Shown here in pieces: positions 1-55,195 of a stretch of 55,195 bases of DNA (within the stretch, counting starts at the first letter, position 1; each line of letters starts with the position of its first letter). A model generated the notes under the pieces. That model had not been told where the DNA came from and did not search any database. It saw only the letters and a program-made list of their open reading frames with translations. Source of the stretch: a virus; IMG/VR virus record IMGVR_UViG_3300017735_000009, positions 1 through 55,195 of that record; one strand, written 5' to 3'. Position numbers and translations under genes: made by a program.

Positions 1-203
1 AACCATCTTTTAAATTGTATAAACTCTATATCTCTATCATCATGGAATACTTCTATCCACACTTTGAAGTGAAATATATGTCTGTGCTTATATCCTAAAA
101 AGGATACATCATACTCATCTCCTGTCGCTGTAGCAGGGTTTGTGTCTGCTCCAGGATAAAAGTGTATGCCTTCTTTACTAAATGTTACCCAAATACTTCT
201 CAC
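1..203 (-). CDS. Hypothetical protein, partial (3' end outside window)
   Basis: An open frame runs from a GTG at 203 to the window edge with no stop (67 codons visible). I chose the GTG because a GGAGG ribosome-binding site lies about 6 nt upstream, and because the GTG overlaps the TGA stop of the preceding gene (GTGA), the same coupling used by its neighbours. The visible residues start MRSIWVTFSKEGIHFYPGA and resemble a soluble alpha/beta protein. I do not recognise the family. It is the last visible gene of the small-gene string. Confidence 0.6.
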   Translation of the reverse strand, partial: MRSIWVTFSKEGIHFYPGADTNPATATGDEYDVSFLGYKHRHIFHFKVWIEVFHDDRDIEFIQFKRW

Positions 204-385
204 GACCAACCTCCGTCAATGCCTTCCATTACTTCATTCATATGACCTAAGAGTTGTGTGATCGCTTCATCGTAGTCACCAATCTCATAGTCAACGTCAT
301 CTTGTTCTTTGAACATTGCCTTTACTTGATCACCGTATTGGATAACCATTTCAAGTTGTTCTCTCATCTCATCTGATATTGCCAT
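200..385 (-). CDS. Small acidic hypothetical protein (61 aa)
   Basis: A 61-residue, strongly acidic, probably helical protein with no cysteines, no signal peptide and no membrane segment. Its start overlaps the stop of the upstream 32-aa ORF (TAATG) and its stop overlaps the GTG of the downstream partial gene, so it sits in a translationally coupled chain. The family is not recognised. The tight overlaps on both sides are the main support for it being real. Confidence 0.65.
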   Translation of the reverse strand: MAISDEMREQLEMVIQYGDQVKAMFKEQDDVDYEIGDYDEAITQLLGHMNEVMEGIDGGWS

Positions 386-483
386 TAGTTTGCCTCCATT
401 GCAATTAGCATGAATAACATAATCCCCGCTACAATTAAGAACGGAGAAAAGTTAATAAGTAAATTTTTATCCTGCTTGTTCAT
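385..483 (-). CDS. Very small membrane protein (32 aa)
   Basis: A 32-residue ORF with one hydrophobic segment (about residues 13-28) after a short charged N-terminus. The start overlaps the TGA of the upstream gene (ATGA), and the stop overlaps the ATG of the downstream gene (TAATG). It fills exactly the gap between its neighbours, which is why I accept it despite its size. Function is unknown. It belongs to a run of tiny membrane ORFs in the first 2.1 kb. Confidence 0.5.
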   Translation of the reverse strand: MNKQDKNLLINFSPFLIVAGIMLFMLIAMEAN

Positions 484-908
484 GCTTCCTTGCTCGGGTC
501 CCATATAGTTAGGTTTTTAGTTTTTAGCCTATTAGTTACAATAGTCCATCTATTCTGCTCTTCCTTCCATTCCTTTAACCACTTATGACCATCACGTTCT
601 GCATCAACAAAGATTGCATTTGTCATAGCCAGTGGCACAAGAATTGCGGCATGAATAAAAATACTTGCAACTGTGTTATACCCAAACAAACCTAAGTAGT
701 TTGATGCCAAGAATCCAAACCATACACTCCAAATAGTAAACAGCACTAACATAAAGTAAGTCTGTAAACTTGGGTCTGGGATATACTTTAGTGGATTATA
801 CTTAACACTCATTACACGTCTCCAGCCTGCTACTGTGGACATTACTGCTCGTCTAAACAGACTTGGCTTTTTCATTGTAGGTTCAATTTTACTCATTTCA
901 TTCTCCAT
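480..908 (-). CDS. Membrane protein with two predicted TM segments (142 aa)
   Basis: A basic N-terminal region (about 1-48) is followed by two hydrophobic stretches near residues 50-70 and 78-98, then a charged, tryptophan-rich C-terminal tail. This fits a small inner-membrane protein with both ends on the same side. In-frame ATGs occur at residues 1 and 5. The first overlaps the small ORF upstream. Family not recognised. The neighbours on both sides are also small membrane proteins. Confidence 0.65.
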   Translation of the reverse strand: MENEMSKIEPTMKKPSLFRRAVMSTVAGWRRVMSVKYNPLKYIPDPSLQTYFMLVLFTIWSVWFGFLASNYLGLFGYNTVASIFIHAAILVPLAMTNAIFVDAERDGHKWLKEWKEEQNRWTIVTNRLKTKNLTIWDPSKEA

Positions 909-1011
909 TCTTTAATCTAACAGTTATATATTCTTTTATTACATGCATACCGTATGATAACCATGTAACTACTATTAAACTCCAAAACAGTATAACAATA
1001 CTGTCAATCAT
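898..1011 (-). CDS. Very small membrane protein (37 aa)
   Basis: The start ATG overlaps the end of the upstream 70-aa gene, and the stop lies 11 bases inside the downstream gene. The product starts MIDSIVILFWSLIVV and has one hydrophobic helix (about residues 4-20) followed by a basic tail. It is accepted because it bridges an otherwise empty gap in a chain of overlapping genes. Function unknown. Confidence 0.45.
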   Translation of the reverse strand: MIDSIVILFWSLIVVTWLSYGMHVIKEYITVRLKNGE

Positions 1012-1216
1012 AAATATGACTAAACTTTTTAAGTGCTTCTTCTCTGGTCATACCCCATTCCTCTAACACTTCATCAATTTCAAAGTCATAGTATGCACCG
1101 GTAATCCTTCGCAGTTGTGATCTATGACTTAGTATAACTGAACTAATCCAACAGCCATATGCCATAATACTAATTAATACAACACCAAATATAAACACCA
1201 GAATATCAATCATCAT
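1004..1216 (-). CDS. Small membrane-anchored protein (70 aa)
   Basis: The N-terminal 30 residues are a hydrophobic helix, so the protein is probably tail-out in the membrane. The remaining 40 residues are polar and acidic and include the segment DEVLEEWGMTREEAL, which looks like a small helix-turn-helix-like element. The start overlaps the stop of the 44-aa ORF upstream. No family recognised. Confidence 0.6.
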   Translation of the reverse strand: MMIDILVFIFGVVLISIMAYGCWISSVILSHRSQLRRITGAYYDFEIDEVLEEWGMTREEALKKFSHIYD

Positions 1217-1340
1217 CCCAATATTCTCCGTCGCTAAGTGCTACTAACTTATCTTTGAAGTCTGTGACAATAGCAATAACGTCCTCAATCTCTGAGGCGT
1301 CTTCTTTAGTGTCAATCTCAACTTCGATTTTAATCTTCAT
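1206..1340 (-). CDS. Small acidic protein (44 aa)
   Basis: The 44-residue product has an alternating N-terminus (MKIKIEVEIDTKEDASEIED) typical of a beta strand followed by an acidic helix. It starts 21 nt downstream of a strong sigma70-type -10 box and has a purine-rich AAGGTAAAG upstream, so it would be the first gene of that transcript. Its stop overlaps the ATG of the next gene. Function unknown. Confidence 0.55.
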   Translation of the reverse strand: MKIKIEVEIDTKEDASEIEDVIAIVTDFKDKLVALSDGEYWDDD

Positions 1341-1360
1341 ATTTCTTTACCTTGTGTAAC

Positions 1361-1388
1361 ATTATAGCAAATTTACTATATATGTCAA
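1361..1388 (-). promoter_or_regulatory. Sigma70-type promoter upstream of the 1206-1340 gene
   Basis: On the minus strand a perfect TTGACA (1383-1388) is separated by 16 bp from a perfect TATAAT (1361-1366). The predicted start is about 1354, giving a 14-nt leader. It belongs to a family of near-identical promoters in this window. Confidence 0.8.
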
Positions 1389-1389
1389 C

Positions 1390-1584
1390 CTATAATTCCT
1401 CTTGTTTTGCAACAAATTGTTTAGCACCTTCATGCGTATTAAATATACGTTCGTACACTACCTTACCATCTTTATAAGCGGCAACTCTATACTTCTCGCC
1501 GCTGTCTGGTTTATTATCTTTGCTCTCACCGTAGTACACAGGCCAAATTGCATAATCGTCTACATCTAAATTTATCTTTGTCAT
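1390..1584 (-). CDS. Small hypothetical protein (64 aa)
   Basis: A soluble 64-residue protein, probably a compact beta-beta-beta-alpha fold judging from the pattern (YRVAAYKDGKVVYERIF followed by a helix). It is coupled by an ATGA overlap to the 53-aa membrane ORF upstream and ends just before the promoter at 1361-1388. It is likely the last gene of the transcript from the clamp promoter at 5535. Family not recognised. Confidence 0.6.
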   Translation of the reverse strand: MTKINLDVDDYAIWPVYYGESKDNKPDSGEKYRVAAYKDGKVVYERIFNTHEGAKQFVAKQEEL

Positions 1585-1742
1585 ACAATATGCTCCTGTC
1601 TATCTCTTTTTGCAGTGTGCTTAACACCTGACTTAGTAGTGTATTCATCTGTGATACCTTTACTACCTTCGTCTCCAAATAATAATCCTATAATAGCAAT
1701 TATACTTGCTATCATACCTGCGGCTAATATTACACCATCCAT
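1581..1742 (-). CDS. Small membrane protein (53 aa)
   Basis: This 53-residue ORF lies exactly between two annotated genes. Its ATG directly follows the TAA of the upstream gene, and its TGA overlaps the ATG of the downstream gene. Residues 3-22 form one hydrophobic helix, followed by a polar, basic tail. Size and layout would suit a small holin-like or membrane-modulating protein, but nothing in the sequence proves that. Confidence 0.5.
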   Translation of the reverse strand: MDGVILAAGMIASIIAIIGLLFGDEGSKGITDEYTTKSGVKHTAKRDRQEHIV

Positions 1743-1985
1743 TTACTTCCTCTTTCTATAAAAATTCCAAATGCCATAAACACTTAGTCCAAACCAAAAT
1801 ACTTCTATAACCATACTTGCTAAGTTAAAACTATACAGTAAACTAACTGTGACAAGTATTGCAACAACCATGTTGTTAAAACTATACCAAAAACCTTTAG
1901 GATCTATCCTGTCAAACTGTAGCATTGCATAAGTAACAATTAGTAATGCTACTCCAATTAATCCTACAACGTCTGGTATACTCAT
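1743..1985 (-). CDS. Membrane protein with two or three TM segments (80 aa)
   Basis: Almost the whole protein is hydrophobic. There are helices near residues 5-22, 34-52 and 56-73, and a basic C-terminus (FYRKRK) that should stay in the cytoplasm. The overall look (VGLIGVALLIVTYAMLQF, then FWYSFNN, then GIWNFYRKRK) resembles the small CBU_0592-like membrane proteins of bacteria, but this is a weak impression. Overlaps its neighbours on both sides. Confidence 0.6.
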   Translation of the reverse strand: MSIPDVVGLIGVALLIVTYAMLQFDRIDPKGFWYSFNNMVVAILVTVSLLYSFNLASMVIEVFWFGLSVYGIWNFYRKRK

Positions 1986-2113
1986 TTATAAAACTTACTC
2001 CACCATTCCTTGGTAACTTCTTCTGTGTATTTGTGTGAGTATATAAATGCAATTGCACCAAATACCATTGGGCACATCATTACTGCAAGTACGCCTAATA
2101 ATCCTATATCCAT
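1982..2113 (-). CDS. Very small membrane protein (43 aa)
   Basis: The 43-residue product has one long hydrophobic helix (about residues 3-25) and a lysine- and tryptophan-rich tail. Its ATG overlaps the TAA of the upstream gene, and its TGA overlaps the start of the downstream 80-aa gene. It is the fourth tiny membrane ORF in this block. Function unknown. Confidence 0.5.
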   Translation of the reverse strand: MDIGLLGVLAVMMCPMVFGAIAFIYSHKYTEEVTKEWWSKFYK

Positions 2114-2622
2114 TAGTCTATGATCTCATCTTTGGTATACTTGGTCCAATCGGTAAACACTTTCCTGTCTAATAGATCGTGTAACGGATGTACCCATACA
2201 CCTGGGTTTGTTGCCTTAAAGTCTTTGTCGTCTAACTTGATACAAGCATTGTAATTCAACTGACCAACGTAAGGCAACCTAACACTAATCATTGGAATAA
2301 AAGTGTTATACTCTGTCATACCACACTCTAACACATCTGCATGTAATTCTACAGGATAATCTAATGTTACCCATATATCATCCTTTAGTAGAGTTGTGGC
2401 TAAGTATTCCCAGTCTTTCCAATCCTGTTCAGTCTCGGGTGCAAAACTCATGTTAGCACCTAAGTAGATGTGAGGACAGTTGTTATTCAATGCCCTTGCT
2501 AATATCTCTTTAGGATTCTGTAAGCCAATAACAAACAATGTTCGCTGTCCATAAGCAGGAGACTTCTCAACCTCTGTGCCTATAAAGAACTTAGTATCGT
2601 CTGTGTATCCGTCTCTGTCCAT
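2113..2622 (-). CDS. Hypothetical protein (169 aa) near the TGT-like gene
   Basis: A 169-residue soluble protein, probably alpha/beta, with an N-terminal GQRTLFVIGLQNP strand-turn and a conserved-looking core around LNYNACIKLDD and NPGVWVHPLHDL. There is no signal peptide or membrane segment. It lies three genes downstream of a TGT/DpdA-like gene in the same minus-strand operon, with only a 1-nt overlap to the next small gene, so a role in nucleotide or DNA modification is possible but is only inference from position. I do not recognise the family. Confidence 0.65.
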   Translation of the reverse strand: MDRDGYTDDTKFFIGTEVEKSPAYGQRTLFVIGLQNPKEILARALNNNCPHIYLGANMSFAPETEQDWKDWEYLATTLLKDDIWVTLDYPVELHADVLECGMTEYNTFIPMISVRLPYVGQLNYNACIKLDDKDFKATNPGVWVHPLHDLLDRKVFTDWTKYTKDEIID

Positions 2623-2813
2623 TAGTATGATGTGTATCCTAACTTAACTAAATTGTTTTGGTATTGTAATGCTTCCATTACATCAGTTGCACGTGATGTA
2701 GGTGCACCGTTAAATGATTCACTAATGATCACAGTACTGCCATTCTCATCAATATAGAATGCAACATCGTGTCCTTCGTGAGAGTATGTACCTTGATACA
2801 GTTTGTCTGTCAT
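2622..2813 (-). CDS. Small hypothetical protein (63 aa)
   Basis: A 63-residue protein with an N-terminal beta-rich part (YQGTYSHEGHDVAFYIDENG) and a C-terminal helix. It overlaps both neighbours by single bases, and lies between the MazG-like gene and the 169-aa unknown gene. No motif is recognisable. Confidence 0.6.
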   Translation of the reverse strand: MTDKLYQGTYSHEGHDVAFYIDENGSTVIISESFNGAPTSRATDVMEALQYQNNLVKLGYTSY

Positions 2814-3184
2814 TATAGATCTCCTTCTTTAACAAAGATACCATCGATCATTTTACCTTTACGATCTTTGATATCACCGTATGCCTGTGCAAGACAGGCA
2901 TCAAGACTGTAACCATTGCGTTCCATAATGTTGATCAATACAACAATCATGTCACCAATGTCGTCCTGCATGTCTTTGCCTTTACAACAATTGTCTGATA
3001 GCTCACCCATTTCCTGTATTAGTTTTAATATTTGATCTTTGTCTGTGCTACCATCAATTAGATTTCTATCGTGGTGCCATTGCCTAATTGCTTTGTCCCA
3101 CATATCAACCCTTTCACCCTCTGACATATTTGGGTGTACTGTATTTTTGTTGTTTTTAAATATACCAAACATATTAAATTTCAT
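2813..3184 (-). CDS. MazG-like nucleotide pyrophosphohydrolase
   Basis: Members of this all-alpha NTP-PPase family hydrolyse (d)NTPs or related nucleotides to monophosphates using Mg ions held by clustered acidic residues. The expected pattern is visible: QEMGELSDN supplies the first acidic pair and DDIGDMIVVLINI supplies the second helix, followed by a C-terminal DIKDRKGK segment like the E/K-D-R-KGK end of phage MazG proteins. At 123 aa it is a single-domain form. It is in the replication-gene operon next to the TGT-like gene, in line with the nucleotide-pool role of MazG in marine phages. Its exact substrate is not predictable. Confidence 0.75.
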   Translation of the reverse strand: MKFNMFGIFKNNKNTVHPNMSEGERVDMWDKAIRQWHHDRNLIDGSTDKDQILKLIQEMGELSDNCCKGKDMQDDIGDMIVVLINIMERNGYSLDACLAQAYGDIKDRKGKMIDGIFVKEGDL

Positions 3185-3192
3185 GTGTCTTC

Positions 3193-4758
3193 CTATAGGT
3201 TAAATAAACTTAATGCTTCTTGTTTAACGGATTCATCTGCATCACCGCCCATGCTTAAATGATCTAACAGTTCTTTGTTGTCTGCTATAATCTTACGTGG
3301 ATTAGTACACTTAGGATCTAATACTTCTTGTACAAGACTTGTGAAATAATATATGTTCACTGGAACATAGGGTGATATTTCTTGCGCCTTACTGCTTTTT
3401 TTCTTGGGTTTAATCCAGTTGGTATAATGTACGGCATCTCGAAACGATTCGACATCTGCCAATCTGTTTGCTTCTTGTACTGCATCAATGTGATTAAACA
3501 CACTATGACCCATATAGTAAAGATAAGTTTGAGTATCCCAGGTTGTACTATCTCGTTCTGCATATAATTGATTACCTTGATCGTCAAGTTTAGGTTCACC
3601 ATGCTTGTCTACAAGTGGTTGTCCTTCACTGAACTTTAAGTTGCCGTTTTTGTCTTTGGCACCTGGTCCCATAGTACATAAGTCGCCCATTGTTAGTCGA
3701 CTCATCACAGGACTGTGACCGAATGGAGCAGGCAAATCACTGCCTACCAAGTTCTGCTGATCAAATGCTCTGTCCATAAAGTATCCGAACTTACCTGGCT
3801 CGAAGAAGTTATGTGCATAAGTTTGACCATATGCAGTGTTTACAAAGGGGGATGCGGCGTCGAAACTTAATGTGATATTAGGATTATCATACTGCCTCAA
3901 TAGACGTTGAATAGCAGTTAAGTAACATGCCCATTGCAATTTACCAGTACCAAGGAAGTGTATCCAATCCTTGCCTTCGAGCAAACCGTCTTCTCTTAAA
4001 TCTAAGAGGCGATTTAGAACGCAAGTTAGGTCCTTCATGTTGATACCTGCAAAGGCATATCCCTCGAGCGTTCTATTGGTGTCACCGTATACTTCGGACA
4101 CAAAACTGGGTTGACTGAAACACTTCACTGCTTCGTACCAAGCCTTACTGGTGGCATCATCCGTGCCACTTAAAACGTTAAGGAACTTGGTGGCGCCTGG
4201 CGTCCTATTCTGCAAAAAGTAATGCAGGTTTAGAAGGCTTATGTCCAAAGTGTCTTGGAATGACGTCAAGCCAGTTTTCTTACTCAGAGGTTCGACAGCC
4301 GCAAATGCTGGTATGTCTAAAGTCATGCTCCAGTCGGCTGTATGTTCGAGCCAACGCAAAATCTTTTCACAGATAGCCAGTCTTGCTGGATCGTTCTGGT
4401 CCTTTGCGTTTGCCCAATCGAGTTTTAGTACACCAGTAGCAATCTGAAATCCGCCACTGTCTCCTAAAAGTGTTGTTACTCCTCTATCTCTGTCTTGTAT
4501 CATTGGCTCGTCTTCATGACTCTTAGTAATATCTAAGTGAGCATGTCCAGCCGAATACAATCCAAATGGATAGTGATAGTATGAATCTTTGTTCTTTAAA
4601 AAGTCGAGTCCTTCGTTGCCTAATTCAAACCCTGCAGGTGTACGACTTTCGTTAGGTACTTTGTTAACAATCTTGTCTAATTGTTTTGTATAGAAACTAC
4701 TAATAGCAGGTAAGTATACCGCATAGTCTTTCTGTGATTTACCTAAGTCTTTCATCAA
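3193..4758 (-). CDS. TGT-family (DpdA-like) guanine transglycosylase
   Basis: The TGT superfamily exchanges guanine for a 7-deazaguanine. Cellular TGTs act on tRNA and phage DpdA proteins act on DNA. The 521-aa product carries the TGT hallmark GDSGGFQIATG near residue 97, a DWSMTLDIPAFA segment like the substrate-pocket region, a FAGINMK segment at the usual GLSVGE position, and HFLGTGKLQWA followed by LSFDAASP, matching the HVLGxG...D catalytic region. The C-terminal Cys-rich zinc site of bacterial TGT is not apparent, which points to DpdA rather than Tgt. It starts directly after the sliding-clamp gene with no gap, so it is probably expressed with replication. No preQ0 pathway gene was seen in the window. 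Confidence 0.75.
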   Translation of the reverse strand: MMKDLGKSQKDYAVYLPAISSFYTKQLDKIVNKVPNESRTPAGFELGNEGLDFLKNKDSYYHYPFGLYSAGHAHLDITKSHEDEPMIQDRDRGVTTLLGDSGGFQIATGVLKLDWANAKDQNDPARLAICEKILRWLEHTADWSMTLDIPAFAAVEPLSKKTGLTSFQDTLDISLLNLHYFLQNRTPGATKFLNVLSGTDDATSKAWYEAVKCFSQPSFVSEVYGDTNRTLEGYAFAGINMKDLTCVLNRLLDLREDGLLEGKDWIHFLGTGKLQWACYLTAIQRLLRQYDNPNITLSFDAASPFVNTAYGQTYAHNFFEPGKFGYFMDRAFDQQNLVGSDLPAPFGHSPVMSRLTMGDLCTMGPGAKDKNGNLKFSEGQPLVDKHGEPKLDDQGNQLYAERDSTTWDTQTYLYYMGHSVFNHIDAVQEANRLADVESFRDAVHYTNWIKPKKKSSKAQEISPYVPVNIYYFTSLVQEVLDPKCTNPRKIIADNKELLDHLSMGGDADESVKQEALSLFNL

Positions 4759-5511
4759 TTAACCCTGTGCTGGTAAGTAGTATTTGTATTCACTGATACC
4801 ACTATCAACTGTAATCTTTAATACACCTTGGTTCATGATTTGTAACGCAACGTTAGAACCATCACCAAGTCTAAGAATCTTTAGCACAACATCAAGTGGC
4901 CAATTAAATTCTCTTGTTAGTTCTCCACCAGCAACATCGGATACTTTAATTTTACTTCTGTCTCCGCCTTGATCACCAACGTGGAAGTATAATGCACCAT
5001 CTTCTACTTTGGGTGTAAACATACTTTCGTATTGTCCAAGAATGCTGTTAATAGCAGTTAAGTCTTTTAAGTTCTTCTGTGTAGGCACAATGCTTACTTC
5101 ATATTCTTCTGCACCAACATACTCGATGTTTCCTAATTGTGCATCAATAATACTTGCAGGCATAAACCTAAAGTTTGCTGTGTTACCATCTTCACCTTTC
5201 AGTGCAATTTCAGTAGGTGCATCTTCGCCGTTACGTTCTTCAGTAACAACTTCTACTGTGTCGTTTGCTTCACTAAACATCTTCAAGTAACCATCAAGTA
5301 CTGGAAGTCTATTCCATCCAATAGTTGCGTCAACAAACTCTGGTACTGGTGTTTTAGTGTTAGCAATAAAAATAACTACCTTGTCTGTATCAACTGATAC
5401 AATATCTGTTTGATCAATAGTGCCTGAAATCTTAAGCATCTCAAAGATACCTAAGTTATGTGTGTGCCTCAAAATGTCTTTGAGTGTGTCTTTAATAAAA
5501 TTATCTGCCAT
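4759..5511 (-). CDS. 45: DNA polymerase sliding clamp (T4 gp45-like)
   Basis: The 250-aa product has the length of T4-like gp45, which forms a trimeric ring that tethers DNA polymerase and, in T4, also activates late transcription. The N-terminus (FIKDTLKDILRHTHNLGIFE) and the repeated beta-alpha-beta pattern fit the phage clamp family, and its partners, the gp43 polymerase and a gp44 clamp loader, are in the same window. It starts 24 nt downstream of a consensus sigma70-type -10 box and is followed without a gap by the TGT-like gene. The clamp matters for the promoter findings, because nTAAATA late promoters depend on gp45 in T4. Confidence 0.85.
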   Translation of the reverse strand: MADNFIKDTLKDILRHTHNLGIFEMLKISGTIDQTDIVSVDTDKVVIFIANTKTPVPEFVDATIGWNRLPVLDGYLKMFSEANDTVEVVTEERNGEDAPTEIALKGEDGNTANFRFMPASIIDAQLGNIEYVGAEEYEVSIVPTQKNLKDLTAINSILGQYESMFTPKVEDGALYFHVGDQGGDRSKIKVSDVAGGELTREFNWPLDVVLKILRLGDGSNVALQIMNQGVLKITVDSGISEYKYYLPAQG

Positions 5512-5534
5512 GGGTGTTCTCCTGTAAGTGTTGT

Positions 5535-5562
5535 ATTATACTATAGTTTAGTTTATTGTCAA
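5535..5562 (-). promoter_or_regulatory. Sigma70-type promoter of the clamp operon
   Basis: Minus-strand TTGACA (5557-5562), 16-bp spacer, TATAAT (5535-5540). The predicted start near 5528 gives a 17-nt leader to the clamp ATG, and the transcript should run through the TGT-like and MazG-like genes. Confidence 0.85.
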
Positions 5563-5583
5563 GTGTTTTATTCATATATCTAT

Positions 5584-5841
5584 TTAGATCTTTTGTTGTG
5601 TATCGCCGTATTTTTTTCGATTTCTGTCATCGAAATATAATCTGACGTATGTTTTTCTTGTGATAGCAAACACTGTAAAGATCGATGTCATTATAACACT
5701 GGTCCAAAATGTACCTACTTGCCACACTGTTATGCAAAGATACACTAACAAAAAGTTTAAAGGTACGTTAACAATAAATGCTAACCCTGTATCACTAAGT
5801 GCTTCTTTCAATGCTATTTTAAATTTCTGTTGGTATGTCAT
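5584..5841 (-). CDS. Small membrane protein with two TM segments (85 aa)
   Basis: Two hydrophobic helices (about residues 18-40 and 45-60) are flanked by charged ends, and the C-terminus is strongly basic and polar (YFDDRNRKKYGDTQQ). It follows the DNA polymerase gene by 8 nt, with AGGATAGAC before its ATG, so it is co-transcribed with polymerase. The layout resembles small DUF2061-type membrane proteins. Family assignment is uncertain. Confidence 0.65.
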   Translation of the reverse strand: MTYQQKFKIALKEALSDTGLAFIVNVPLNFLLVYLCITVWQVGTFWTSVIMTSIFTVFAITRKTYVRLYFDDRNRKKYGDTQQKI

Positions 5842-5849
5842 GTCTATCC

Positions 5850-8546
5850 TTAGAACTTAAAGAAGTTCTGAACTATTTTATTATCATTGGCACGTTTTAG
5901 ATCCCAACCCATTGCTCCAAGTACATTTTGTATTTTCTTGTTGAGCACACTTTCTTCCATTGCCTCTTCATCGAATGGCAAGTCTTTAAACCATTGAGGC
6001 AATCTTAATTCATCTGTTGGGTATGCAACACTGGTGTAACCCATTGGATTATCTTTTAGTTTACACACAATAACTTTCTGCCCATCCATAATTTCCATAC
6101 TGTAAGCATCGCTGTTACCAACTTTAAGTGTATTCCAGTTGATACTTGCCCTAACATGACCTGGCACCATAACAGTTTCTTTCTTCTTAACACCATCCAA
6201 TCTACGTAGAGTTGGATTCTTCATCAGCGAGTTATGTGCTTCACGTTTTTGTTTAGCCATCTTCTCACCATATGTGGTTAAGTTGTTTACACGTTTAGGC
6301 ATACCTTTCATCCAAGGTTCCATTGCCCTAAAGTCATCTTTAAACAGTTGTATCTTTTTAATTACATCTGCTTCTGGCATACCATCAAGTGCATTGTCTA
6401 ATACTTCTTCAAGGAAGTCCTGTACAAACTCAGGCGTATCACTTCGCTTGATATCCATGCCCATGATCTTTAGTTTACCACCTTCGGGTTGATAGCCTTC
6501 GATGTCTAAACACTTAATAGCATATCGCTTCTTAGTAATAAACAAACCTGAACGACCAACTACTTCTCTGCCAGCCTTCATAACTGAGCCAACTTGCTTA
6601 GGCACATTGAACTCATTTAATAGCATGTCTGGGAACGTGTCACTAACAGTGTCTGATACATGATCATACAATGCAATAGCACTTTCCATGTCTAACTCTT
6701 TATCTTTGGGTAATGCTGGCGTGGCACTAAAATACACAGAGTCAGTGTCACCGTATATCATACAGTCTCCTGTGTGATCATACTTGCCTGTTAACAGCTC
6801 ATTAGTTTTTGCACCCATGTGCTTAGTAATAGCTCTGCCTGTTAGTGTAGTACTCTGTCCTATGCGTTTGTCAAAGAATCTACAATGTGGATTAAGTATC
6901 GCACCATACAAACTGTTCAAGTTAATCTTCTTAACCAACTGTCGCTTATCCCAAAACATTATTTCAGCATCTGTTGTGGCTTCTTTTTTCTTTGCTTGTA
7001 GTTCTTTACGTTCAGCATACCAACGTTCAAGTAGTCCTGGCACTGTGCCCTGCACATCTGTTTTAAAGATAGTACCGTTAGCACTGATGTTCCAAGGTTG
7101 ATCGCTGTTGAATATTAAGTTGTACACATCGCCACCAGTGACATCATGTTCGCCACCATCTTCCATATCTAAAATCATCTTGTGCTTGGTGTCTCTGCCT
7201 ATAACCATTTCGTACTCATTAGTACCAAACTTGCCTAACCAAGCATCAGCAAAACTCTTCTTCTCTAATACAACTTTGTCGTTGATCTCTTGATCAGTAT
7301 AGTCGGGCCTAAGTTGTCCTACAATAGTTTCAGGTGCCATGTTGAGACATCTAATCACACTTGGATATAGACTGTTCAAGTCCATTGAGCCAATCCATTC
7401 GTGAAATCCTACTTTAGGGAATGCCACATAGGCACCAGCCGCCTGTGTATTGTCCTCACGTTTTCTAACTCTGTCAGGCACAACCATGTTACGTCTATGA
7501 CACTCATTGATAATTGCTTGTTCTGTTGTTGCCACAGCACCCATTGTGGTTGGCAATAGCACTGTGTTATCATGTGCAATAGTGTTAGCCAAGTCGATGA
7601 ACTGTAACTTCTGATCTAATTTGTGTAGCAACAATGTATCTTGAATGTTGTATTCTAAGAACAGTTCAAAATCGTGATTGTAAAGTCTATCAAGCGAACC
7701 TTCGTATGCTACTTTCTTTTCACCTACTTCCATCTCACCAATGTAGTCCAGCCTGTAACTGTGTCGCTCTTCATAGTTGTATTTGCGATACAGTTGCATA
7801 TAGTCTAAGTGTACACGACCTATAAGGTCAAATGTCTCACGTTCATTGCCGAATGCTTCATATGTTCTTTGCTTAGGCATCTGATCCCACAAACACAATC
7901 TACGTAATTCATTCTTGCCTAATACTTTAACAATCCTATTCACAGTGTAAGGAATATCATAACCCTCACTGTTCCAACCTGATAAAATATCAGCATCATC
8001 AATGAGATCGAGGAATGTGTTCAGTAGTTCTTTTTCTGTCTTAAACAGCATAACCTCAGGCATCTTACTTGCTATGCTTTGTGCTTGTCCCCAACTAATT
8101 GTTCTGGGTGGTACTGCTAAACATACCATGGCATCCATCCACTGTAAATATACAGCAACAGATGTTATAGGCATAAATGCATCTTCGGGAGAACTGTAAC
8201 CACGTTGTGGATCAAAGTCAACCTCGATATCGAAGAATGCTGTTTGCAGTTTGGGAATGTCAGCATTGAGATAATGCTTTGCTAAACTTTTGTTTAAAGG
8301 TTTGATGTCGCTCTCATACTTTTGTTGAGTGCTGTGTATTGCTACGTTCTTGCGAAACTCTTTTACATTACGACATCGGATTTCTTGTACTGGGTCGCCG
8401 TGGATAGTTCTATGGCTACCACGTGGGTCTTGGATATAGAAGTTGTACTCTGGCTTATGTTCAACAAGCAATCTCTTGCCGTTTACTCTTTCGACTACCT
8501 GAATAGTATCCTTCTTTTTATCGTAGAAGGCATCTACGTAACTCAT
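5850..8546 (-). CDS. 43: Family B DNA polymerase (T4 gp43-like)
   Basis: Replicative polymerase with 3'-5' proofreading, 898 aa, the same size as T4 gp43. Exonuclease motifs: FFDIEVD (about 104-110), SGWNSEGYDIPY (about 189-200) and YNIQDT (about 299-304). Polymerase motifs follow in order: DLNSLYPS (about 389-396), KKINLNSLYG (mid-500s) and YGDTDSVYF (about 600). All catalytic acidic residues expected for both sites are present. The extreme C-terminus (IVQNFFKF) looks like a clamp-binding peptide. There is no split or intein. The ATG has TTGGAG upstream. It is followed by a small membrane gene. Confidence 0.95.
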   Translation of the reverse strand: MSYVDAFYDKKKDTIQVVERVNGKRLLVEHKPEYNFYIQDPRGSHRTIHGDPVQEIRCRNVKEFRKNVAIHSTQQKYESDIKPLNKSLAKHYLNADIPKLQTAFFDIEVDFDPQRGYSSPEDAFMPITSVAVYLQWMDAMVCLAVPPRTISWGQAQSIASKMPEVMLFKTEKELLNTFLDLIDDADILSGWNSEGYDIPYTVNRIVKVLGKNELRRLCLWDQMPKQRTYEAFGNERETFDLIGRVHLDYMQLYRKYNYEERHSYRLDYIGEMEVGEKKVAYEGSLDRLYNHDFELFLEYNIQDTLLLHKLDQKLQFIDLANTIAHDNTVLLPTTMGAVATTEQAIINECHRRNMVVPDRVRKREDNTQAAGAYVAFPKVGFHEWIGSMDLNSLYPSVIRCLNMAPETIVGQLRPDYTDQEINDKVVLEKKSFADAWLGKFGTNEYEMVIGRDTKHKMILDMEDGGEHDVTGGDVYNLIFNSDQPWNISANGTIFKTDVQGTVPGLLERWYAERKELQAKKKEATTDAEIMFWDKRQLVKKINLNSLYGAILNPHCRFFDKRIGQSTTLTGRAITKHMGAKTNELLTGKYDHTGDCMIYGDTDSVYFSATPALPKDKELDMESAIALYDHVSDTVSDTFPDMLLNEFNVPKQVGSVMKAGREVVGRSGLFITKKRYAIKCLDIEGYQPEGGKLKIMGMDIKRSDTPEFVQDFLEEVLDNALDGMPEADVIKKIQLFKDDFRAMEPWMKGMPKRVNNLTTYGEKMAKQKREAHNSLMKNPTLRRLDGVKKKETVMVPGHVRASINWNTLKVGNSDAYSMEIMDGQKVIVCKLKDNPMGYTSVAYPTDELRLPQWFKDLPFDEEAMEESVLNKKIQNVLGAMGWDLKRANDNKIVQNFFKF

Positions 8547-8590
8547 CTATATTCTCCAAGCATCACTTACGGCTGACGCAATACCAAATT

Positions 8591-8613
8591 AAAAATAATA
8601 GTTATACTATTAT
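8591..8613 (-). terminator. Possible intrinsic terminator after the DsbA-like gene
   Basis: An 8-bp perfect but AT-only hairpin (8595-8602 with 8606-8613) is followed on the minus strand by five T. It overlaps the stop codon of the DsbA-like gene. The stem is weak, so termination may be partial. Confidence 0.4.
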
Positions 8614-8873
8614 AGTGTTCTACCAACTGTTTCGAGGATAGTTTCAAGTTCATCAAACTTGTCATACTCATCTTGGAAACTGGCTTTGTGTGCAATCTTA
8701 ATTGCTTTGTTTATGATTCCAGGCTTAAGGTCCATCTCTTCAGCAATTGCTTTTACTGTGTCTCTAAGACCTTCACGCAATGTCTCCATCTCGTAGGTAA
8801 CTTGCATACCCTCATCAATTAACTTTTTAAGACGTGCCTGTTCTTCTGCGTTGAATGTTCTATTAAATGCCAT
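8610..8873 (-). CDS. dsbA: DsbA-like dsDNA-binding protein
   Basis: An 87-aa, mostly helical charged protein. Its length (T4 DsbA is 89 aa) and pattern resemble T4 DsbA, a double-stranded DNA-binding protein that helps late transcription: a helix with a regularly spaced basic face (EEQARLKKLIDEG), a central LRDTVKAIAEEM segment, INKAIKIAHKASF, and an acidic C-terminal helix. It has two promoters upstream, a sigma70-type one (8915-8942) and a CATAAATA late-type box (8895-8902), so it could be expressed both early and late. The assignment rests on size and pattern. Confidence 0.6.
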   Translation of the reverse strand: MAFNRTFNAEEQARLKKLIDEGMQVTYEMETLREGLRDTVKAIAEEMDLKPGIINKAIKIAHKASFQDEYDKFDELETILETVGRTL

Positions 8874-8894
8874 GTGTTTTCCTCTGTGTATTGA

Positions 8895-8902
8895 TATTTA
8901 TG
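8895..8902 (-). promoter_or_regulatory. T4-like late promoter box (CATAAATA)
   Basis: CATAAATA on the minus strand, with a predicted +1 about 16 nt before the DsbA-like ATG. It lies between the sigma70-type promoter and the gene, an early-plus-late tandem. Confidence 0.55.
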
Positions 8903-8914
8903 TTAACTGGGTAT

Positions 8915-8942
8915 ATTATAACAAAGAATACGGTTAAGTCAA
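8915..8942 (-). promoter_or_regulatory. Sigma70-type promoter of the DsbA-like gene
   Basis: Minus-strand TTGACT (8937-8942), 16-bp spacer, TATAAT (8915-8920). The -35 differs from consensus by one base. Confidence 0.75.
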
Positions 8943-8945
8943 CCG

Positions 8946-9812
8946 CTATTTTACAGCATCACTCCAGCCACCAAAAGGATCAGGACTCCAAGTAGCCCAA
9001 GTGGCTTCACTGTAATGCCAAAGGTCTAATGCTGGCAAATGAATATGCTCGTCGAATGGTTGTACTGTAACAAGTTGTCCTATTAGTTCTGCCATTACAG
9101 CATTGTTTTGAATTGTTAAGTGACACGGTCTTGTGTCAAGTAAAGGATTAAAGCCTGGTCCATTATTAATAACAGTTTCTTTCCACTGTATCGGATCACC
9201 GTTGCCGTAGTCCTCTGGCTCATAGCCTGACTCTCTGGCACTGATCTCATCCAAGCCTGTGATTACAGGAAACTTTGTAGGATACTTGTTGCCAAACATT
9301 ATGTCATCCGGAAAACAGTCTACGTTAATTAAGTATATGCCTAAACGTTCACAGGTGTCCTGTACGTCTCTCCATATGTGGTTAGCCACATACATCATAT
9401 AATCTTCATCAAAGAAATACTTCTGCCACAACTCTACAGCCTTGTTGAACTCGGGTGTTTCGTTTGGTTGCGGATCATACATCCATGCACTGCCTGTTTT
9501 GTTTGCTGGTAACACAGGCATTCTGGAATATGCTGTCCAGCCAAATATGACTAATTTATCTTTGAATAGGTATGAGGGGTCTTTAGCACTTGAAATATTA
9601 GCAGTGTTTATAACTTTGTTAATCCACGTTTGAAATTGTGTATAAGAATAGTACACACTTGAACCACAACGTGCATAGTTGTGTACATGATCTACGCCAA
9701 AGTTGTGTATTGCTGAAGGCCAAGCAACACTACTGCCCTCTGCTTTCCAGTCGCTGTCATCGAGATAACTACAACCGAATAGAGTAACTTCTCTTTCCTG
9801 TGTGTCTGACAT
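8946..9812 (-). CDS. SGNH-hydrolase-like protein (288 aa)
   Basis: The N-terminus carries LFGCSYLDD, which resembles the block I GDS motif of SGNH/GDSL esterases (GCS here), followed by NYARCGSSVYYSYTQ, which resembles the block II N-x-G/A-x2-G region. Other marine phages carry similar proteins of unknown substrate. There is no signal peptide, so it should act in the cytoplasm or virion. The gene starts after an AGAGGATAA ribosome-binding site. A glycan- or lipid-ester hydrolase role is plausible, but the catalytic His-Asp block near the C-terminus is not clear to me. Confidence 0.5.
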   Translation of the reverse strand: MSDTQEREVTLFGCSYLDDSDWKAEGSSVAWPSAIHNFGVDHVHNYARCGSSVYYSYTQFQTWINKVINTANISSAKDPSYLFKDKLVIFGWTAYSRMPVLPANKTGSAWMYDPQPNETPEFNKAVELWQKYFFDEDYMMYVANHIWRDVQDTCERLGIYLINVDCFPDDIMFGNKYPTKFPVITGLDEISARESGYEPEDYGNGDPIQWKETVINNGPGFNPLLDTRPCHLTIQNNAVMAELIGQLVTVQPFDEHIHLPALDLWHYSEATWATWSPDPFGGWSDAVK

Positions 9813-9819
9813 TTATCCT

Positions 9820-10200
9820 CTATGTGTAATCTATTTCAACCCAATCAGTTGCGTCACCTTTCTTCATAATGACTTCTTTAGTTTCGTGTGTCGTTTTACC
9901 ATTGCTTAATTTAGCATGTTTAGTTAATAACTTAATTGGATTTGGACCTGTGTATGCCCATCGCTCTGAAACTAATCCACCACCTGCAGGTTCTTGTTCT
10001 TTGTGTGCAAAGCCGAGCTTTTCTAAATCACCCCATGCATAACCGTGTATTGAATATCCTGCATTTCGTATTGAAGGAATCTTTCCGCCTTCAATTTGTG
10101 CTTTTAAGTCGTCATCACTCTTGTTAAGTTCTGCTAAACTTTTAAAGTCTCTTGACAATCTTGGCTCTCCTGCCTTCTTAAATAGTTCTGATAGTTTCAT
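9820..10200 (-). CDS. Hypothetical protein (126 aa)
   Basis: A soluble protein of 126 aa, with an N-terminal basic helix (MKLSELFKKAGEPRLSRDF) and a glycine-rich centre. The GGAGATATA upstream of the ATG is a good ribosome-binding site. It overlaps the upstream acidic gene by one base. The N-terminal helix-plus-linker layout is seen in many small virion-associated phage proteins, but I do not recognise the family. Confidence 0.65.
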   Translation of the reverse strand: MKLSELFKKAGEPRLSRDFKSLAELNKSDDDLKAQIEGGKIPSIRNAGYSIHGYAWGDLEKLGFAHKEQEPAGGGLVSERWAYTGPNPIKLLTKHAKLSNGKTTHETKEVIMKKGDATDWVEIDYT

Positions 10201-10502
10201 TATATCTCCAGGCTTGTTTCAAATTCAAAATCAATGTCTCTGAGTTCTACATTGAGTTCATCTGAGATGGCCTCTCCTTCTTCTAAATTCAATTGTTCTT
10301 CTAATACTATTTCGTAAATGCTTTCATTGTCTTCTGCACTGTATACAGTAACATCAGCACTGATAGATTCACCATCATCGCTGTATGCTTTTACAATTTT
10401 TGTAGGGGAAATACTCTGTACTATGTCAAAGTATTCCATTACTTGATCTCTATCAAGTTCAACTTGTGTAATTAATCTACAAAAATGCTTTACGAATTTC
10501 AT
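10200..10502 (-). CDS. Acidic hypothetical protein (100 aa)
   Basis: A 100-residue protein with a basic first 15 residues and a very acidic remainder (about a third Asp/Glu), ending in the acidic segment LRDIDFEFETSLEI. The alternating pattern suggests a beta-rich fold. It lies in a three-gene operon behind the late promoter at 10863. No motif recognised. It might be a DNA mimic or a structural protein. Nothing decides between these. Confidence 0.6.
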   Translation of the reverse strand: MKFVKHFCRLITQVELDRDQVMEYFDIVQSISPTKIVKAYSDDGESISADVTVYSAEDNESIYEIVLEEQLNLEEGEAISDELNVELRDIDFEFETSLEI

Positions 10503-10507
10503 TAGTA

Positions 10508-10837
10508 TTACTTACCTTTAGCAAATGCTTGAGCACCAAAGAAGGCGGCAACAATACCTGCTACTGCTACAAAGTATGTAGGAGCCATACTGCCTAACGT
10601 TTTTTGTGCTTCATCAAGTCCTGCCATGCTGGCAATAACTACTGCGAATGGGTATAATAGCATACCAAACAATGAGAACCATGCCATCTTACGTTGTGCA
10701 TCTCTCATCGCATCTGCGTCTTCTAACTCTTTGCGTTTAAATTCGAGGAACATAGCCTCTTCTTGTTTAGACACTTTACCATCTCCATTAGTATCAGCAG
10801 GATGGTGTGTCGTTGTTTTAATTACTTCTTCTGTCAT
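10508..10837 (-). CDS. EF-hand-containing membrane protein (109 aa)
   Basis: Residues 15-26 are DTNGDGKVSKQE, a textbook EF-hand calcium-binding loop (acidic or polar ligands at positions 1, 3, 5 and 12 with glycine at 6). A charged helix and two hydrophobic segments follow (about 50-70 and 85-105). The protein is therefore probably anchored in the membrane with a calcium-binding N-terminus. It is first in an operon with a GATAAATA late promoter and a 20-nt leader, so it is a late gene. A role at the envelope is inferred. Confidence 0.65.
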   Translation of the reverse strand: MTEEVIKTTTHHPADTNGDGKVSKQEEAMFLEFKRKELEDADAMRDAQRKMAWFSLFGMLLYPFAVVIASMAGLDEAQKTLGSMAPTYFVAVAGIVAAFFGAQAFAKGK

Positions 10838-10862
10838 GTGATAACTCCTACCGTTGTAGTAG

Positions 10863-10870
10863 TATTTATC
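10863..10870 (-). promoter_or_regulatory. T4-like late promoter box (GATAAATA)
   Basis: GATAAATA on the minus strand, with a predicted +1 about 20 nt before the EF-hand protein ATG. The flanks (AGTGATAAATA) match those at 25706 and 19590. Confidence 0.7.
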
Positions 10871-10883
10871 ACTTTACTTGAAA

Positions 10884-10959
10884 TGGCTCCCTGACGTGGG
10901 CTCGAACCACGGACCTAATGATTAACAGTCATTTGCTCTACCAACTGAGCTATCAGGGA
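10884..10959 (-). tRNA. tRNA-Asn (GTT)
   Basis: A 76-nt cloverleaf with acceptor TCCCTGA/TCAGGGA, D-arm TAGCTCAGTTGG, anticodon loop CTGTTAA (anticodon GTT), T-loop TTCGAGC and an encoded CCA. All four stems pair. The first of a five-tRNA group interleaved with small genes. Confidence 0.93.
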
Positions 10960-10965
10960 AAAACT

Positions 10966-11039
10966 TGGCAACCCAGCAAGGAATCGAACCTCAATCTACG
11001 GTTTTGGAGACCGCCGTAATACCATTATACCACTGAGCT
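10966..11039 (-). tRNA. tRNA-Trp (CCA)
   Basis: A 74-nt tRNA with anticodon loop CTCCAAA (anticodon CCA) and encoded CCA. The acceptor is AGCTCAG pairing with CTGGGTT (two wobbles), and the D-arm is short, GTA/TAC around TAATGGTAT, as in other phage and organellar Trp tRNAs. An upstream sequence that looks like a normal AGCTCAG D-arm is in fact the acceptor strand. Confidence 0.85.
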
Positions 11040-11047
11040 ATTTTGAA

Positions 11048-11359
11048 TTATTGTTTAGGCATGCCTTCTTGAATGAACACACCGATTGTTCCAATCTGTC
11101 CGTCAGTAAGGCCTTTTGCAGTTGGCCACATCAACATACTTTGCGGTCCAATAGTTTCACCTTTTTTGTATGCCATCAGTTTAGCGATAATATCGTCTGC
11201 TGATTGGTTGTTCAGTTGAGGTCCTAAGTTGCCTTGCCCTTGGGCTCCATGACATGCTTGGCATCCTGTCCATGCTTGTCGAATGTCAGCAAAGCGATCT
11301 TCTGCTGTTGCTGTTGCTGTTAGTCCTAAGAGAACTGCTGTTGCTATTAACTTTTTCAT
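11048..11359 (-). CDS. c-type cytochrome, periplasmic, class I
   Basis: Small electron carrier with covalent haem. The first ~20 residues (MKKLIATAVLLGLTATATA in the version started here) form a Sec signal peptide ending at an Ala-x-Ala site. The haem motif CQACH follows about 12 residues later, and a candidate axial Met lies in SMLMWP. The mature part is about 80 aa, typical of cytochrome c553/c5-type class I proteins. I chose the second ATG (11359) over 11365, because AGGA is then 6-7 nt upstream and MKK is a normal signal start. It would need the host Ccm system to attach haem. It lies among tRNA genes and has no obvious own promoter. Phage-encoded c-type cytochromes are uncommon. Confidence 0.85.
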   Translation of the reverse strand: MKKLIATAVLLGLTATATAEDRFADIRQAWTGCQACHGAQGQGNLGPQLNNQSADDIIAKLMAYKKGETIGPQSMLMWPTAKGLTDGQIGTIGVFIQEGMPKQ

Positions 11360-11378
11360 ATCCATATCCTAATTAAAT

Positions 11379-11465
11379 TGGTACCCGGAGACGGACTTGA
11401 ACCGTCATGCCATTGCTGGCGAGGGATTTTAAGTCCCTTGTGTCTACCAATTCCACCACCCGGGC
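11379..11465 (-). tRNA. tRNA-Leu (TAA)
   Basis: An 87-nt class II tRNA with acceptor GCCCGGG/TCCGGGT, D-arm TGGTGGAATTGGTAGACAC, anticodon loop CTTAAAA (anticodon TAA), a variable arm (CGCCAGCAATGGCAT), T-loop TTCAAGT and encoded CCA. Confidence 0.93.
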
Positions 11466-11483
11466 ATCACATACTATTTACTC

Positions 11484-11672
11484 TTACGCACTCCAAGAGT
11501 TAGTTATTTCGGCCTCACGTCTAAGTTCGTAGGCTTTTTCCTTTTCAACTGTTTGTCGCAGGATACTAATAACTCCTTCCTGTACAAGTAGTCGAAGAGT
11601 TTCTTTGTCTAAGTCAAGTTCTACAGTTGCAGAACCATCCTCATTTTCATTTATGTTTGTTACTGTTAACAT
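11484..11672 (-). CDS. Small hypothetical protein (62 aa)
   Basis: The product starts MLTVTNINENEDGSATVELD, then has DKETLRLLVQEGVISILRQ and a basic-acidic C-terminal helix. The central helix resembles a short regulatory or oligomerisation helix. AAGGAAAG precedes the ATG. Small phage proteins of this type, with an amphipathic helix after a beta hairpin, are common and uncharacterised. It sits between the Leu and CAT tRNA genes. Confidence 0.6.
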   Translation of the reverse strand: MLTVTNINENEDGSATVELDLDKETLRLLVQEGVISILRQTVEKEKAYELRREAEITNSWSA

Positions 11673-11688
11673 TTACTTTCCTTAAAAA

Positions 11689-11765
11689 TGGTGGGCCCAG
11701 AAGGACTTGAACCTTCGACCTGCCGATTATGAGTCGGATGCTCTGACCAACTGAGCTATGGGCCC
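11689..11765 (-). tRNA. tRNA with CAT anticodon (Ile2 or elongator Met)
   Basis: A 77-nt tRNA with perfect acceptor GGGCCCA/TGGGCCC, anticodon loop CTCATAA and encoded CCA. The anticodon stem-loop CCGACTCATAATCGG and the T-arm GGTTCAAGTCC look more like bacterial tRNA-Ile2 (whose C34 becomes lysidine) than elongator Met. T4 also carries an Ile2. The identity cannot be settled by the anticodon. Confidence 0.85.
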
Positions 11766-11772
11766 AAACACT

Positions 11773-11943
11773 TTACAATACGCCTCGCTTCACTAACTCA
11801 TTACGTATCTTTTGTTTCTTTTTTGGTGCAGTTGCTGAACTATTCAATGCTTCCTGCAGTACTTCTAAAGGAGTTGACTGCATGTAATAGTTTTGCATCT
11901 TGCCATTACGTTCCTTAGTTGACTCTTTAAATTTAGTTGGCAT
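11773..11943 (-). CDS. Small basic hypothetical protein (56 aa)
   Basis: I start it at 11943 (MPTKFKESTKERNGKMQNYY), where GGAGATACAAG precedes the ATG inside the end of speD, rather than at the longer frame start at 11982. It is a basic protein with a C-terminal KKKQKIRNELVKRGVL segment. This pattern (TKFK near the start, KQK-RNEL-KRG near the end) is one I associate with a small conserved protein of marine T4-like phages of unknown function. A nucleic-acid-binding role is a guess from charge. Confidence 0.65.
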   Translation of the reverse strand: MPTKFKESTKERNGKMQNYYMQSTPLEVLQEALNSSATAPKKKQKIRNELVKRGVL

Positions 11944-12334
11944 CTTGTATCTCCAACTCTTTGAGTCCATGTTCTCTGTCAAGGAACTTCCATTCTACCT
12001 TTGAAGGCTCGAACTGCTGTAGCTCATCAAAGATGTCTTGCTTGTTAAACGGTCCACATGTGTATACATCTAACTGTATCAATGCAGGGTTAGGTTCGTC
12101 CCATACATGAATTGCAATGTGGCTTGTCTCAATAATCACAACACCTGTTACACCACAGTTACCCGGTACGTCTACGTACGATGCATGTGGACCATCGCAT
12201 ATTGTCATACCAATCTTCTCTACTAAATGCCCTAACCAATCCTTAACCCATTCTGCTTCTTTGGGTGGACTGTTTACTTCTGCCCGAATTATCAAATGCT
12301 TATGTTCGGGTACTACTTTACCAACTTCTGCCAT
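11933..12334 (-). CDS. speD: AdoMet decarboxylase-like protein (SpeD family)
   Basis: SpeD makes decarboxylated AdoMet for spermidine synthesis and matures by self-cleavage to a pyruvoyl group. The 133-aa product matches the bacterial class 1B size. The core IIETSHIAIHVWDE (about 66-79) aligns with the usual SESH-SIHTWPE processing site, with the serine (Ser71) and the two histidines kept but Thr at the position before Ser. LDVYTCG (Cys93) is also present. Related phage SpeD-like proteins are reported to include neofunctionalised amino-acid decarboxylases, so the substrate is open. AGAGGTACACAA precedes the ATG. A MetK gene is found at the right end of the window. Confidence 0.8.
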   Translation of the reverse strand: MAEVGKVVPEHKHLIIRAEVNSPPKEAEWVKDWLGHLVEKIGMTICDGPHASYVDVPGNCGVTGVVIIETSHIAIHVWDEPNPALIQLDVYTCGPFNKQDIFDELQQFEPSKVEWKFLDREHGLKELEIQDAN

Positions 12335-12357
12335 TTGTGTACCTCTTTATTATTGTT

Positions 12358-12434
12358 TGGCCTCCCGAGCAGGAGTCGAACCTGCAACCTACGGCTTAGA
12401 AGGCCGTTGCTCTATCCAATTGAGCTATCGGGAG
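12358..12434 (-). tRNA. tRNA-Arg (TCT)
   Basis: A 77-nt tRNA with acceptor CTCCCGA/TCGGGAG, anticodon stem-loop CGGCCTTCTAAGCCG (anticodon TCT), T-loop TTCGACT and encoded CCA. It decodes AGA, a codon favoured by AT-rich phage genes. Confidence 0.93.
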
Positions 12435-12448
12435 ATAACTTGTTTAGA

Positions 12449-12652
12449 TTACATCTCTTGCTGTAATCGGTCCCTCATCTCATTGTCCGACAACACTTGA
12501 TCAATGTGATGTTTATCTGCATAGATCCATTGTACACCACGTGAAGGGTGAAGGATCTGGCATTGATCTTGACTGTTGATATCTAACACTTGGTGCCACT
12601 CATCGCCTAAACGAATCCAATCACCTTCAAATACTATTGTGGTATCAATCAT
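12449..12652 (-). CDS. Small hypothetical protein (67 aa)
   Basis: A 67-residue protein with a beta-rich first half (TIVFEGDWIRLGDEWHQVLDI), an aromatic YADKHHIDQVL centre and an acidic C-terminus. The pattern resembles a small SH3-like or KOW-like barrel. It overlaps the start region of the zinc-peptidase-like gene upstream by one base. Function unknown. Confidence 0.6.
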   Translation of the reverse strand: MIDTTIVFEGDWIRLGDEWHQVLDINSQDQCQILHPSRGVQWIYADKHHIDQVLSDNEMRDRLQQEM

Positions 12653-13071
12653 TACAGTTGTCCTTTTGTGAATAACTCAGCCATTTTGTGTTGCAATTTA
12701 CGTGCTTCTTTTTCCCAGGGTTGGTCCCAATACTCTATGTCTCCAACATAACGATTACTCTTCCAACGTGTCATGTTAGGATCAAGTTCTCCCCTGGCAA
12801 ATTGTTTTACATGCACCATTTCATGTGCAAGGTTACTTATCCAATTACAGTATAAACCAACGTCAATAACGAATGTACGCTCGTCTACTGCTTCACACAA
12901 TGCCTCGGCATCGCCCTCAACTAACCACTTGTGATGTAATTTTACTGTGATGTTAGTTTTGAGCCGGTTAATACCGAGATACTTTGCAAAATCTTTAACA
13001 GCCATGTAAGCCTGTATTTGTAAATCCTTAGAAATCTCACCGCCCCGTGGGCCTGTAATAGCGATATCCAA
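12652..13071 (-). CDS. Zinc metallopeptidase-like protein (HExxH)
   Basis: A 139-aa soluble protein with LAHEMVHVKQ (His83, Glu84, His87), the HExxH zinc-peptidase motif, in the middle of a helix. The C-terminal PWEKEARKLQHKM helix could supply the third ligand (Glu). The size and lone domain recall SprT-like and wss1-like phage metallopeptidases. I read the start as TTG at 13071, because GAGGAG lies 8 nt upstream and no ATG is near. It is the first gene behind the promoter at 13101. Substrate unknown. It could process phage proteins or DNA-protein crosslinks. Confidence 0.6.
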   Translation of the reverse strand: MDIAITGPRGGEISKDLQIQAYMAVKDFAKYLGINRLKTNITVKLHHKWLVEGDAEALCEAVDERTFVIDVGLYCNWISNLAHEMVHVKQFARGELDPNMTRWKSNRYVGDIEYWDQPWEKEARKLQHKMAELFTKGQL

Positions 13072-13100
13072 TGGTGTTGCTCCTCTGCAATTGAGTGTAT

Positions 13101-13128
13101 ATTATAACAAATTGTGTCTGTATGTCAA
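13101..13128 (-). promoter_or_regulatory. Sigma70-type promoter upstream of the zinc-peptidase-like gene
   Basis: Minus-strand TTGACA (13123-13128), 16-bp spacer, TATAAT (13101-13106). Its -35 overlaps the stop codon of the upstream gene. Confidence 0.85.
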
Positions 13129-13817
13129 CCGAATTTTATTCGATTAACCATTGTTTCTTTGCCGTTGTGAAAGTTACTTACTTGTTGAGATTTAACAAAT
13201 CCTTGTAGTTTTATTGTTTCACCTTCAACCAACTTCTTTTCATTGATATCAACAAAGAACTTAACAATGTTTTTGCCGTTCTCACTACAACATACCAGGC
13301 TACTGCCCACAGAGTTGATGTAACGAATGTTCTCAACCTTAAGTGTAAAAGGACACCTGGAGTTAACAGTTCCTACATACTCACTGATACGTGCTAATTC
13401 ATTCTCACGATCACCCCACACATCTTGTACCTGCTTGTTCAAGTACACCTTAGGTAAACTTGCGGCAATACCAATGCTTTCTTTACCGATAGTTTCGGAT
13501 GTGATCACAGTGAGAACATTGTGTTCAAAGTCTGTGAGTTTACGTTCAAGTGCTTTGAAGCTCAGTCCTGTGAGATAATCTATAATCTCAACTGCTGTTG
13601 TTTGATCTTGCGGATTTACTCTGAGCTTCTTATACTCATGTTTACCTGTTTCTTTGTTCAACTTGCCTAAGAAATGACTGTACAGCATTGCACTGTTTGG
13701 TGTCACTCCTTCGTCTTGCATACCTGACTTCACAAAGCCTTTGTTTTTTCTATGAGCCGCACATGCCACTTCAATGACATTTAGGGTTGAAAATTTGTTA
13801 GATTCTTTCTTAGACAT
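13125..13817 (-). CDS. Hypothetical protein (230 aa), possible OB-like C-terminus
   Basis: I start this gene at MSKKES (13817), where the ATG overlaps the preceding gene's stop (TAATG); the frame is open further upstream but lies inside that gene. Residues 1-150 are helical and charged. Residues 150-230 form an alternating beta pattern (SRCPFTLKVENIRYI, ...VKFFVDINEKKLVEGETIKLQG) that resembles an OB-type fold. A nucleic-acid-binding role would fit but is inference. It is the second gene of the two-gene unit from the promoter at 14358. Confidence 0.65.
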   Translation of the reverse strand: MSKKESNKFSTLNVIEVACAAHRKNKGFVKSGMQDEGVTPNSAMLYSHFLGKLNKETGKHEYKKLRVNPQDQTTAVEIIDYLTGLSFKALERKLTDFEHNVLTVITSETIGKESIGIAASLPKVYLNKQVQDVWGDRENELARISEYVGTVNSRCPFTLKVENIRYINSVGSSLVCCSENGKNIVKFFVDINEKKLVEGETIKLQGFVKSQQVSNFHNGKETMVNRIKFG

Positions 13818-14323
13818 TATGCTACCTCTTTGTTTGATTCGAACCACTGAGTAAGTCCTGCATAGTTCACAGACTGCTGGTTTTCCATAAGGAACGTTTG
13901 GGCATAATCTTTCTGCTTACCGCCACGTGCCATGGTCCATGACTCTGTCTTCTTGAGGATTTCACGACGCATGTAGCCCATGTCACCGTTATCAGAAACA
14001 CGAACAGCATTCCACAACTTGCTCTCTGTGTCGAACGTCAACACAATGGGAGATTCCCACTCTTCGCATACTGACGCATCGTCTTCTTCGATACTCCAGT
14101 CCAAGATGTACTCCTCAAACATATCGCTCTTGCTCTCAATGAGCAGGCTCAATGTAGGGATACCACCCTGAGCAATCTTGTTGACTGCTTTGGCAGTGAG
14201 GCCTTCGACAACATACGTGTTGCCACCCTTGAACTTCCAATACTGAGGACAAGAACCCTCACCGTCCCAATCATGGGCGCCGTAGTTCTCTTTGTGTTGG
14301 GTTTGAATAACTAACTTTGACAT
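13817..14323 (-). CDS. Hypothetical protein (168 aa)
   Basis: A 168-residue soluble protein. The first half has IQTQHKENYGAHDW and a GGNTYVVEGL segment, and the second half is rich in Glu and Trp with a basic stretch (MRREILKKTESWTMARGGK). First gene behind the sigma70-type promoter at 14358, so likely early or middle. No recognised family. Confidence 0.65.
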   Translation of the reverse strand: MSKLVIQTQHKENYGAHDWDGEGSCPQYWKFKGGNTYVVEGLTAKAVNKIAQGGIPTLSLLIESKSDMFEEYILDWSIEEDDASVCEEWESPIVLTFDTESKLWNAVRVSDNGDMGYMRREILKKTESWTMARGGKQKDYAQTFLMENQQSVNYAGLTQWFESNKEVA

Positions 14324-14357
14324 GCTTTCTACTCCTGTTTTCTCAAACTATGCATAT

Positions 14358-14385
14358 ATTATAGCAAATTTACTGGTTTTGTCAA
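14358..14385 (-). promoter_or_regulatory. Sigma70-type promoter of the 13125-14323 unit
   Basis: Minus-strand TTGACA (14380-14385), 16-bp spacer, TATAAT (14358-14363). It is divergent from the late promoter at 14469. Confidence 0.85.
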
Positions 14386-14468
14386 CCGGTATTTGCCAAC
14401 TATTTGCCGTATATAAATCAATGACTTACGTGTGAGCCAGAATAGTAAATACAGTGATAATACAGCCT

Positions 14469-14476
14469 GATAAATA
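14469..14476 (+). promoter_or_regulatory. T4-like late promoter box (GATAAATA), 5 nt before ATG
   Basis: GATAAATA, then CGTGT, then ATG at 14482. The predicted +1 of a T4-type late promoter (6 nt after the box) falls on the A of the ATG, so the mRNA would be leaderless. It should drive the oxygenase-ferredoxin pair. Confidence 0.7.
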
Positions 14477-14481
14477 CGTGT

Positions 14482-15057
14482 ATGAAGATGCAAACCGGAA
14501 CGTTAAACTCTTACCCCGTATTCCCTAATTGGGTATTTGAGGGAAATATGGTACTAACACCCGAAATATCACAGCAAATAATTGATGGTATGGATGGTGA
14601 AATACCCTCTGAAGATGTACACTTTGGTACACTCAGTAAACGTGGTGCAAAGACAAAGGACCTACTTAACCTAACAAGGCTAATGGGCAGAGTATTTGCA
14701 GACAATGTGTTGTCACACTTTAGATTATTAGACAGACTGCCACAGATTGAATCAGTAGACAGTCAAGTTATAACAATTAATCCTACAAGGGTAGTACCTG
14801 CAAGTGTTCAACGTCACCGATGGTATCAAGCAATATTGTTCCTACAGAGTGATGAGAACAGTTCTAATCTATATTTAGACAATATGGACACAAAACTATG
14901 GGCATCACCTGTTGGAGTACAAGAGTACACTCACGTGATTACACCGGAGCAGTTTAAAGTAGTATTTTTTCCTGCACATATTCCATGGGGTTTCACTCCT
15001 AATAACTCTGCCAGAGACACAGTAGTGTATGGCACTTCATTTATAATTAAAAATTAG
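14482..15057 (+). CDS. 2OG-Fe(II) oxygenase-like protein (191 aa)
   Basis: One of only three plus-strand genes in the window. The core has [12 protein letters not shown], a loop with SNLYLDN and then [10 protein letters not shown], resembling the His...Asp and Pro-x-His...Pro-x-G-F strand pattern of 2-oxoglutarate oxygenases or cupin-like proteins. The metal-binding triad is not complete by eye. It starts at the ATG directly after a GATAAATA late box with no room for a leader, and is followed after 8 nt by the ferredoxin gene, so an oxygenase-electron-donor pair is possible. Substrate unknown. Confidence 0.5.
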
Positions 15058-15065
15058 AAGGTAAT

Positions 15066-15401
15066 ATGACATTTGTAGTTGGTAGCCCATGTGTTGGCTG
15101 TAAAGACACAGCCTGCGTTACAGTATGCCCAGTTGATTGTTTCTATGAAACACCTAACATGCTTGTAATCAATCCCGATGAATGCATTGACTGTGGTCTT
15201 TGTGAACCTGAATGTCCAACTGATGCTATATGGGCCGACGATGATTTACCTGCAGAACAAATACCCTTTCTTGCTATAAACGAAAACCTATCCAATGATG
15301 AACGTTTTAATCAAGAACCAATAGTAGATGACAAAGAAGAAATGGCATCTGAATCACCCTATACTGTCGAAGAAGCAATCGCAGTAGCCCTCGCAGAATA
15401 A
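15066..15401 (+). CDS. fdxA: 7Fe ([3Fe-4S][4Fe-4S]) ferredoxin
   Basis: Low-potential electron carrier. Nine Cys at 9, 12, 17, 21, 25, 40, 43, 46 and 50 match, each one residue shifted, the nine Cys positions of Azotobacter ferredoxin I (8, 11, 16, 20, 24, 39, 42, 45, 49). So both clusters and the two spare Cys are conserved. The segments CPVDCFYE and DECIDC-LCEPECP are family signatures. The C-terminal 60 residues are acidic and shorter than in bacterial FdxA. AGAAGGTAAT precedes the ATG. It follows an oxygenase-like gene by 8 nt on a late transcript. It could feed the oxygenase or the radical SAM enzymes. Partners are inferred. Confidence 0.9.
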
Positions 15402-15407
15402 ACAGTC

Positions 15408-15433
15408 AAAAAGAAAGGGACCTAAGTCCCCTT
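15408..15433 (-). terminator. Intrinsic terminator between convergent genes
   Basis: An 8-bp hairpin (15414-15421 with 15426-15433) between the ferredoxin and the fibre gene. On the minus strand it is followed by CTTTTT, so it should end the fibre-gene transcript. It may also slow the plus-strand transcript. Confidence 0.7.
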
Positions 15434-15452
15434 CTCATGTTTAAATTAACTA

Positions 15453-18400
15453 TTAAACGTAGTTGTAATGTACAGTAATTGTACCAACACCTGCAGTTGT
15501 AGTTGCATCTGTTGATCCATCTGCCTGCTTAAACTGTACTTGTACTGCCGCATTCTTAGTTAGTGAAATATCACCATCTAATTCAACAATATAAGTTCCA
15601 GCCGTTGCCGCATCTGCATCATCTGCCGCTACAAGTGTAGTTCCTGAACCACCATTCTCTTTAACAAGAATTTGGTTGAATGAACCACCACTAAATGCTG
15701 TACCAATCTTAATTACGATTTTACTTGCATAGTATGTTCTGCTACTAACATTTGGCATAGCCGCTGTGTCAATAGTAGTAACACCACTTGTAAGTGCTGA
15801 ACGAAGCATGAGGCCATCGCCACCGAAGTTATCGACATAGTCTCTAACCGCCGCTGAGGTTGGGATCGTTGCATCGTTATCGTTGCTTGATATAGCATCT
15901 GCTTCAGTAACAAATCCAGTTACAGTGTCTGTTCCATCACTTAATGAACCAAAACTTACTGCACCACTGAATGTACCAGTTGTACCTGAAACGTTACCAG
16001 TATGTGTACCTGCACTGTCACCAGTTAAGTTACCTGTTACGTTACCTGTTACACTGTTAAATGTTACGTCATCGCCTGTGCCAACTGACTGTCCAATACT
16101 GAACTGTCCGCCTGCTGTATAAGTAACACCAGTACCAGCACTTAAATGTGCTCTTGTTTCTGCCGCTGTTACACCAGTAAATGTAATAACACCTGTTGTG
16201 CTGTTGTATGCTAAGCCGCCATCACCACCAGCATCAGTAACACTGATTGCCGCTCTTGCTCTCGCAGGAGTGTGATATTCGTTAGTACCTTCTGATAAGT
16301 TAGTTGTACTATGGTTAGCAATACTGCTTACAGTACCAGTTACATCACCAGTTAAGTCACCTTCAAACGTACTTGCTTTTACATTCTCTGAACCGAAGTC
16401 CCATTCTGTACCAGCCGCTGTATAAAGGATGCTCTTAACACCACTTGCTGTATTGGCTTCAAAACCTGCATCAGTATTAGTACCTGCTGTGTTAACACGG
16501 AAGATTGGATCTGCCGCTTCAACTGTTGTACTGTTAACTGTAGTTTGAGTACCTTGAACTGTTAAGTTACCTGTAATGATTGCATCACCTGTTACACTAA
16601 CGCTTGATGAAGTAATATCATCCGATGTTAATGTTCCAGAAACAGTTGGGTTAACCAATGTTACGTCATCTGGTATGCTTAATGTTACTGAGTCACCACT
16701 TACGGCTACATCAATTTCATTTGCAGTACCATTAATTGTTAGTGTATCACCACTATCAATTGATGAAGTACTTGATCCATCGCTAACTGTCCACGCAGTA
16801 CTTAATGCTGTTTCAGAAGCACTTGTGATTCTACCTTGAGCATCAACTGTGAAAGTTGGTACTGTTGTTGAGTCACCATATGTTCCTGCTGATACAGCCG
16901 TATCGTCTAACGATACTGTTACTGTGTCAGTTGCACCACTTACTGTGCTTATGCCTGTACCACCAGCAATAGTGATTGCATCACCATTGTCAACAGTTTG
17001 AGCACCACCGCTATCACCTTGGATAGTAGTTGAAGTACTAATTGCAACTGTTGAAGCCGCTGTTAGTCTACCATAAGCATCAACTGTGAATGTTGGTATA
17101 GCAGTTGTGCTACCATACGATGCGGCAGTTACGCCTGAATCATTCAAGTTAATTGTTACTGTGTTACCACTTGCTGTTGAACTTAATACATTACCACCTG
17201 CAATAGTTAATGATTCTGAGTCTAAGTCAATTGAACCACTACCACTATCACCAGCAAAGTCTAAGTCTTGAGCTGTTAACTGTCCGTCAACATAAGCCTT
17301 TACAGATTGCTGTGTAGGTATAAGTGTTGCACTGTCTGAAGCCATGTTGTCTTCATCTGCAAAACCTGTAATTGTAATTGCACCATCATTTAAAGAACCA
17401 AAACCTACTGTTCCTGAAGCAGTTACGTTTACCGCACCTGTTAAAGAACCAGAAGCCAATGTTGCTGTTCCGTCTGTTAATGAAGCACCAGTTACTGCAC
17501 CTGCTGTTGTTACTGCACCAGTTAAACCAGTAATTGCACCACCAGTCATTGTTGCTGTACCATCAGTGAATGAACCACCTGTTACTGCACCACTAAATGT
17601 TGCCGCTACACCACCAGTTAAAGAACCACTGCTTAATGTTGCTGTACCATCTGTAAATGATCCACCAGTTACTGCACCAGAGGCTGTTAAGGTTGTTACA
17701 CCTGTTACTGCACCTGCTGTAATACTTGCTGTACCATCTGTTAATGTATCACCTTCTACTGTACCAGTTGCTGTTACATTTTCTAATGAAATGTTAGCAT
17801 CTAAACTTACAGTAGCAGTGTCGGCACTTACAACACTTGTCAAGTTTGTTCCACCAGCAATTGTGATTGTATCACCGTTTGCTAATGCTGAACTACCTGA
17901 GTCGCCTGCTAATGACATACCGATTGAAATAGAAGCAGTACCTGCCGCTGTCAATCTACCTTGTGCATCAACTGTAAACGTTGGAATAGCAGTTGAACTA
18001 CCATATGAACCAGCAGTTACGGCTGTGTCATCTAAGTTTACTGTTACGCCATTGCCTGAGCCTACTGAACTTAAACCAGTACCACCAGCGATTGTTAACT
18101 TCTCACTATCTAAATCGATAGATAAGTCGCCACCTGAATCACCAGCAAAGTCTAAGTCGACTGCGCCTACTGTAGTATCTACGTATGCTTTAATGGATTG
18201 TTGTGAAGCAATTGCTGTAGCACTGTTTGAACCAAAGTTATCTTCGTCCAAGAAGTCGCTAATTGAATTACCGTTTACAACAAAATCATTTGCTGTTACT
18301 GTACCTGATGTAAATACATCATCGCTGATTTCCCATCTGCTTTGTCCTGGAACAAATAAGATGCTTTCGATTGTACCACCAATGTTAGCCTCAAGACCTG

Positions 18401-19484
18401 CACTTTGAGAAGCGCCATCTGAGTTAACACGGAAAGTTGCATCGTCAACTGATACAGTTGTTGAATTAACAATAGTTTGTGTACCGTTAACTGTTAAGTT
18501 ACCAGAGATGACTGCGTCACCACTTACTGTAACCTGTGATGATGTAATATCATCCGAGTTAAGTGTACCAGTAACTGTTAAGTCGTTACCAATTGTTACG
18601 TCATTTGGTAGACCAATAGTTAAAGTGTCACCACTTACTAAAACGTCTACTTCGTTTGCTGTTCCGCTTACTGTTAATGTGTCTGAACTATCAATTGATG
18701 AAGTATTACTACCATCACTTAATGTCCAAGCACTGCTTACAGTTGCTGAACTGACCGCTGTTATACGACCTTTTGCGTCTACAGAAATTACTGGAACAGT
18801 ACCTGCTCCTCCGTAGTTACCTGCTGTTACGCCTGAGTTTGCTAATGTCATTGCTATTGAAGCCGTGTCACCCGCATCTTCGAATGTTGCACTACCTGTT
18901 GCATCACCTGTTAAAGCCACGGTTACTGCTGATGATAAACCATCTGCATCTTGTGCCGTACCTGTTAAGTTACCTGTGAAACCAGTATTTGCTACTATTG
19001 TTGTACCTGTGATCGCCGCTGGTGTAGTTCCGCCAATGATAGTGCCGTCTAATGCGCCACCGTCTATGTTTACGTTATTACTTGCCTGCGTTGCTATTGT
19101 TCCTAAGCCAAGGTTTGTTCTTGCACCGGATGCCGTTGAAGAACCAGTACCACCAGATGCTAACGCAAGTTGAGTGTTAGTATTAATGAAGTCAGCATCG
19201 CTGAGATCAATATTACCGGCACTTGCCGTTCCGCTATTAACTAATAGAATACCTGTTGAGCTTGAGAAATCCTGACCTGTACCACCGTACTGTGTGCCTA
19301 TCGCTGTACCTTGCCATGCTCCTGCTGTAACACTTCCAAAACGAACGTCTTCGAGTGTGCTACCATTAGATTGGACAAAATCAAAACGTGAATTACCGGA
19401 ATCATACTTAAGACGACCACCGCTTTTTCCCATTTGTACATCGCTGGCAAGACCTTTTATACCAAAGTTCTTAATGTCAGCCAT
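15453..19484 (-). CDS. Long repeat-rich tail fibre protein (1343 aa)
   Basis: Receptor-binding or fibre-shaft protein, rich in Gly, Ser, Thr and Ala with almost no Cys or Trp. Repeats are visible: four TYG/SYG...TVDAxGR units (such as FTVDAQGRLTAAG), five GAVTGGSFTDGTAT-type short repeats (about 17380-17770), and two blocks with NLTVxGTQTxVNSTTV. The C-terminal ~120 residues look globular (FGGDGLMLRSALTSG to the end) and are probably the tip. Its promoter is the late box at 19590 with a 100-nt leader, and its terminator follows. Large plus-strand open frames inside it are shadows of its low stop density. Confidence 0.85.
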   Translation of the reverse strand: MADIKNFGIKGLASDVQMGKSGGRLKYDSGNSRFDFVQSNGSTLEDVRFGSVTAGAWQGTAIGTQYGGTGQDFSSSTGILLVNSGTASAGNIDLSDADFINTNTQLALASGGTGSSTASGARTNLGLGTIATQASNNVNIDGGALDGTIIGGTTPAAITGTTIVANTGFTGNLTGTAQDADGLSSAVTVALTGDATGSATFEDAGDTASIAMTLANSGVTAGNYGGAGTVPVISVDAKGRITAVSSATVSSAWTLSDGSNTSSIDSSDTLTVSGTANEVDVLVSGDTLTIGLPNDVTIGNDLTVTGTLNSDDITSSQVTVSGDAVISGNLTVNGTQTIVNSTTVSVDDATFRVNSDGASQSAGLEANIGGTIESILFVPGQSRWEISDDVFTSGTVTANDFVVNGNSISDFLDEDNFGSNSATAIASQQSIKAYVDTTVGAVDLDFAGDSGGDLSIDLDSEKLTIAGGTGLSSVGSGNGVTVNLDDTAVTAGSYGSSTAIPTFTVDAQGRLTAAGTASISIGMSLAGDSGSSALANGDTITIAGGTNLTSVVSADTATVSLDANISLENVTATGTVEGDTLTDGTASITAGAVTGVTTLTASGAVTGGSFTDGTATLSSGSLTGGVAATFSGAVTGGSFTDGTATMTGGAITGLTGAVTTAGAVTGASLTDGTATLASGSLTGAVNVTASGTVGFGSLNDGAITITGFADEDNMASDSATLIPTQQSVKAYVDGQLTAQDLDFAGDSGSGSIDLDSESLTIAGGNVLSSTASGNTVTINLNDSGVTAASYGSTTAIPTFTVDAYGRLTAASTVAISTSTTIQGDSGGAQTVDNGDAITIAGGTGISTVSGATDTVTVSLDDTAVSAGTYGDSTTVPTFTVDAQGRITSASETALSTAWTVSDGSSTSSIDSGDTLTINGTANEIDVAVSGDSVTLSIPDDVTLVNPTVSGTLTSDDITSSSVSVTGDAIITGNLTVQGTQTTVNSTTVEAADPIFRVNTAGTNTDAGFEANTASGVKSILYTAAGTEWDFGSENVKASTFEGDLTGDVTGTVSSIANHSTTNLSEGTNEYHTPARARAAISVTDAGGDGGLAYNSTTGVITFTGVTAAETRAHLSAGTGVTYTAGGQFSIGQSVGTGDDVTFNSVTGNVTGNLTGDSAGTHTGNVSGTTGTFSGAVSFGSLSDGTDTVTGFVTEADAISSNDNDATIPTSAAVRDYVDNFGGDGLMLRSALTSGVTTIDTAAMPNVSSRTYYASKIVIKIGTAFSGGSFNQILVKENGGSGTTLVAADDADAATAGTYIVELDGDISLTKNAAVQVQFKQADGSTDATTTAGVGTITVHYNYV
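17380..17770 (-). repeat. Tandem short repeats in the fibre gene
   Basis: Five copies of a unit of about 20-25 residues around GAVTGGSFTDGTAT and its variants (SLTDGTAT, SFTDGTAT, SLNDGAIT) follow one another in the 1343-aa fibre protein. The copies are similar but not identical, so this is an old duplication within a fibre shaft. Confidence 0.8.
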
Positions 19485-19589
19485 TTTATATCTCCTAAAG
19501 ATTTTTTTATGTTATCGATAACACTTGCTAATCCCAATGCCTTGGGTCTCTAAGGAAACCTATCCAAGAGTCTAACATGTGCTAAACTA

Positions 19590-19597
19590 TATTTATC
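19590..19597 (-). promoter_or_regulatory. T4-like late promoter box (GATAAATA) of the fibre gene
   Basis: AGTGATAAATA on the minus strand. The predicted +1 near 19584 gives a leader of about 100 nt to the ATG at 19484, which has TAGGAGATATAAA as ribosome-binding site. Confidence 0.7.
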
Positions 19598-19623
19598 ACT
19601 TTTGGATCAAACGTGTAGGTTAT

Positions 19624-19644
19624 GAGCAGAAGGGAATTCTGCTC
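19624..19644 (-). other. Strong hairpin after the 676-aa gene
   Basis: GAGCAGAA (19624-19631) pairs perfectly with TTCTGCTC (19637-19644) across a 5-nt loop. There is no T-run on either strand, so it is not a standard terminator. It lies 11 nt after the stop codon of the gene ending at 19655 and may stabilise or process the mRNA. Confidence 0.5.
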
Positions 19645-19654
19645 TTAAGGGTAT

Positions 19655-21685
19655 TTAAATGTAGGATATCTTAACTGTTACAGCACCAGCAGTGGAACCG
19701 TAATGCCAACATCTTGCTTTAATTGTTAAGTCATTTGATGAGCTTTCAGGATGTGTATATTCTGGGAAACACATAAATCTACCGTTTGTCTCAGTCAAGT
19801 CGTTACTTGGACTATCGCACACAAGATCCGGATCACTTGTTGTTCCTACTTCAATATTTGGTGTTATTGCACCTGAGTATCCTGTAAAGGCTGTGTCTAC
19901 ATCGACACTCACTGTGGTTATCTTAGCACCTGCAGATATGTTTCCTAATGTATTAGTTGTGCTTACACCGAAGCCTCCAACTGGCATAGTAAATGTAGTT
20001 GTATAAGTTCTTGCATCTGTTGTACTGCTGTCCATATCAGATATCTTAACCCAACTACTTCCATCATACAAGTATAATGCCCACTCGCCATCAGCCGCCG
20101 CAAGTACATGAGCCTGGTCGCCTACCTGTGCCGCTAATGCATTTCTTGCCGCAATGTTTGCCACAACTTTAACTGTACCGCCTCTGATACCTTGTTCAAC
20201 ATTTAATGCCAATGGATACATTCCTGTGTGTCCACTTGACATGCCCACATTATTTCTAAAGTGTTCAGTGCCTTCGTATATTAATATCTCACCGCCGTCA
20301 CTTCTTGTTAGTGTGACTTGCTCAGTGCCTGTTGCATTTGTTGTTGCAGGTAAGCCTGAAGTATGATTAAGTCCTACAAATGGATTACCGTTTGCATCAG
20401 CACTCACACTGTAAATGTTAACAGTGTTACCGTTTTCTTCTGTTAGTGTTAATGTTCCTGCATTAAATGTAGCAGTCAAATTAGGTATGTTTGCGGCATT
20501 GATATCTGTAGCCATATCTTGTGGGATACCTACTGCAATACCGTACTGTGCCTGTCCTGCTGTATCAGTTGTAAACGATACTAATGTGTTACCGTTACCG
20601 CTGTCTATGTTTGCACTAAAAGGCACATAACCACCTACAAGTCCGTATGCTGTTGCACTTGCATCACTGTTTATAACAGTTTTAGTAGGTGTTACACTTG
20701 CTGTTACTTTATGTGTACTTGTATCAGCGTTTATTTGACTTACTATTTGACTTGTGGTTACTGGGTTTCCGCCTGTGCCAGCAAAGGTAATAGCATGACT
20801 GTTTAATTTCATTACGTGAGTGTCAGGCACTGTAGGATCGTTGCCTATGCCTTTTAACACTGTAGGAATAGCAGGTTGTAATACAAGGAACTTAGCCGCA
20901 TCACTTTCTGTTGTGCTTAATCCACCTACGTCTGTTACATAAACAAACTGACCTTGCGTTCCTGGTATGGTTGGTTCAAAGTCGATGATTCTATTGTTAG
21001 GCATAATCATAAATTGATCAGGACCTGGTCCTGGCTCTGTTACTATTCCTATGCTTTTACTAACTGTTGCTGAATTAGATTTATGAAAACCTGTAGTACT
21101 CACAGATATTACATCACCTTTGTTAAATCCATGTGCTGTTTGTTCTAACACATAATTAGTTTGAGGATTCATATATTGGAATCTACTCATCACTGTTGGA
21201 TAGAACGAACTTGAAACTGTGGTAGGTAATGGATCTAACATAGGTATACCGTTCTCGTTCAATGAGAACACTGCGGCTGAACCTAATCCAAATATGCCGT
21301 TACCTGTTGCACTTGCAAACGTGTTATAACGTAACCAATCTTCAACCACTGCTGTAACACTGGTTATTGTTTTGCTTTCTATACTAATTACTTTAAGACA
21401 AACACCTGTTGTGGCACTTGCAATCCAATCGCCTACAACTATATCTAAACCGTTATATGTTTTGTCATCTCTGGTTAAGTGAGAACCATGTGTTTGTGCT
21501 GTAACATCAAACACAATAGTCCATCGATAATTCTTTGGTGTACTGGCTGATGCATACCATGGATCATCTGAACCATTAGCATGTGGCCAATAACTTTTAC
21601 CAGACACAGATGTTACTGATACTGGTAAGACTTTATTTGGGTAGTTTAGCCTTATTTGGCTACTCTTATAGTTGATCAATGCCAC
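19655..21685 (-). CDS. Large structural protein, fibre- or baseplate-associated (676 aa)
   Basis: Ser/Thr/Gly-rich with alternating beta pattern and no enzyme motifs. Near residues 500-560 it has AARNALAAQVGDQAHVLAA, then LYLYDGSSWVKISD, a small beta domain often seen in phage fibre and baseplate proteins. The C-terminal ~130 residues look like a jelly-roll or carbohydrate-binding domain. It follows the collagen-like fibre gene by 12 nt on the same late transcript and precedes the other fibre gene. Called structural by composition and position. Confidence 0.7.
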   Translation of the reverse strand: MALINYKSSQIRLNYPNKVLPVSVTSVSGKSYWPHANGSDDPWYASASTPKNYRWTIVFDVTAQTHGSHLTRDDKTYNGLDIVVGDWIASATTGVCLKVISIESKTITSVTAVVEDWLRYNTFASATGNGIFGLGSAAVFSLNENGIPMLDPLPTTVSSSFYPTVMSRFQYMNPQTNYVLEQTAHGFNKGDVISVSTTGFHKSNSATVSKSIGIVTEPGPGPDQFMIMPNNRIIDFEPTIPGTQGQFVYVTDVGGLSTTESDAAKFLVLQPAIPTVLKGIGNDPTVPDTHVMKLNSHAITFAGTGGNPVTTSQIVSQINADTSTHKVTASVTPTKTVINSDASATAYGLVGGYVPFSANIDSGNGNTLVSFTTDTAGQAQYGIAVGIPQDMATDINAANIPNLTATFNAGTLTLTEENGNTVNIYSVSADANGNPFVGLNHTSGLPATTNATGTEQVTLTRSDGGEILIYEGTEHFRNNVGMSSGHTGMYPLALNVEQGIRGGTVKVVANIAARNALAAQVGDQAHVLAAADGEWALYLYDGSSWVKISDMDSSTTDARTYTTTFTMPVGGFGVSTTNTLGNISAGAKITTVSVDVDTAFTGYSGAITPNIEVGTTSDPDLVCDSPSNDLTETNGRFMCFPEYTHPESSSNDLTIKARCWHYGSTAGAVTVKISYI

Positions 21686-21697
21686 GCAATATCCCCG

Positions 21698-24600
21698 TTA
21701 ATCATGCATTACAAATTGTATCCAGGCGTGTGTCGCTGTACCGAAACTTCTACTTGCTCCTGTTTCTGCCTCTCTGAGTCTCAACTTAACTGCAGGAGTA
21801 CTTGCTCCGTTAAACAAAGTTGGAGAACCAGCACTGCCACCACCTGCGATTTCTCTTAATCCCATTGAGGTTTCTAATGGAACAATTTGGTATTTGTTAC
21901 TGGCATAAACATAACCGTACATCATAACAGATGCTGGAGGTATGTTATAACCAGAGAATGTTACTGTTACATCACCGCCGGTTGCACTGTCTATGCTAAC
22001 ACTTGCTATACCGCTTGTTAGATCTGAAGTAGCACTTAAGGCTCCGCTTGTACTGTATGTCAATTTAAATCTTTCTACATTGGCACCGCCGCCACCGCCA
22101 CCGCCACCTCCGCCTCCGGAGACTGCAACGTTTGTTACGTTGGTTACACGACCTTGTGCATCTACAGTAATTTGTGGTACTGTTGAACTTGAACCGTATG
22201 TTCCTGATGATACGCCAGTGTCTGCTAAGTTTACTGTTACTGAGCCACTTGCTCCACCACCACTTAATCCTGTGCCAGCAGTAACACCTGTGATGTCTCC
22301 ACCACCTCCGCCTAATGCACTTAGGTCTACTGAGTTACCACCTGTTATACTTAATGTTGTTCCTGCTAATGATAATGTTTGACTGTCTTGATCAGTTGTA
22401 ACATAAGAACTTAAATCTGGTGGTGTAAATGTGAATTGACCGTTAGTGTTATCGTATGCTAATGAACCTGAACCACTTGCACTACCTGTGGATACACTTA
22501 TATTTGATAACTGTATTCCGTCTGTACCATCGGCTCCGTCTGCTCCGTCACTACCGTTTGTTCCGTTAGTTCCGTTTGTTCCTGCAGGTCCTTGAGCTCC
22601 CGTGGCACCTGTTGCTCCTTGTGGTCCTTGAGCTCCTGTTGAACCCTGTGGTCCAACTACTGCTCCAACGTTTATTGTTGAGCTGTCTGACATTGTGAGT
22701 ACTAAGTCATTACCTGATATAGTACCACTGTTTACACTTACGCCATTTGTACCATTTGTTCCTGCGGCTCCAGTTGCACCCTGTATACCTTGAGGTCCTT
22801 GTACAAGTCCTACATCTTGTGAAGAACTGTTTGAATAATTTAGTACAAGATTACCACCTACAAGATTTACTGCTGTAACACCTACGCCATCATTACCGTC
22901 GGCTCCATCGTTACCTGCACTACCAGTAGCACCTTGTGGTCCAGTTGCACCTTGAGGTCCTGCTACTGTGCTGTCTGCTCCTGCTGGTCCTTGAATACCT
23001 TGAGAACCTGTTGCACCAGTATCACCAGTATCACCTTTGGCACCCTGTATACCTTGAGGACCCTGCACACCTTGTATGCCTTGATCACCAGTAATACTGC
23101 CTAAGTTTTGTACTGAGCTGTTACCGTATGTTAATACTAAATCACCTGATGTGATTGTAACATTTGTTATGCCATTACCTGCGGTACCTGTTGGGCCTGT
23201 TGCACCCTGTGGTCCTACTGCTCCTACACCAGACAAGTCTATTGTAGTGCCATCGTATGTTAAGTCACTGCCACTTATTCCTATTGTAGGTCTATTAGTT
23301 ATGTCAGTGTAATCACCACTTGTAGCAACTGTGCTCAATGAACTTGAACTTGCTTTAGTGGCTATTGAATTTGTTATTGTTGTAGCAAAATTAGGATCGT
23401 CACCAAGTGCGGCCGCTAATTCGTTTAATGTATCTAATGTTCCAGGCGCACTATCAGTTATCTCTGATATGATATTTGCTTTTGTGTCAAAGCCTTGTGC
23501 TGTTAAGTATGATGATACGTTTGCATCACCGTAGTCACTTGTTACACTGCCTAATGCTGATGTTAAATCAATTGTACTTGCATCACCTGATATACTAATT
23601 ACGTTGCCACTTAGGCTCAATGCTTGTGAATCAACGTTGTCTAACAATACACTTAGATCAACACTGTTACCACCTGTTATACTTAATGAGCTTGTACCAG
23701 CATTCCAACTTAATGTTTGACTGTCGTTATCTGTTGAGCTATAACCTTGTGCATTTAAGTATGCTTGTACTTGTGAATCACCATAACTGCTACCAGTTGT
23801 GTAACCGTTAGCATCTAAATATGTTTGCACATTGCTGTCAGTGTATCTAACACCTGTAGCATAACCCTGTGCATCTAAATATGTTTGTACTTGGCTATCA
23901 CCGTAACTACTTGCTACTGATCCAGGACGGAATTCTCCAGCACTTGCATTCCAAACAAGAGCTTGTCCGTTTGTTATACTGCCCAGTGTGCCTACATCAT
24001 TTAAATCTGCTACACTGCTACTTTCAATGTTTGCTGATGCGGCCCCTGTTGCGTTAATTGTGATAGTATCAGTGCCAGCATTTGTTGTAATGCTTATGCC
24101 TGTACCACCTTCGAATGTTATTGCATCATTAGGACTATCTGCTGATATAACAGCCTGACCGTCTACATAAAATGATTGCCATATGTTTTGTTCTAATGCT
24201 GATAAGTCTACAGTGTTACCACCGTTACTTAATGCTAATTGATTGTTGTCTGCATTCCAACTTAAACTTTGAGTGTATGCCGCATTACTGATTGTGTTTA
24301 CATTTGTTACACGGCCTTGCATGTCAACTGTAATCTGAGGTACACCTGTTGCAGTACCATATGTACCAGGTACAACACCTGATGAAACTGGACTTACATT
24401 TGCTATGTTTGTTACTCTACCTTGTGCATCTACAGTAATTTGTGGTATTACACTTGCATTACCGTATGTTTTAGCAGTAATGCCTGTGTCTGCTAAACTG
24501 ATTGCACCTGATGTGCTGTTATAACTTATACCTGTGCCGCTACTTAAACTTGTTAATGAAATGCTATTGTCTGTTTGATATACAACTTCTTTGGTTGTAG

Positions 24601-25663
24601 GATCATACATTACTACTTTGTTCTTAGTAGCATCTTCTCTGATAGGATTTACATATAAACCTGCACCGCCACCTAACGTATCATCGATGTTGTGTCCAAT
24701 TACAACTGAACTATTATAGCCTGCTGTGTTGGAGTTTCTACCAATTGCAATACCTGAGTTTGTTGCGGCATTGTTACCAATTGCTATTGCACCACTGTTT
24801 GTTGGAACTGCGGCGCCTTGTCCTACTTCAACATCAGATGATACTGTGTTAGTTGAAGAGAATGTTATTGTATCTGAACTTGGATCAGTTGTTATACTGA
24901 TGCCACTGCCTGCTTCAAATGTCAGTATATCATCACTGCTTTCTGCGGCTACTGTTGTGGAACCAGATACTTCAATACTGCCAAACGATGCACTTGCACC
25001 ACCACCGCCACCACTACCTGATGTTTCGATTAAATCTACTGATTGTAGTCTACCGTATGTATCAACTGTTAAACGTGGAGTATGTGTAGCATTACCGTAC
25101 ACACCTGCTGTAACGCCCGTAGCAACGAGATTAAGTGTTGCATTACTATTATTACCAGTTCCGCCTAATACACTAATTTGTCCTGTAGTACCTAAAACAT
25201 TACCAACAAAGTCGTTAGTAATTGTTTCTGCCTGAGTTGCTATTATTGTTGTTTCAGTTACGCCTGTTACTTGGCCTTTTGAATTAACTGTTAATACTGG
25301 AACGTGACTTGCGTTACCATATGTTCCTGCCGCATCAACAATGTCTGCAATATAAACACCACTTGCATTTGATACCAGTCCACCTGCCGCAATAACTTCA
25401 ATAGTACTTGCAGTTTTATTTAAACCGTTTCCTGCACTATATGGGTCATTATCAACTGGACGCCATTTTCCTGCGCCAGCACTGTAAGTAAGAACTTGTC
25501 CTGTCTGCGGAGCATACGCACCATCGGCTTCAACGTTGCTGATTGCATTTAGATCTGCATCTGCAAACGTTAAACTGTTTGCCGCAGATACTCTTACAAA
25601 TTTGAGAGCAGAACCGCTAAAACTTGACGGGGTATCGTTTAATTCAATAAATGTGTTTGCCAT
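21698..25663 (-). CDS. Tail fibre protein with collagen-like repeats (1321 aa)
   Basis: The N-terminus (MANTFIELNDTPSSFSG) and repeated TYG-TVDAQGR units (five) fit a marine phage fibre. Residues ~815-1050 are a collagen-like Gly-X-Y region (for example GPQGIQGAKGDTGDTGATG), probably a triple-helical rod. A long Gly run near residue 1190 and a globular C-terminal ~130 residues follow. The late box at 25706 gives a 37-nt leader. The shared TYG-TVDAQGR motif with the 1343-aa fibre shows the two fibre genes share repeat units. Confidence 0.85.
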   Translation of the reverse strand: MANTFIELNDTPSSFSGSALKFVRVSAANSLTFADADLNAISNVEADGAYAPQTGQVLTYSAGAGKWRPVDNDPYSAGNGLNKTASTIEVIAAGGLVSNASGVYIADIVDAAGTYGNASHVPVLTVNSKGQVTGVTETTIIATQAETITNDFVGNVLGTTGQISVLGGTGNNSNATLNLVATGVTAGVYGNATHTPRLTVDTYGRLQSVDLIETSGSGGGGGASASFGSIEVSGSTTVAAESSDDILTFEAGSGISITTDPSSDTITFSSTNTVSSDVEVGQGAAVPTNSGAIAIGNNAATNSGIAIGRNSNTAGYNSSVVIGHNIDDTLGGGAGLYVNPIREDATKNKVVMYDPTTKEVVYQTDNSISLTSLSSGTGISYNSTSGAISLADTGITAKTYGNASVIPQITVDAQGRVTNIANVSPVSSGVVPGTYGTATGVPQITVDMQGRVTNVNTISNAAYTQSLSWNADNNQLALSNGGNTVDLSALEQNIWQSFYVDGQAVISADSPNDAITFEGGTGISITTNAGTDTITINATGAASANIESSSVADLNDVGTLGSITNGQALVWNASAGEFRPGSVASSYGDSQVQTYLDAQGYATGVRYTDSNVQTYLDANGYTTGSSYGDSQVQAYLNAQGYSSTDNDSQTLSWNAGTSSLSITGGNSVDLSVLLDNVDSQALSLSGNVISISGDASTIDLTSALGSVTSDYGDANVSSYLTAQGFDTKANIISEITDSAPGTLDTLNELAAALGDDPNFATTITNSIATKASSSSLSTVATSGDYTDITNRPTIGISGSDLTYDGTTIDLSGVGAVGPQGATGPTGTAGNGITNVTITSGDLVLTYGNSSVQNLGSITGDQGIQGVQGPQGIQGAKGDTGDTGATGSQGIQGPAGADSTVAGPQGATGPQGATGSAGNDGADGNDGVGVTAVNLVGGNLVLNYSNSSSQDVGLVQGPQGIQGATGAAGTNGTNGVSVNSGTISGNDLVLTMSDSSTINVGAVVGPQGSTGAQGPQGATGATGAQGPAGTNGTNGTNGSDGADGADGTDGIQLSNISVSTGSASGSGSLAYDNTNGQFTFTPPDLSSYVTTDQDSQTLSLAGTTLSITGGNSVDLSALGGGGGDITGVTAGTGLSGGGASGSVTVNLADTGVSSGTYGSSSTVPQITVDAQGRVTNVTNVAVSGGGGGGGGGGGANVERFKLTYSTSGALSATSDLTSGIASVSIDSATGGDVTVTFSGYNIPPASVMMYGYVYASNKYQIVPLETSMGLREIAGGGSAGSPTLFNGASTPAVKLRLREAETGASRSFGTATHAWIQFVMHD
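22510..23225 (-). repeat. Collagen-like Gly-X-Y repeat region
   Basis: The coding sequence for several Gly-X-Y blocks, including GPQGATGPTGTAG and GADGADGTDG, is interrupted by two or more beta-like inserts (VNLVGGNLVLNYSNSSSQD type). Repeats are rich in GPQG and GATG. Such regions form triple helices in phage fibres and are prone to length change. Confidence 0.85.
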
Positions 25664-25705
25664 AAGTAATCCATCGATAAAGCATGTTAGTTGCCTTATT
25701 ACAAC

Positions 25706-25713
25706 TATTTATC
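25706..25713 (-). promoter_or_regulatory. T4-like late promoter box (GATAAATA) of the collagen-like fibre gene
   Basis: AAGTGATAAATAGTTG on the minus strand, with predicted +1 near 25700 and a 37-nt leader. Confidence 0.75.
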
Positions 25714-25725
25714 ACTTTAACTGGA

Positions 25726-26139
25726 TTAACTGGAAAGGATGATTCTGTTAACTTGACCGTATGAGGAATCGTAAGTTACACCGTCACCTACGTGGTCTCG
25801 GTCTACTTTTGTGCGAATATAAGTGTAGTTACCTTGGAATGTGTATGCTTCACTGGCATTGCGTGGATCGTTTGCGTTAAACTGTATGTAACCGTCTCTG
25901 TTGAACTCTTTGCCTGTAGTTGATGCAGGATATATGTCAAACCAATCTGTGTCAGTAGGCTCTAATGATAGTGTGCCTTGTATACGAAAACGACCTACAT
26001 ATTGACTGTAGATAACTTGAATGGTGTGCAATCCGTCAGTGTAGCCGTAGTAACTATCGCCTTTAACTGCTTCGCTAATTGCTGTCATAGTTGTGCCTGT
26101 GGCTTCTTGTAATACTACACTTCTTCTGTTTATAGGCAT
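25726..26139 (-). CDS. Structural protein (137 aa)
   Basis: The frame is open to 26160, but the late promoter at 26162 puts +1 near 26156. I therefore start at MPINRRSVVLQ (26139), where GGAGACC precedes the ATG. The protein is beta-rich (for example FRIQGTLSLEPTDTDWFDIYPAS) with no enzyme motif, and resembles small tail, neck or fibre-associated proteins. It is followed by the collagen-like fibre gene, whose late promoter lies between them. Confidence 0.65.
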   Translation of the reverse strand: MPINRRSVVLQEATGTTMTAISEAVKGDSYYGYTDGLHTIQVIYSQYVGRFRIQGTLSLEPTDTDWFDIYPASTTGKEFNRDGYIQFNANDPRNASEAYTFQGNYTYIRTKVDRDHVGDGVTYDSSYGQVNRIILSS

Positions 26140-26160
26140 ATGGTCTCCAACTCTATGCAA

Positions 26161-26913
26161 CTATTTATCAATTAAATACAGTTTATGATAAGTTATCTCC
26201 ACCTTAGGAAATTGTAACATTAAGAATGGCATCAAGTCATTTACAGATTCTTCATTGTCTATGAATATCTTTGCTTGCCAACGGGCACTGCTAAATCTAT
26301 AATCACCTTCTACATTGTCTTTTAAATAATCACGTATATCTGAATGTACACCTCGCAAACCTGTGATATTATTGCGTGTGTATTTCCATCTAACCCAAAA
26401 TGTATATGCATAGTCATACTTGCCCCACCATGGCTTATTCTTTACACACACGTCAGCAGTGCTTTCCCACAGATGATTTCTGTGTTGGTCGGTTACTGGA
26501 CCTGCAATTTCTAATATAGCATTAGGATAATTTTTATGTATCCATTCTAATGTGATGTTGTCTTTATAATACATCGAAATAGCATGTTTGCCATTGAATG
26601 TTGTATTTAATGTTCTGTTGTGATATTTGCTAACATCTACTACTGCCTCTTCGGGCCTGTCTGCTATTACACCCAACTGCACAAAGTCATGTACCATTTG
26701 AGGTAATCTCCAATACCACATCAACGTAAAAGATCTTCCGGAATTTTCGTCTGGTAACTCAGGCTTGGTTATGAAAGGCAGTTCGCCTACATCAAGTTTA
26801 ACTCTGTAAGGGTAATTACCGTAATAAACACGTTCACTTGGTATAACCCTATAGTCATTAACAAATGGCTTAGATATAATATCAGTATCATTCTTTGAAA
26901 TAGAAATCTTCAT
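26161..26913 (-). CDS. Hypothetical protein (250 aa)
   Basis: A 250-residue soluble protein with many Trp, Tyr and basic residues (WYWRLPQMVHDF, TFWVRWKYTRNN) and an acidic tail-end helix. The start overlaps the end of the clpA gene by 26 nt, so it is translated from the clpA-dnaJ transcript. It ends at a late promoter. The family is not recognised and no catalytic motif is apparent. Confidence 0.6.
   Translation of the reverse strand: MKISISKNDTDIISKPFVNDYRVIPSERVYYGNYPYRVKLDVGELPFITKPELPDENSGRSFTLMWYWRLPQMVHDFVQLGVIADRPEEAVVDVSKYHNRTLNTTFNGKHAISMYYKDNITLEWIHKNYPNAILEIAGPVTDQHRNHLWESTADVCVKNKPWWGKYDYAYTFWVRWKYTRNNITGLRGVHSDIRDYLKDNVEGDYRFSSARWQAKIFIDNEESVNDLMPFLMLQFPKVEITYHKLYLIDK
26162..26169 (-). 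promoter_or_regulatory. T4-like late promoter box (GATAAATA)
   Basis: TTGATAAATAGTTG on the minus strand, overlapping the stop codon of the upstream gene. It decides the start of the 137-aa structural gene. Confidence 0.7.
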
Positions 26914-29074
26914 TGTAATCCACCGTTATAGTTCCTGATTGCAAGTCTTCAAATAATATCTTTTTACTTAAAGGCTTCTTAATCTTTTCTTCGAATACTC
27001 TCTTCAAAGGTCTTGCACCCATACTCGGTTCGTATCCTTGCTCTGCTAATTGCTTACGTGCGGCTGATAATAATCTAATCTTGATTCTACTGTTGTTGCT
27101 GGACAGTAACTTGTTTGTTTCTATAACAAGCCTATCAACAATCATTAGCATCTGACCTGGCTCTAATTTATTAAATTGCACTGTTGCATCAAGTCTATTT
27201 CTAAACTCTGGTGTAAAGAAACTTTTAACTGCTTTGTTTGTTTCACCTTTACGTACTTGATCACCAAATCCAATTTTAAGTTCTTCGCCTTTACTTGCAC
27301 CAAGGTTAGAAGTCATAAGCAATACAACATTACTAAAGTCAACAACCTTGCCCTGACTGCCTGTGACTCTACCATCATCCATAACTTGCAATAAGATTTG
27401 CAATACTTCTGGTGCGGCTTTCTCAACCTCATCAAGTAATAATACACAATTAGGATTGTCTTCTACTTCAGCAACTAATTGTCCTTGCCCCATCTTACCT
27501 TCTGCGTGTCCAACATAACCAGGAGGAGCACCAATCAGTTTGGCCACACTGTGACGTTCTTGATATTCACTCATATCAAACTTAACAAGTTTTGCTTGAA
27601 GTTCTTTTGCAAGTGCTCTTGCTGTTTCTGTTTTACCAGTACCAGTTGGACCTACAAACAAGAAACTGCCTATGGGCTTGTGGGGTTCACGCAATCCGGA
27701 CTTGCTAACAAGAATTGCTTCCACAATTTTATCAACAGCCTCGTCTTGTCCATAAACAGTTTCTTTGATTCTGATATCTAAATCTTTGTATGCATTTGAA
27801 CTTTCTGTGTCAATTACATCTTCGCCTATTTTACTAATCTTGCTGATTACTTTTACCATGTCCTTAATAGTTACTTCAGTGTCTTCTCTGAGTTTAACAG
27901 CGGCTCCGGCGGCATCAACTACATCAAGTGCTTTGTCTGGGAAATGTTTTGTTTTTACATATCTATCTGTGAGTTCAACACTTCTATCTAATAATTTGCT
28001 GTCGTATATTACACCGTGAAATTCTTCGTAGTAATGTTTTAATCCTTGTACAATTTCTTTTGTGCTTTCAAGATCTGTTTCGTTAACATCAAGCCTTGCA
28101 AACCTACGCATTAGAGCGCCATCCTTTTCAAAACTGTCTGCAAATTCATCTGGTGTTGTTGCACCAATTGTTAATAATCTACCTCTGCCTAACACAGGCT
28201 TTAGTAGGTTAGCGGCATCAACATTACCACCACCAGCACTGCCGGCACCCATAATCATGTGTATCTCATCAATGAACAATATAGCATCGTCATCTGCTTC
28301 GAGGCACTGTAGCACACCTTTAATACGTTCTTCGAAGTCACCCCTGTATCTTGTGCCTGCAAGTAATTGTCCAAGATCTAAACTGTAAACTACTTTGTTT
28401 CTCAGTGTCTTAGGTACTTCACCATCAACAATCTTTTTAGCAAGTCCTTCTGCAATAGCAGTTTTACCTGTGCCTGGCTCGCCTACAAGTACACAATTAT
28501 TCTTTTTACGTCTTGCAAGAATATGTACAAGATCACTTACTTCTTCATGCCTACCGATCAGAGGATCAATACGTTTCTTTCCTGCTTCATCGTTGAGGTT
28601 AACTGTGAACTCTTCTAATAATTCTCTGTTCTCATTTCTTGATACTTCTTTTTGTTGCTCGTCTCTGAGAACTTCTTTGGTTAGACCATTTAGCAAACAG
28701 TAATAAGATGCATGTGAGTCTTCCTCATACAAAATACTTATAAGTAAGTCTGCTGGTGCAAATGCATCACGTTTATTAAACACAATTGATGCTAACCCAC
28801 GTTGAAATACTTCCTCAAGTTTTTTTGTTTTTTGCGGAGAACCTTTAGAGCCATTCATACACACTAATCCATTCTCTTGATCATCGAGATAGTGCTGTAT
28901 GTCAGTCTTAATTTGCTCGTGGTCAATGCCTTGTCTATCGCAATGTCCTACAATCTCATGATCATCTAATAAACAAATGGTTAAATGTTCAAGTGTTACA
29001 TACTCATGATTTTGCACATTGGCTTTTTCAATTGCATTGTGTAATATTACTTCTACTGGATTTTTACTGCTCAT
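26888..29074 (-). CDS. clpA: ClpA-like AAA+ unfoldase
   Basis: Hexameric ATP-dependent unfoldase that threads proteins into ClpP. At 728 aa it is close to bacterial ClpA (758). Domains: N-domain (about 1-140, with two Clp-N half repeats), AAA-1 with Walker A GEPGTGKT (198-205) and Walker B LFIDEIH, AAA-2 with Walker A GPTGTGKT (mid-400s), DEVEKA and FTPEFRNRLD. There is no ClpB middle domain. IGF at 601-603 sits where ClpA and ClpX carry the loop that docks to ClpP. The phage also encodes ClpP (49527-50117), so a full ClpAP protease is predicted. It follows the DnaJ gene directly. Confidence 0.92.
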   Translation of the reverse strand: MSSKNPVEVILHNAIEKANVQNHEYVTLEHLTICLLDDHEIVGHCDRQGIDHEQIKTDIQHYLDDQENGLVCMNGSKGSPQKTKKLEEVFQRGLASIVFNKRDAFAPADLLISILYEEDSHASYYCLLNGLTKEVLRDEQQKEVSRNENRELLEEFTVNLNDEAGKKRIDPLIGRHEEVSDLVHILARRKKNNCVLVGEPGTGKTAIAEGLAKKIVDGEVPKTLRNKVVYSLDLGQLLAGTRYRGDFEERIKGVLQCLEADDDAILFIDEIHMIMGAGSAGGGNVDAANLLKPVLGRGRLLTIGATTPDEFADSFEKDGALMRRFARLDVNETDLESTKEIVQGLKHYYEEFHGVIYDSKLLDRSVELTDRYVKTKHFPDKALDVVDAAGAAVKLREDTEVTIKDMVKVISKISKIGEDVIDTESSNAYKDLDIRIKETVYGQDEAVDKIVEAILVSKSGLREPHKPIGSFLFVGPTGTGKTETARALAKELQAKLVKFDMSEYQERHSVAKLIGAPPGYVGHAEGKMGQGQLVAEVEDNPNCVLLLDEVEKAAPEVLQILLQVMDDGRVTGSQGKVVDFSNVVLLMTSNLGASKGEELKIGFGDQVRKGETNKAVKSFFTPEFRNRLDATVQFNKLEPGQMLMIVDRLVIETNKLLSSNNSRIKIRLLSAARKQLAEQGYEPSMGARPLKRVFEEKIKKPLSKKILFEDLQSGTITVDYNEDFYFKE

Positions 29075-29875
29075 TTATCTATCTATTTCCCTGTTTATTT
29101 TATTTAACATTTCAAGGTGGCCTGAGTCCGAAATTCGAGGTGTAAAAACCTCAATTACTGCATACAAATTACCATATAAATTTCGACCATATACTGGCAT
29201 ACCCCAATTACTCAATCTCAATCTCGAACCTTCTTGTGTACCTGCCGGTACTTTAATTCTCACTTTCTTTCCACTAACATGATCTACTTGTACTTCTGTG
29301 CCAATCATTGCTTCTATGGCGTTTATGCGTACTGCCTGTAATATGTTATCACCGTCTATTGCTGTGCCCGGATCAGGTCTCACATGTAATCTCACTATGA
29401 GATCACCTGCTGGCATATCTTTGTAACGACTGTGTCCTTTGCCTGCTATCCTTACTTTGGTTCCATTCCTCATGCCTGGCTGTATTTGTATTATCTCTCT
29501 GGCATACCCTACGTCAACAATGACTTCTTTGCCCTTGTATGCTGTTTCCATGTTAATTGGTAAATCTACAAGTGCATCTGGATTTTGTCTTGCTCTTCTG
29601 TATTGATTACCAAATTGACTAAACATGTCACCAAATGGACTGCCCTCGCCAAATGGATTAAAACCTGGGTCTTGTGGACTGTCAGTACCAAATTGATCAA
29701 AGAACTCTTTCTTTTGCGGGTCACTTAATACATCGTATGCTTCTTGTACTCGCTTGAACTGTTCAGCATCACCGCCTTTGTCAGGGTGGTGTTTACTTGC
29801 AAGTTTACGATAGGCTTTTTTAATATCTTGGGGGCTGGCGCCACGTGCCAATCCAAGAGTGTCATAATGATCCAT
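29075..29875 (-). CDS. DnaJ/CbpA-type co-chaperone
   Basis: A 266-aa J-protein. The J domain (about 1-65) has the HPD tripeptide at His30-Asp32, next to a Gly-Phe-rich linker (about 70-95: [15 protein letters not shown]). The C-terminal peptide-binding domains follow ([31 protein letters not shown]). There is no Cys-rich zinc region, so it is CbpA/DnaJ class II rather than DnaJ class I. It stimulates a DnaK-type ATPase, which must be the host's because none is in the window. It lies directly before clpA. The -10 box of its promoter ends 6 nt before the ATG, so the mRNA may be leaderless. Confidence 0.9.
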
Positions 29876-29881
29876 TGATAT

Positions 29882-29910
29882 ATTATAGCACAGTTATTTT
29901 AATTGGTCAA
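29882..29910 (-). promoter_or_regulatory. Sigma70-type promoter of the dnaJ-clpA unit
   Basis: Minus-strand TTGACC (29905-29910), 17-bp spacer, TATAAT (29882-29887). The predicted +1 at about 29875 is the A of the DnaJ start codon, so the transcript is leaderless or nearly so. The -35 lies inside the end of the upstream gene. Confidence 0.75.
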
Positions 29911-31111
29911 GACTTATAATGTATTTTTCTGGAGCAGTTTGCATGATGGTAAGATCTTTGCCATTGTTGTTACGGTATGATATTGCCTGCCAAAAGAAGT
30001 CATGTAAATTCATTACACGGTCACCAGTACTTCCTAAAACATATTCATCTTTATCAAGTAACCATTGTTTGGTCTTTTTATAATTTGCAAGTAGTAACTG
30101 TTTATTGTGTGTAACCATTTCTCTAACTTCATCTTGGTTTGCACTGATGTTATTGTAGAAGTGAGATACCACATATTGTATAGACTCGTAGTCATGATGT
30201 GCTGATCTTGTATTATCTGATGCAGGGCACTGGCTCATAGGATAAAATTTATCTAAAGTAATTCCATAGAATTTTTCAAAGGTTTGGTATCCAAGTTTGT
30301 TTAGATGCTCATGTAAACCATATTCACCTACTATAACAAATGGATGGCTGTTCATGATAGGCCTATAAGTTTTTTCAGAAATCATAGGACCGTCTTGATA
30401 CAATCTTGGTTGTACAGGTTCCCATGGATTTGGAACGTTGAAGCCAGTGTTAGATTCTGCTATCAAAGACCAGCCTGTGTTTTCGTATATGCGAGTTTGG
30501 TATGGATATCCTACGTAATGTTGCATTCCGTTAGCACAAATATCAGTCATCTCAATATCCATGGTTCTATTTAGACTCAAGAAATATTCTACTGTACCGC
30601 CTATTGTATCAATGCAGTCTTGTTGACTTTTAATAACATTTGCAGATATTGTTGGGTCACTTGGTTCTAATACTTTTAACGAATAATCTAACTTATGTAA
30701 TTGGTTTGCTTCATCCAAGTACTTCAATATAGCCAACCTTGTTGGTTTTGTTGTTTTGCCAGGTTGGTATAATCCTTTGTCAATGCAATTCCATTGTTGA
30801 CTTTCTGTTGCCACACCATTTTCGTGATATGCGCCTGCTTGATATTCAAAATATTCTACTGGAAATCCATGAGGTGTAATATCACTTGTGGAATTACCAT
30901 ACCATGCTATATCATATCCTGCACTCTTGCATTCAATAACTTGTTGCACGATTATATCTTTATCATTCAATAGTTCGTTTACTGTGTGAAGGAAAAAACA
31001 ATTAGGTGTAGGGCTGATAGATATATAATGTAATATTTGTGGGTTATGTTCTATCTGTTGTAACAGGGTTTCTCCCTGCGGACTCGCAGTGAGTTTTGTG
31101 CGAACGATCAT
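29894..31111 (-). CDS. Possible glycosyltransferase (405 aa)
   Basis: Resembles fucosyltransferase/exostosin-like glycosyltransferases: a long N-terminal half with DICANGMQHYVGYPYQTRIYENTG-like segments, then ISEKTYRPIMNSHPFVIVG and LHEHLNKLGYQTFEKF. The EKTYRPI...PFV-G pattern is the sugar-nucleotide-binding part in such enzymes. Cytoplasmic, no TM segment. It may glycosylate phage or host glycans, or a modified DNA base. An AAGGATT ribosome-binding site precedes the ATG. It is the last gene before the dnaJ-clpA promoter. The assignment is a fold-level impression. Confidence 0.4.
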   Translation of the reverse strand: MIVRTKLTASPQGETLLQQIEHNPQILHYISISPTPNCFFLHTVNELLNDKDIIVQQVIECKSAGYDIAWYGNSTSDITPHGFPVEYFEYQAGAYHENGVATESQQWNCIDKGLYQPGKTTKPTRLAILKYLDEANQLHKLDYSLKVLEPSDPTISANVIKSQQDCIDTIGGTVEYFLSLNRTMDIEMTDICANGMQHYVGYPYQTRIYENTGWSLIAESNTGFNVPNPWEPVQPRLYQDGPMISEKTYRPIMNSHPFVIVGEYGLHEHLNKLGYQTFEKFYGITLDKFYPMSQCPASDNTRSAHHDYESIQYVVSHFYNNISANQDEVREMVTHNKQLLLANYKKTKQWLLDKDEYVLGSTGDRVMNLHDFFWQAISYRNNNGKDLTIMQTAPEKYIISLDQLK

Positions 31112-31114
31112 TTA

Positions 31115-31828
31115 TTAATCCTTAGATGGTAATCCAGGTATAAGTTTACTAAGACTGAATCCACCTTGTTCTTTAACAGGTGCTTCAGGCTGTTTGTTAT
31201 CTGCTTTTACTTCTTCTACTTGTTCTACTTGTGCTTCTTCGTTCTTATTAATCCAATCTTCTTTGTCATCGTTGGATTCGGCACCTGTTGCTTCACGGTA
31301 GTAAAGTATAATTTCTTTTTGTTGTTTGATATAACGTTTGATGTCTTGTAGGTTAGCGGCCATGTTCTCATAACCTTTTGGGGTCATGCCCATTAACACA
31401 AAGTCTCCGCCTAATGTCTTTTCAACTTCAGCAATTTTTTGCTCCAAGTTACCACATACCATTATGACTTCGCCGTTTTTGTCTTTGAGTTGCTCTCTGA
31501 GAATACGTTGACCATCTACGTCTCTGACTGCTCTTGTGCTTTCTGTACCATCTTCCTTGGTATACTTTTCGCTCATATACTTTTCGGTTGTATAATACTT
31601 AGGTTTCTTGTTCTCACCAGTTGCTGGCTTACAAGGTGTATTAGTTAATACTTTCCATTCAACATTTTGCATTTGAATTTCTTGTGGTAATGGTGGTTGA
31701 TATATTTCTAATTGTACTGTTTCAGTGATTACTTTAACAGGTGGTAGTGGCTGATAGCCTCCTCCCATACTGCTACAACCAGTTAGAAATAATAAACCTG
31801 CTACTGTAAATAATCCTTTCTTAGTCAT
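31115..31828 (-). CDS. Outer-membrane lipoprotein, probable o-spanin (Rz1-like)
   Basis: Lipoprotein: signal MTKKGLFTVAGLLFLTGCSS with lipobox LTGC, so it should be anchored in the outer membrane. I use the ATG at 31828 (AGGTGA upstream) rather than the GTG at 31837. The mature part has Pro-rich segments and coiled coil (about 140-190). It overlaps the end of the i-spanin-like gene, as Rz1 overlaps Rz, so it is probably the partner that fuses inner and outer membranes at lysis. At 237 aa it is much longer than usual Rz1 proteins. The C-terminal ~60 residues are acidic and Pro-rich. Confidence 0.65.
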   Translation of the reverse strand: MTKKGLFTVAGLLFLTGCSSMGGGYQPLPPVKVITETVQLEIYQPPLPQEIQMQNVEWKVLTNTPCKPATGENKKPKYYTTEKYMSEKYTKEDGTESTRAVRDVDGQRILREQLKDKNGEVIMVCGNLEQKIAEVEKTLGGDFVLMGMTPKGYENMAANLQDIKRYIKQQKEIILYYREATGAESNDDKEDWINKNEEAQVEQVEEVKADNKQPEAPVKEQGGFSLSKLIPGLPSKD

Positions 31829-32261
31829 TTGGTTCACCTGTTTGTGTGTCTTGTGCGTCTAATTCTCTACTGTCTTCTTCAACACTGCGAAATACTTTCT
31901 CAGTGGCTTTGTTTGCTCTAAGTTCTATGCTTCCTGGTCTTGCTCTTGCAAGTTTAGTGAAGTCATGATCTTTAAATATTCTAAGGTAACTGTCACGCTC
32001 TGCGTTCAGCTCGTTATTACGATTAGTTAAGTTGCCCATAGCCAGTGCCTGTGCTTTACTTTTTTCTTCGAGGCCTCTGATGGTGTCTTCTTGAATTTGC
32101 TGTGCTGATTGCAATGCAACGTTTTGCTGAACTGCTTGATCTAAATTCATCTGTAATTGATCAATGCGTTTGTCTTTTTCGTTTACTATAAATTTGTGTG
32201 CGCCAAATCCTAACAAGGCTACAAATATAATTATGGGAAGTGCTTTTATGAATCCGAGCAT
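31821..32261 (-). CDS. Probable i-spanin (Rz-like)
   Basis: Residues 4-24 are one TM helix (IKALPIIIFVALLGFGAHKF), and the rest is a periplasmic coiled coil with many Gln and Glu, ending in a charged tail. This N-in, coiled-coil-out architecture and the adjacent overlapping lipoprotein are the hallmarks of an Rz/Rz1 spanin pair, the last lysis step in Gram-negative hosts. The segment RIFKDHDFTKLARARPGSIELR and the following helix resemble spanin-like proteins of marine T4-like phages. No endolysin or holin was identified in the window. Confidence 0.7.
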   Translation of the reverse strand: MLGFIKALPIIIFVALLGFGAHKFIVNEKDKRIDQLQMNLDQAVQQNVALQSAQQIQEDTIRGLEEKSKAQALAMGNLTNRNNELNAERDSYLRIFKDHDFTKLARARPGSIELRANKATEKVFRSVEEDSRELDAQDTQTGEPND

Positions 32262-33025
32262 AGTTTAGTTACCAGTATGTTATCAGCGCCTTCTCTAAAG
32301 ATCACAATGTAATTGTCTATAGGTATTGCTCTCATCTCTCCTAACATACTGTTAAACTGTCTGAGTGTGCTATCTAAAGGCTTAATTGCACTTTCTGAAA
32401 TGCCAATGTCTGCCATTGTGTCGTTAGCGGAACCAAACCCAACCACTTCTAAACGTGCTGTGTTGTTCCTTGCGTCTGTCATTGTTATAATATTTTCTGC
32501 AAGTTCTACATTCATTGATGATTGTCTTGCAAATTCTAATATTGCAGATTCAAACTCTTGTGTACGTTCTGCTTCAGCGGCCTCTTCTGCCTCTGCATTT
32601 GCTATCCATTCATCTTTAGTCATATAGTTCTCTGGGTCAGTGATTAACCAAGTGTTAATGTCGTCATTTAAGATGCCGTGAAAGTCATCTGTTAAATGAG
32701 TTTGCCCTGTCCATTTCATGTTGCCTGCAATGTTATTTAAATCAGTGCAGATTTCTTTAATTGTTTCTAATGATTTCTCATTACGATCTATCTCAACAAA
32801 CACCATATAGTATCCATCTGGATTAGGGTTTGGAGATACTTCAACATCTCTGATTTTTGCGATGCCTGTGTTTAAAAATTCGTATACATCTTGTCCAACC
32901 TTTTCATCTACAGTGTTGAAACCCACAACAATAACATCCTTGCTTTCACCTGTCTTAGGTTCAAACGTATCGATGACTACTTTGCCAAGCATTGTGTCTT
33001 TTAATTCACCTACCTTGATACCCAT
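32246..33025 (-). CDS. Hypothetical protein (259 aa)
   Basis: A 259-residue acidic protein with an N-terminal beta-rich region (VVIDTFEPKTGESKDVIVVGFN), a central negatively charged helix (EWIANAEAEEAAEAERTQEFE) and a C-terminal beta region. The pattern suits a structural or adaptor protein. It is in the late unit from 33605, between an upstream 185-aa gene and the spanins. No family recognised. Confidence 0.6.
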   Translation of the reverse strand: MGIKVGELKDTMLGKVVIDTFEPKTGESKDVIVVGFNTVDEKVGQDVYEFLNTGIAKIRDVEVSPNPNPDGYYMVFVEIDRNEKSLETIKEICTDLNNIAGNMKWTGQTHLTDDFHGILNDDINTWLITDPENYMTKDEWIANAEAEEAAEAERTQEFESAILEFARQSSMNVELAENIITMTDARNNTARLEVVGFGSANDTMADIGISESAIKPLDSTLRQFNSMLGEMRAIPIDNYIVIFREGADNILVTKLCSDS

Positions 33026-33582
33026 TATATTGTTGGTCCTGTTCCAATATCGCCCAAGTCAGTTTGTTGCATGTCTTGTTCTTGTTCGATTTGAGTTTCT
33101 GCATTCATTGATTCAAGATCAACATAGTTGTTTTCATCTTGTTCAAGTTGGTCTGTGTTGAACTCGTCAACATACTTACGTGGCAGTTTAATTTCAACTA
33201 CCCAAACAGGTTCTGATTTAGTTCTTGCTCTGGTCTTTGTTGTGCCATTTGGTCTTTGCTCTACAGTTAAGTCTCCAAACTCTTTGACTTTAACTGGACG
33301 TATTAGTGTATCTTCTGTGAACTTTACCATACATTCACGTGCAAACAATCTTTTAGCACCATTAGGATCAGGCATGTCCGCTTTTGGGTACATCAACTTG
33401 ATCGAAATGTAATGTCTTTGTAACAAAGGACCTTCAAGCAATTCACCTTTGATCCAGTTTTTGTATGCATATAGGTTTGTGTCATCAAGGAACTTTTCAA
33501 ATTCCAATAACATATCTAAGAGACTGTTTGTCTCTGAAACTTTTCTTACGTGATCGTTAAGCATTTTAACGGCTATAGTCAT
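33025..33582 (-). CDS. Hypothetical structural-like protein (185 aa)
   Basis: Amphipathic helices at the N-terminus (residues 1-45), a beta-rich centre (YISIKLMYPKADMPDPNGAK) and a low-complexity acidic Gln-rich C-terminus (ETQIEQEQDMQQTDLGD). The first gene of a late unit, with GATAAATA at 33605 giving a 17-nt leader and a GGAG ribosome-binding site. It probably encodes a virion or assembly protein. Family not recognised. Confidence 0.6.
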   Translation of the reverse strand: MTIAVKMLNDHVRKVSETNSLLDMLLEFEKFLDDTNLYAYKNWIKGELLEGPLLQRHYISIKLMYPKADMPDPNGAKRLFARECMVKFTEDTLIRPVKVKEFGDLTVEQRPNGTTKTRARTKSEPVWVVEIKLPRKYVDEFNTDQLEQDENNYVDLESMNAETQIEQEQDMQQTDLGDIGTGPTI

Positions 33583-33604
33583 AACAATAAACTCCTGTTA
33601 CAAC

Positions 33605-33612
33605 TATTTATC
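33605..33612 (-). promoter_or_regulatory. T4-like late promoter box (GATAAATA)
   Basis: TTGATAAATAGTTG on the minus strand. The predicted +1 near 33599 gives a 17-nt leader. It should drive 33582 down through the spanins. Confidence 0.75.
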
Positions 33613-33614
33613 AA

Positions 33615-34223
33615 TTATTGTTCAATAAACTCTGGGTTATGAATATAACATGTATGCTTTTTCTTTTCATACGTGACCACTAATTGCTTTGATGTGTCTG
33701 CTTTGTTAAACACATGGCCTACTTTATATGAATCTTGTGGCTTGACCTGTACAGGATAGTCACCAAGCCAACCATCTATGCCTTGGCTTTCTTCTTCTGC
33801 TGTTGAGAATCTATACTCCATGTCAAAGTATTTTGCCGCGGCCTTGATAGCAGATGTCTCACCACCCATACCAAAGTGTGTTTTGTTAAAGATAACTTCT
33901 TCAACATATGATCTACATAGTTCTTTGTCTAACCAAGGAATACGCATATCATTTACTGCTTTGTCAAACAGTTTGTCTGCCGCCCATTCTATACCTTCCC
34001 AGCCTTGCTGTTCAATATAAAACTGCTCCCAATTTTCGATAGTATCAGGCTGTCCTGTTTCCATGAATGCTAACCATGTCTCTTTCATAGAGCCTACTTT
34101 GGTTGCTTTAAAACACTGTGCATTCTGACCTGCAATGTTTAGCAACTGTGTTGCATAACGAGGCCATTCACGTCTGCTACGTGAGTCATGTTCTTTGTAA
34201 AAACGTGCTGTTAACTTGATCAT
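33615..34223 (-). CDS. MjaI-type restriction endonuclease-like nuclease
   Basis: I start at MIKLTARFYKEHD (34223), because the ATG overlaps the TGA of the upstream membrane gene (ATGA); an in-frame extension to 34274 adds an unlikely N-terminus. The N-terminal RSRREWPRYATQLLNIAGQNA motif resembles the MjaI family signature. QGIDGWLGDYPVQVKP near the C-terminus fits the PD-(D/E)xK active-site pattern, with Asp then Gln-x-Lys. A phage endonuclease may degrade host or competitor DNA. Phage protection would require modified own DNA, such as a deazaguanine. No methylase is seen here. Confidence 0.7.
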   Translation of the reverse strand: MIKLTARFYKEHDSRSRREWPRYATQLLNIAGQNAQCFKATKVGSMKETWLAFMETGQPDTIENWEQFYIEQQGWEGIEWAADKLFDKAVNDMRIPWLDKELCRSYVEEVIFNKTHFGMGGETSAIKAAAKYFDMEYRFSTAEEESQGIDGWLGDYPVQVKPQDSYKVGHVFNKADTSKQLVVTYEKKKHTCYIHNPEFIEQ

Positions 34224-34408
34224 ATACCAAATACCACATGTAATATCAGTGTGAAGATAAACAGTAATCCCCAATTTGCTATCAGGGTGTTAAAAGACCA
34301 ATACTTCCTTTTTGCATTATATCCTATTAGTCCTAATGCTAAACTAAAACCATAGTATATTGACATAAAGAATAGTATTAATACACCTATCCACCATATT
34401 GTTAACAT
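34220..34408 (-). CDS. Small membrane protein with two TM segments (62 aa)
   Basis: Two hydrophobic helices (about 4-25 and 40-60) are connected by a short polar loop (GYNAKRKYWSFN). It precedes the nuclease-like gene and overlaps it by ATGA, so the two are translated together. TAGGAGG precedes the ATG. The upstream region carries a promoter and a terminator-like hairpin, suggesting regulated expression of this pair. Family not recognised. Confidence 0.65.
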   Translation of the reverse strand: MLTIWWIGVLILFFMSIYYGFSLALGLIGYNAKRKYWSFNTLIANWGLLFIFTLILHVVFGI

Positions 34409-34429
34409 ATAAACCTCCTACGCTTATAT

Positions 34430-34486
34430 AAAAAAGTAGTAGCAACCCTTAGCAATCTTTAGCAATTTAACGTTTTGCTACTATTT
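34430..34486 (-). ncRNA. Possible small RNA or attenuator ahead of the nuclease gene pair
   Basis: A sigma70-type promoter (34493-34520) predicts +1 near 34486. The first ~50 nt then fold: AGTAGCAA pairs with TTGCTACT (34475-34482 with 34438-34445), enclosing two further TTGCTA copies, followed by six T at 34430-34435. That is the layout of a terminator-ended ~56-nt RNA, or of an attenuator for the downstream gene pair, whose ATG is at 34408. The RNA itself is not proven. Confidence 0.45.
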
Positions 34487-34492
34487 ACATAT

Positions 34493-34520
34493 ATTATAGC
34501 AGATCTACAGGGTTTGTCAA
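34493..34520 (-). promoter_or_regulatory. Sigma70-type promoter before the hairpin RNA and nuclease pair
   Basis: Minus-strand TTGACA (34515-34520), 16-bp spacer, TATAAT (34493-34498). Confidence 0.85.
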
Positions 34521-34524
34521 CCGG

Positions 34525-34544
34525 AAAACGGGCCTCCATGGCCC
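34525..34544 (-). terminator. Possible intrinsic terminator after the 122-aa exported gene
   Basis: A 5-bp GC stem (GGGCC at 34530-34534 with GGCCC at 34540-34544, loop TCCAT) is followed by GTTTT on the minus strand, 10 nt after the stop at 34554. Confidence 0.5.
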
Positions 34545-34553
34545 TGATAAATG

Positions 34554-34922
34554 CTAACATCCGCCGCCAAATGTAAGTCCATCTGGGGTGCATTCTACTT
34601 CTTCAGTAGGCTGTTCCTCTTCAACCAAACATGCTTCGTAACTGTAACCTGAGGGTGGTGCAACACCTCCCCATGCCCAGCATAGTTCATCACCAGTTAC
34701 TGGCTCAGGAACATAGTCACGTTTATTCCACTCTTTTGCATTGAAAAAACGAACAGCATTTTTCATACTGCCAGTGGCAGTGTATACATTATCTTTGTTG
34801 CTAATGTAAATGCTTTCTTTGTTTTTGAGAGTGTAGGTTGATCCATCTTCGTAGTTTATTACTGTCTGAGCAGATACCGAAGTGGACAAGAGTATCATAC
34901 CCAACATTGTTGCTATTTTCAT
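34554..34922 (-). CDS. Exported protein of unknown function (122 aa)
   Basis: A Sec signal (MKIATMLGMILLSTSVSA) is followed by Gln-Thr, a plausible type I cleavage site after Ala-x-Ala. Mature part about 104 aa, with TVINYEDGSTYTLKNKE strands, a Trp-rich LCWAWGG centre and a C-terminal part with four Cys that could form disulfides (Cys-containing tail ending FGGGC). It should be periplasmic. Its own late-type promoter (34971) and a terminator suggest a separate unit. Family not recognised. Confidence 0.7.
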   Translation of the reverse strand: MKIATMLGMILLSTSVSAQTVINYEDGSTYTLKNKESIYISNKDNVYTATGSMKNAVRFFNAKEWNKRDYVPEPVTGDELCWAWGGVAPPSGYSYEACLVEEEQPTEEVECTPDGLTFGGGC

Positions 34923-34970
34923 AACTTCTCCTTGTTGGACAGTACATGATACAACTGTATACTGAAATAA

Positions 34971-34978
34971 TATTTATA
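34971..34978 (-). promoter_or_regulatory. T4-like late promoter box (TATAAATA)
   Basis: Exact T4 consensus TATAAATA on the minus strand. The predicted +1 near 34965 gives a 43-nt leader to the exported protein's ATG. Confidence 0.75.
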
Positions 34979-35013
34979 GGCTATATTGTATTGCTGTTAG
35001 ATATTTTGGTCGT

Positions 35014-35036
35014 AAAAAAAGCACCACTTGGATGCT
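35014..35036 (-). terminator. Intrinsic terminator after the TorF-like porin gene
   Basis: A six-pair stem (AGCATC with GGTGCT, one T-G wobble) around a 5-nt loop (35020-35036) is followed by six T on the minus strand, 20 nt after the porin stop codon. Confidence 0.8.
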
Positions 35037-35055
35037 TCCTTTACGTTTCTAAAAT

Positions 35056-35664
35056 TTAGAAACCTATTGAGTAGCCAACATAGAAGTTGTCAACGTCTTG
35101 TATCTTATCTAAAAGATCTTCGTCGTTGTTATCGTGGTCGATAAAACCAACTTTTACTTTGCCACCCGCTAAGTCAAATGACTTAGATACTTCCAAAAAG
35201 GAACCTGCATTGTCCCAGTCGCCATAAGCAACATCAACAATTTTTAATGCACTTGAATCTACTTTGTAGAAATCACCTGCATCATCAAGTCCTTTAGAAT
35301 AGTATACGCCAAATAGGTCGAAATCCGCTCTCACGTTTAATTCTTCCCATCCATCGCTGTCAATACCTTGGAAGCCACGGTCAACGTATGCAACGTTTAA
35401 ATCAACGCCACCTAAGTCAAAACCATAACCAACCAACATAGTTGTCATTAAATCTGAATTTTCATTCAGTGACATAACACTTGCTCCAGCAAAGATACCA
35501 TTGTCAAGACTTAAATTGCCTTGAGCAGAGTATCCAAAACCGTCACTCATACTAATGCCTCTGAAAATATTATCAGATGCGATGCCAACTTTACCACTAA
35601 TATCAGCGGCGAAAGTTGGAGTCGATAGCATAATTGCTATCATTGTTGTAAATATATATTTCAT
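35056..35664 (-). CDS. TorF-family putative porin
   Basis: Outer-membrane beta-barrel-like protein (202 aa). A signal peptide (MKYIFTTMIAIMLSTPTFAA) is followed by SGKVGIASDNIFRGISMSDG, the hallmark start of the TorF/TIGR02001 family. Alternating strands follow, and the last residues are YSIGF, the C-terminal phenylalanine typical of barrels. It has its own sigma70-type promoter (35744-35771), AAAGAAAGGAG before the ATG, and a terminator, so it is a monocistronic unit. In a phage this would alter host outer-membrane permeability, or block another phage's receptor. Both are inference. Confidence 0.82.
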   Translation of the reverse strand: MKYIFTTMIAIMLSTPTFAADISGKVGIASDNIFRGISMSDGFGYSAQGNLSLDNGIFAGASVMSLNENSDLMTTMLVGYGFDLGGVDLNVAYVDRGFQGIDSDGWEELNVRADFDLFGVYYSKGLDDAGDFYKVDSSALKIVDVAYGDWDNAGSFLEVSKSFDLAGGKVKVGFIDHDNNDEDLLDKIQDVDNFYVGYSIGF

Positions 35665-35743
35665 ATATTACTCCTTTCTTTTTATTATAAACTACGGAAA
35701 TTACAGACAGGTAAACCCATCTATAATTCCTATAGTTAACTAA

Positions 35744-35771
35744 AGTATACTATAATTTGATTATTTGTCAA
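35744..35771 (-). promoter_or_regulatory. Sigma70-type promoter of the porin gene
   Basis: Minus-strand TTGACA (35766-35771), 16-bp spacer, TATACT (35744-35749). Leader of about 73 nt. Confidence 0.75.
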
Positions 35772-35807
35772 CCAAAATACAGCCTACTTTATATAGTACA
35801 AAAGTAT

Positions 35808-36044
35808 CTATTTGCTTTTGCTATCATCTCCTAAAAGGTGAATGATAATAATCGCCACTAACAAACCGACTAAGCCGCCTTGTCCAAGTGTTGATACTAA
35901 TGCTGTGATGTTACCAACAACGTCTCCGATCATAGCATTAGAACCAAATAATAGTCCTGCTAAGATGCCTAAACCTAAAAGGTTTACAAACACTGCTGAT
36001 AAGCCTTTGACAAAGTCATTGGCTTTTTTCATTACTATATCCAT
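35808..36044 (-). CDS. Small hydrophobic membrane protein (78 aa)
   Basis: Two hydrophobic segments (about 15-38 and 45-68), Gly-rich and with a charged C-terminus (DDSKSK). TATAGGAG precedes the ATG. It lies at the end of the divergent region upstream of PhoH, with a weak sigma70-type promoter. A holin-like role is possible from size and composition but not established. Confidence 0.6.
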   Translation of the reverse strand: MDIVMKKANDFVKGLSAVFVNLLGLGILAGLLFGSNAMIGDVVGNITALVSTLGQGGLVGLLVAIIIIHLLGDDSKSK

Positions 36045-36148
36045 ATGTTACTCCTATATAGATATGACACAAGATAATTCTTATGTCGCATATATTTAAG
36101 TTGACTTCGGTACCCGTTAACACAGGTTAGAAGTTAACTAAACACTTT

Positions 36149-36176
36149 ATTATAACATAATCTACATAAATAGCAA
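36149..36176 (-). promoter_or_regulatory. Possible weak sigma70-type promoter of the 78-aa membrane gene
   Basis: Minus-strand TATAAT (36149-36154) with TTGCTA (36171-36176) at 16 bp. The -35 differs from consensus at two positions. Confidence 0.5.
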
Positions 36177-36220
36177 CCATTTATAATATTAACTGCCATT
36201 AAAATGGGCCCATTCACAGT

Positions 36221-36228
36221 GCTAAATA
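36221..36228 (+). promoter_or_regulatory. Possible late promoter box for PhoH (GCTAAATA)
   Basis: GCTAAATA on the plus strand. The predicted +1 at 36234 would give a ~110-nt leader to PhoH containing the terminator-like hairpin. The box departs from nTAAATA by position, so this is tentative. Confidence 0.35.
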
Positions 36229-36235
36229 ATATTAC

Positions 36236-36415
36236 ATGATGATTAACAACCATTCAAAAAGTTGTAGTAAACAACACATACAAGTTATGGACCGTGACGG
36301 CAATGCCCTACACGGTTTTTTTATGGCTTTACAAAGGAGTATAACATGTCCAGAAAAGCAAGAAAGCAAAAGTGTAATAAGTATCGTAAACAACAAAACG
36401 GAGATAACTATTTGA
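36236..36415 (+). CDS. Possible leader ORF overlapping phoH (59 aa)
   Basis: An open frame starting MMINNHSKSCSKQHIQVMD runs through the terminator-like hairpin and ends 70 nt inside phoH, in another frame. No ribosome-binding site is visible, but the ATG lies 2 nt after the predicted late +1. It could be a leader peptide whose translation opens the hairpin, or a chance frame. Low confidence. Confidence 0.25.
   Translation: MMINNHSKSCSKQHIQVMDRDGNALHGFFMALQRSITCPEKQESKSVISIVNNKTEITI
36291..36322 (+). terminator. Terminator-like hairpin in the PhoH leader
   Basis: ACCGTG (36291-36296) pairs with CACGGT (36311-36316), with an inner GGC/GCC, followed by six T on the plus strand and, 24 nt later, the phoH ATG with AAAGGAG. 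It could attenuate PhoH or end a small upstream RNA. Confidence 0.65.
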
Positions 36416-37098
36416 GAGTAATACAGGGTGGCGCCATAGAACGCCAAAGAAATACTAAAGTAAGTATAACACCAAGGAACTTTAATCAAGACGAGTTACT
36501 TGGCTTATTAGAAGATCGAAATATCAATATAGTGTTTGCAGTAGGTCCAGCAGGAACGGGTAAAACACTAATCTCAACACTCGCAGGAATCAAAGCATTA
36601 AAGGAAAATGACATAGATAAATTTGTTGTCACACGTCCTGCTGTGAGCGTAGATGAGCAACACGGTTTCTTACCAGGCACGTTACAGGAAAAGATGGCGC
36701 CATGGACGAGACCTATCTTTGATGTGTTCGAGGAGTATTATTCCCCTGAGCAAATAGAATATATGTTGAACGATAATAAAGTAGAGATAGCACCTCTGGC
36801 TTATATGCGTGGACGTACATTTAAAAACAGTTTCATTATTGCAGACGAAATGCAGAATGCAACAGACAGTCAAATGAAAATGCTGTTAACAAGAATAGGT
36901 GACAATAGTAAAATTGTTGTTACTGGCGACTTGGCACAGCATGACAGAGGTTTCGAGAGCAACGGATTAAAGTTGTTCATTGAAAAATTAATGAGATCAA
37001 AGAGTGATCGTATTAAACTGGTACAGTTTAATCAAGGAGATATAGCAAGGCATCCAGTGGTCGATGAAGTGCTGAATATCTACAACGACGAAATATAA
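36346..37098 (+). CDS. phoH: PhoH-like ATPase/RNA helicase-like protein
   Basis: A 250-aa single-domain PhoH with Walker A GPAGTGKT (67-74), ARPAVSVDEQHGFLPG-like conserved segment (about 97-112) and Walker B FIIADEMQN (163-171). An N-terminal basic stretch (MSRKARKQKCNKYRKQ) could bind RNA. PhoH-like genes are common in marine phages and their function is not settled. AAAGGAG precedes the ATG. The last 19 nt overlap the end of the convergent radical SAM gene. Confidence 0.9.
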   Translation: MSRKARKQKCNKYRKQQNGDNYLRVIQGGAIERQRNTKVSITPRNFNQDELLGLLEDRNINIVFAVGPAGTGKTLISTLAGIKALKENDIDKFVVTRPAVSVDEQHGFLPGTLQEKMAPWTRPIFDVFEEYYSPEQIEYMLNDNKVEIAPLAYMRGRTFKNSFIIADEMQNATDSQMKMLLTRIGDNSKIVVTGDLAQHDRGFESNGLKLFIEKLMRSKSDRIKLVQFNQGDIARHPVVDEVLNIYNDEI

Positions 37099-38606
37099 TC
37101 TTGTTTTAGTTTTATGTATCGAGTAACATGATCGTTGCTCGATGCATAGAATTTATCACTGTAGTAGAATTTTTTACCTTGCTTCAGTACTTGTTCTTTA
37201 AACTGTTGCTTGCCTTCTACACTCAACAAATCATTCAAACCTAAGGCTCTACGACTCACAGCCTCCCAACTATCTAACATTGTGATACCTTTCTTGAACA
37301 CGTTAGATGACAGCCTTCTTGAATATATTGTTGCCTGTTTGAAATTCATAGTACCGTGTTCCCAATCGAGTATATGTTCATTACTGCCAGGCTTTTTAGG
37401 TTTTATAGTTATACCAAACTTCTCAGGGTTTTTGTTTATCTCTGCATAGTTTAATTCATTATCCTCTACTGCATACACACCCAGTGGTTGTATAATAGCA
37501 GAGTCTAACAGTTTTCTTTCAGTTAGTTCTTCCCACACATCTAATACATGTTCAATGGGTTCTGGTGGTAGGCCAACTATGTAGCCACTGCATATCCACC
37601 AATGAGGGTACTTCTCACGTAATTCTTCCAAGTAGTTCAAACTACTCACACGTTCTATACCCTTGCGTATGCGTTTACTTGCTTCTCTGTGCAACGTTTC
37701 TATGCCAAAGTAATGTCCATGGAAGCCACAGCGGTCAAGCATCTCTGCTTGGTGAGGTCTTGCTTTAAGTAAATCAAATCGTGTGTATCCAATTATCTTT
37801 GGCTGATAGTCTAATTGTGTAACAGCACTCAGCAAGTTTTCTATCTTAACATCGTCCTCGTTGAATGTGTCATCCACACAACTAAAATGCTGTATGCCAT
37901 ATTTGTTTTTTGCTGTTTCAAAATAATGCTGTAAATCTTTTGGGTCAGCATCGTGTGTGTTTTTAGCATTGCGGAATTCAAAGTTACAAAATGTACAATT
38001 AAACTTACAACCTAATCTTGTTTCAAAACTCACTATATCATTTTCTGTTAGACAGTAATCATCATACAGTATTGGCACTATGGGTTTCTCGACTATGTCT
38101 GTACCAGTCCTGTGATACACTGTGCAATCGCCTTTCATAGTAATAGTATTCAACAAAGGTTCATGTGGAGTATCGAGCCATCGTGTAAACAAGTGTAGAC
38201 TTCTGCCTCTGAACACTGCATCAGGCACTATGTCACAGTTTGGGTCGAGAACAGCAATAGGTCCTCCTGTGAAGTATTTACTGTCGGGGAAGTGTTGTTT
38301 AAATTTATTAACAAAGTCGTACAACTTGTTGCCTTTGCTTATTAAGAATTTATTAAACAATGATGTGCTTAACAACAAAGGGTTTGTAACGTTCTGCGAT
38401 TCGCACCATGTCACAATGTTTTCTAACAGTGTGTCGTTATCCCAGTCATAAAAATAGTCAAACAGTGTTGCAGAGTAATCTCTTTTTACTATTTCATGAT
38501 GGATTGCCATTGGTGCTAATGGCCTAATTACTTGAGCTCTCTCACCACTCATATTAGAGGAGTTGGTGCAGTCGATTATAATCGCACCGTCAAGATATGG
38601 ATTCAT
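37080..38606 (-). CDS. Radical SAM enzyme with B12-binding-like N-terminus (508 aa)
   Basis: Radical SAM enzymes use a [4Fe-4S] cluster to make a 5'-deoxyadenosyl radical. The motif CKFNCTFC (Cys190, Cys194, Cys197) is exact. Residues 1-165 are alpha/beta with no Cys-rich motif, similar in position to the cobalamin-binding domain of B12-dependent members, but I do not see the B12 His motif clearly. After the motif, FSCVDDTFN, YFGIETLHREASKRIRKG and a C-terminal helical domain follow. About the same layout as the 480-aa paralogue next door. Reaction unknown. It shares the late transcript with the 107-aa gene. Confidence 0.85.
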   Translation of the reverse strand: MNPYLDGAIIIDCTNSSNMSGERAQVIRPLAPMAIHHEIVKRDYSATLFDYFYDWDNDTLLENIVTWCESQNVTNPLLLSTSLFNKFLISKGNKLYDFVNKFKQHFPDSKYFTGGPIAVLDPNCDIVPDAVFRGRSLHLFTRWLDTPHEPLLNTITMKGDCTVYHRTGTDIVEKPIVPILYDDYCLTENDIVSFETRLGCKFNCTFCNFEFRNAKNTHDADPKDLQHYFETAKNKYGIQHFSCVDDTFNEDDVKIENLLSAVTQLDYQPKIIGYTRFDLLKARPHQAEMLDRCGFHGHYFGIETLHREASKRIRKGIERVSSLNYLEELREKYPHWWICSGYIVGLPPEPIEHVLDVWEELTERKLLDSAIIQPLGVYAVEDNELNYAEINKNPEKFGITIKPKKPGSNEHILDWEHGTMNFKQATIYSRRLSSNVFKKGITMLDSWEAVSRRALGLNDLLSVEGKQQFKEQVLKQGKKFYYSDKFYASSNDHVTRYIKLKQDYISSL

Positions 38607-38929
38607 TATAATATTTTGCGTATTTGGTAATCAAATGGCTCAACAGTTTTAATCTCAAATGGCTTACCAAATATATCTTTACCCACTATGTGCGTGGCTG
38701 TTTTCTTGCTGATATCTTTTAATTGGAACTCTTTGCGATTACGTTTTACTGTTTTAAGGCCTTCCGCATTAATAGTTGTTTCAGTGTGAAACCAAACAAC
38801 TACTTCATACTCTTCTTTCCACAAGCTCAACCACCATTGCCACAGTCGTTTGTACCATACTAATTTGACTACGAGTACTTCCGTATCCTGTATAACTGTT
38901 TTCTTTGTTGTGTTTGTTGGCTTCTTCAT
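38606..38929 (-). CDS. Hypothetical protein (107 aa)
   Basis: A basic, Lys- and Trp-rich protein (LVWYKRLWQWWLSLWKEEYE) with an amphipathic helix followed by beta strands. The late box GATAAATA ends 5 nt before its ATG, so it is probably leaderless. Its stop overlaps the radical SAM gene start by one base. No family recognised. It may help the radical SAM enzymes or be a membrane-associated helper. Confidence 0.6.
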   Translation of the reverse strand: MKKPTNTTKKTVIQDTEVLVVKLVWYKRLWQWWLSLWKEEYEVVVWFHTETTINAEGLKTVKRNRKEFQLKDISKKTATHIVGKDIFGKPFEIKTVEPFDYQIRKIL

Positions 38930-38934
38930 AATAC

Positions 38935-38942
38935 TATTTATC
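38935..38942 (-). promoter_or_regulatory. T4-like late promoter box (GATAAATA), 5 nt before ATG
   Basis: GATAAATA, GTATT, then the ATG at 38929. The predicted +1 is the A of ATG. It should transcribe the 107-aa gene and the 508-aa radical SAM gene. Confidence 0.75.
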
Positions 38943-40380
38943 CAATTAAGTAGGCACTTTTCTGCTTAATGTACTTTTGAACTAATTTAGTACGTCTTAC
39001 GTTGTGTGCTGGTAAAGCCATGTTATATTCAGCATGACTAAGTCCTGGTAAGCAACTTTTAATACTTTGGAACTCGTGACCAGTGTATCTGCTTTGTAAG
39101 TTCTTATCATAGTAATCATCGAGCCAACTTGTAATACGGCCTGCCTCGGTAGACGATGTCCAATCATTAGCCCATGATTGAGAACTGTAACCTAACTCCG
39201 GCCAATTCCTGTCTGTGCCTATAACTTCGTATCCAAACTTTTTAGGATTTAAATCAATGTCACTCATTATCTCAGTGTTATCAAGACCTTGATAAAGCCT
39301 TAATGTATTACATCCTGCACTGGTTAACAGTTGTTCGTTAACAACTTTTTCAGCATAGTATCTAATATCTTTCTCACAGTCGCCAGTTAAGCCTATAATA
39401 AAATTACCATATGTAAATATGTCTGGGTGCTCATCACGAATCTTTGCCAGTGTATCCATGTTCTTTTCTGGTTTACCACCCTTACGTATTAACTTGGTTA
39501 CGTTGGTAGAAAAACTTTCTATGCCAAAGAACATGCTTTTAATATTAGCACGTTTTATTAGTTCCATTTGATGCGGCTGTCCACCAAGTACATCTAATCT
39601 AATAAATCCCATTAGGTCAGGCTCAAATGTTAAATCCTCACATACATCACCTAATAGTTCTAACTTATCGTCAATCTCATTCATGGTGTCGTCTGCAAGA
39701 TAAAAATGCTTGATGCCAAACTTATCATATGCTGTTTGCATAGTTTCTGTTAACAATTCTTTGTCTACGAATACACTGTTCTTATTACCTCGATAGTCGT
39801 AGCCACAAAAACTGCAATTAAACTTACAGCCAAGTGCCATCTCTAATGACATTGTTTCTCTGGGACTCCAAAAGTCACCGTCTTTAGGAACAACACTGAC
39901 AGCAGTTTCACGTATGATTTTGTCTGGGTTTTTGTATGTTAGTGGGTTAGTTGAATGAACGTATTGATCTAAGTCTTTACCTTCAAGCCAATCTGTGAAT
40001 ATGTTGGTACATCTACCCATGAATGCTAAATCAACCCAACTGCTATCACCTACAGTAACACGATACCCACCTAACATTACTTTAACAGGGCAGTGTTTTT
40101 TTATTTTAACAACAAGTTCTTTGAATGCTTCTGTGCTACTACCATCGATACTGCCACTTAGACTAATCCAACACGTTGGATCATCACCAAAGAAACTCAC
40201 AATACTTTCTATGAGTAGTTCTTCAGGCCAATCTTTCCAATAGTCAATAGCCTCAGCATCTACACCGTGGTTGTTGGCTATGTTTACAATATGGTGAACA
40301 CCTGCTGGCCTATTATTATTTAATAATGTACCTACACGTGTAGGCTTGGCACCTAAATCTGACATTACAATTAATTTCAT
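38938..40380 (-). CDS. Radical SAM enzyme (480 aa), paralogue of the neighbour
   Basis: CKFNCSFC (Cys185, Cys189, Cys192) is an exact radical SAM motif. The N-terminal half and the downstream FYLADDTMNEID, FFGIESFSTNVTKLIRKGGK segments align in order with the 508-aa protein, so the two come from duplication or share an ancestor. AATAAATA ends 5 nt before the ATG. There is no ribosome-binding site. Reaction unknown. It may modify a nucleotide, a glycan or a peptide. Confidence 0.85.
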   Translation of the reverse strand: MKLIVMSDLGAKPTRVGTLLNNNRPAGVHHIVNIANNHGVDAEAIDYWKDWPEELLIESIVSFFGDDPTCWISLSGSIDGSSTEAFKELVVKIKKHCPVKVMLGGYRVTVGDSSWVDLAFMGRCTNIFTDWLEGKDLDQYVHSTNPLTYKNPDKIIRETAVSVVPKDGDFWSPRETMSLEMALGCKFNCSFCGYDYRGNKNSVFVDKELLTETMQTAYDKFGIKHFYLADDTMNEIDDKLELLGDVCEDLTFEPDLMGFIRLDVLGGQPHQMELIKRANIKSMFFGIESFSTNVTKLIRKGGKPEKNMDTLAKIRDEHPDIFTYGNFIIGLTGDCEKDIRYYAEKVVNEQLLTSAGCNTLRLYQGLDNTEIMSDIDLNPKKFGYEVIGTDRNWPELGYSSQSWANDWTSSTEAGRITSWLDDYYDKNLQSRYTGHEFQSIKSCLPGLSHAEYNMALPAHNVRRTKLVQKYIKQKSAYLIG

Positions 40381-40385
40381 ACTTG

Positions 40386-40393
40386 TATTTATT
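40386..40393 (-). promoter_or_regulatory. Late-type promoter box (AATAAATA), 5 nt before ATG
   Basis: AATAAATA, CAAGT, then the ATG at 40380. The predicted +1 is the A of ATG. It overlaps the end of the clamp-loader gene. Confidence 0.65.
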
Positions 40394-41321
40394 ATCCTTG
40401 TGCATTCATCTGTAACTCAATTAGGGTAGCACTAAGATTAATTTCAGGATCAGCACAACTAACACTTTTTACTAAACCATCTCTAATAATAACCACTGCT
40501 TGGTCTTGTTGTAAGTCTGTTGTTCCCCACAGTCCAATATTGCGATACATAAATCTGTACACATCTTCGTATTCTTCTGGTCTTGCTTGGGTAACAATTA
40601 GTTCACGTGCTTCTTTAAAGTTGCCTTGCTTAAATAATTCTACTACACTCAGCATCCATTCAGCAGTGCCTTTTTGATCTCCCACTTCGGGTCTGTTTAG
40701 TACACCGTCTTTTACATTTTGTTGAACAAGGTTAATACACTTACGCAAATCTGGATAACTTGCTTGTACATAAGTATCAAGTGTTTCTATATCAATGCTA
40801 ACACCCTCATCTATGCATATGGTTGCAACACGACTTGTGAACTCATTGATATCTAACTTCTCAATATGAAAGCCTTGACACCTGCTTTGTATTGCTGGAA
40901 TAATCATATGGACATGATTACAAGTGAGAATGAATCTACATGTTGATGCGTATGCTTCCATTACTCCACGCATAGCCGCTTGACCGTCTTTGGTCACATA
41001 GTCAGCCTCATCGAGTATGATGTATTTCAATTCACCGAACGGTAACGTGCTACTAAACTTTGTTATCTTGTGCCTAATAACGTCGATACCGTTCTCACTA
41101 CTGGCATTAATCATCATGATGTCCATGGGACTTACATTTAATTCTGCTAACAGTAGTTTTGCCAAAGTGGTCTTACCAGTTCCAGGCGCACCACTAAACA
41201 ACAAGTGAGGCAATGCACCCTCTGATATCCAACTCTGTACCTGCTCTTTTTGTTTCTGATCTCTAAAAACGTAGCCGTCTACGTTGTTGGGCCTATATTT
41301 TTCTGTCCATAATTCTTTCAT
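40392..41321 (-). CDS. 44: Clamp-loader large subunit (T4 gp44-like)
   Basis: AAA+ ATPase that loads the sliding clamp (gp45). The 309-aa product matches T4 gp44 (319). Walker A GAPGTGKT (44-51), Walker B LDEADY (about 107), an arginine-finger context SRCQGFH and the C-terminal collar domain with DLRKCINLVQQNV are present. Its partner clamp and polymerase are encoded in the left part of the window. No gp62-like small subunit was recognised. Confidence 0.9.
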   Translation of the reverse strand: MKELWTEKYRPNNVDGYVFRDQKQKEQVQSWISEGALPHLLFSGAPGTGKTTLAKLLLAELNVSPMDIMMINASSENGIDVIRHKITKFSSTLPFGELKYIILDEADYVTKDGQAAMRGVMEAYASTCRFILTCNHVHMIIPAIQSRCQGFHIEKLDINEFTSRVATICIDEGVSIDIETLDTYVQASYPDLRKCINLVQQNVKDGVLNRPEVGDQKGTAEWMLSVVELFKQGNFKEARELIVTQARPEEYEDVYRFMYRNIGLWGTTDLQQDQAVVIIRDGLVKSVSCADPEINLSATLIELQMNAQG

Positions 41322-41354
41322 GTGTATACCTGTGTGTGTTCAAAATGTCTTAGC

Positions 41355-41383
41355 ATTATACATTAAAAATAATGTTTTGTCAA
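41355..41383 (-). promoter_or_regulatory. Sigma70-type promoter of the clamp-loader gene
   Basis: Minus-strand TTGACA (41378-41383), 17-bp spacer, TATAAT (41355-41360). Predicted leader of about 27 nt. Confidence 0.85.
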
Positions 41384-42357
41384 CGATAAGTTAATGACTT
41401 TATAAATTCTTTTGTAGATTTTTCCCAGCAATGCTTTAATGCCTGCGTTTCGCATAACGTCCTGTTATAATTCAAAACAATCTCTACTGCTTCGTGTAAA
41501 TTTTCTTTGGTGCATCCTGTGATGCCTGGCTCAATGATATCTATTGGTCCTGTTACTGGATATGCCGCAACTGGTGTACCACACGCCATACTTTCTAACA
41601 TAACGTTACCAAACGTATCCGACTTGCTTGGAAATACAAATACGTCTGCAGATGCATACCAAACTGCTAACTGGCTTTTTGTTTGCTCCCCAGTAAAAAT
41701 AACGTCTGGGTATTTGCTTTTTAGTTCTTGCAAGTACGGTCCATCACCGCACATTATCTTTGTTGCCCTATCGCCAAATTGTGTAGTGTCTAAACTACAA
41801 AAATCATCCAAACCTTTTTCTTTGATAGCTCTGCTTACACATAACAATATAGGTCTACCCACTGTGGTAAGAGCATTTCTTTTACTTGGATTAAATATTT
41901 CTTGATCAACACCTCTTGACCAAACACGTATGTTCTTAAACTTGTTATCGTGTAACTCTTGTTTACCGCTGTCCGTTGGAACTAATATTGCTGTGCTGAA
42001 CCAATGTAACAATCTAAATATTTTAAAAGTCCAGGTAGTAGGTATATAATATTTTTGCTTTATGTACTCAGGCCAATTGGTATGGAATCCTGTGGTAAAT
42101 GGTATGCGATTAAATACACAATGTTTTAAAAACTTAAATCCTATTTTGCTTTCTGGTGTTGCTATGTAAATAGCATTAGCCCAAGCACACCACTTGCGTT
42201 CTTCTCCTGCTATGTATTTTGAGATTACTTGTACTGAAAATCCTTTATTCTCTAATTCGTTGACAGTGGTTTTTAATGCTGTAACAACTCCGTTAGTGTG
42301 TTCCCAATAATCAGTAACTATTAGAATATGGGTTCCTTTGACGTGATTAATATTCAA
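41380..42357 (-). CDS. GT4-type glycosyltransferase
   Basis: GT-B fold enzyme of 325 aa. The C-terminal domain has GDGPYLQELKSKYPDVIF, then SDTFGNVMLESMACGTPV, the E-x7-E donor-sugar motif of GT4 transferases. The N-terminal acceptor domain (VTDYWEHTNGVVTALK) is complete. It starts with TTG. It is next to a nucleotide-sugar dehydrogenase, which could supply its donor. The acceptor may be a phage glycan or host LPS. Cytoplasmic. Confidence 0.8.
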   Translation of the reverse strand: MNINHVKGTHILIVTDYWEHTNGVVTALKTTVNELENKGFSVQVISKYIAGEERKWCAWANAIYIATPESKIGFKFLKHCVFNRIPFTTGFHTNWPEYIKQKYYIPTTWTFKIFRLLHWFSTAILVPTDSGKQELHDNKFKNIRVWSRGVDQEIFNPSKRNALTTVGRPILLCVSRAIKEKGLDDFCSLDTTQFGDRATKIMCGDGPYLQELKSKYPDVIFTGEQTKSQLAVWYASADVFVFPSKSDTFGNVMLESMACGTPVAAYPVTGPIDIIEPGITGCTKENLHEAVEIVLNYNRTLCETQALKHCWEKSTKEFIKSLTYR

Positions 42358-42360
42358 GTG

Positions 42361-43164
42361 CTATTTGCTACGATGTTTTTGATTTAGTTTTACGGATGTT
42401 TCTAATATTTTTAATTTTTGATTCTTACTGTCAGCATATTTTAAAATACCTGCTGTGTCTTTAGGAAAACAGTGTCCACCAAAACCAAACTTACCATCTG
42501 GACCTGGTACTTGCATGTGAGTGTTTCCTATGCGACTATCTCTGGTCAGCATGTCAGTGAACTGAGACCATGAACTATTTGCACCACTGGCTTCGTGTAA
42601 ATCGTACAACTCGTTGAAGAATGATACCTTGGTTGCTAACCAACTGTTAATGGTATACTTTAATAAACTTGCACTGATTAAATCAGTTTTAAATGTTGGT
42701 ACAACTTTTACTTTGCTGTATCTCACATAAGCCTTTTCTACTATGTCGCAGTCTTTCCATTTGCCACCCAACACTTGCATTTGAGGATTAATAAAATCGT
42801 TGTGGGCATTTGCTTCTGTGAGAAACTCTGGATTGTAAACTAAACGTATGCCAAAGTCCTTTTTCATTTTAGTAAGATGATCTGGTGTGATTGTGCTTTT
42901 CATTACCACAATGCCTTTATAGTTTCTATCCCACAAGTCACTTACTACTTGTCTTGCTATAGATACATCAACATCACCATTATCAGTTTCTGGTGTAGGT
43001 ACGCACACAAAGGTTATCTGTGGATCAAAGTCACCTACCAGATCTTGTATGTTGTTATGTTCGCTCACAACAGGATCAACAATGTATAAGTCTACAGATT
43101 CTGTGTCGAATCCGTTTATAACACTGCCGCCTACAAAGCCTGCGCCAATAACACCAATCTTCAT
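42361..43164 (-). CDS. UDP-glucose/GDP-mannose dehydrogenase-like (short)
   Basis: NAD-dependent nucleotide-sugar dehydrogenase family. The N-terminal Rossmann domain (GVIGAGFVGGSVI, residues 3-15), the helical middle domain and the catalytic Cys in FGGHCFPKD (about residue 236) are present, but the protein ends at 267 aa where full-length enzymes have ~400-440. The C-terminal UDP-binding domain is missing, with no frameshift visible, so it is a shortened form like those of marine phages. Activity is uncertain. Confidence 0.8.
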   Translation of the reverse strand: MKIGVIGAGFVGGSVINGFDTESVDLYIVDPVVSEHNNIQDLVGDFDPQITFVCVPTPETDNGDVDVSIARQVVSDLWDRNYKGIVVMKSTITPDHLTKMKKDFGIRLVYNPEFLTEANAHNDFINPQMQVLGGKWKDCDIVEKAYVRYSKVKVVPTFKTDLISASLLKYTINSWLATKVSFFNELYDLHEASGANSSWSQFTDMLTRDSRIGNTHMQVPGPDGKFGFGGHCFPKDTAGILKYADSKNQKLKILETSVKLNQKHRSK

Positions 43165-43165
43165 A

Positions 43166-43384
43166 TTATACTAAACTCGCTACCAACTTAACTGCATCAA
43201 TGATTTTACCTACCATTATGGCATCTGCTTCAGTGCCAATCTTAGCACTGATTTTAGCAGAGTCTGTGATGTCTTCTACAAGCTCATTGTATTCACTTTC
43301 TGATAAATCTCCAGCCTCATGCAATCCTTTTAATTCAGTTACCTGTGCTATCATTTCTTCTTGTAATTTTGTATAATCGCTCAT
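43166..43384 (-). CDS. Small helical hypothetical protein (72 aa)
   Basis: Two or three amphipathic helices rich in Glu, Lys and Leu (LQEEMIAQVTELKGLHEAGD), consistent with a helical hairpin or coiled coil. It overlaps the end of the upstream lipoprotein gene. Segment GDLSESEYNELVEDI resembles short SHOCT-like motifs. Function unknown. Confidence 0.6.
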   Translation of the reverse strand: MSDYTKLQEEMIAQVTELKGLHEAGDLSESEYNELVEDITDSAKISAKIGTEADAIMVGKIIDAVKLVASLV

Positions 43385-43761
43385 TTCTTTCTATCTCCAA
43401 ATGTATCCATTGCTTGGTCAATCAATGCTGTTATGTTGTTTCTTTTTATTTTGCAATATGCTGGAGAAGGATCTGTTCGTTCTACCAGTTGCATAATTTC
43501 TGTGTGTATGCCTTCATATATGTCTGCGATGTTTTCTTTTAGTGTGCCTTCGCTGTACTTCATCAATACCGCACTGTGATATCTCATAGCGGATAATTCC
43601 ATACTGTTACATGACTCGCTAAGAGTTGACATCACTGCCAGTTCAGATAGTTTCATATATTCGTTGCCGTCAAAATTCTCTGGTATGTACTTGTTAAGGT
43701 TTGTACACGATACCATAAAAAATGTTATTGCTATTGTTAGTGCTAAAGTTGTTTTATTCAT
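43381..43761 (-). CDS. Lipoprotein (126 aa)
   Basis: I start at MNKTTLALTIAITFFMVSC (43761), where GGAGGCAGAG precedes the ATG. The longer frame (to 43914) lies within the upstream gene. The lipobox MVSC gives a lipid-anchored Cys at about residue 19. The mature part is helical with Cys and Met-rich segments. There are no enzyme motifs. It adds to the exported envelope proteins in the window. Confidence 0.7.
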   Translation of the reverse strand: MNKTTLALTIAITFFMVSCTNLNKYIPENFDGNEYMKLSELAVMSTLSESCNSMELSAMRYHSAVLMKYSEGTLKENIADIYEGIHTEIMQLVERTDPSPAYCKIKRNNITALIDQAMDTFGDRKK

Positions 43762-43999
43762 CTCTGCCTCCAAGTTTTTTAATTGCTTCTTTGTCTTTTT
43801 GTTCTTGTATCCAATCCTCTTCTCCGAAGTAGTGTGGAGAATTTTCAATTGCCTTCTGTGCCTGCCACAATACTTTGTAAATCTTTTGCTTACAACCAAA
43901 TCCATTAAAGCCATCTATGTTTGGGTCGTGCATTACACCTTCCCATTGCCATAGTTGTTCTTGTATTGCTTTGTTACCTGTTTTTTCAATGTACGGCAT
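43754..43999 (-). CDS. Small hypothetical protein (81 aa)
   Basis: I start at MPYIEKTGNKAIQ (43999), which overlaps the end of the 2OG oxygenase gene, rather than the longer frame start at 44227 inside it. A soluble basic-acidic protein with many Gln and Trp (EQLWQWEGVMHD, YKVLWQAQKAIEN). No family recognised. Confidence 0.6.
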   Translation of the reverse strand: MPYIEKTGNKAIQEQLWQWEGVMHDPNIDGFNGFGCKQKIYKVLWQAQKAIENSPHYFGEEDWIQEQKDKEAIKKLGGRDE

Positions 44000-44567
44000 T
44001 TTCGTCCCTCGGTGCGTATTTAACTGTGGGGTCTTGATCTTTACCCCATATAAAAAATTGTATTGATACTCTGTGATAATTGTTGACTGTTGTAACTTCA
44101 TGTGGCATAACATCTCCCTCATTGTATAAGGCCCAAACGCCACAGTTATATTTTGGTATGACAGAGTATGACTCTTTTGACTGTTCATTCTCCCACCAAA
44201 GAAATTCTCCACCGTTAGAAGTGTCATACTCTTTGTTTAGAAATACTGTTAAACTACCGAGGGCAGTATCAGTGTGTCTCGGTATTCTACTTCCTGGTGA
44301 GATTTTTTGTATTGCTATATTAGTGTATCTTAAACGAGCATCGTTATGAAACGGTGAGTTTTCATTGTCAAACAGTAAAGATAGTACTAATAGTTTATCT
44401 TTTTTAGATATATGTTCTGTGTAGTTAACAGGTAAAGTATTCTGTTCGGTCATTAGCGGAGGCCATATGTCGTAACTTAATAAGTCGTCTTCTTTGACTG
44501 TGATATATTTATTATGTAGTGAGTCTATTACATCCTGCGGAAATACATTCTCAATATAATTAAACAT
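43986..44567 (-). CDS. 2OG-Fe(II) oxygenase (prolyl-4-hydroxylase-like)
   Basis: A 193-aa double-stranded beta-helix enzyme. IPRHTDTALGSLTVFLN gives the iron-binding His and Asp, GGEFLWW is the usual strand, PHEVTTV gives the second His, and RVSIQFFIWG supplies the 2-oxoglutarate Arg. Such proteins are common in marine T4-like phages. The substrate is unknown. The start overlaps the stop of the 51-aa ORF upstream (TAATG). Confidence 0.82.
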   Translation of the reverse strand: MFNYIENVFPQDVIDSLHNKYITVKEDDLLSYDIWPPLMTEQNTLPVNYTEHISKKDKLLVLSLLFDNENSPFHNDARLRYTNIAIQKISPGSRIPRHTDTALGSLTVFLNKEYDTSNGGEFLWWENEQSKESYSVIPKYNCGVWALYNEGDVMPHEVTTVNNYHRVSIQFFIWGKDQDPTVKYAPRDENAVH

Positions 44568-44722
44568 TATCTACCTGATTCTTGCCCCACGGCACTCATT
44601 AGCAGTGGTATTGCTAACAGCAACCACCATCCGGAAATAAACTCTCCTATGATGGCAACCAGTAAGATACATCCTACTGCTCCAGTTGTGCCTATGCCTG
44701 TTTTACTTTCTGGAAATTTCAT
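44567..44722 (-). CDS. Small membrane protein (51 aa)
   Basis: This frame fills the gap between the oxygenase gene and the co-chaperonin gene. Its ATG overlaps the TAA of the upstream gene, and its TAA overlaps the ATG of the next. It has two hydrophobic segments (about 13-28 and 30-46). Function unknown. Confidence 0.55.
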   Translation of the reverse strand: MKFPESKTGIGTTGAVGCILLVAIIGEFISGWWLLLAIPLLMSAVGQESGR

Positions 44723-45099
44723 TATTGATCTAATACGTTAGAGTAAGAGCCATCGAATGCTGTGCTCTTGTTGTAATTTAATTGTTGCGATGGTTGTTCG
44801 TCACTTACTGCAAGGCATCCTTCAGGATCTATTTTCCAAACTTTTGTTTTACCATCTGGAAAACGCTCATCCTCACATTCAAGTCCCTCGGTCCATCTAC
44901 CATAAGCAACATATACCCACTGACCTACTGTTAATTCTTTGTCTGCTTCGGGACCTAATTCAAATATTTGAAACCAACGTGGTGTGATACCTTCACTCTT
45001 GCCAGCAGTGGATTTAATAATCAACCCTGACTCAGTTGTCATATCACCAAAGTCACCATTGATGCATAAAATGTTGTCTCTGATTGCTCTTAGTTTCAC
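44722..45099 (-). CDS. 31: GroES-like co-chaperonin (T4 gp31-like)
   Basis: A 125-aa protein with the GroES barrel layout: KLRAIRDNILCI at the start, a mobile-loop-like region after about residue 15 (GDFGDMTTESGLIIKSTAGK), and VGQWVYVAYGRWTEGLE. T4 gp31 replaces GroES on GroEL to fold the large head protein, and marine phages carry similar proteins. The C-terminal ~20 residues are a polar tail. It stands with the DnaJ and ClpA/ClpP genes in a chaperone set. Confidence 0.8.
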   Translation of the reverse strand: MKLRAIRDNILCINGDFGDMTTESGLIIKSTAGKSEGITPRWFQIFELGPEADKELTVGQWVYVAYGRWTEGLECEDERFPDGKTKVWKIDPEGCLAVSDEQPSQQLNYNKSTAFDGSYSNVLDQ

Positions 45100-45437
45100 G
45101 TGTTTGTTCCTTTTAATTTGTTCAATGCTAATGCTGTATCGAACATTGCTTTTATCTCACTGCCTTCTGCACTCTCAATTACATCAAGTAATGCATCCAA
45201 CTTTTGTATTTTATCTTCAGTTAAAACATGACTGCCTATTGTTATATTACCAGCAGGTATAGTAGGATCTGAAATAGTGATAGTGTTGTCTAAAGAAAAA
45301 TAATCACTATCACAAACAGACCAATTAGTAGTGGTAGTAGTGTCGCTACTATAAACTGTGTCGCCACTGTAAATTGTGTCCAATTTGCTCAAGTCTAAAT
45401 CCAAAACTATCGACGAATCTTCAATTGAATTTGTCAA
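45096..45437 (-). CDS. Hypothetical structural-like protein (113 aa)
   Basis: Ser/Thr/Asp-rich N-terminal half (SSDTTTTTNWSVCDSDYFSL) and a C-terminal helix (DALLDVIESAEGSEIKAMFD). The start is TTG, 5 nt after the previous gene's stop, with GAGGATAAG upstream. Composition fits a virion or assembly factor. No family recognised. Confidence 0.6.
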   Translation of the reverse strand: MTNSIEDSSIVLDLDLSKLDTIYSGDTVYSSDTTTTTNWSVCDSDYFSLDNTITISDPTIPAGNITIGSHVLTEDKIQKLDALLDVIESAEGSEIKAMFDTALALNKLKGTNT

Positions 45438-45442
45438 GGTTT

Positions 45443-45946
45443 TTACTTATCCTCTTCTCTATAATATGGAACCATGTCAATATCACCGTTTGGTAACTCT
45501 ACTTCTTTGAAACCAAGAGGCTCTGTTCCTTCTGGTGCATCAAATTCATCTGGTTCATTAACTTCCGGTGGAATATCTGAGATACTTAAATTTTCTTTGT
45601 CTGCAATAACTTCGTCTACTGTGTCTGCTACAGAAGGTTCTTGCATTGTGCGTAGATTTTCTGCGGCTGTCTTAGCAGTTTTAACATCCATTATTGGTTG
45701 TTCGTTAGCGTCAGGTGTTAGTGTTGGTCTTTGACCTTTAATACTTGCCTGTGCAGTACTACTCTTAGGATTATTTTTATAATATGCTCTAACACGCTCT
45801 TCCGAGGATTGCACAACAACACCATCTCGCACTGTTTCGCCTTTAGCATTAACGCCCATGTTGCCGACTGCTACTGACTTTTCATTAGCCGCCATTATAG
45901 CATCCATATCAATTATCGTGCCTTTGTTTGATCTTCTGTTTACCAT
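45443..45946 (-). CDS. Hypothetical protein (167 aa)
   Basis: The N-terminus, MVNRRSNKGTIIDMDAIMAAN, followed by VAVGNMGVNAKGE, is a pattern I have seen in marine T4-like phage hypothetical proteins. A basic region is followed by an acidic, Pro-rich C-terminal half (EVNEPDEFDAPEGTEPLGF). Unknown function. Probably a structural or assembly protein. Confidence 0.65.
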   Translation of the reverse strand: MVNRRSNKGTIIDMDAIMAANEKSVAVGNMGVNAKGETVRDGVVVQSSEERVRAYYKNNPKSSTAQASIKGQRPTLTPDANEQPIMDVKTAKTAAENLRTMQEPSVADTVDEVIADKENLSISDIPPEVNEPDEFDAPEGTEPLGFKEVELPNGDIDMVPYYREEDK

Positions 45947-45954
45947 TTTTTCCT

Positions 45955-46425
45955 CTACTTTAAAAATTCTCTAATATCCAAATTGTATTTTATACTGTCT
46001 ACTTTATGTATGCCTATTAGATAAAGACAGTAACTTGCTACGCAACTGCCTCTTCCAACACCCCAAACAAGATTATTCATTCTCAGGGTATCAACTATAT
46101 ATATCAGTAATTGTAGCACCGGAAATAGGTTCCTGGCACTAAATTCTGCTAATTCCTGTTCTACTCTCGCATTGACAGATATATCTGAATCGCCGCTTTG
46201 TGGAACTAACCCTCTAATATATTCCTCAACATCAATGTTCTTGTAGTGTTGCGGAATGTTAAAGTCCTTACTGTAGTTGCCTGTTTCGGATAACACTGGC
46301 AATTCTAATTCAGTACAAAACTCATTAAATTTGTTTACAACATCTTCACTGAACGGCACGTCTTCTATGTAACGTGTCCTATATAATAATTCAATGCCTG
46401 TGTTCTCAGAATAGGTATGTGTCAT
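45955..46425 (-). CDS. DNA polymerase III alpha-like palm fragment (156 aa)
   Basis: Residues ~120-156 (VWGVGRGSCVASYCLYLIG, then DSIKYNLDIREFLK) align with the DnaE segment GPGRGSAAGSLVAY...DPLKY-LLFERFLN. In bacterial DnaE the catalytic Asp pair follows soon after, but this protein ends right there, so it lacks the active site. The first ~115 residues do not look like the DnaE PHP domain. The -10 box of its promoter ends 6 nt before ATG, so the mRNA may be leaderless. It could be a stand-alone binding or regulatory protein derived from a C-family polymerase. Confidence 0.6.
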   Translation of the reverse strand: MTHTYSENTGIELLYRTRYIEDVPFSEDVVNKFNEFCTELELPVLSETGNYSKDFNIPQHYKNIDVEEYIRGLVPQSGDSDISVNARVEQELAEFSARNLFPVLQLLIYIVDTLRMNNLVWGVGRGSCVASYCLYLIGIHKVDSIKYNLDIREFLK

Positions 46426-46431
46426 TAGTTT

Positions 46432-46459
46432 ATTATACAGTGATTAGTCAATATGTCAA
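46432..46459 (-). promoter_or_regulatory. Sigma70-type promoter of the DnaE-like fragment
   Basis: Minus-strand TTGACA (46454-46459), 16-bp spacer, TATAAT (46432-46437). The predicted +1 at 46425 is the A of ATG. Confidence 0.8.
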
Positions 46460-46460
46460 C

Positions 46461-47198
46461 CTACTTATTTGTGGGTTTATCAAATAAGTTAATAATCTTA
46501 CCTTCCTTGGGCATAGGTGCTTCTTCTTTAATATCCTTGCCTGCAAGTTCCAGCATTACACTCTTAAACACATTTTCTACTTCGCTTTCAATGTCGTCAA
46601 ACATCTGCATGTTCTTTTGATCAATGTTTAGTTCTGATTTTTTCTTTATCCAGTCACTGTATTCTTCTTGTGTCTTAGCAACTTTATCATATGTTGTAAC
46701 ATCTTCTCTATACCACCATGGTATATCCCAATATGTTTTATCACCTAACCATTCTTTTAATGTAGGTAATGGGTAATCGTCTTCGGCATCTGCTGAGTAA
46801 CTGTATTTTACCTTGTCGTCTTTGTCGTACATGGTTACTCTGGTAATGTAGGAATCTTCTTCTATGATACTATTCAGTTTGCAATGTATTGCCGCACACA
46901 CTGTATTTTCTGTGAGGTCTGGTAACAATACAAAATTATTGTTTAGTTCGTAAAAGTCTAACTCAGTACCCTCAAACATAAGAGACTGATTTAGTATTCC
47001 TTCTATCCAACCCATTGCTTTACCAAAACTTACATTTTGTTTGATCTGTGCATTCATTATTGAGTCTTCATCTACAGCACTTACTGATGTTAACATATCA
47101 AATGTTAAATCAACGTTTTGTATTAAAATGCTCTTACCTTCCTGCGAGTATATCAGCAGTTGTATTGGGAATGTTTTTTCTAATGTAAATTTGCTCAT
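46461..47198 (-). CDS. Hypothetical protein (245 aa)
   Basis: A 245-residue acidic protein with beta-rich N-terminal half (FPIQLLIYSQEGKSILIQNV) and a helical, charged second half (KNMQMFDDIESEVENVFK). There is a conserved-looking YPLPTLKEWLGDKTYWDIPWWYRED segment. It might bind nucleic acid or protein. No family recognised. It is the last gene before the sigma70-type promoter at 46432. Confidence 0.6.
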   Translation of the reverse strand: MSKFTLEKTFPIQLLIYSQEGKSILIQNVDLTFDMLTSVSAVDEDSIMNAQIKQNVSFGKAMGWIEGILNQSLMFEGTELDFYELNNNFVLLPDLTENTVCAAIHCKLNSIIEEDSYITRVTMYDKDDKVKYSYSADAEDDYPLPTLKEWLGDKTYWDIPWWYREDVTTYDKVAKTQEEYSDWIKKKSELNIDQKNMQMFDDIESEVENVFKSVMLELAGKDIKEEAPMPKEGKIINLFDKPTNK

Positions 47199-47518
47199 GT
47201 GTTTTTGTCCTTTGGTAGGTAACTGTGTACCATAATATCTAACATCACTGTTTCATCGTACTCAGGTTCTGTTACAGTGCTTTCCATTTCGCCTATGTCT
47301 AAGGCTGTGTTTTGGTTCTTATCCGCTTTGAGTCTTGCTCTTGCAAAACTATCGTTGTTTGCCTGCATTGCCATTTCTAACATTGCTGATAATTGATTAA
47401 ACATAGGTGTACCCTGCGGTACTTTGTGCATACGTTTTGTTATCTTAGATATCTCATCGCCTATTTTATCTTCTTTGAGATTATTGACATAATCATAGTA
47501 ATCAAAATGTTCGCTCAT
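47195..47518 (-). CDS. Hypothetical protein (107 aa)
   Basis: A helical acidic protein (MLEMAMQANNDSFARARLK, then EPEYDETVMLDIMVHSYLP) that overlaps both neighbours by 4 nt. No motif recognised. Likely an adaptor or structural protein in the operon from about 48.6 kb. Confidence 0.6.
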   Translation of the reverse strand: MSEHFDYYDYVNNLKEDKIGDEISKITKRMHKVPQGTPMFNQLSAMLEMAMQANNDSFARARLKADKNQNTALDIGEMESTVTEPEYDETVMLDIMVHSYLPKDKNT

Positions 47519-47817
47519 CGTTCGTACTCCTGCAATCCACTTAGTAAGGCTAATGCTTTAGTTTCTGTATCACGAAACCTAACTTCACCGCTCCTCACTT
47601 GGAAGTGGAAAAACTCTTTGTAACCTAATTGTTTGAGCATTCGTTGTACTGGTAACATCTTGTTCTTTTTTAACTTAACTCTGGTTTGTCTCCAGTCCAT
47701 CCACAACTCAAAAAATACTGCTGTTCGCTTACGCACATCAGCAAGTTCATACTCGTTGTTGAAATATTCACGCATTAAATCCTTGTCAAATATTTCTGAG
47801 TATGTTTTACTATGCAT
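47515..47817 (-). CDS. Hypothetical protein (100 aa)
   Basis: A basic helical protein with Lys/Arg-rich segments (VRKRTAVFFELWMDW, RVKLKKNKMLPVQRMLKQLGYKEFFHF). Could bind DNA or RNA. Overlaps the upstream 280-aa gene by 8 nt and the downstream gene by 4 nt. No family recognised. Confidence 0.6.
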   Translation of the reverse strand: MHSKTYSEIFDKDLMREYFNNEYELADVRKRTAVFFELWMDWRQTRVKLKKNKMLPVQRMLKQLGYKEFFHFQVRSGEVRFRDTETKALALLSGLQEYER

Positions 47818-48652
47818 AGTGTTGCCTCAGTGAATCTTCTTTGATAGATAGGTATTGCTTACGCATTCTAAAGATCAAATCCATTCCAGGCAATGCATTG
47901 GGTATTAGGTTTTCAATACTGTAACTGTTTTCTGTGCCTACTGCAATACAATTATATCCTACAATCTTGTGATTCATTGTGCCGTAGTTTAGTTTTTCAG
48001 GCTTGTCAAATTTCTTAAGTTCTATGTTTGCAAATGCACATGCAGATGTAGTGTGCCATACGTCATGCGTTTCACATATCAGTGTAGGCATGTTTCTGCT
48101 GATATTACTTTTGTTAACTAAAATAGTGAATCTATTGTTCTCACTGGTTAACATATTATAAGTATCACTGCTTGATGAGAATTTAAATCCCATTGCGTCT
48201 TGGTAGAAGTCCATCATGGTATTTGTACATGCATTGTACACAACACCATTCATGTTAGTTAATCCTAATGTTTGGTCTTCGTTGTTTGGACTGACCAATG
48301 AGAATATGTTTAACTTTGTTTCAGTGTCTATGTCATTGAGATTGACGTGTATGATTCGTGTGCCGCATGTATCATTGGATATAAACATTCCCAAGTCTTC
48401 ATCTAACCATGCGTTTAATGTGTCGGGGTCTTCATTGCTGGTAAGTCCTAATCCAGTAATGCCCGGCATTGTTACGTTGTCTGTTTCTCTGATTAGCATG
48501 ATGCACAAACCCTGCACCCACATAGTAATACTGCCATCCTCGTTTGTGGTTCTGGGGTTGAATTTTAGTTGTCCTAATCTATCCTGAATCTCATCTCTGG
48601 AATTCTGTAATGGATTGTAACTGTATTCGATGAAACTGTAATTTCCTATCAT
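47810..48652 (-). CDS. Possible VOC-fold (glyoxalase/dioxygenase-like) protein (280 aa)
   Basis: A repeat of two half-domains. LDEDLGMFISND-like and MNGVVYNACTNTMMDFYQDAMGFKF resemble the vicinal-oxygen-chelate pattern TxD-MDxxLDFYxxxLGF, so it may be a metal-binding dioxygenase or binding protein. Metal ligands are not certain. It follows the A-type carrier gene with a 4-nt overlap, and could be an iron-using partner. The call is tentative. Confidence 0.4.
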   Translation of the reverse strand: MIGNYSFIEYSYNPLQNSRDEIQDRLGQLKFNPRTTNEDGSITMWVQGLCIMLIRETDNVTMPGITGLGLTSNEDPDTLNAWLDEDLGMFISNDTCGTRIIHVNLNDIDTETKLNIFSLVSPNNEDQTLGLTNMNGVVYNACTNTMMDFYQDAMGFKFSSSSDTYNMLTSENNRFTILVNKSNISRNMPTLICETHDVWHTTSACAFANIELKKFDKPEKLNYGTMNHKIVGYNCIAVGTENSYSIENLIPNALPGMDLIFRMRKQYLSIKEDSLRQHYA

Positions 48653-49014
48653 ATTTCAAATGTCACGCTCTCACCACAGCCACATTTACTACTGGCTAAA
48701 GGTGAAGTTATATCTATCATGTTGCCTGCTATGCCTGTGATCTTATCAACCACACTGCCTGCAAGATAAGGTTTGCTCATGTCGTCTAACCAGAATTGAA
48801 AACCTTCGTATTCTTTGGACCACTCGGTAAGTTTGATGTCACCCAGTTCCTTGACCAGTTCCCATTCATAGGCATATCCGGCACAGCCGCCGCCTGTTAA
48901 TTTTAATCGTACACCTAATGCTTCACTGTCTTGTGATACTTGCTTAAAGTGTTTTTGGGCGCCATCAGTGAGAGTGATTAGTTCTTCCTGTGGATTAAAT
49001 GTTTTCATTTCCAT
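48649..49014 (-). CDS. A-type Fe-S carrier (IscA/ErpA-like)
   Basis: Fe-S cluster carrier/scaffold of the HesB family. The three conserved Cys are present: Cys44 in GGGCAGYAYEWEL, and Cys111 and Cys113 in KCGCGESVTFEI; bacterial proteins have Cys-64-Cys-x-Cys, here 67 apart. Length 121 aa. GTTAAATA ends 5 nt before the ATG, so it is probably a leaderless late gene. It is followed by the VOC-like gene. It could load clusters onto the ferredoxin, radical SAM enzymes or host proteins. Confidence 0.87.
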   Translation of the reverse strand: MEMKTFNPQEELITLTDGAQKHFKQVSQDSEALGVRLKLTGGGCAGYAYEWELVKELGDIKLTEWSKEYEGFQFWLDDMSKPYLAGSVVDKITGIAGNMIDITSPLASSKCGCGESVTFEI

Positions 49015-49018
49015 ACTA

Positions 49019-49519
49019 CTATTTAACCGTTTTTAGTCTTAAATTTGCTACGTATCGGATGCCTTTTGTCACTGGTGTTACACCGTGTTCTGCATCGTAA
49101 GTATAATAAACGGCATCTCCTATATTAAGTTTCTGCTTTCTATTATTTATAACCATGTCCCCACCTTCGTATTCGTTAGGGTCATTTAATTGTATTATCA
49201 AACTAACGTCACTTTGCGACTGCGTTGTGCTGTTGTATGTGTCTAAGTGCGGTTCTATGTAGCATCCAACGTTATACTTCAGCACACGGGCGTATATTAG
49301 CTCTAAGCGGTGGTTTAAACGTGGTTCTATGTGTTCCCAATAAGGTTTAAACTCGTCTTTTGAGAACTCTGACACCATAAAATGCCCAATTCCACTTGGA
49401 TAATGTCTGTCTCTAATTTGGTTTTCTATTGAAACTCGGTTAGGTAAAGTCCTGTATAGGTCTAATAAAAATGCTGTTAAATCAGACGTTAAAAGGTTTT
49501 TAGACTTGGTTATCACCAA
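49019..49519 (-). CDS. 2OG-Fe(II) oxygenase
   Basis: A 166-aa double-stranded beta-helix protein. IEPHLDTYN gives the His-x-Asp iron ligands, GGDMVI and NIGDAVYY are the usual strands, AEHGVTPV gives the second His, and RYVANLRLK gives the 2OG Arg. The start is TTG or GTG (49519/49516); no ATG is available. It lies between the ClpP and A-type carrier genes. Substrate unknown. Confidence 0.8.
   Translation of the reverse strand: MVITKSKNLLTSDLTAFLLDLYRTLPNRVSIENQIRDRHYPSGIGHFMVSEFSKDEFKPYWEHIEPRLNHRLELIYARVLKYNVGCYIEPHLDTYNSTTQSQSDVSLIIQLNDPNEYEGGDMVINNRKQKLNIGDAVYYTYDAEHGVTPVTKGIRYVANLRLKTVK
49020..49027 (-). promoter_or_regulatory. Late-type promoter box (GTTAAATA), 5 nt before ATG
   Basis: GTTAAATA, GTAGT, then the ATG at 49014. 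The predicted +1 is the A of ATG. The box overlaps the stop of the upstream oxygenase gene. Confidence 0.6.
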
Positions 49520-49526
49520 ACATTCC

Positions 49527-50117
49527 CTATGCTCTGTTAGAGATAATTTCGTCTACTAAACCAAAGTCAAGTGCTTCTTGAGCCGTCATAAAGTTATCAC
49601 GATCCATTGCTGATTCAAATTGTTCGTATGTTTTGCCCTTGGTGTTGTGCTTAACGTATGCTTCTGTGAGTTCACGTTTGATACGCACAATCTCTTTAGC
49701 ACGGATTTCGATATCACTTGCTTGTCCTTGAGCACCACCTAATGGTTGATGAATCATGTGCCTTGCACCTGGTAACATAAAACGTTTACCAGCCGCACCA
49801 CTGTTAGCAAGGAAACTGCCCATGCTGGCCGCTTGTCCCATTACAATAGTACTAACGTCTGGCTTAATGTATTGCATTGTGTCATACATTGCCATACCTG
49901 ATGTTACTGCACCACCCGGTGAGTTGATATAAAAGTTAATATCAGCATCTGGGTCGTCTGCTTCGAGGAAAAGTAGTTGGGCACAAATGCTGTTTGATAC
50001 TGCATCATTTACTTCGCCGTTTAAAAACACAATACGTTCTTTGAGCATTCTCGAATAGATATCGTAACTACGTTCTCCTTGTGCTGTTTTTTCAATTACA
50101 TATGGTACAAAGTTCAT
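49527..50117 (-). CDS. clpP: ClpP protease
   Basis: Serine peptidase forming a 14-mer with ClpA or ClpX. The catalytic triad is intact: Ser98 in GQAASMGSF, His123 in ARHMIHQP and Asp174 in MDRDNF. Length is 196 aa, as for bacterial ClpP. The hydrophobic clefts needed for IGF-loop docking cannot be verified by eye, but the phage ClpA has IGF at 601-603. It has its own sigma70-type promoter and a TAAAGAGGAAAT ribosome-binding site. It probably acts in the host cytoplasm with the phage ClpA and the host ClpX. Confidence 0.93.
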
Positions 50118-50144
50118 TTAATTTCCTCTTTAGTTAAGTTACAC

Positions 50145-50173
50145 ATTATACATGCTTAACTGTTGTTTGTCAA
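50145..50173 (-). promoter_or_regulatory. Sigma70-type promoter of clpP
   Basis: Minus-strand TTGACA (50168-50173), 17-bp spacer, TATAAT (50145-50150). It overlaps the end of the SufE-like gene. Confidence 0.85.
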
Positions 50174-50536
50174 GTTATGAATGCGGTTAAGCATTTTAGA
50201 AAAACCTATTAGTTCATCTCTGCTTAATCCACGTGTTATATCTTTGAAGTCTATAAAATTAATACCGGCAGTGTTGTCGGTCATATTATAAACATCAGTT
50301 AAAATTTTTCCCAAGCCTTTTGTTTTTATTGCATCGCTGTCAAACACAATGTTGTCATCTACTTTGTCAATCCAACAATTATTTTTACACCCTTTGATGT
50401 AATTGGATCGCACTCTCAATTCACTGGTGTTGGATGTCGATAATGCATTACCCAAAGTAACCAACCATGCATCAAAATCATTCTGCGATTGGAAACTGTT
50501 TACTGCTGTTTTGTATTTTTCTAATATACTTGACAT
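50156..50536 (-). CDS. SufE-like Fe-S sulfur-transfer protein
   Basis: SufE accepts persulfide sulfur from SufS (or CsdA) and passes it to the Fe-S scaffold. I start at MSSILEKYKT (50536), directly after a TATAAATA late box, rather than the longer upstream frame. The 126-aa protein (E. coli SufE 138) has Cys50 in YIKGCKNNCW, matching SufE Cys51. VFDSDAIKTKGLGKIL and the C-terminal LSRDELIGFSKMLNRIH helix follow the SufE pattern. With the A-type carrier, ferredoxin and radical SAM proteins it forms an Fe-S set. No SufS or IscS was found, so a host enzyme is needed. Confidence 0.75.
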   Translation of the reverse strand: MSSILEKYKTAVNSFQSQNDFDAWLVTLGNALSTSNTSELRVRSNYIKGCKNNCWIDKVDDNIVFDSDAIKTKGLGKILTDVYNMTDNTAGINFIDFKDITRGLSRDELIGFSKMLNRIHNLTNNS

Positions 50537-50541
50537 GCAAC

Positions 50542-50549
50542 TATTTATA
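50542..50549 (-). promoter_or_regulatory. T4-like late promoter box (TATAAATA), 5 nt before ATG
   Basis: Exact TATAAATA, GTTGC, then the ATG at 50536 of the SufE-like gene. The predicted +1 is the A of ATG. It decides the start of this gene. Confidence 0.78.
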
Positions 50550-50560
50550 GGTGCAGATAT

Positions 50561-50593
50561 AAAAAAGCCAGTATTAATGACTAACACTGGCTT
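50561..50593 (-). terminator. Strong intrinsic terminator
   Basis: A 12-bp hairpin (50565-50576 with 50582-50593, 5-nt loop) is followed by six T on the minus strand, between the 69-aa gene and the SufE-like late promoter. Confidence 0.9.
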
Positions 50594-50639
50594 GGTACTG
50601 TTCTTATTTTTAGTGGGTAGAAAAGATTTGCGGTTTAGA

Positions 50640-50849
50640 TTACCATACGATAATCGGTTCCATAGCCAACCACATAAACCATAATGTAAACATTAAGCCG
50701 CCTAAGGCGCCTAAGTCCTGACAAGTTTGTCCATCTGGACAAAACTTCTCTTTGAATGTCTGCATTGACTTATAAGTGCTACGGAGCAAATCCTTACTAC
50801 CATTTACGATAGCAGTCATATTGCCTCCTTTTAAAGCACTCTCATTCAC
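50640..50849 (-). CDS. Small membrane-associated protein (69 aa)
   Basis: The N-terminal half is charged and has Cys (FCPDGQTCQDLGALGGL), and the C-terminal part is hydrophobic (LMFTLWFMWLAMEPIIVW). Perfect AAAGGAGG lies before the ATG. It ends 47 nt before a strong terminator, and a long upstream leader region holds a late box at 51014. Unknown function. A lysis or membrane role is possible. Confidence 0.65.
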   Translation of the reverse strand: MNESALKGGNMTAIVNGSKDLLRSTYKSMQTFKEKFCPDGQTCQDLGALGGLMFTLWFMWLAMEPIIVW

Positions 50850-50884
50850 AGATTCTTACGAACTCTGCTCGGGGGTTAAAGTTC

Positions 50885-51010
50885 CTAAACTTTTATATTG
50901 ACTTCGTATTGTTGTATCTTCACGATGAGATCTACAGCGGATACACACCGCTTCAACCGACAATCAATCAACCGTCCCGTTGTGGAAGAGAGAGTTAGTT
51001 CATCTTCCAT
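50885..51010 (-). CDS. Possible small ORF in a long leader (41 aa)
   Basis: An open frame in the 50850-51013 leader, starting MEDELTLSSTTGRLIDCRLK. No ribosome-binding site is visible and the predicted late +1 falls at its start codon. It may be a leader peptide, or chance. Low confidence. Confidence 0.25.
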   Translation of the reverse strand: MEDELTLSSTTGRLIDCRLKRCVSAVDLIVKIQQYEVNIKV

Positions 51011-51013
51011 GAG

Positions 51014-51021
51014 TATTTATC
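51014..51021 (-). promoter_or_regulatory. T4-like late promoter box (GATAAATA)
   Basis: TTGATAAATACTC on the minus strand. It would produce a leader of ~160 nt to the 69-aa gene at 50849. Confidence 0.65.
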
Positions 51022-51062
51022 AATCATTAACTGATGTGTTAAGTTTTCCGGTTATTTTGATC

Positions 51063-51091
51063 AAAAAAAAGCATACCGGAAAAGTATGCTT
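51063..51091 (-). terminator. Strong intrinsic terminator after the EF-hand-like gene
   Basis: AAGCATAC (51084-51091 side) pairs with GTATGCTT (51069-51076 side) with a 7-nt loop, followed by six T on the minus strand, 15 nt after the stop at 51106. Confidence 0.9.
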
Positions 51092-51105
51092 AATTTTTGG
51101 TAAAG

Positions 51106-51420
51106 TTACTTCTGTTTTGCTTTATGACCTTTTTTAAGATCTGCAATCATTGTATCTTTGTTTTTCTTCTTGTCTAACTCAATTCCAAATTCCAGACCCA
51201 TCTCTACGAGTTGTGCCTTAGTTTTCTTTTTAAGTTGTCCAGGAGTAGGCAGTTTTTTAAGTTCTGCTTTTACACCAGCCTTAACATTTTTAGTTGCTTC
51301 TTTAAGATCTAAAACATTGATGTCGCCATCTTTGTTAATGTCTAAAGAACCAGCGTCCTTGTTAAAGTACCAGTATAATCCACCTGCAACAAGAAGTGCT
51401 CCAATAATAATAAATTCCAT
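51106..51420 (-). CDS. Membrane-anchored protein with a dockerin/EF-hand-like loop (104 aa)
   Basis: One N-terminal TM helix (MEFIIIGALLVAGGLYWYF) is followed by LDINKDGDINVLDLKEA, which matches a dockerin-type calcium-binding loop, and a basic helical tail resembling a SAP-like motif (TKAQLVEMGLEFGIELDKKK). AAGGAGTTAACA precedes the ATG. It may anchor a complex at the membrane. Function unknown. Confidence 0.65.
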   Translation of the reverse strand: MEFIIIGALLVAGGLYWYFNKDAGSLDINKDGDINVLDLKEATKNVKAGVKAELKKLPTPGQLKKKTKAQLVEMGLEFGIELDKKKNKDTMIADLKKGHKAKQK

Positions 51421-51422
51421 TG

Positions 51423-52367
51423 TTAACTCCTTATATAGATATCTAATTTATCCAAGTCCTCATATCTCGATGAGTCCATGGGGTGATCAAGATTGAAAGG
51501 ATTTGATCGTTTGTAAGTAGTACTCCTCACTCGACTAATAACAGCCTCGACTATCTCTCTATCTCTCTCGGTTAATGAATCTAAATCAATTCCTCCTCTC
51601 ATAATTTTGAAAAGTGCAAGATCAAATTCAAGGTAACTAAAACCAAATTGGTCCTCGTCACCGTTTGCAATACCCAAACCGTCTGTGGGTTTTGCTTCCA
51701 CAATACTTTGCGGAACACCAAGAAGCTCTGCTAATGCAGGAACTTCCCAGCTCTTGGTCAATGCTTGGATAGGTGAGACGTCACCAACGTCACCATGCAA
51801 TGTCCAAAAACCTGCCGCAAGTTCTGAGAAGTTATCTGTACTTGCCACACAACCTCCAAGTTTACTTGCTAAATTATAAAGTGTAATCATTCTAAGTCTT
51901 GCTCGAATGTTACCCTTTCTAATGTTTTGGTCTTTCATGTTGTTATCAACAAGTTCTTTGTTAAAGTCAACATCAATGTTTTTATAAAATTCTACTAATT
52001 GATCAAATGCAGATGTGAGGTCGATCACTTCTTTGTTGATCTCCAGTGCCTCACATGCCTCTTCCCCTCTTGCCGTCTCGGTTGGATCTTGATGTATTGG
52101 CATAACAACGCCTGTTACATTCCACCCTGCCTCTTTAAATAATGCGGCTGTTACGGCACTATCAATGCCACCACTCATACCAATAGTGATATTTTCAATG
52201 TTATGCTTTATGCGATACTCTGCAAGACCTGTTACAAGTCTACTGCGTAATACTGATATATCGTTGTGATACAAGCCAAATGCTATTTGTTCGTCAAGCA
52301 TTGTGCTAAACCAGTCGCTTAATTCTGGATTCCTATTTAGTTTTAGGATATTGTCTTTTAAGTTCAT
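51423..52367 (-). CDS. nadE: NH3-dependent NAD+ synthetase
   Basis: Forms NAD+ from deamido-NAD, ATP and ammonia. The ATP-binding GMSGGIDSAV (65-70) is intact. DPTETARGEEA and VASTDNFSELAAGFWTLHGD and LTKSWEVPALAELLG follow the NadE order. At 314 aa it is longer than the usual ~275 and lacks a glutaminase domain. CATAAATA ends 5 nt before the ATG, so it is probably a leaderless late gene. NAD+ resynthesis can counter NAD-depleting host defences; this use is inferred. Confidence 0.92.
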   Translation of the reverse strand: MNLKDNILKLNRNPELSDWFSTMLDEQIAFGLYHNDISVLRSRLVTGLAEYRIKHNIENITIGMSGGIDSAVTAALFKEAGWNVTGVVMPIHQDPTETARGEEACEALEINKEVIDLTSAFDQLVEFYKNIDVDFNKELVDNNMKDQNIRKGNIRARLRMITLYNLASKLGGCVASTDNFSELAAGFWTLHGDVGDVSPIQALTKSWEVPALAELLGVPQSIVEAKPTDGLGIANGDEDQFGFSYLEFDLALFKIMRGGIDLDSLTERDREIVEAVISRVRSTTYKRSNPFNLDHPMDSSRYEDLDKLDIYIRS

Positions 52368-52372
52368 ACGTT

Positions 52373-52380
52373 TATTTATG
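52373..52380 (-). promoter_or_regulatory. Late-type promoter box (CATAAATA), 5 nt before ATG
   Basis: CATAAATA, AACGT, then the nadE ATG at 52367. The predicted +1 is the A of ATG. Confidence 0.65.
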
Positions 52381-52413
52381 TGTTATAACCCTGTTAAATT
52401 AATAATATGGCCG

Positions 52414-53466
52414 TTAGTCGCCTACGGTTAGGTTCTCGTAAACCGTATTATACTGCCTGCCGTTGTTTACTTGCACAAATGTAGTGCGTTTACTAAGTTC
52501 TTTTAAACTCTTTGCGCCAACATAAGTACAAGTACTGCGGAGACCGCCAAGTATGTCTCCAACAATGGGTCCAACTGGACCTTTGTAAGGAACCTGTACG
52601 ACTCTGCCTTCACTTGCTCTATATTCTTTTGTACCACCATGTTGCTCCTGTGCTTCGTTTGAACTCATGCCGTAGAATTTAACCACGCCACCTTCTATTT
52701 CGCCGCCACCTTCATCTGTGCCTGCTAACATTCCACCCAGCATCACAAAGTCTGCTCCGGCTCCAAATGCTTTTGCTACGTCTCCCGAACTACTACATCC
52801 GCCATCGGCAATGATGTGTCCGCCAAGACCATGAGCGGCATCGGCACACTCAATGACTGCTGATAATTGTGGATAACCCACACCAGTTTTAATACGAGTA
52901 GTGCAAACACTACCAGGGCCAATGCCCACTTTAACGATATCCGCTCCACGTAAAATTAACTCCTCTGTGATATCAGGCGTTACAACGTTGCCTGCAATTA
53001 TTGTTGTAGTTGGAAACTTTTCTCTGAACAAACTTACTGCTTCGAGAAAACGTTCTGAGTATCCATTAGCAACATCAATACACAGATAATCTATTGCTCT
53101 ACTTAGTTTTAATGTTTTTTCTGTTCTTTCTATTTCGTCAGCAGTAATACCTGTGCTGACTGCAATGGTTCTACATAAATCATCTTTGTGTTGATTATTA
53201 TTTAACCAATCCCAAACCTCTGCTGAACTGTAATCCTTTTTAAGCACTGTGAATAGTCCGTGCTTTGCTAAAGGCAGTGCCATTGATGTAGTGCCAACGC
53301 CATCCATGTTAGCGGCCATAATAGGCACACCACTGTATGTTTTACCGCTGTTCCTAAATGTATATGATCGATTGAGGTCTACTTCTTTACGGCTACCCAT
53401 TTCACTACGTTTAGGTCTAAACAGCACATCACTGTAGTCTAATTTAATATCTCGTTCAATCCTCAC
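52414..53466 (-). CDS. guaC: GMP reductase
   Basis: Converts GMP to IMP with NADPH. Length 350 aa (E. coli GuaC 347) and close similarity throughout. Catalytic Cys188 is in GPGSVCTTR, with [20 protein letters not shown] and [27 protein letters not shown] after it. The start is GTG ([14 protein letters not shown]), overlapping the previous gene. It redirects guanine to adenine nucleotides, or recycles GMP for dNTP synthesis. Late promoter of nadE lies downstream of it. It is in an operon from about 54.4 kb. Confidence 0.93.
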
Positions 53467-53665
53467 CTTTTAATTTCCTTATGACTATATTATCTTTGGT
53501 TTCGTATTCTACCTGATCAACTACTGTTCTTGTGTATACATACCTACAAAAAACTGTTTTACCACTTACAGTTTTCCTCGGCTTTACTATAAACACTTTC
53601 TTCCATGCTGTCTTTGTTATCAGGTGTGGGTATCGAGCGTAAACAGGATGACCGTATACACTCAT
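53456..53665 (-). CDS. Small basic hypothetical protein (69 aa)
   Basis: A basic protein with aromatic residues ([21 protein letters not shown]) and alternating strands, resembling a small beta-barrel. It overlaps guaC by 11 nt at its end and the acidic gene upstream by 4 nt. Function unknown. The opposite charge to its acidic neighbour may be a hint that they interact. Confidence 0.6.
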
Positions 53666-54360
53666 TCGTCAAAGTATCCGTCTTCCTCTAACTGTTCGAT
53701 AGTGTAATGATCCATTTGGTCATGCCACTTTCGGTTGACGTAACCAACATGGGCATAGTATGCCTTGCCAGTTGTGTCGTTGTAATCATAGTTTGCTTCA
53801 AGTTCTTCTTTACCGTAGTAAACTGCTTCAACAAGATCTGCAAGGTCACTTTCACAACTGCCAAATCTCAATTTCTCTGCATCAAATTCTTCGTCGGTAT
53901 CTAAGAACCAAACTGCAAACGTACCTTTCTCTGAACTGTGGAATGCTAATACAGGCACTGTTTGGTCTGCATATTCCTCACTAATTTCATCTGAACTATA
54001 ACATTCTCTGCTGTACATGTGAGTAGGTTCAACAGTGATTTCATTTTCCCATGCCCAATCATCTGAACCGTCAGTTGGTACAGGGATAATTGTCCAAGTG
54101 CCATCTGAGTATGTGCCATTTTGATGTTCAAGGTCATCAACGTCATGCCAGTAACTGTCTAACATAGGTGGTGCATCAGGATTCTGTAATGCATCCTCTG
54201 GTTCTTCATCACTGTAATCATCAAAATCTGTTACTGCTTCTATGAGGTCTTCTTGATCCTCATGTTTCCAGTACTCTACAAATGCTTCTGATACTTCCCC
54301 GATGGTTAATTCACCACCGTAGTTGCCTGCTTCAATTCTATATCTATATTTTGCCATCAT
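53662..54360 (-). CDS. Acidic hypothetical protein (232 aa)
   Basis: A very acidic, Trp- and Tyr-rich protein (DFDDYSDEEPEDALQNPD; DSYWHDVDDLEHQNGTYSDG) with beta-rich stretches. It lacks signals and TM segments. It is the first gene behind the promoter at 54399 and could be a DNA-mimic or an anti-defence factor, although nothing proves it. No family recognised. Confidence 0.6.
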   Translation of the reverse strand: MMAKYRYRIEAGNYGGELTIGEVSEAFVEYWKHEDQEDLIEAVTDFDDYSDEEPEDALQNPDAPPMLDSYWHDVDDLEHQNGTYSDGTWTIIPVPTDGSDDWAWENEITVEPTHMYSRECYSSDEISEEYADQTVPVLAFHSSEKGTFAVWFLDTDEEFDAEKLRFGSCESDLADLVEAVYYGKEELEANYDYNDTTGKAYYAHVGYVNRKWHDQMDHYTIEQLEEDGYFDE

Positions 54361-54857
54361 AAACTCCTTGGTATAACTCTAATTCCGGATGAGCAAGTAT
54401 TATAACGTGAATACTTGTTTGTGTCAAGAAAACCTGTTACCCAAACTGCATCACCTTTCTGATATTGTAAATTTGGATCTACTTCTTGAATTATACTTCG
54501 TGCTTTGCCTTTGACTTCTATGATCAATTCAATACCATTTCTATCTTTGGATTTGCTAACAGCATTACCAACAGCATCACCTATAACTGCTCCTGCAAGT
54601 GTGGCTACTAATTGTGTTGCATCGTTCTCATCTTCTGTTGCTTCATTGGCTATATATCCGCCAATGCCTGCACCAACTGTTTTTGATGTTTGTCTACTTT
54701 CTTCTAACGTTACATTAAGTAGATCAATTATTGTGCCTGCGGTTACAGGGCATGAGTCTCTGGCATCACCAATGCTTGGAGCAGTTGGTGTGTAAGAGTT
54801 GCCAGTGGCACATGCCTGTAATAACATTACTAAACTGATAGTGAATAATTTGTTCAT
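54357..54857 (-). CDS. Glycine-zipper lipoprotein (SlyB/17-kDa antigen-like)
   Basis: I start at MNKLFTISLVMLLQACATG (54857), with a lipobox LQAC; the extra 8 residues of the longer frame are unlikely. A glycine zipper (TVGAGIGGYIANEA, then LAGAVIGDAVGNAVSKS) is followed by a conserved C-terminal domain (KGDAVWVTGFLDTNKY). It should be in the outer or inner membrane facing the periplasm. It could strengthen or alter the host envelope. Start overlaps the stop of metK. Confidence 0.75.
   Translation of the reverse strand: MNKLFTISLVMLLQACATGNSYTPTAPSIGDARDSCPVTAGTIIDLLNVTLEESRQTSKTVGAGIGGYIANEATEDENDATQLVATLAGAVIGDAVGNAVSKSKDRNGIELIIEVKGKARSIIQEVDPNLQYQKGDAVWVTGFLDTNKYSRYNTCSSGIRVIPRSL
54399..54427 (-). 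promoter_or_regulatory. Sigma70-type promoter of the acidic-guaC unit
   Basis: Minus-strand TTGACA (54422-54427), 17-bp spacer, TATAAT (54399-54404), lying inside the 3' end of the lipoprotein gene. Confidence 0.8.
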
Positions 54858-55195
54858 AGTGCTAAATTTATTTCTTCCCATGGTAATCCATTGTTCTTGC
54901 CAAAGTGTCCATATACTGTTGTTTGTGTGAGGTCTAATGAAAATAGATCAAACCTATCAACAATACCTTTGGGTGTTAAGTCTACTTTAGAGCAAATCAA
55001 ATCTGCTAAGTCGGTTCTAACTTCACCGTCAGCATATACATAAACACTGGTTGGTTCTTTAACACTAATAGCATAACTTAATTGTACTGTGCAATTTTCT
55101 GCTTTACCTGATGCTACAATGTTCTTTGCCAAATAGCGAGCCATATATGCGGCTGATCGGTCGACTTTAGTACAGTCCTTACCGCTAAATGCACC
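54854..55195 (-). CDS. metK: S-adenosylmethionine synthetase, partial (C-terminal part)
   Basis: The frame continues past the window's right edge; 113 residues are visible. The first visible residues, GAFSGKDCTKVDRSAAYMAR, correspond to the MetK SGKDPTKVDRSAAY motif, with Cys where Pro is usual. VSYAISVKEPTSVYVYADG, then VYGHFGKNNGLPWEE match the MetK end. Makes AdoMet, the substrate of SpeD-like and radical SAM enzymes in this window. Full length and activity cannot be judged here. Confidence 0.92.
   Translation of the reverse strand, partial: GAFSGKDCTKVDRSAAYMARYLAKNIVASGKAENCTVQLSYAISVKEPTSVYVYADGEVRTDLADLICSKVDLTPKGIVDRFDLFSLDLTQTTVYGHFGKNNGLPWEEINLAL

Follow-up and report, generated by a model that had tools for sequence, protein, structure and literature searches.

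A conserved cytochrome c gene family of uncultured phages as a candidate source of periplasmic electron carriers

Results

A cytochrome c gene between two phage tRNAs

The window (the whole stretch of DNA analysed here, 55,195 bp) is a linear IMG/VR virus record and a metagenomic fragment, not a complete genome. It encodes a family B DNA polymerase, a T4-type clamp loader, and a head protease. Many other IMG/VR contigs, the longest of them reaching 340 kb, encode polymerases with 65-79% identity to this one, and the best identity to an annotated jumbo phage is about 47%. Five tRNAs are spread across 10884-12434, and a cytochrome c gene (11048-11359, minus strand) sits between two of them, with tRNA-Leu (taa; 11379-11465, minus strand) as its upstream and tRNA-Trp (cca; 10966-11039, minus strand) as its downstream neighbour, confirming the location inside a phage tRNA cluster given in a preliminary description of this DNA. 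The tRNA-Leu finds its best counterparts in gammaproteobacterial genomes (up to 89% over the full length; 324 of 369 matched), as compared to a best full-length match of 83% in alphaproteobacterial genomes (209 of 385 matched), a weak hint that the host may belong to the gammaproteobacteria. The tRNA cluster also holds an S-adenosylmethionine decarboxylase gene (SpeD-like; 11933-12334, minus strand) with 23 relatives in IMG/VR. Elsewhere in the window are a bacterial-type ferredoxin with 4Fe-4S (Fer4) motifs, which is a second electron carrier in this phage and lies on the opposite strand to the cytochrome (15066-15401, plus strand), an NAD synthase gene adjoining an IMPDH/GMP-reductase-type gene (51423-52367 and 52414-53466, minus strand), and two closely spaced radical-SAM protein genes that have no PHROG match (37080-38606 and 38938-40380, minus strand). 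A 65% relative of the IMPDH/GMP-reductase-type gene is found next but one to the cytochrome on contigs L121 and L122.

The cytochrome reading frame is open across 11048-11365 (minus strand) and would encode 105 aa if the first ATG (11365) were used. A Shine-Dalgarno-like AGGA (11367-11370, minus strand) precedes the second ATG, at 11359, by 7 nt and the first by only 1 nt, and 11359 is therefore the most likely start codon, giving a 103-aa product whose limits coincide exactly with those drawn in the preliminary description. The product opens with a predicted Sec signal peptide, MKKLIATAVLLGLTATATA (11303-11359, minus strand), judged by eye from the translation, as was the predicted cleavage between MKKLIATAVLLGLTATATA and ED. 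The mature part of 84 aa begins with EDRFADIRQAWTGCQACHGAQG, ends with SMLMWPTAKGLTDGQIGTIGVFIQEGMPKQ, and contains one CxxCH and one Met-Trp. The former is the haem c attachment motif CQACH (11249-11263, minus strand), and when the codons of the reading frame were shuffled 2000 times, no shuffle contained a CxxCH. The latter (11126-11131, minus strand) comprises the predicted axial ligand, M79 in the 105-aa numbering, and the Trp that follows it; this Met aligns with that of c554/c552 structures, and with that of 2zzs and 8yts. The predicted signal peptide, CQACH, plausible axial Met, and roughly 80-residue mature domain that had been noted from the sequence are thus all present.

The window protein scores 26.8 bits with Pfam PF00034 (Cytochrom_C), above the curated cut-off (21.3), and phage homologues score 32.8-46.1 bits, and a PDB sequence search with the window protein returned cytochromes c546/556 (8yts, 1.7e-10), c552, and c554. 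An AlphaFold2 model built on 36 family members (pLDDT 84.7, pTM 0.71) has the class I cytochrome c fold, with an rmsd of 1.8 over 80 residues to its best match, 8yts (Z 12.5); Vibrio c554 (11.7), Pseudomonas c552 (11.4), and Desulfovibrio c553 (11.0) also rank at or near the top. These matches, 2zzs and 1cno among them, are all monohaem carriers and rank over enzyme domains such as that of cd1 nitrite reductase. Judged by its motifs, Pfam match, and modelled fold, the window protein belongs with the small carriers among the class I cytochromes c, and its proposed identity as an exported member of this class is well supported.

The gene belongs to a family spread among uncultured phages

No viral relative was returned when IMG/VR was scanned with the window protein as a single sequence. 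The family opened only through an alignment of relatives reached by way of the DNA polymerase: among the polymerase relatives of the window phage, five contigs carry a cytochrome homologue, and a profile made from these identified 485 candidate stretches in IMG/VR. The best 80 of the 485 were retrieved and, together with the window's own, yielded 53 distinct proteins in which C35, A37, C38, H39, G40, P49, M79, and W80 are invariant. Because the IMG/VR scan patterns themselves contained CACH or MW, the invariance of these motifs is in part an ascertainment effect; the five polymerase-derived contigs are free of that bias and show the same CxACH and Met-Trp residues. The 80 retrieved loci, and the relatives reached independently by way of the polymerase, have the cytochrome amid phage replication genes. 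In several lineages it is surrounded by other genes of the phage, as expected of an auxiliary metabolic gene (AMG).

The cultured phages (50,697 records) gave no match to four queries, including one bacterial c552-like sequence, no PHROG family was matched by the window protein or by the two homologues tested, and a scan of genome contigs recovered only distant cellular c-type cytochromes. The earlier remark that no common phage cytochrome c family was known therefore stands for cultured phages and PHROGs, but not for uncultured phages, where the gene is common. Searches of the open-access literature found neither a monohaem cytochrome c carrier nor a pseudoazurin reported from phages. The family is a real and conserved one, and it has apparently gone undescribed to date.

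Three N-terminal forms occur, namely a cleavable signal (n = 24), a membrane anchor (n = 26), and a lipobox (n = 2), and in all three the haem domain is predicted to be periplasmic. The 26 anchored cytochromes (L112, L111, L176, L191, and 22 more) have a conserved second segment, C-x-G-x-C-Y, ahead of the haem domain. A separate set of exported proteins of 412-456 aa was seen on contigs L120 (592-1827 and 1790-3157, minus strand), likewise G014, and L059 (528-1811, plus strand). These combine an N-terminal CxxCH domain, which Pfam matches only below cut-off, with a long His-rich C-terminal part, and presumably resemble copper monooxygenase-type proteins.

Phylogeny and selection argue against a host or chimeric origin

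A tree was built over 85 columns, with sampling by motif, from the phage cytochromes and cellular c-type cytochromes from samples of two proteobacterial classes; its 8yts row is an approximate sequence on which nothing rests. The phage cytochromes form one clade (99/97) apart from the sampled cellular sequences. Gammaproteobacterial c552-type proteins are among the nearest to this clade, with the deep order unsure given few columns and some long branches. The Trp after the axial Met is present in the phage sequences and in 0 of 57 sampled cellular rows.

These results bear on whether the gene is phage property at all. The window is a metagenomic fragment, c-type cytochromes are typical of bacteria, and the gene adjoins tRNAs, which are a common insertion site, all of which would fit host DNA, a chimeric assembly, or a non-functional passenger gene. 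Against this stand the separate clade, the occurrence of the cytochrome between phage genes on dozens of independent contigs, the absence of any base-composition step at the window gene, and dN/dS values well under 1 (0.10-0.48 in close pairs of phage cytochromes), indicative of purifying selection on intact copies in related phages. A host or chimeric origin of the window cytochrome was rejected, and this explanation as a whole, the passenger gene included, is extremely improbable. Neither of the two refuting conditions named in the preliminary description, a host-DNA chimera or absence from all related phages with disruption in some, holds; phage ownership, as first proposed, is well supported.

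The gene has also changed hands among phages. Whereas the window polymerase is 73-74% identical to those of L044 and L052 and about 25% identical to that of L145, the window cytochrome is 65% identical to those of the T4-like contigs L143 and L145 and 34-36% identical to those of L052 and L044. This conflict indicates that the cytochrome gene moved between phage lineages. Its distribution is patchy, which weighs against the carrier reading set out in the Discussion: most polB-related records of the window phage, though these are fragments, have no cytochrome.

Cytochrome genes accompany glutaredoxin, ribonucleotide reductase, and replication genes

Homologues also occur in a second, T4-like clade whose polymerase is about 25% identical to that of the window and whose nearest cultured relative is a Synechococcus cyanophage (45%). 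The gene order here is SbcD-SbcC-PolB-(96 aa)-glutaredoxin-cytochrome. Loci of this clade with at least 2 kb downstream of the polymerase were sampled by polymerase, not by cytochrome, with glutaredoxin found using HMMs. The cytochrome is present in 30 of these 51 loci, immediately following glutaredoxin in 27, and is missing from that site in the other 21. Another group has the order nrdA-nrdB-cytochrome-glutaredoxin, and a third has peroxiredoxin-cytochrome-gp47-gp46, with reading frames that overlap or abut. The placement of the cytochrome is operon-like, and the glutaredoxin, ribonucleotide reductase (RNR), and replication neighbours suggest that the cytochrome may be expressed with the replication module. 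As glutaredoxin, peroxiredoxin, and RNR are cytoplasmic, gene order alone names no respiratory partner. On one phage contig (L142), an isocitrate lyase-family gene (5280-6521, plus strand) lies a short way upstream of the cytochrome.

Cytochrome and pseudoazurin share a genomic slot

In phages with a window-like polymerase, the order glutaredoxin-pseudoazurin-cytochrome-monothiol glutaredoxin was found, and in L211, a T4-like contig of the other clade, a pseudoazurin and cytochrome pair likewise follows glutaredoxin. The pseudoazurin identity is secure (PDB pseudoazurin E 8.6e-25; PF00127 49.8 bits); its nearest PHROG is PHROG 515 (PetE plastocyanin), and it also matches cyanophage plastocyanins in INPHARED. 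Monothiol glutaredoxin (GrxD) is present in 35 loci, 23 of which also have the upstream glutaredoxin. In the slot between Grx and GrxD, 3 of these 23 loci hold both carriers, 8 hold the cytochrome alone, 2 hold pseudoazurin alone, and 10 hold neither. The pseudoazurin-only records had no cytochrome elsewhere on the fragment, the cytochrome-only record G055 had no PF00127 match, and no pseudoazurin was seen in the window itself. PF00127 matches in G045, G047, and G048 were rejected as carriers, being large, probably structural proteins with cupredoxin-like repeats. Large phage proteins from probable structural genes, with cupredoxin-like repeats and His/Cys motifs, were also observed in L203-L206.

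That a haem carrier and a copper carrier should replace each other at a single site is expected if their tasks are equivalent, as is the case for cytochrome c6 and plastocyanin in cyanobacteria. The interchange with pseudoazurin, which recalls that pair and also cyanophage plastocyanin, is the best functional clue available and suggests that the phage may supply the host respiratory chain with an electron carrier in the periplasm; the company of pseudoazurin and glutaredoxin genes makes an electron-carrier role more likely.

The main rival explanation is that the cytochrome, and pseudoazurin with it, passes electrons to a reductase or peroxidase in the periplasm (cytochrome c peroxidase, nitrite reductase, or N2O reductase) for protection from oxidative stress or for anaerobic respiration, instead of supporting the oxidase chain. 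Pseudoazurin is a classical electron source for denitrification enzymes, small cytochromes of the c552 type can serve peroxidase in this way, and, in the neighbourhoods described above, peroxiredoxin directly adjoins the cytochrome in one group and glutaredoxins do so in others. However, the neighbourhoods read showed no such reductase or peroxidase gene next to the cytochrome, and the spread across many contigs does not point to a narrow denitrifier niche. This explanation is judged rather unlikely.

A second possibility is that the cytochrome redirects or short-circuits host electron flow instead of supporting respiration, whether to take over the host, in redox signalling, or as a counter-defence. 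The Met-Trp peculiar to the phage proteins could reflect an altered potential or partner, which counts against a plain carrier; together with the long divergence from cellular relatives, it leaves room for such a change, and the three anchoring modes could mean different targeting. The conserved carrier-type core speaks against redirection, as does the ordinary pseudoazurin that can occupy its slot; both suggest a normal shuttle. Redirection is accordingly considered quite improbable.

Discussion

The reading that we favour, and regard as probably correct, is that the phage cytochrome is an exported carrier that supports host respiration during replication. The phage would make a monohaem class I cytochrome c of the bacterial c552/c553/c554 type, which the host Sec system would export and to which host cytochrome c maturation (Ccm) would attach haem. 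In infected cells, it would then act as a small periplasmic electron carrier from cytochrome bc1, or another periplasmic donor, to terminal oxidases, supporting the host's own carriers or making up for them once infection stops their synthesis, and proton-motive force and ATP would be kept up while the phage replicates. Here we infer the steps after translation, as well as expression, haem loading, redox partners, benefit, and host.

More tentatively, and at somewhat less than even odds in our estimation, phages of heterotrophic marine bacteria may carry an interchangeable periplasmic cassette of cytochrome c (iron) and/or pseudoazurin (copper) within a glutaredoxin/RNR/replication module, chosen by host or metal supply and paralleling cyanophage plastocyanin. 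If so, direct reinforcement of respiration would be a widespread strategy of non-cyanobacterial phages. To our knowledge, cyanophages are the only phages well known to carry electron-transport AMGs. If marine phages of the T4-like and jumbo-like kinds commonly encode a conserved cytochrome c and exchange it for pseudoazurin, the supply of respiratory carriers would extend to phages of heterotrophs. The presence of the gene in many uncultured, mostly T4-like marine phages, with a copper protein of similar function replacing or accompanying it in some, suggests that these viruses top up host respiration while replicating. The gene offers a concrete marker for effects of infection on community respiration, and its soluble product is suited to expression and assay.

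Phage electron carriers as such are already known, the example being cyanophage plastocyanin (PMC10452541); what appears to be new here is a cytochrome c family as a putative phage electron-carrier AMG. Cyanophage PetE (PHROG 515) resembles the present protein in being a small, exported, one-electron carrier encoded by T4-like phages. It is, however, a copper protein serving cyanobacterial hosts, whereas the present cytochrome, of which none was found in cultured phages, is haem-based. Pseudoazurin (PDB 3tu6, 1bqk) stands beside or replaces the cytochrome in related phages, but has a blue copper fold unrelated to it. An earlier phage AMG from a c-type cytochrome family, SoxD, was described from two metagenome datasets and encodes a sulfane dehydrogenase subunit, with two contigs missing one or both cytochrome c motifs (PMC8190135); the family described here differs as a putative free monohaem carrier with intact motifs. 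Reads assigned to cbb3-type oxidase subunit I in Indian Ocean viromes (PMC3474794) likewise underlie a claim of viral involvement in the cytochrome c chain of the host, but that is a read-level annotation of an integral oxidase subunit, as opposed to a soluble carrier on phage contigs. The protein itself resembles the bacterial monohaem cytochromes c552/c553/c554 (1cno, 1dvh, 2zzs) and c546/556 (8yts), with which it shares CxxCH, a single Met ligand position, a mature domain of about 80 residues, a cleavable signal peptide, and, in the model, the fold (Z 11-12.5, rmsd 1.7-1.9). Identity to these proteins is only 22-30%, the phage family, unlike the sampled cellular relatives, has a Trp after the axial Met, and it is encoded within phage replication modules.
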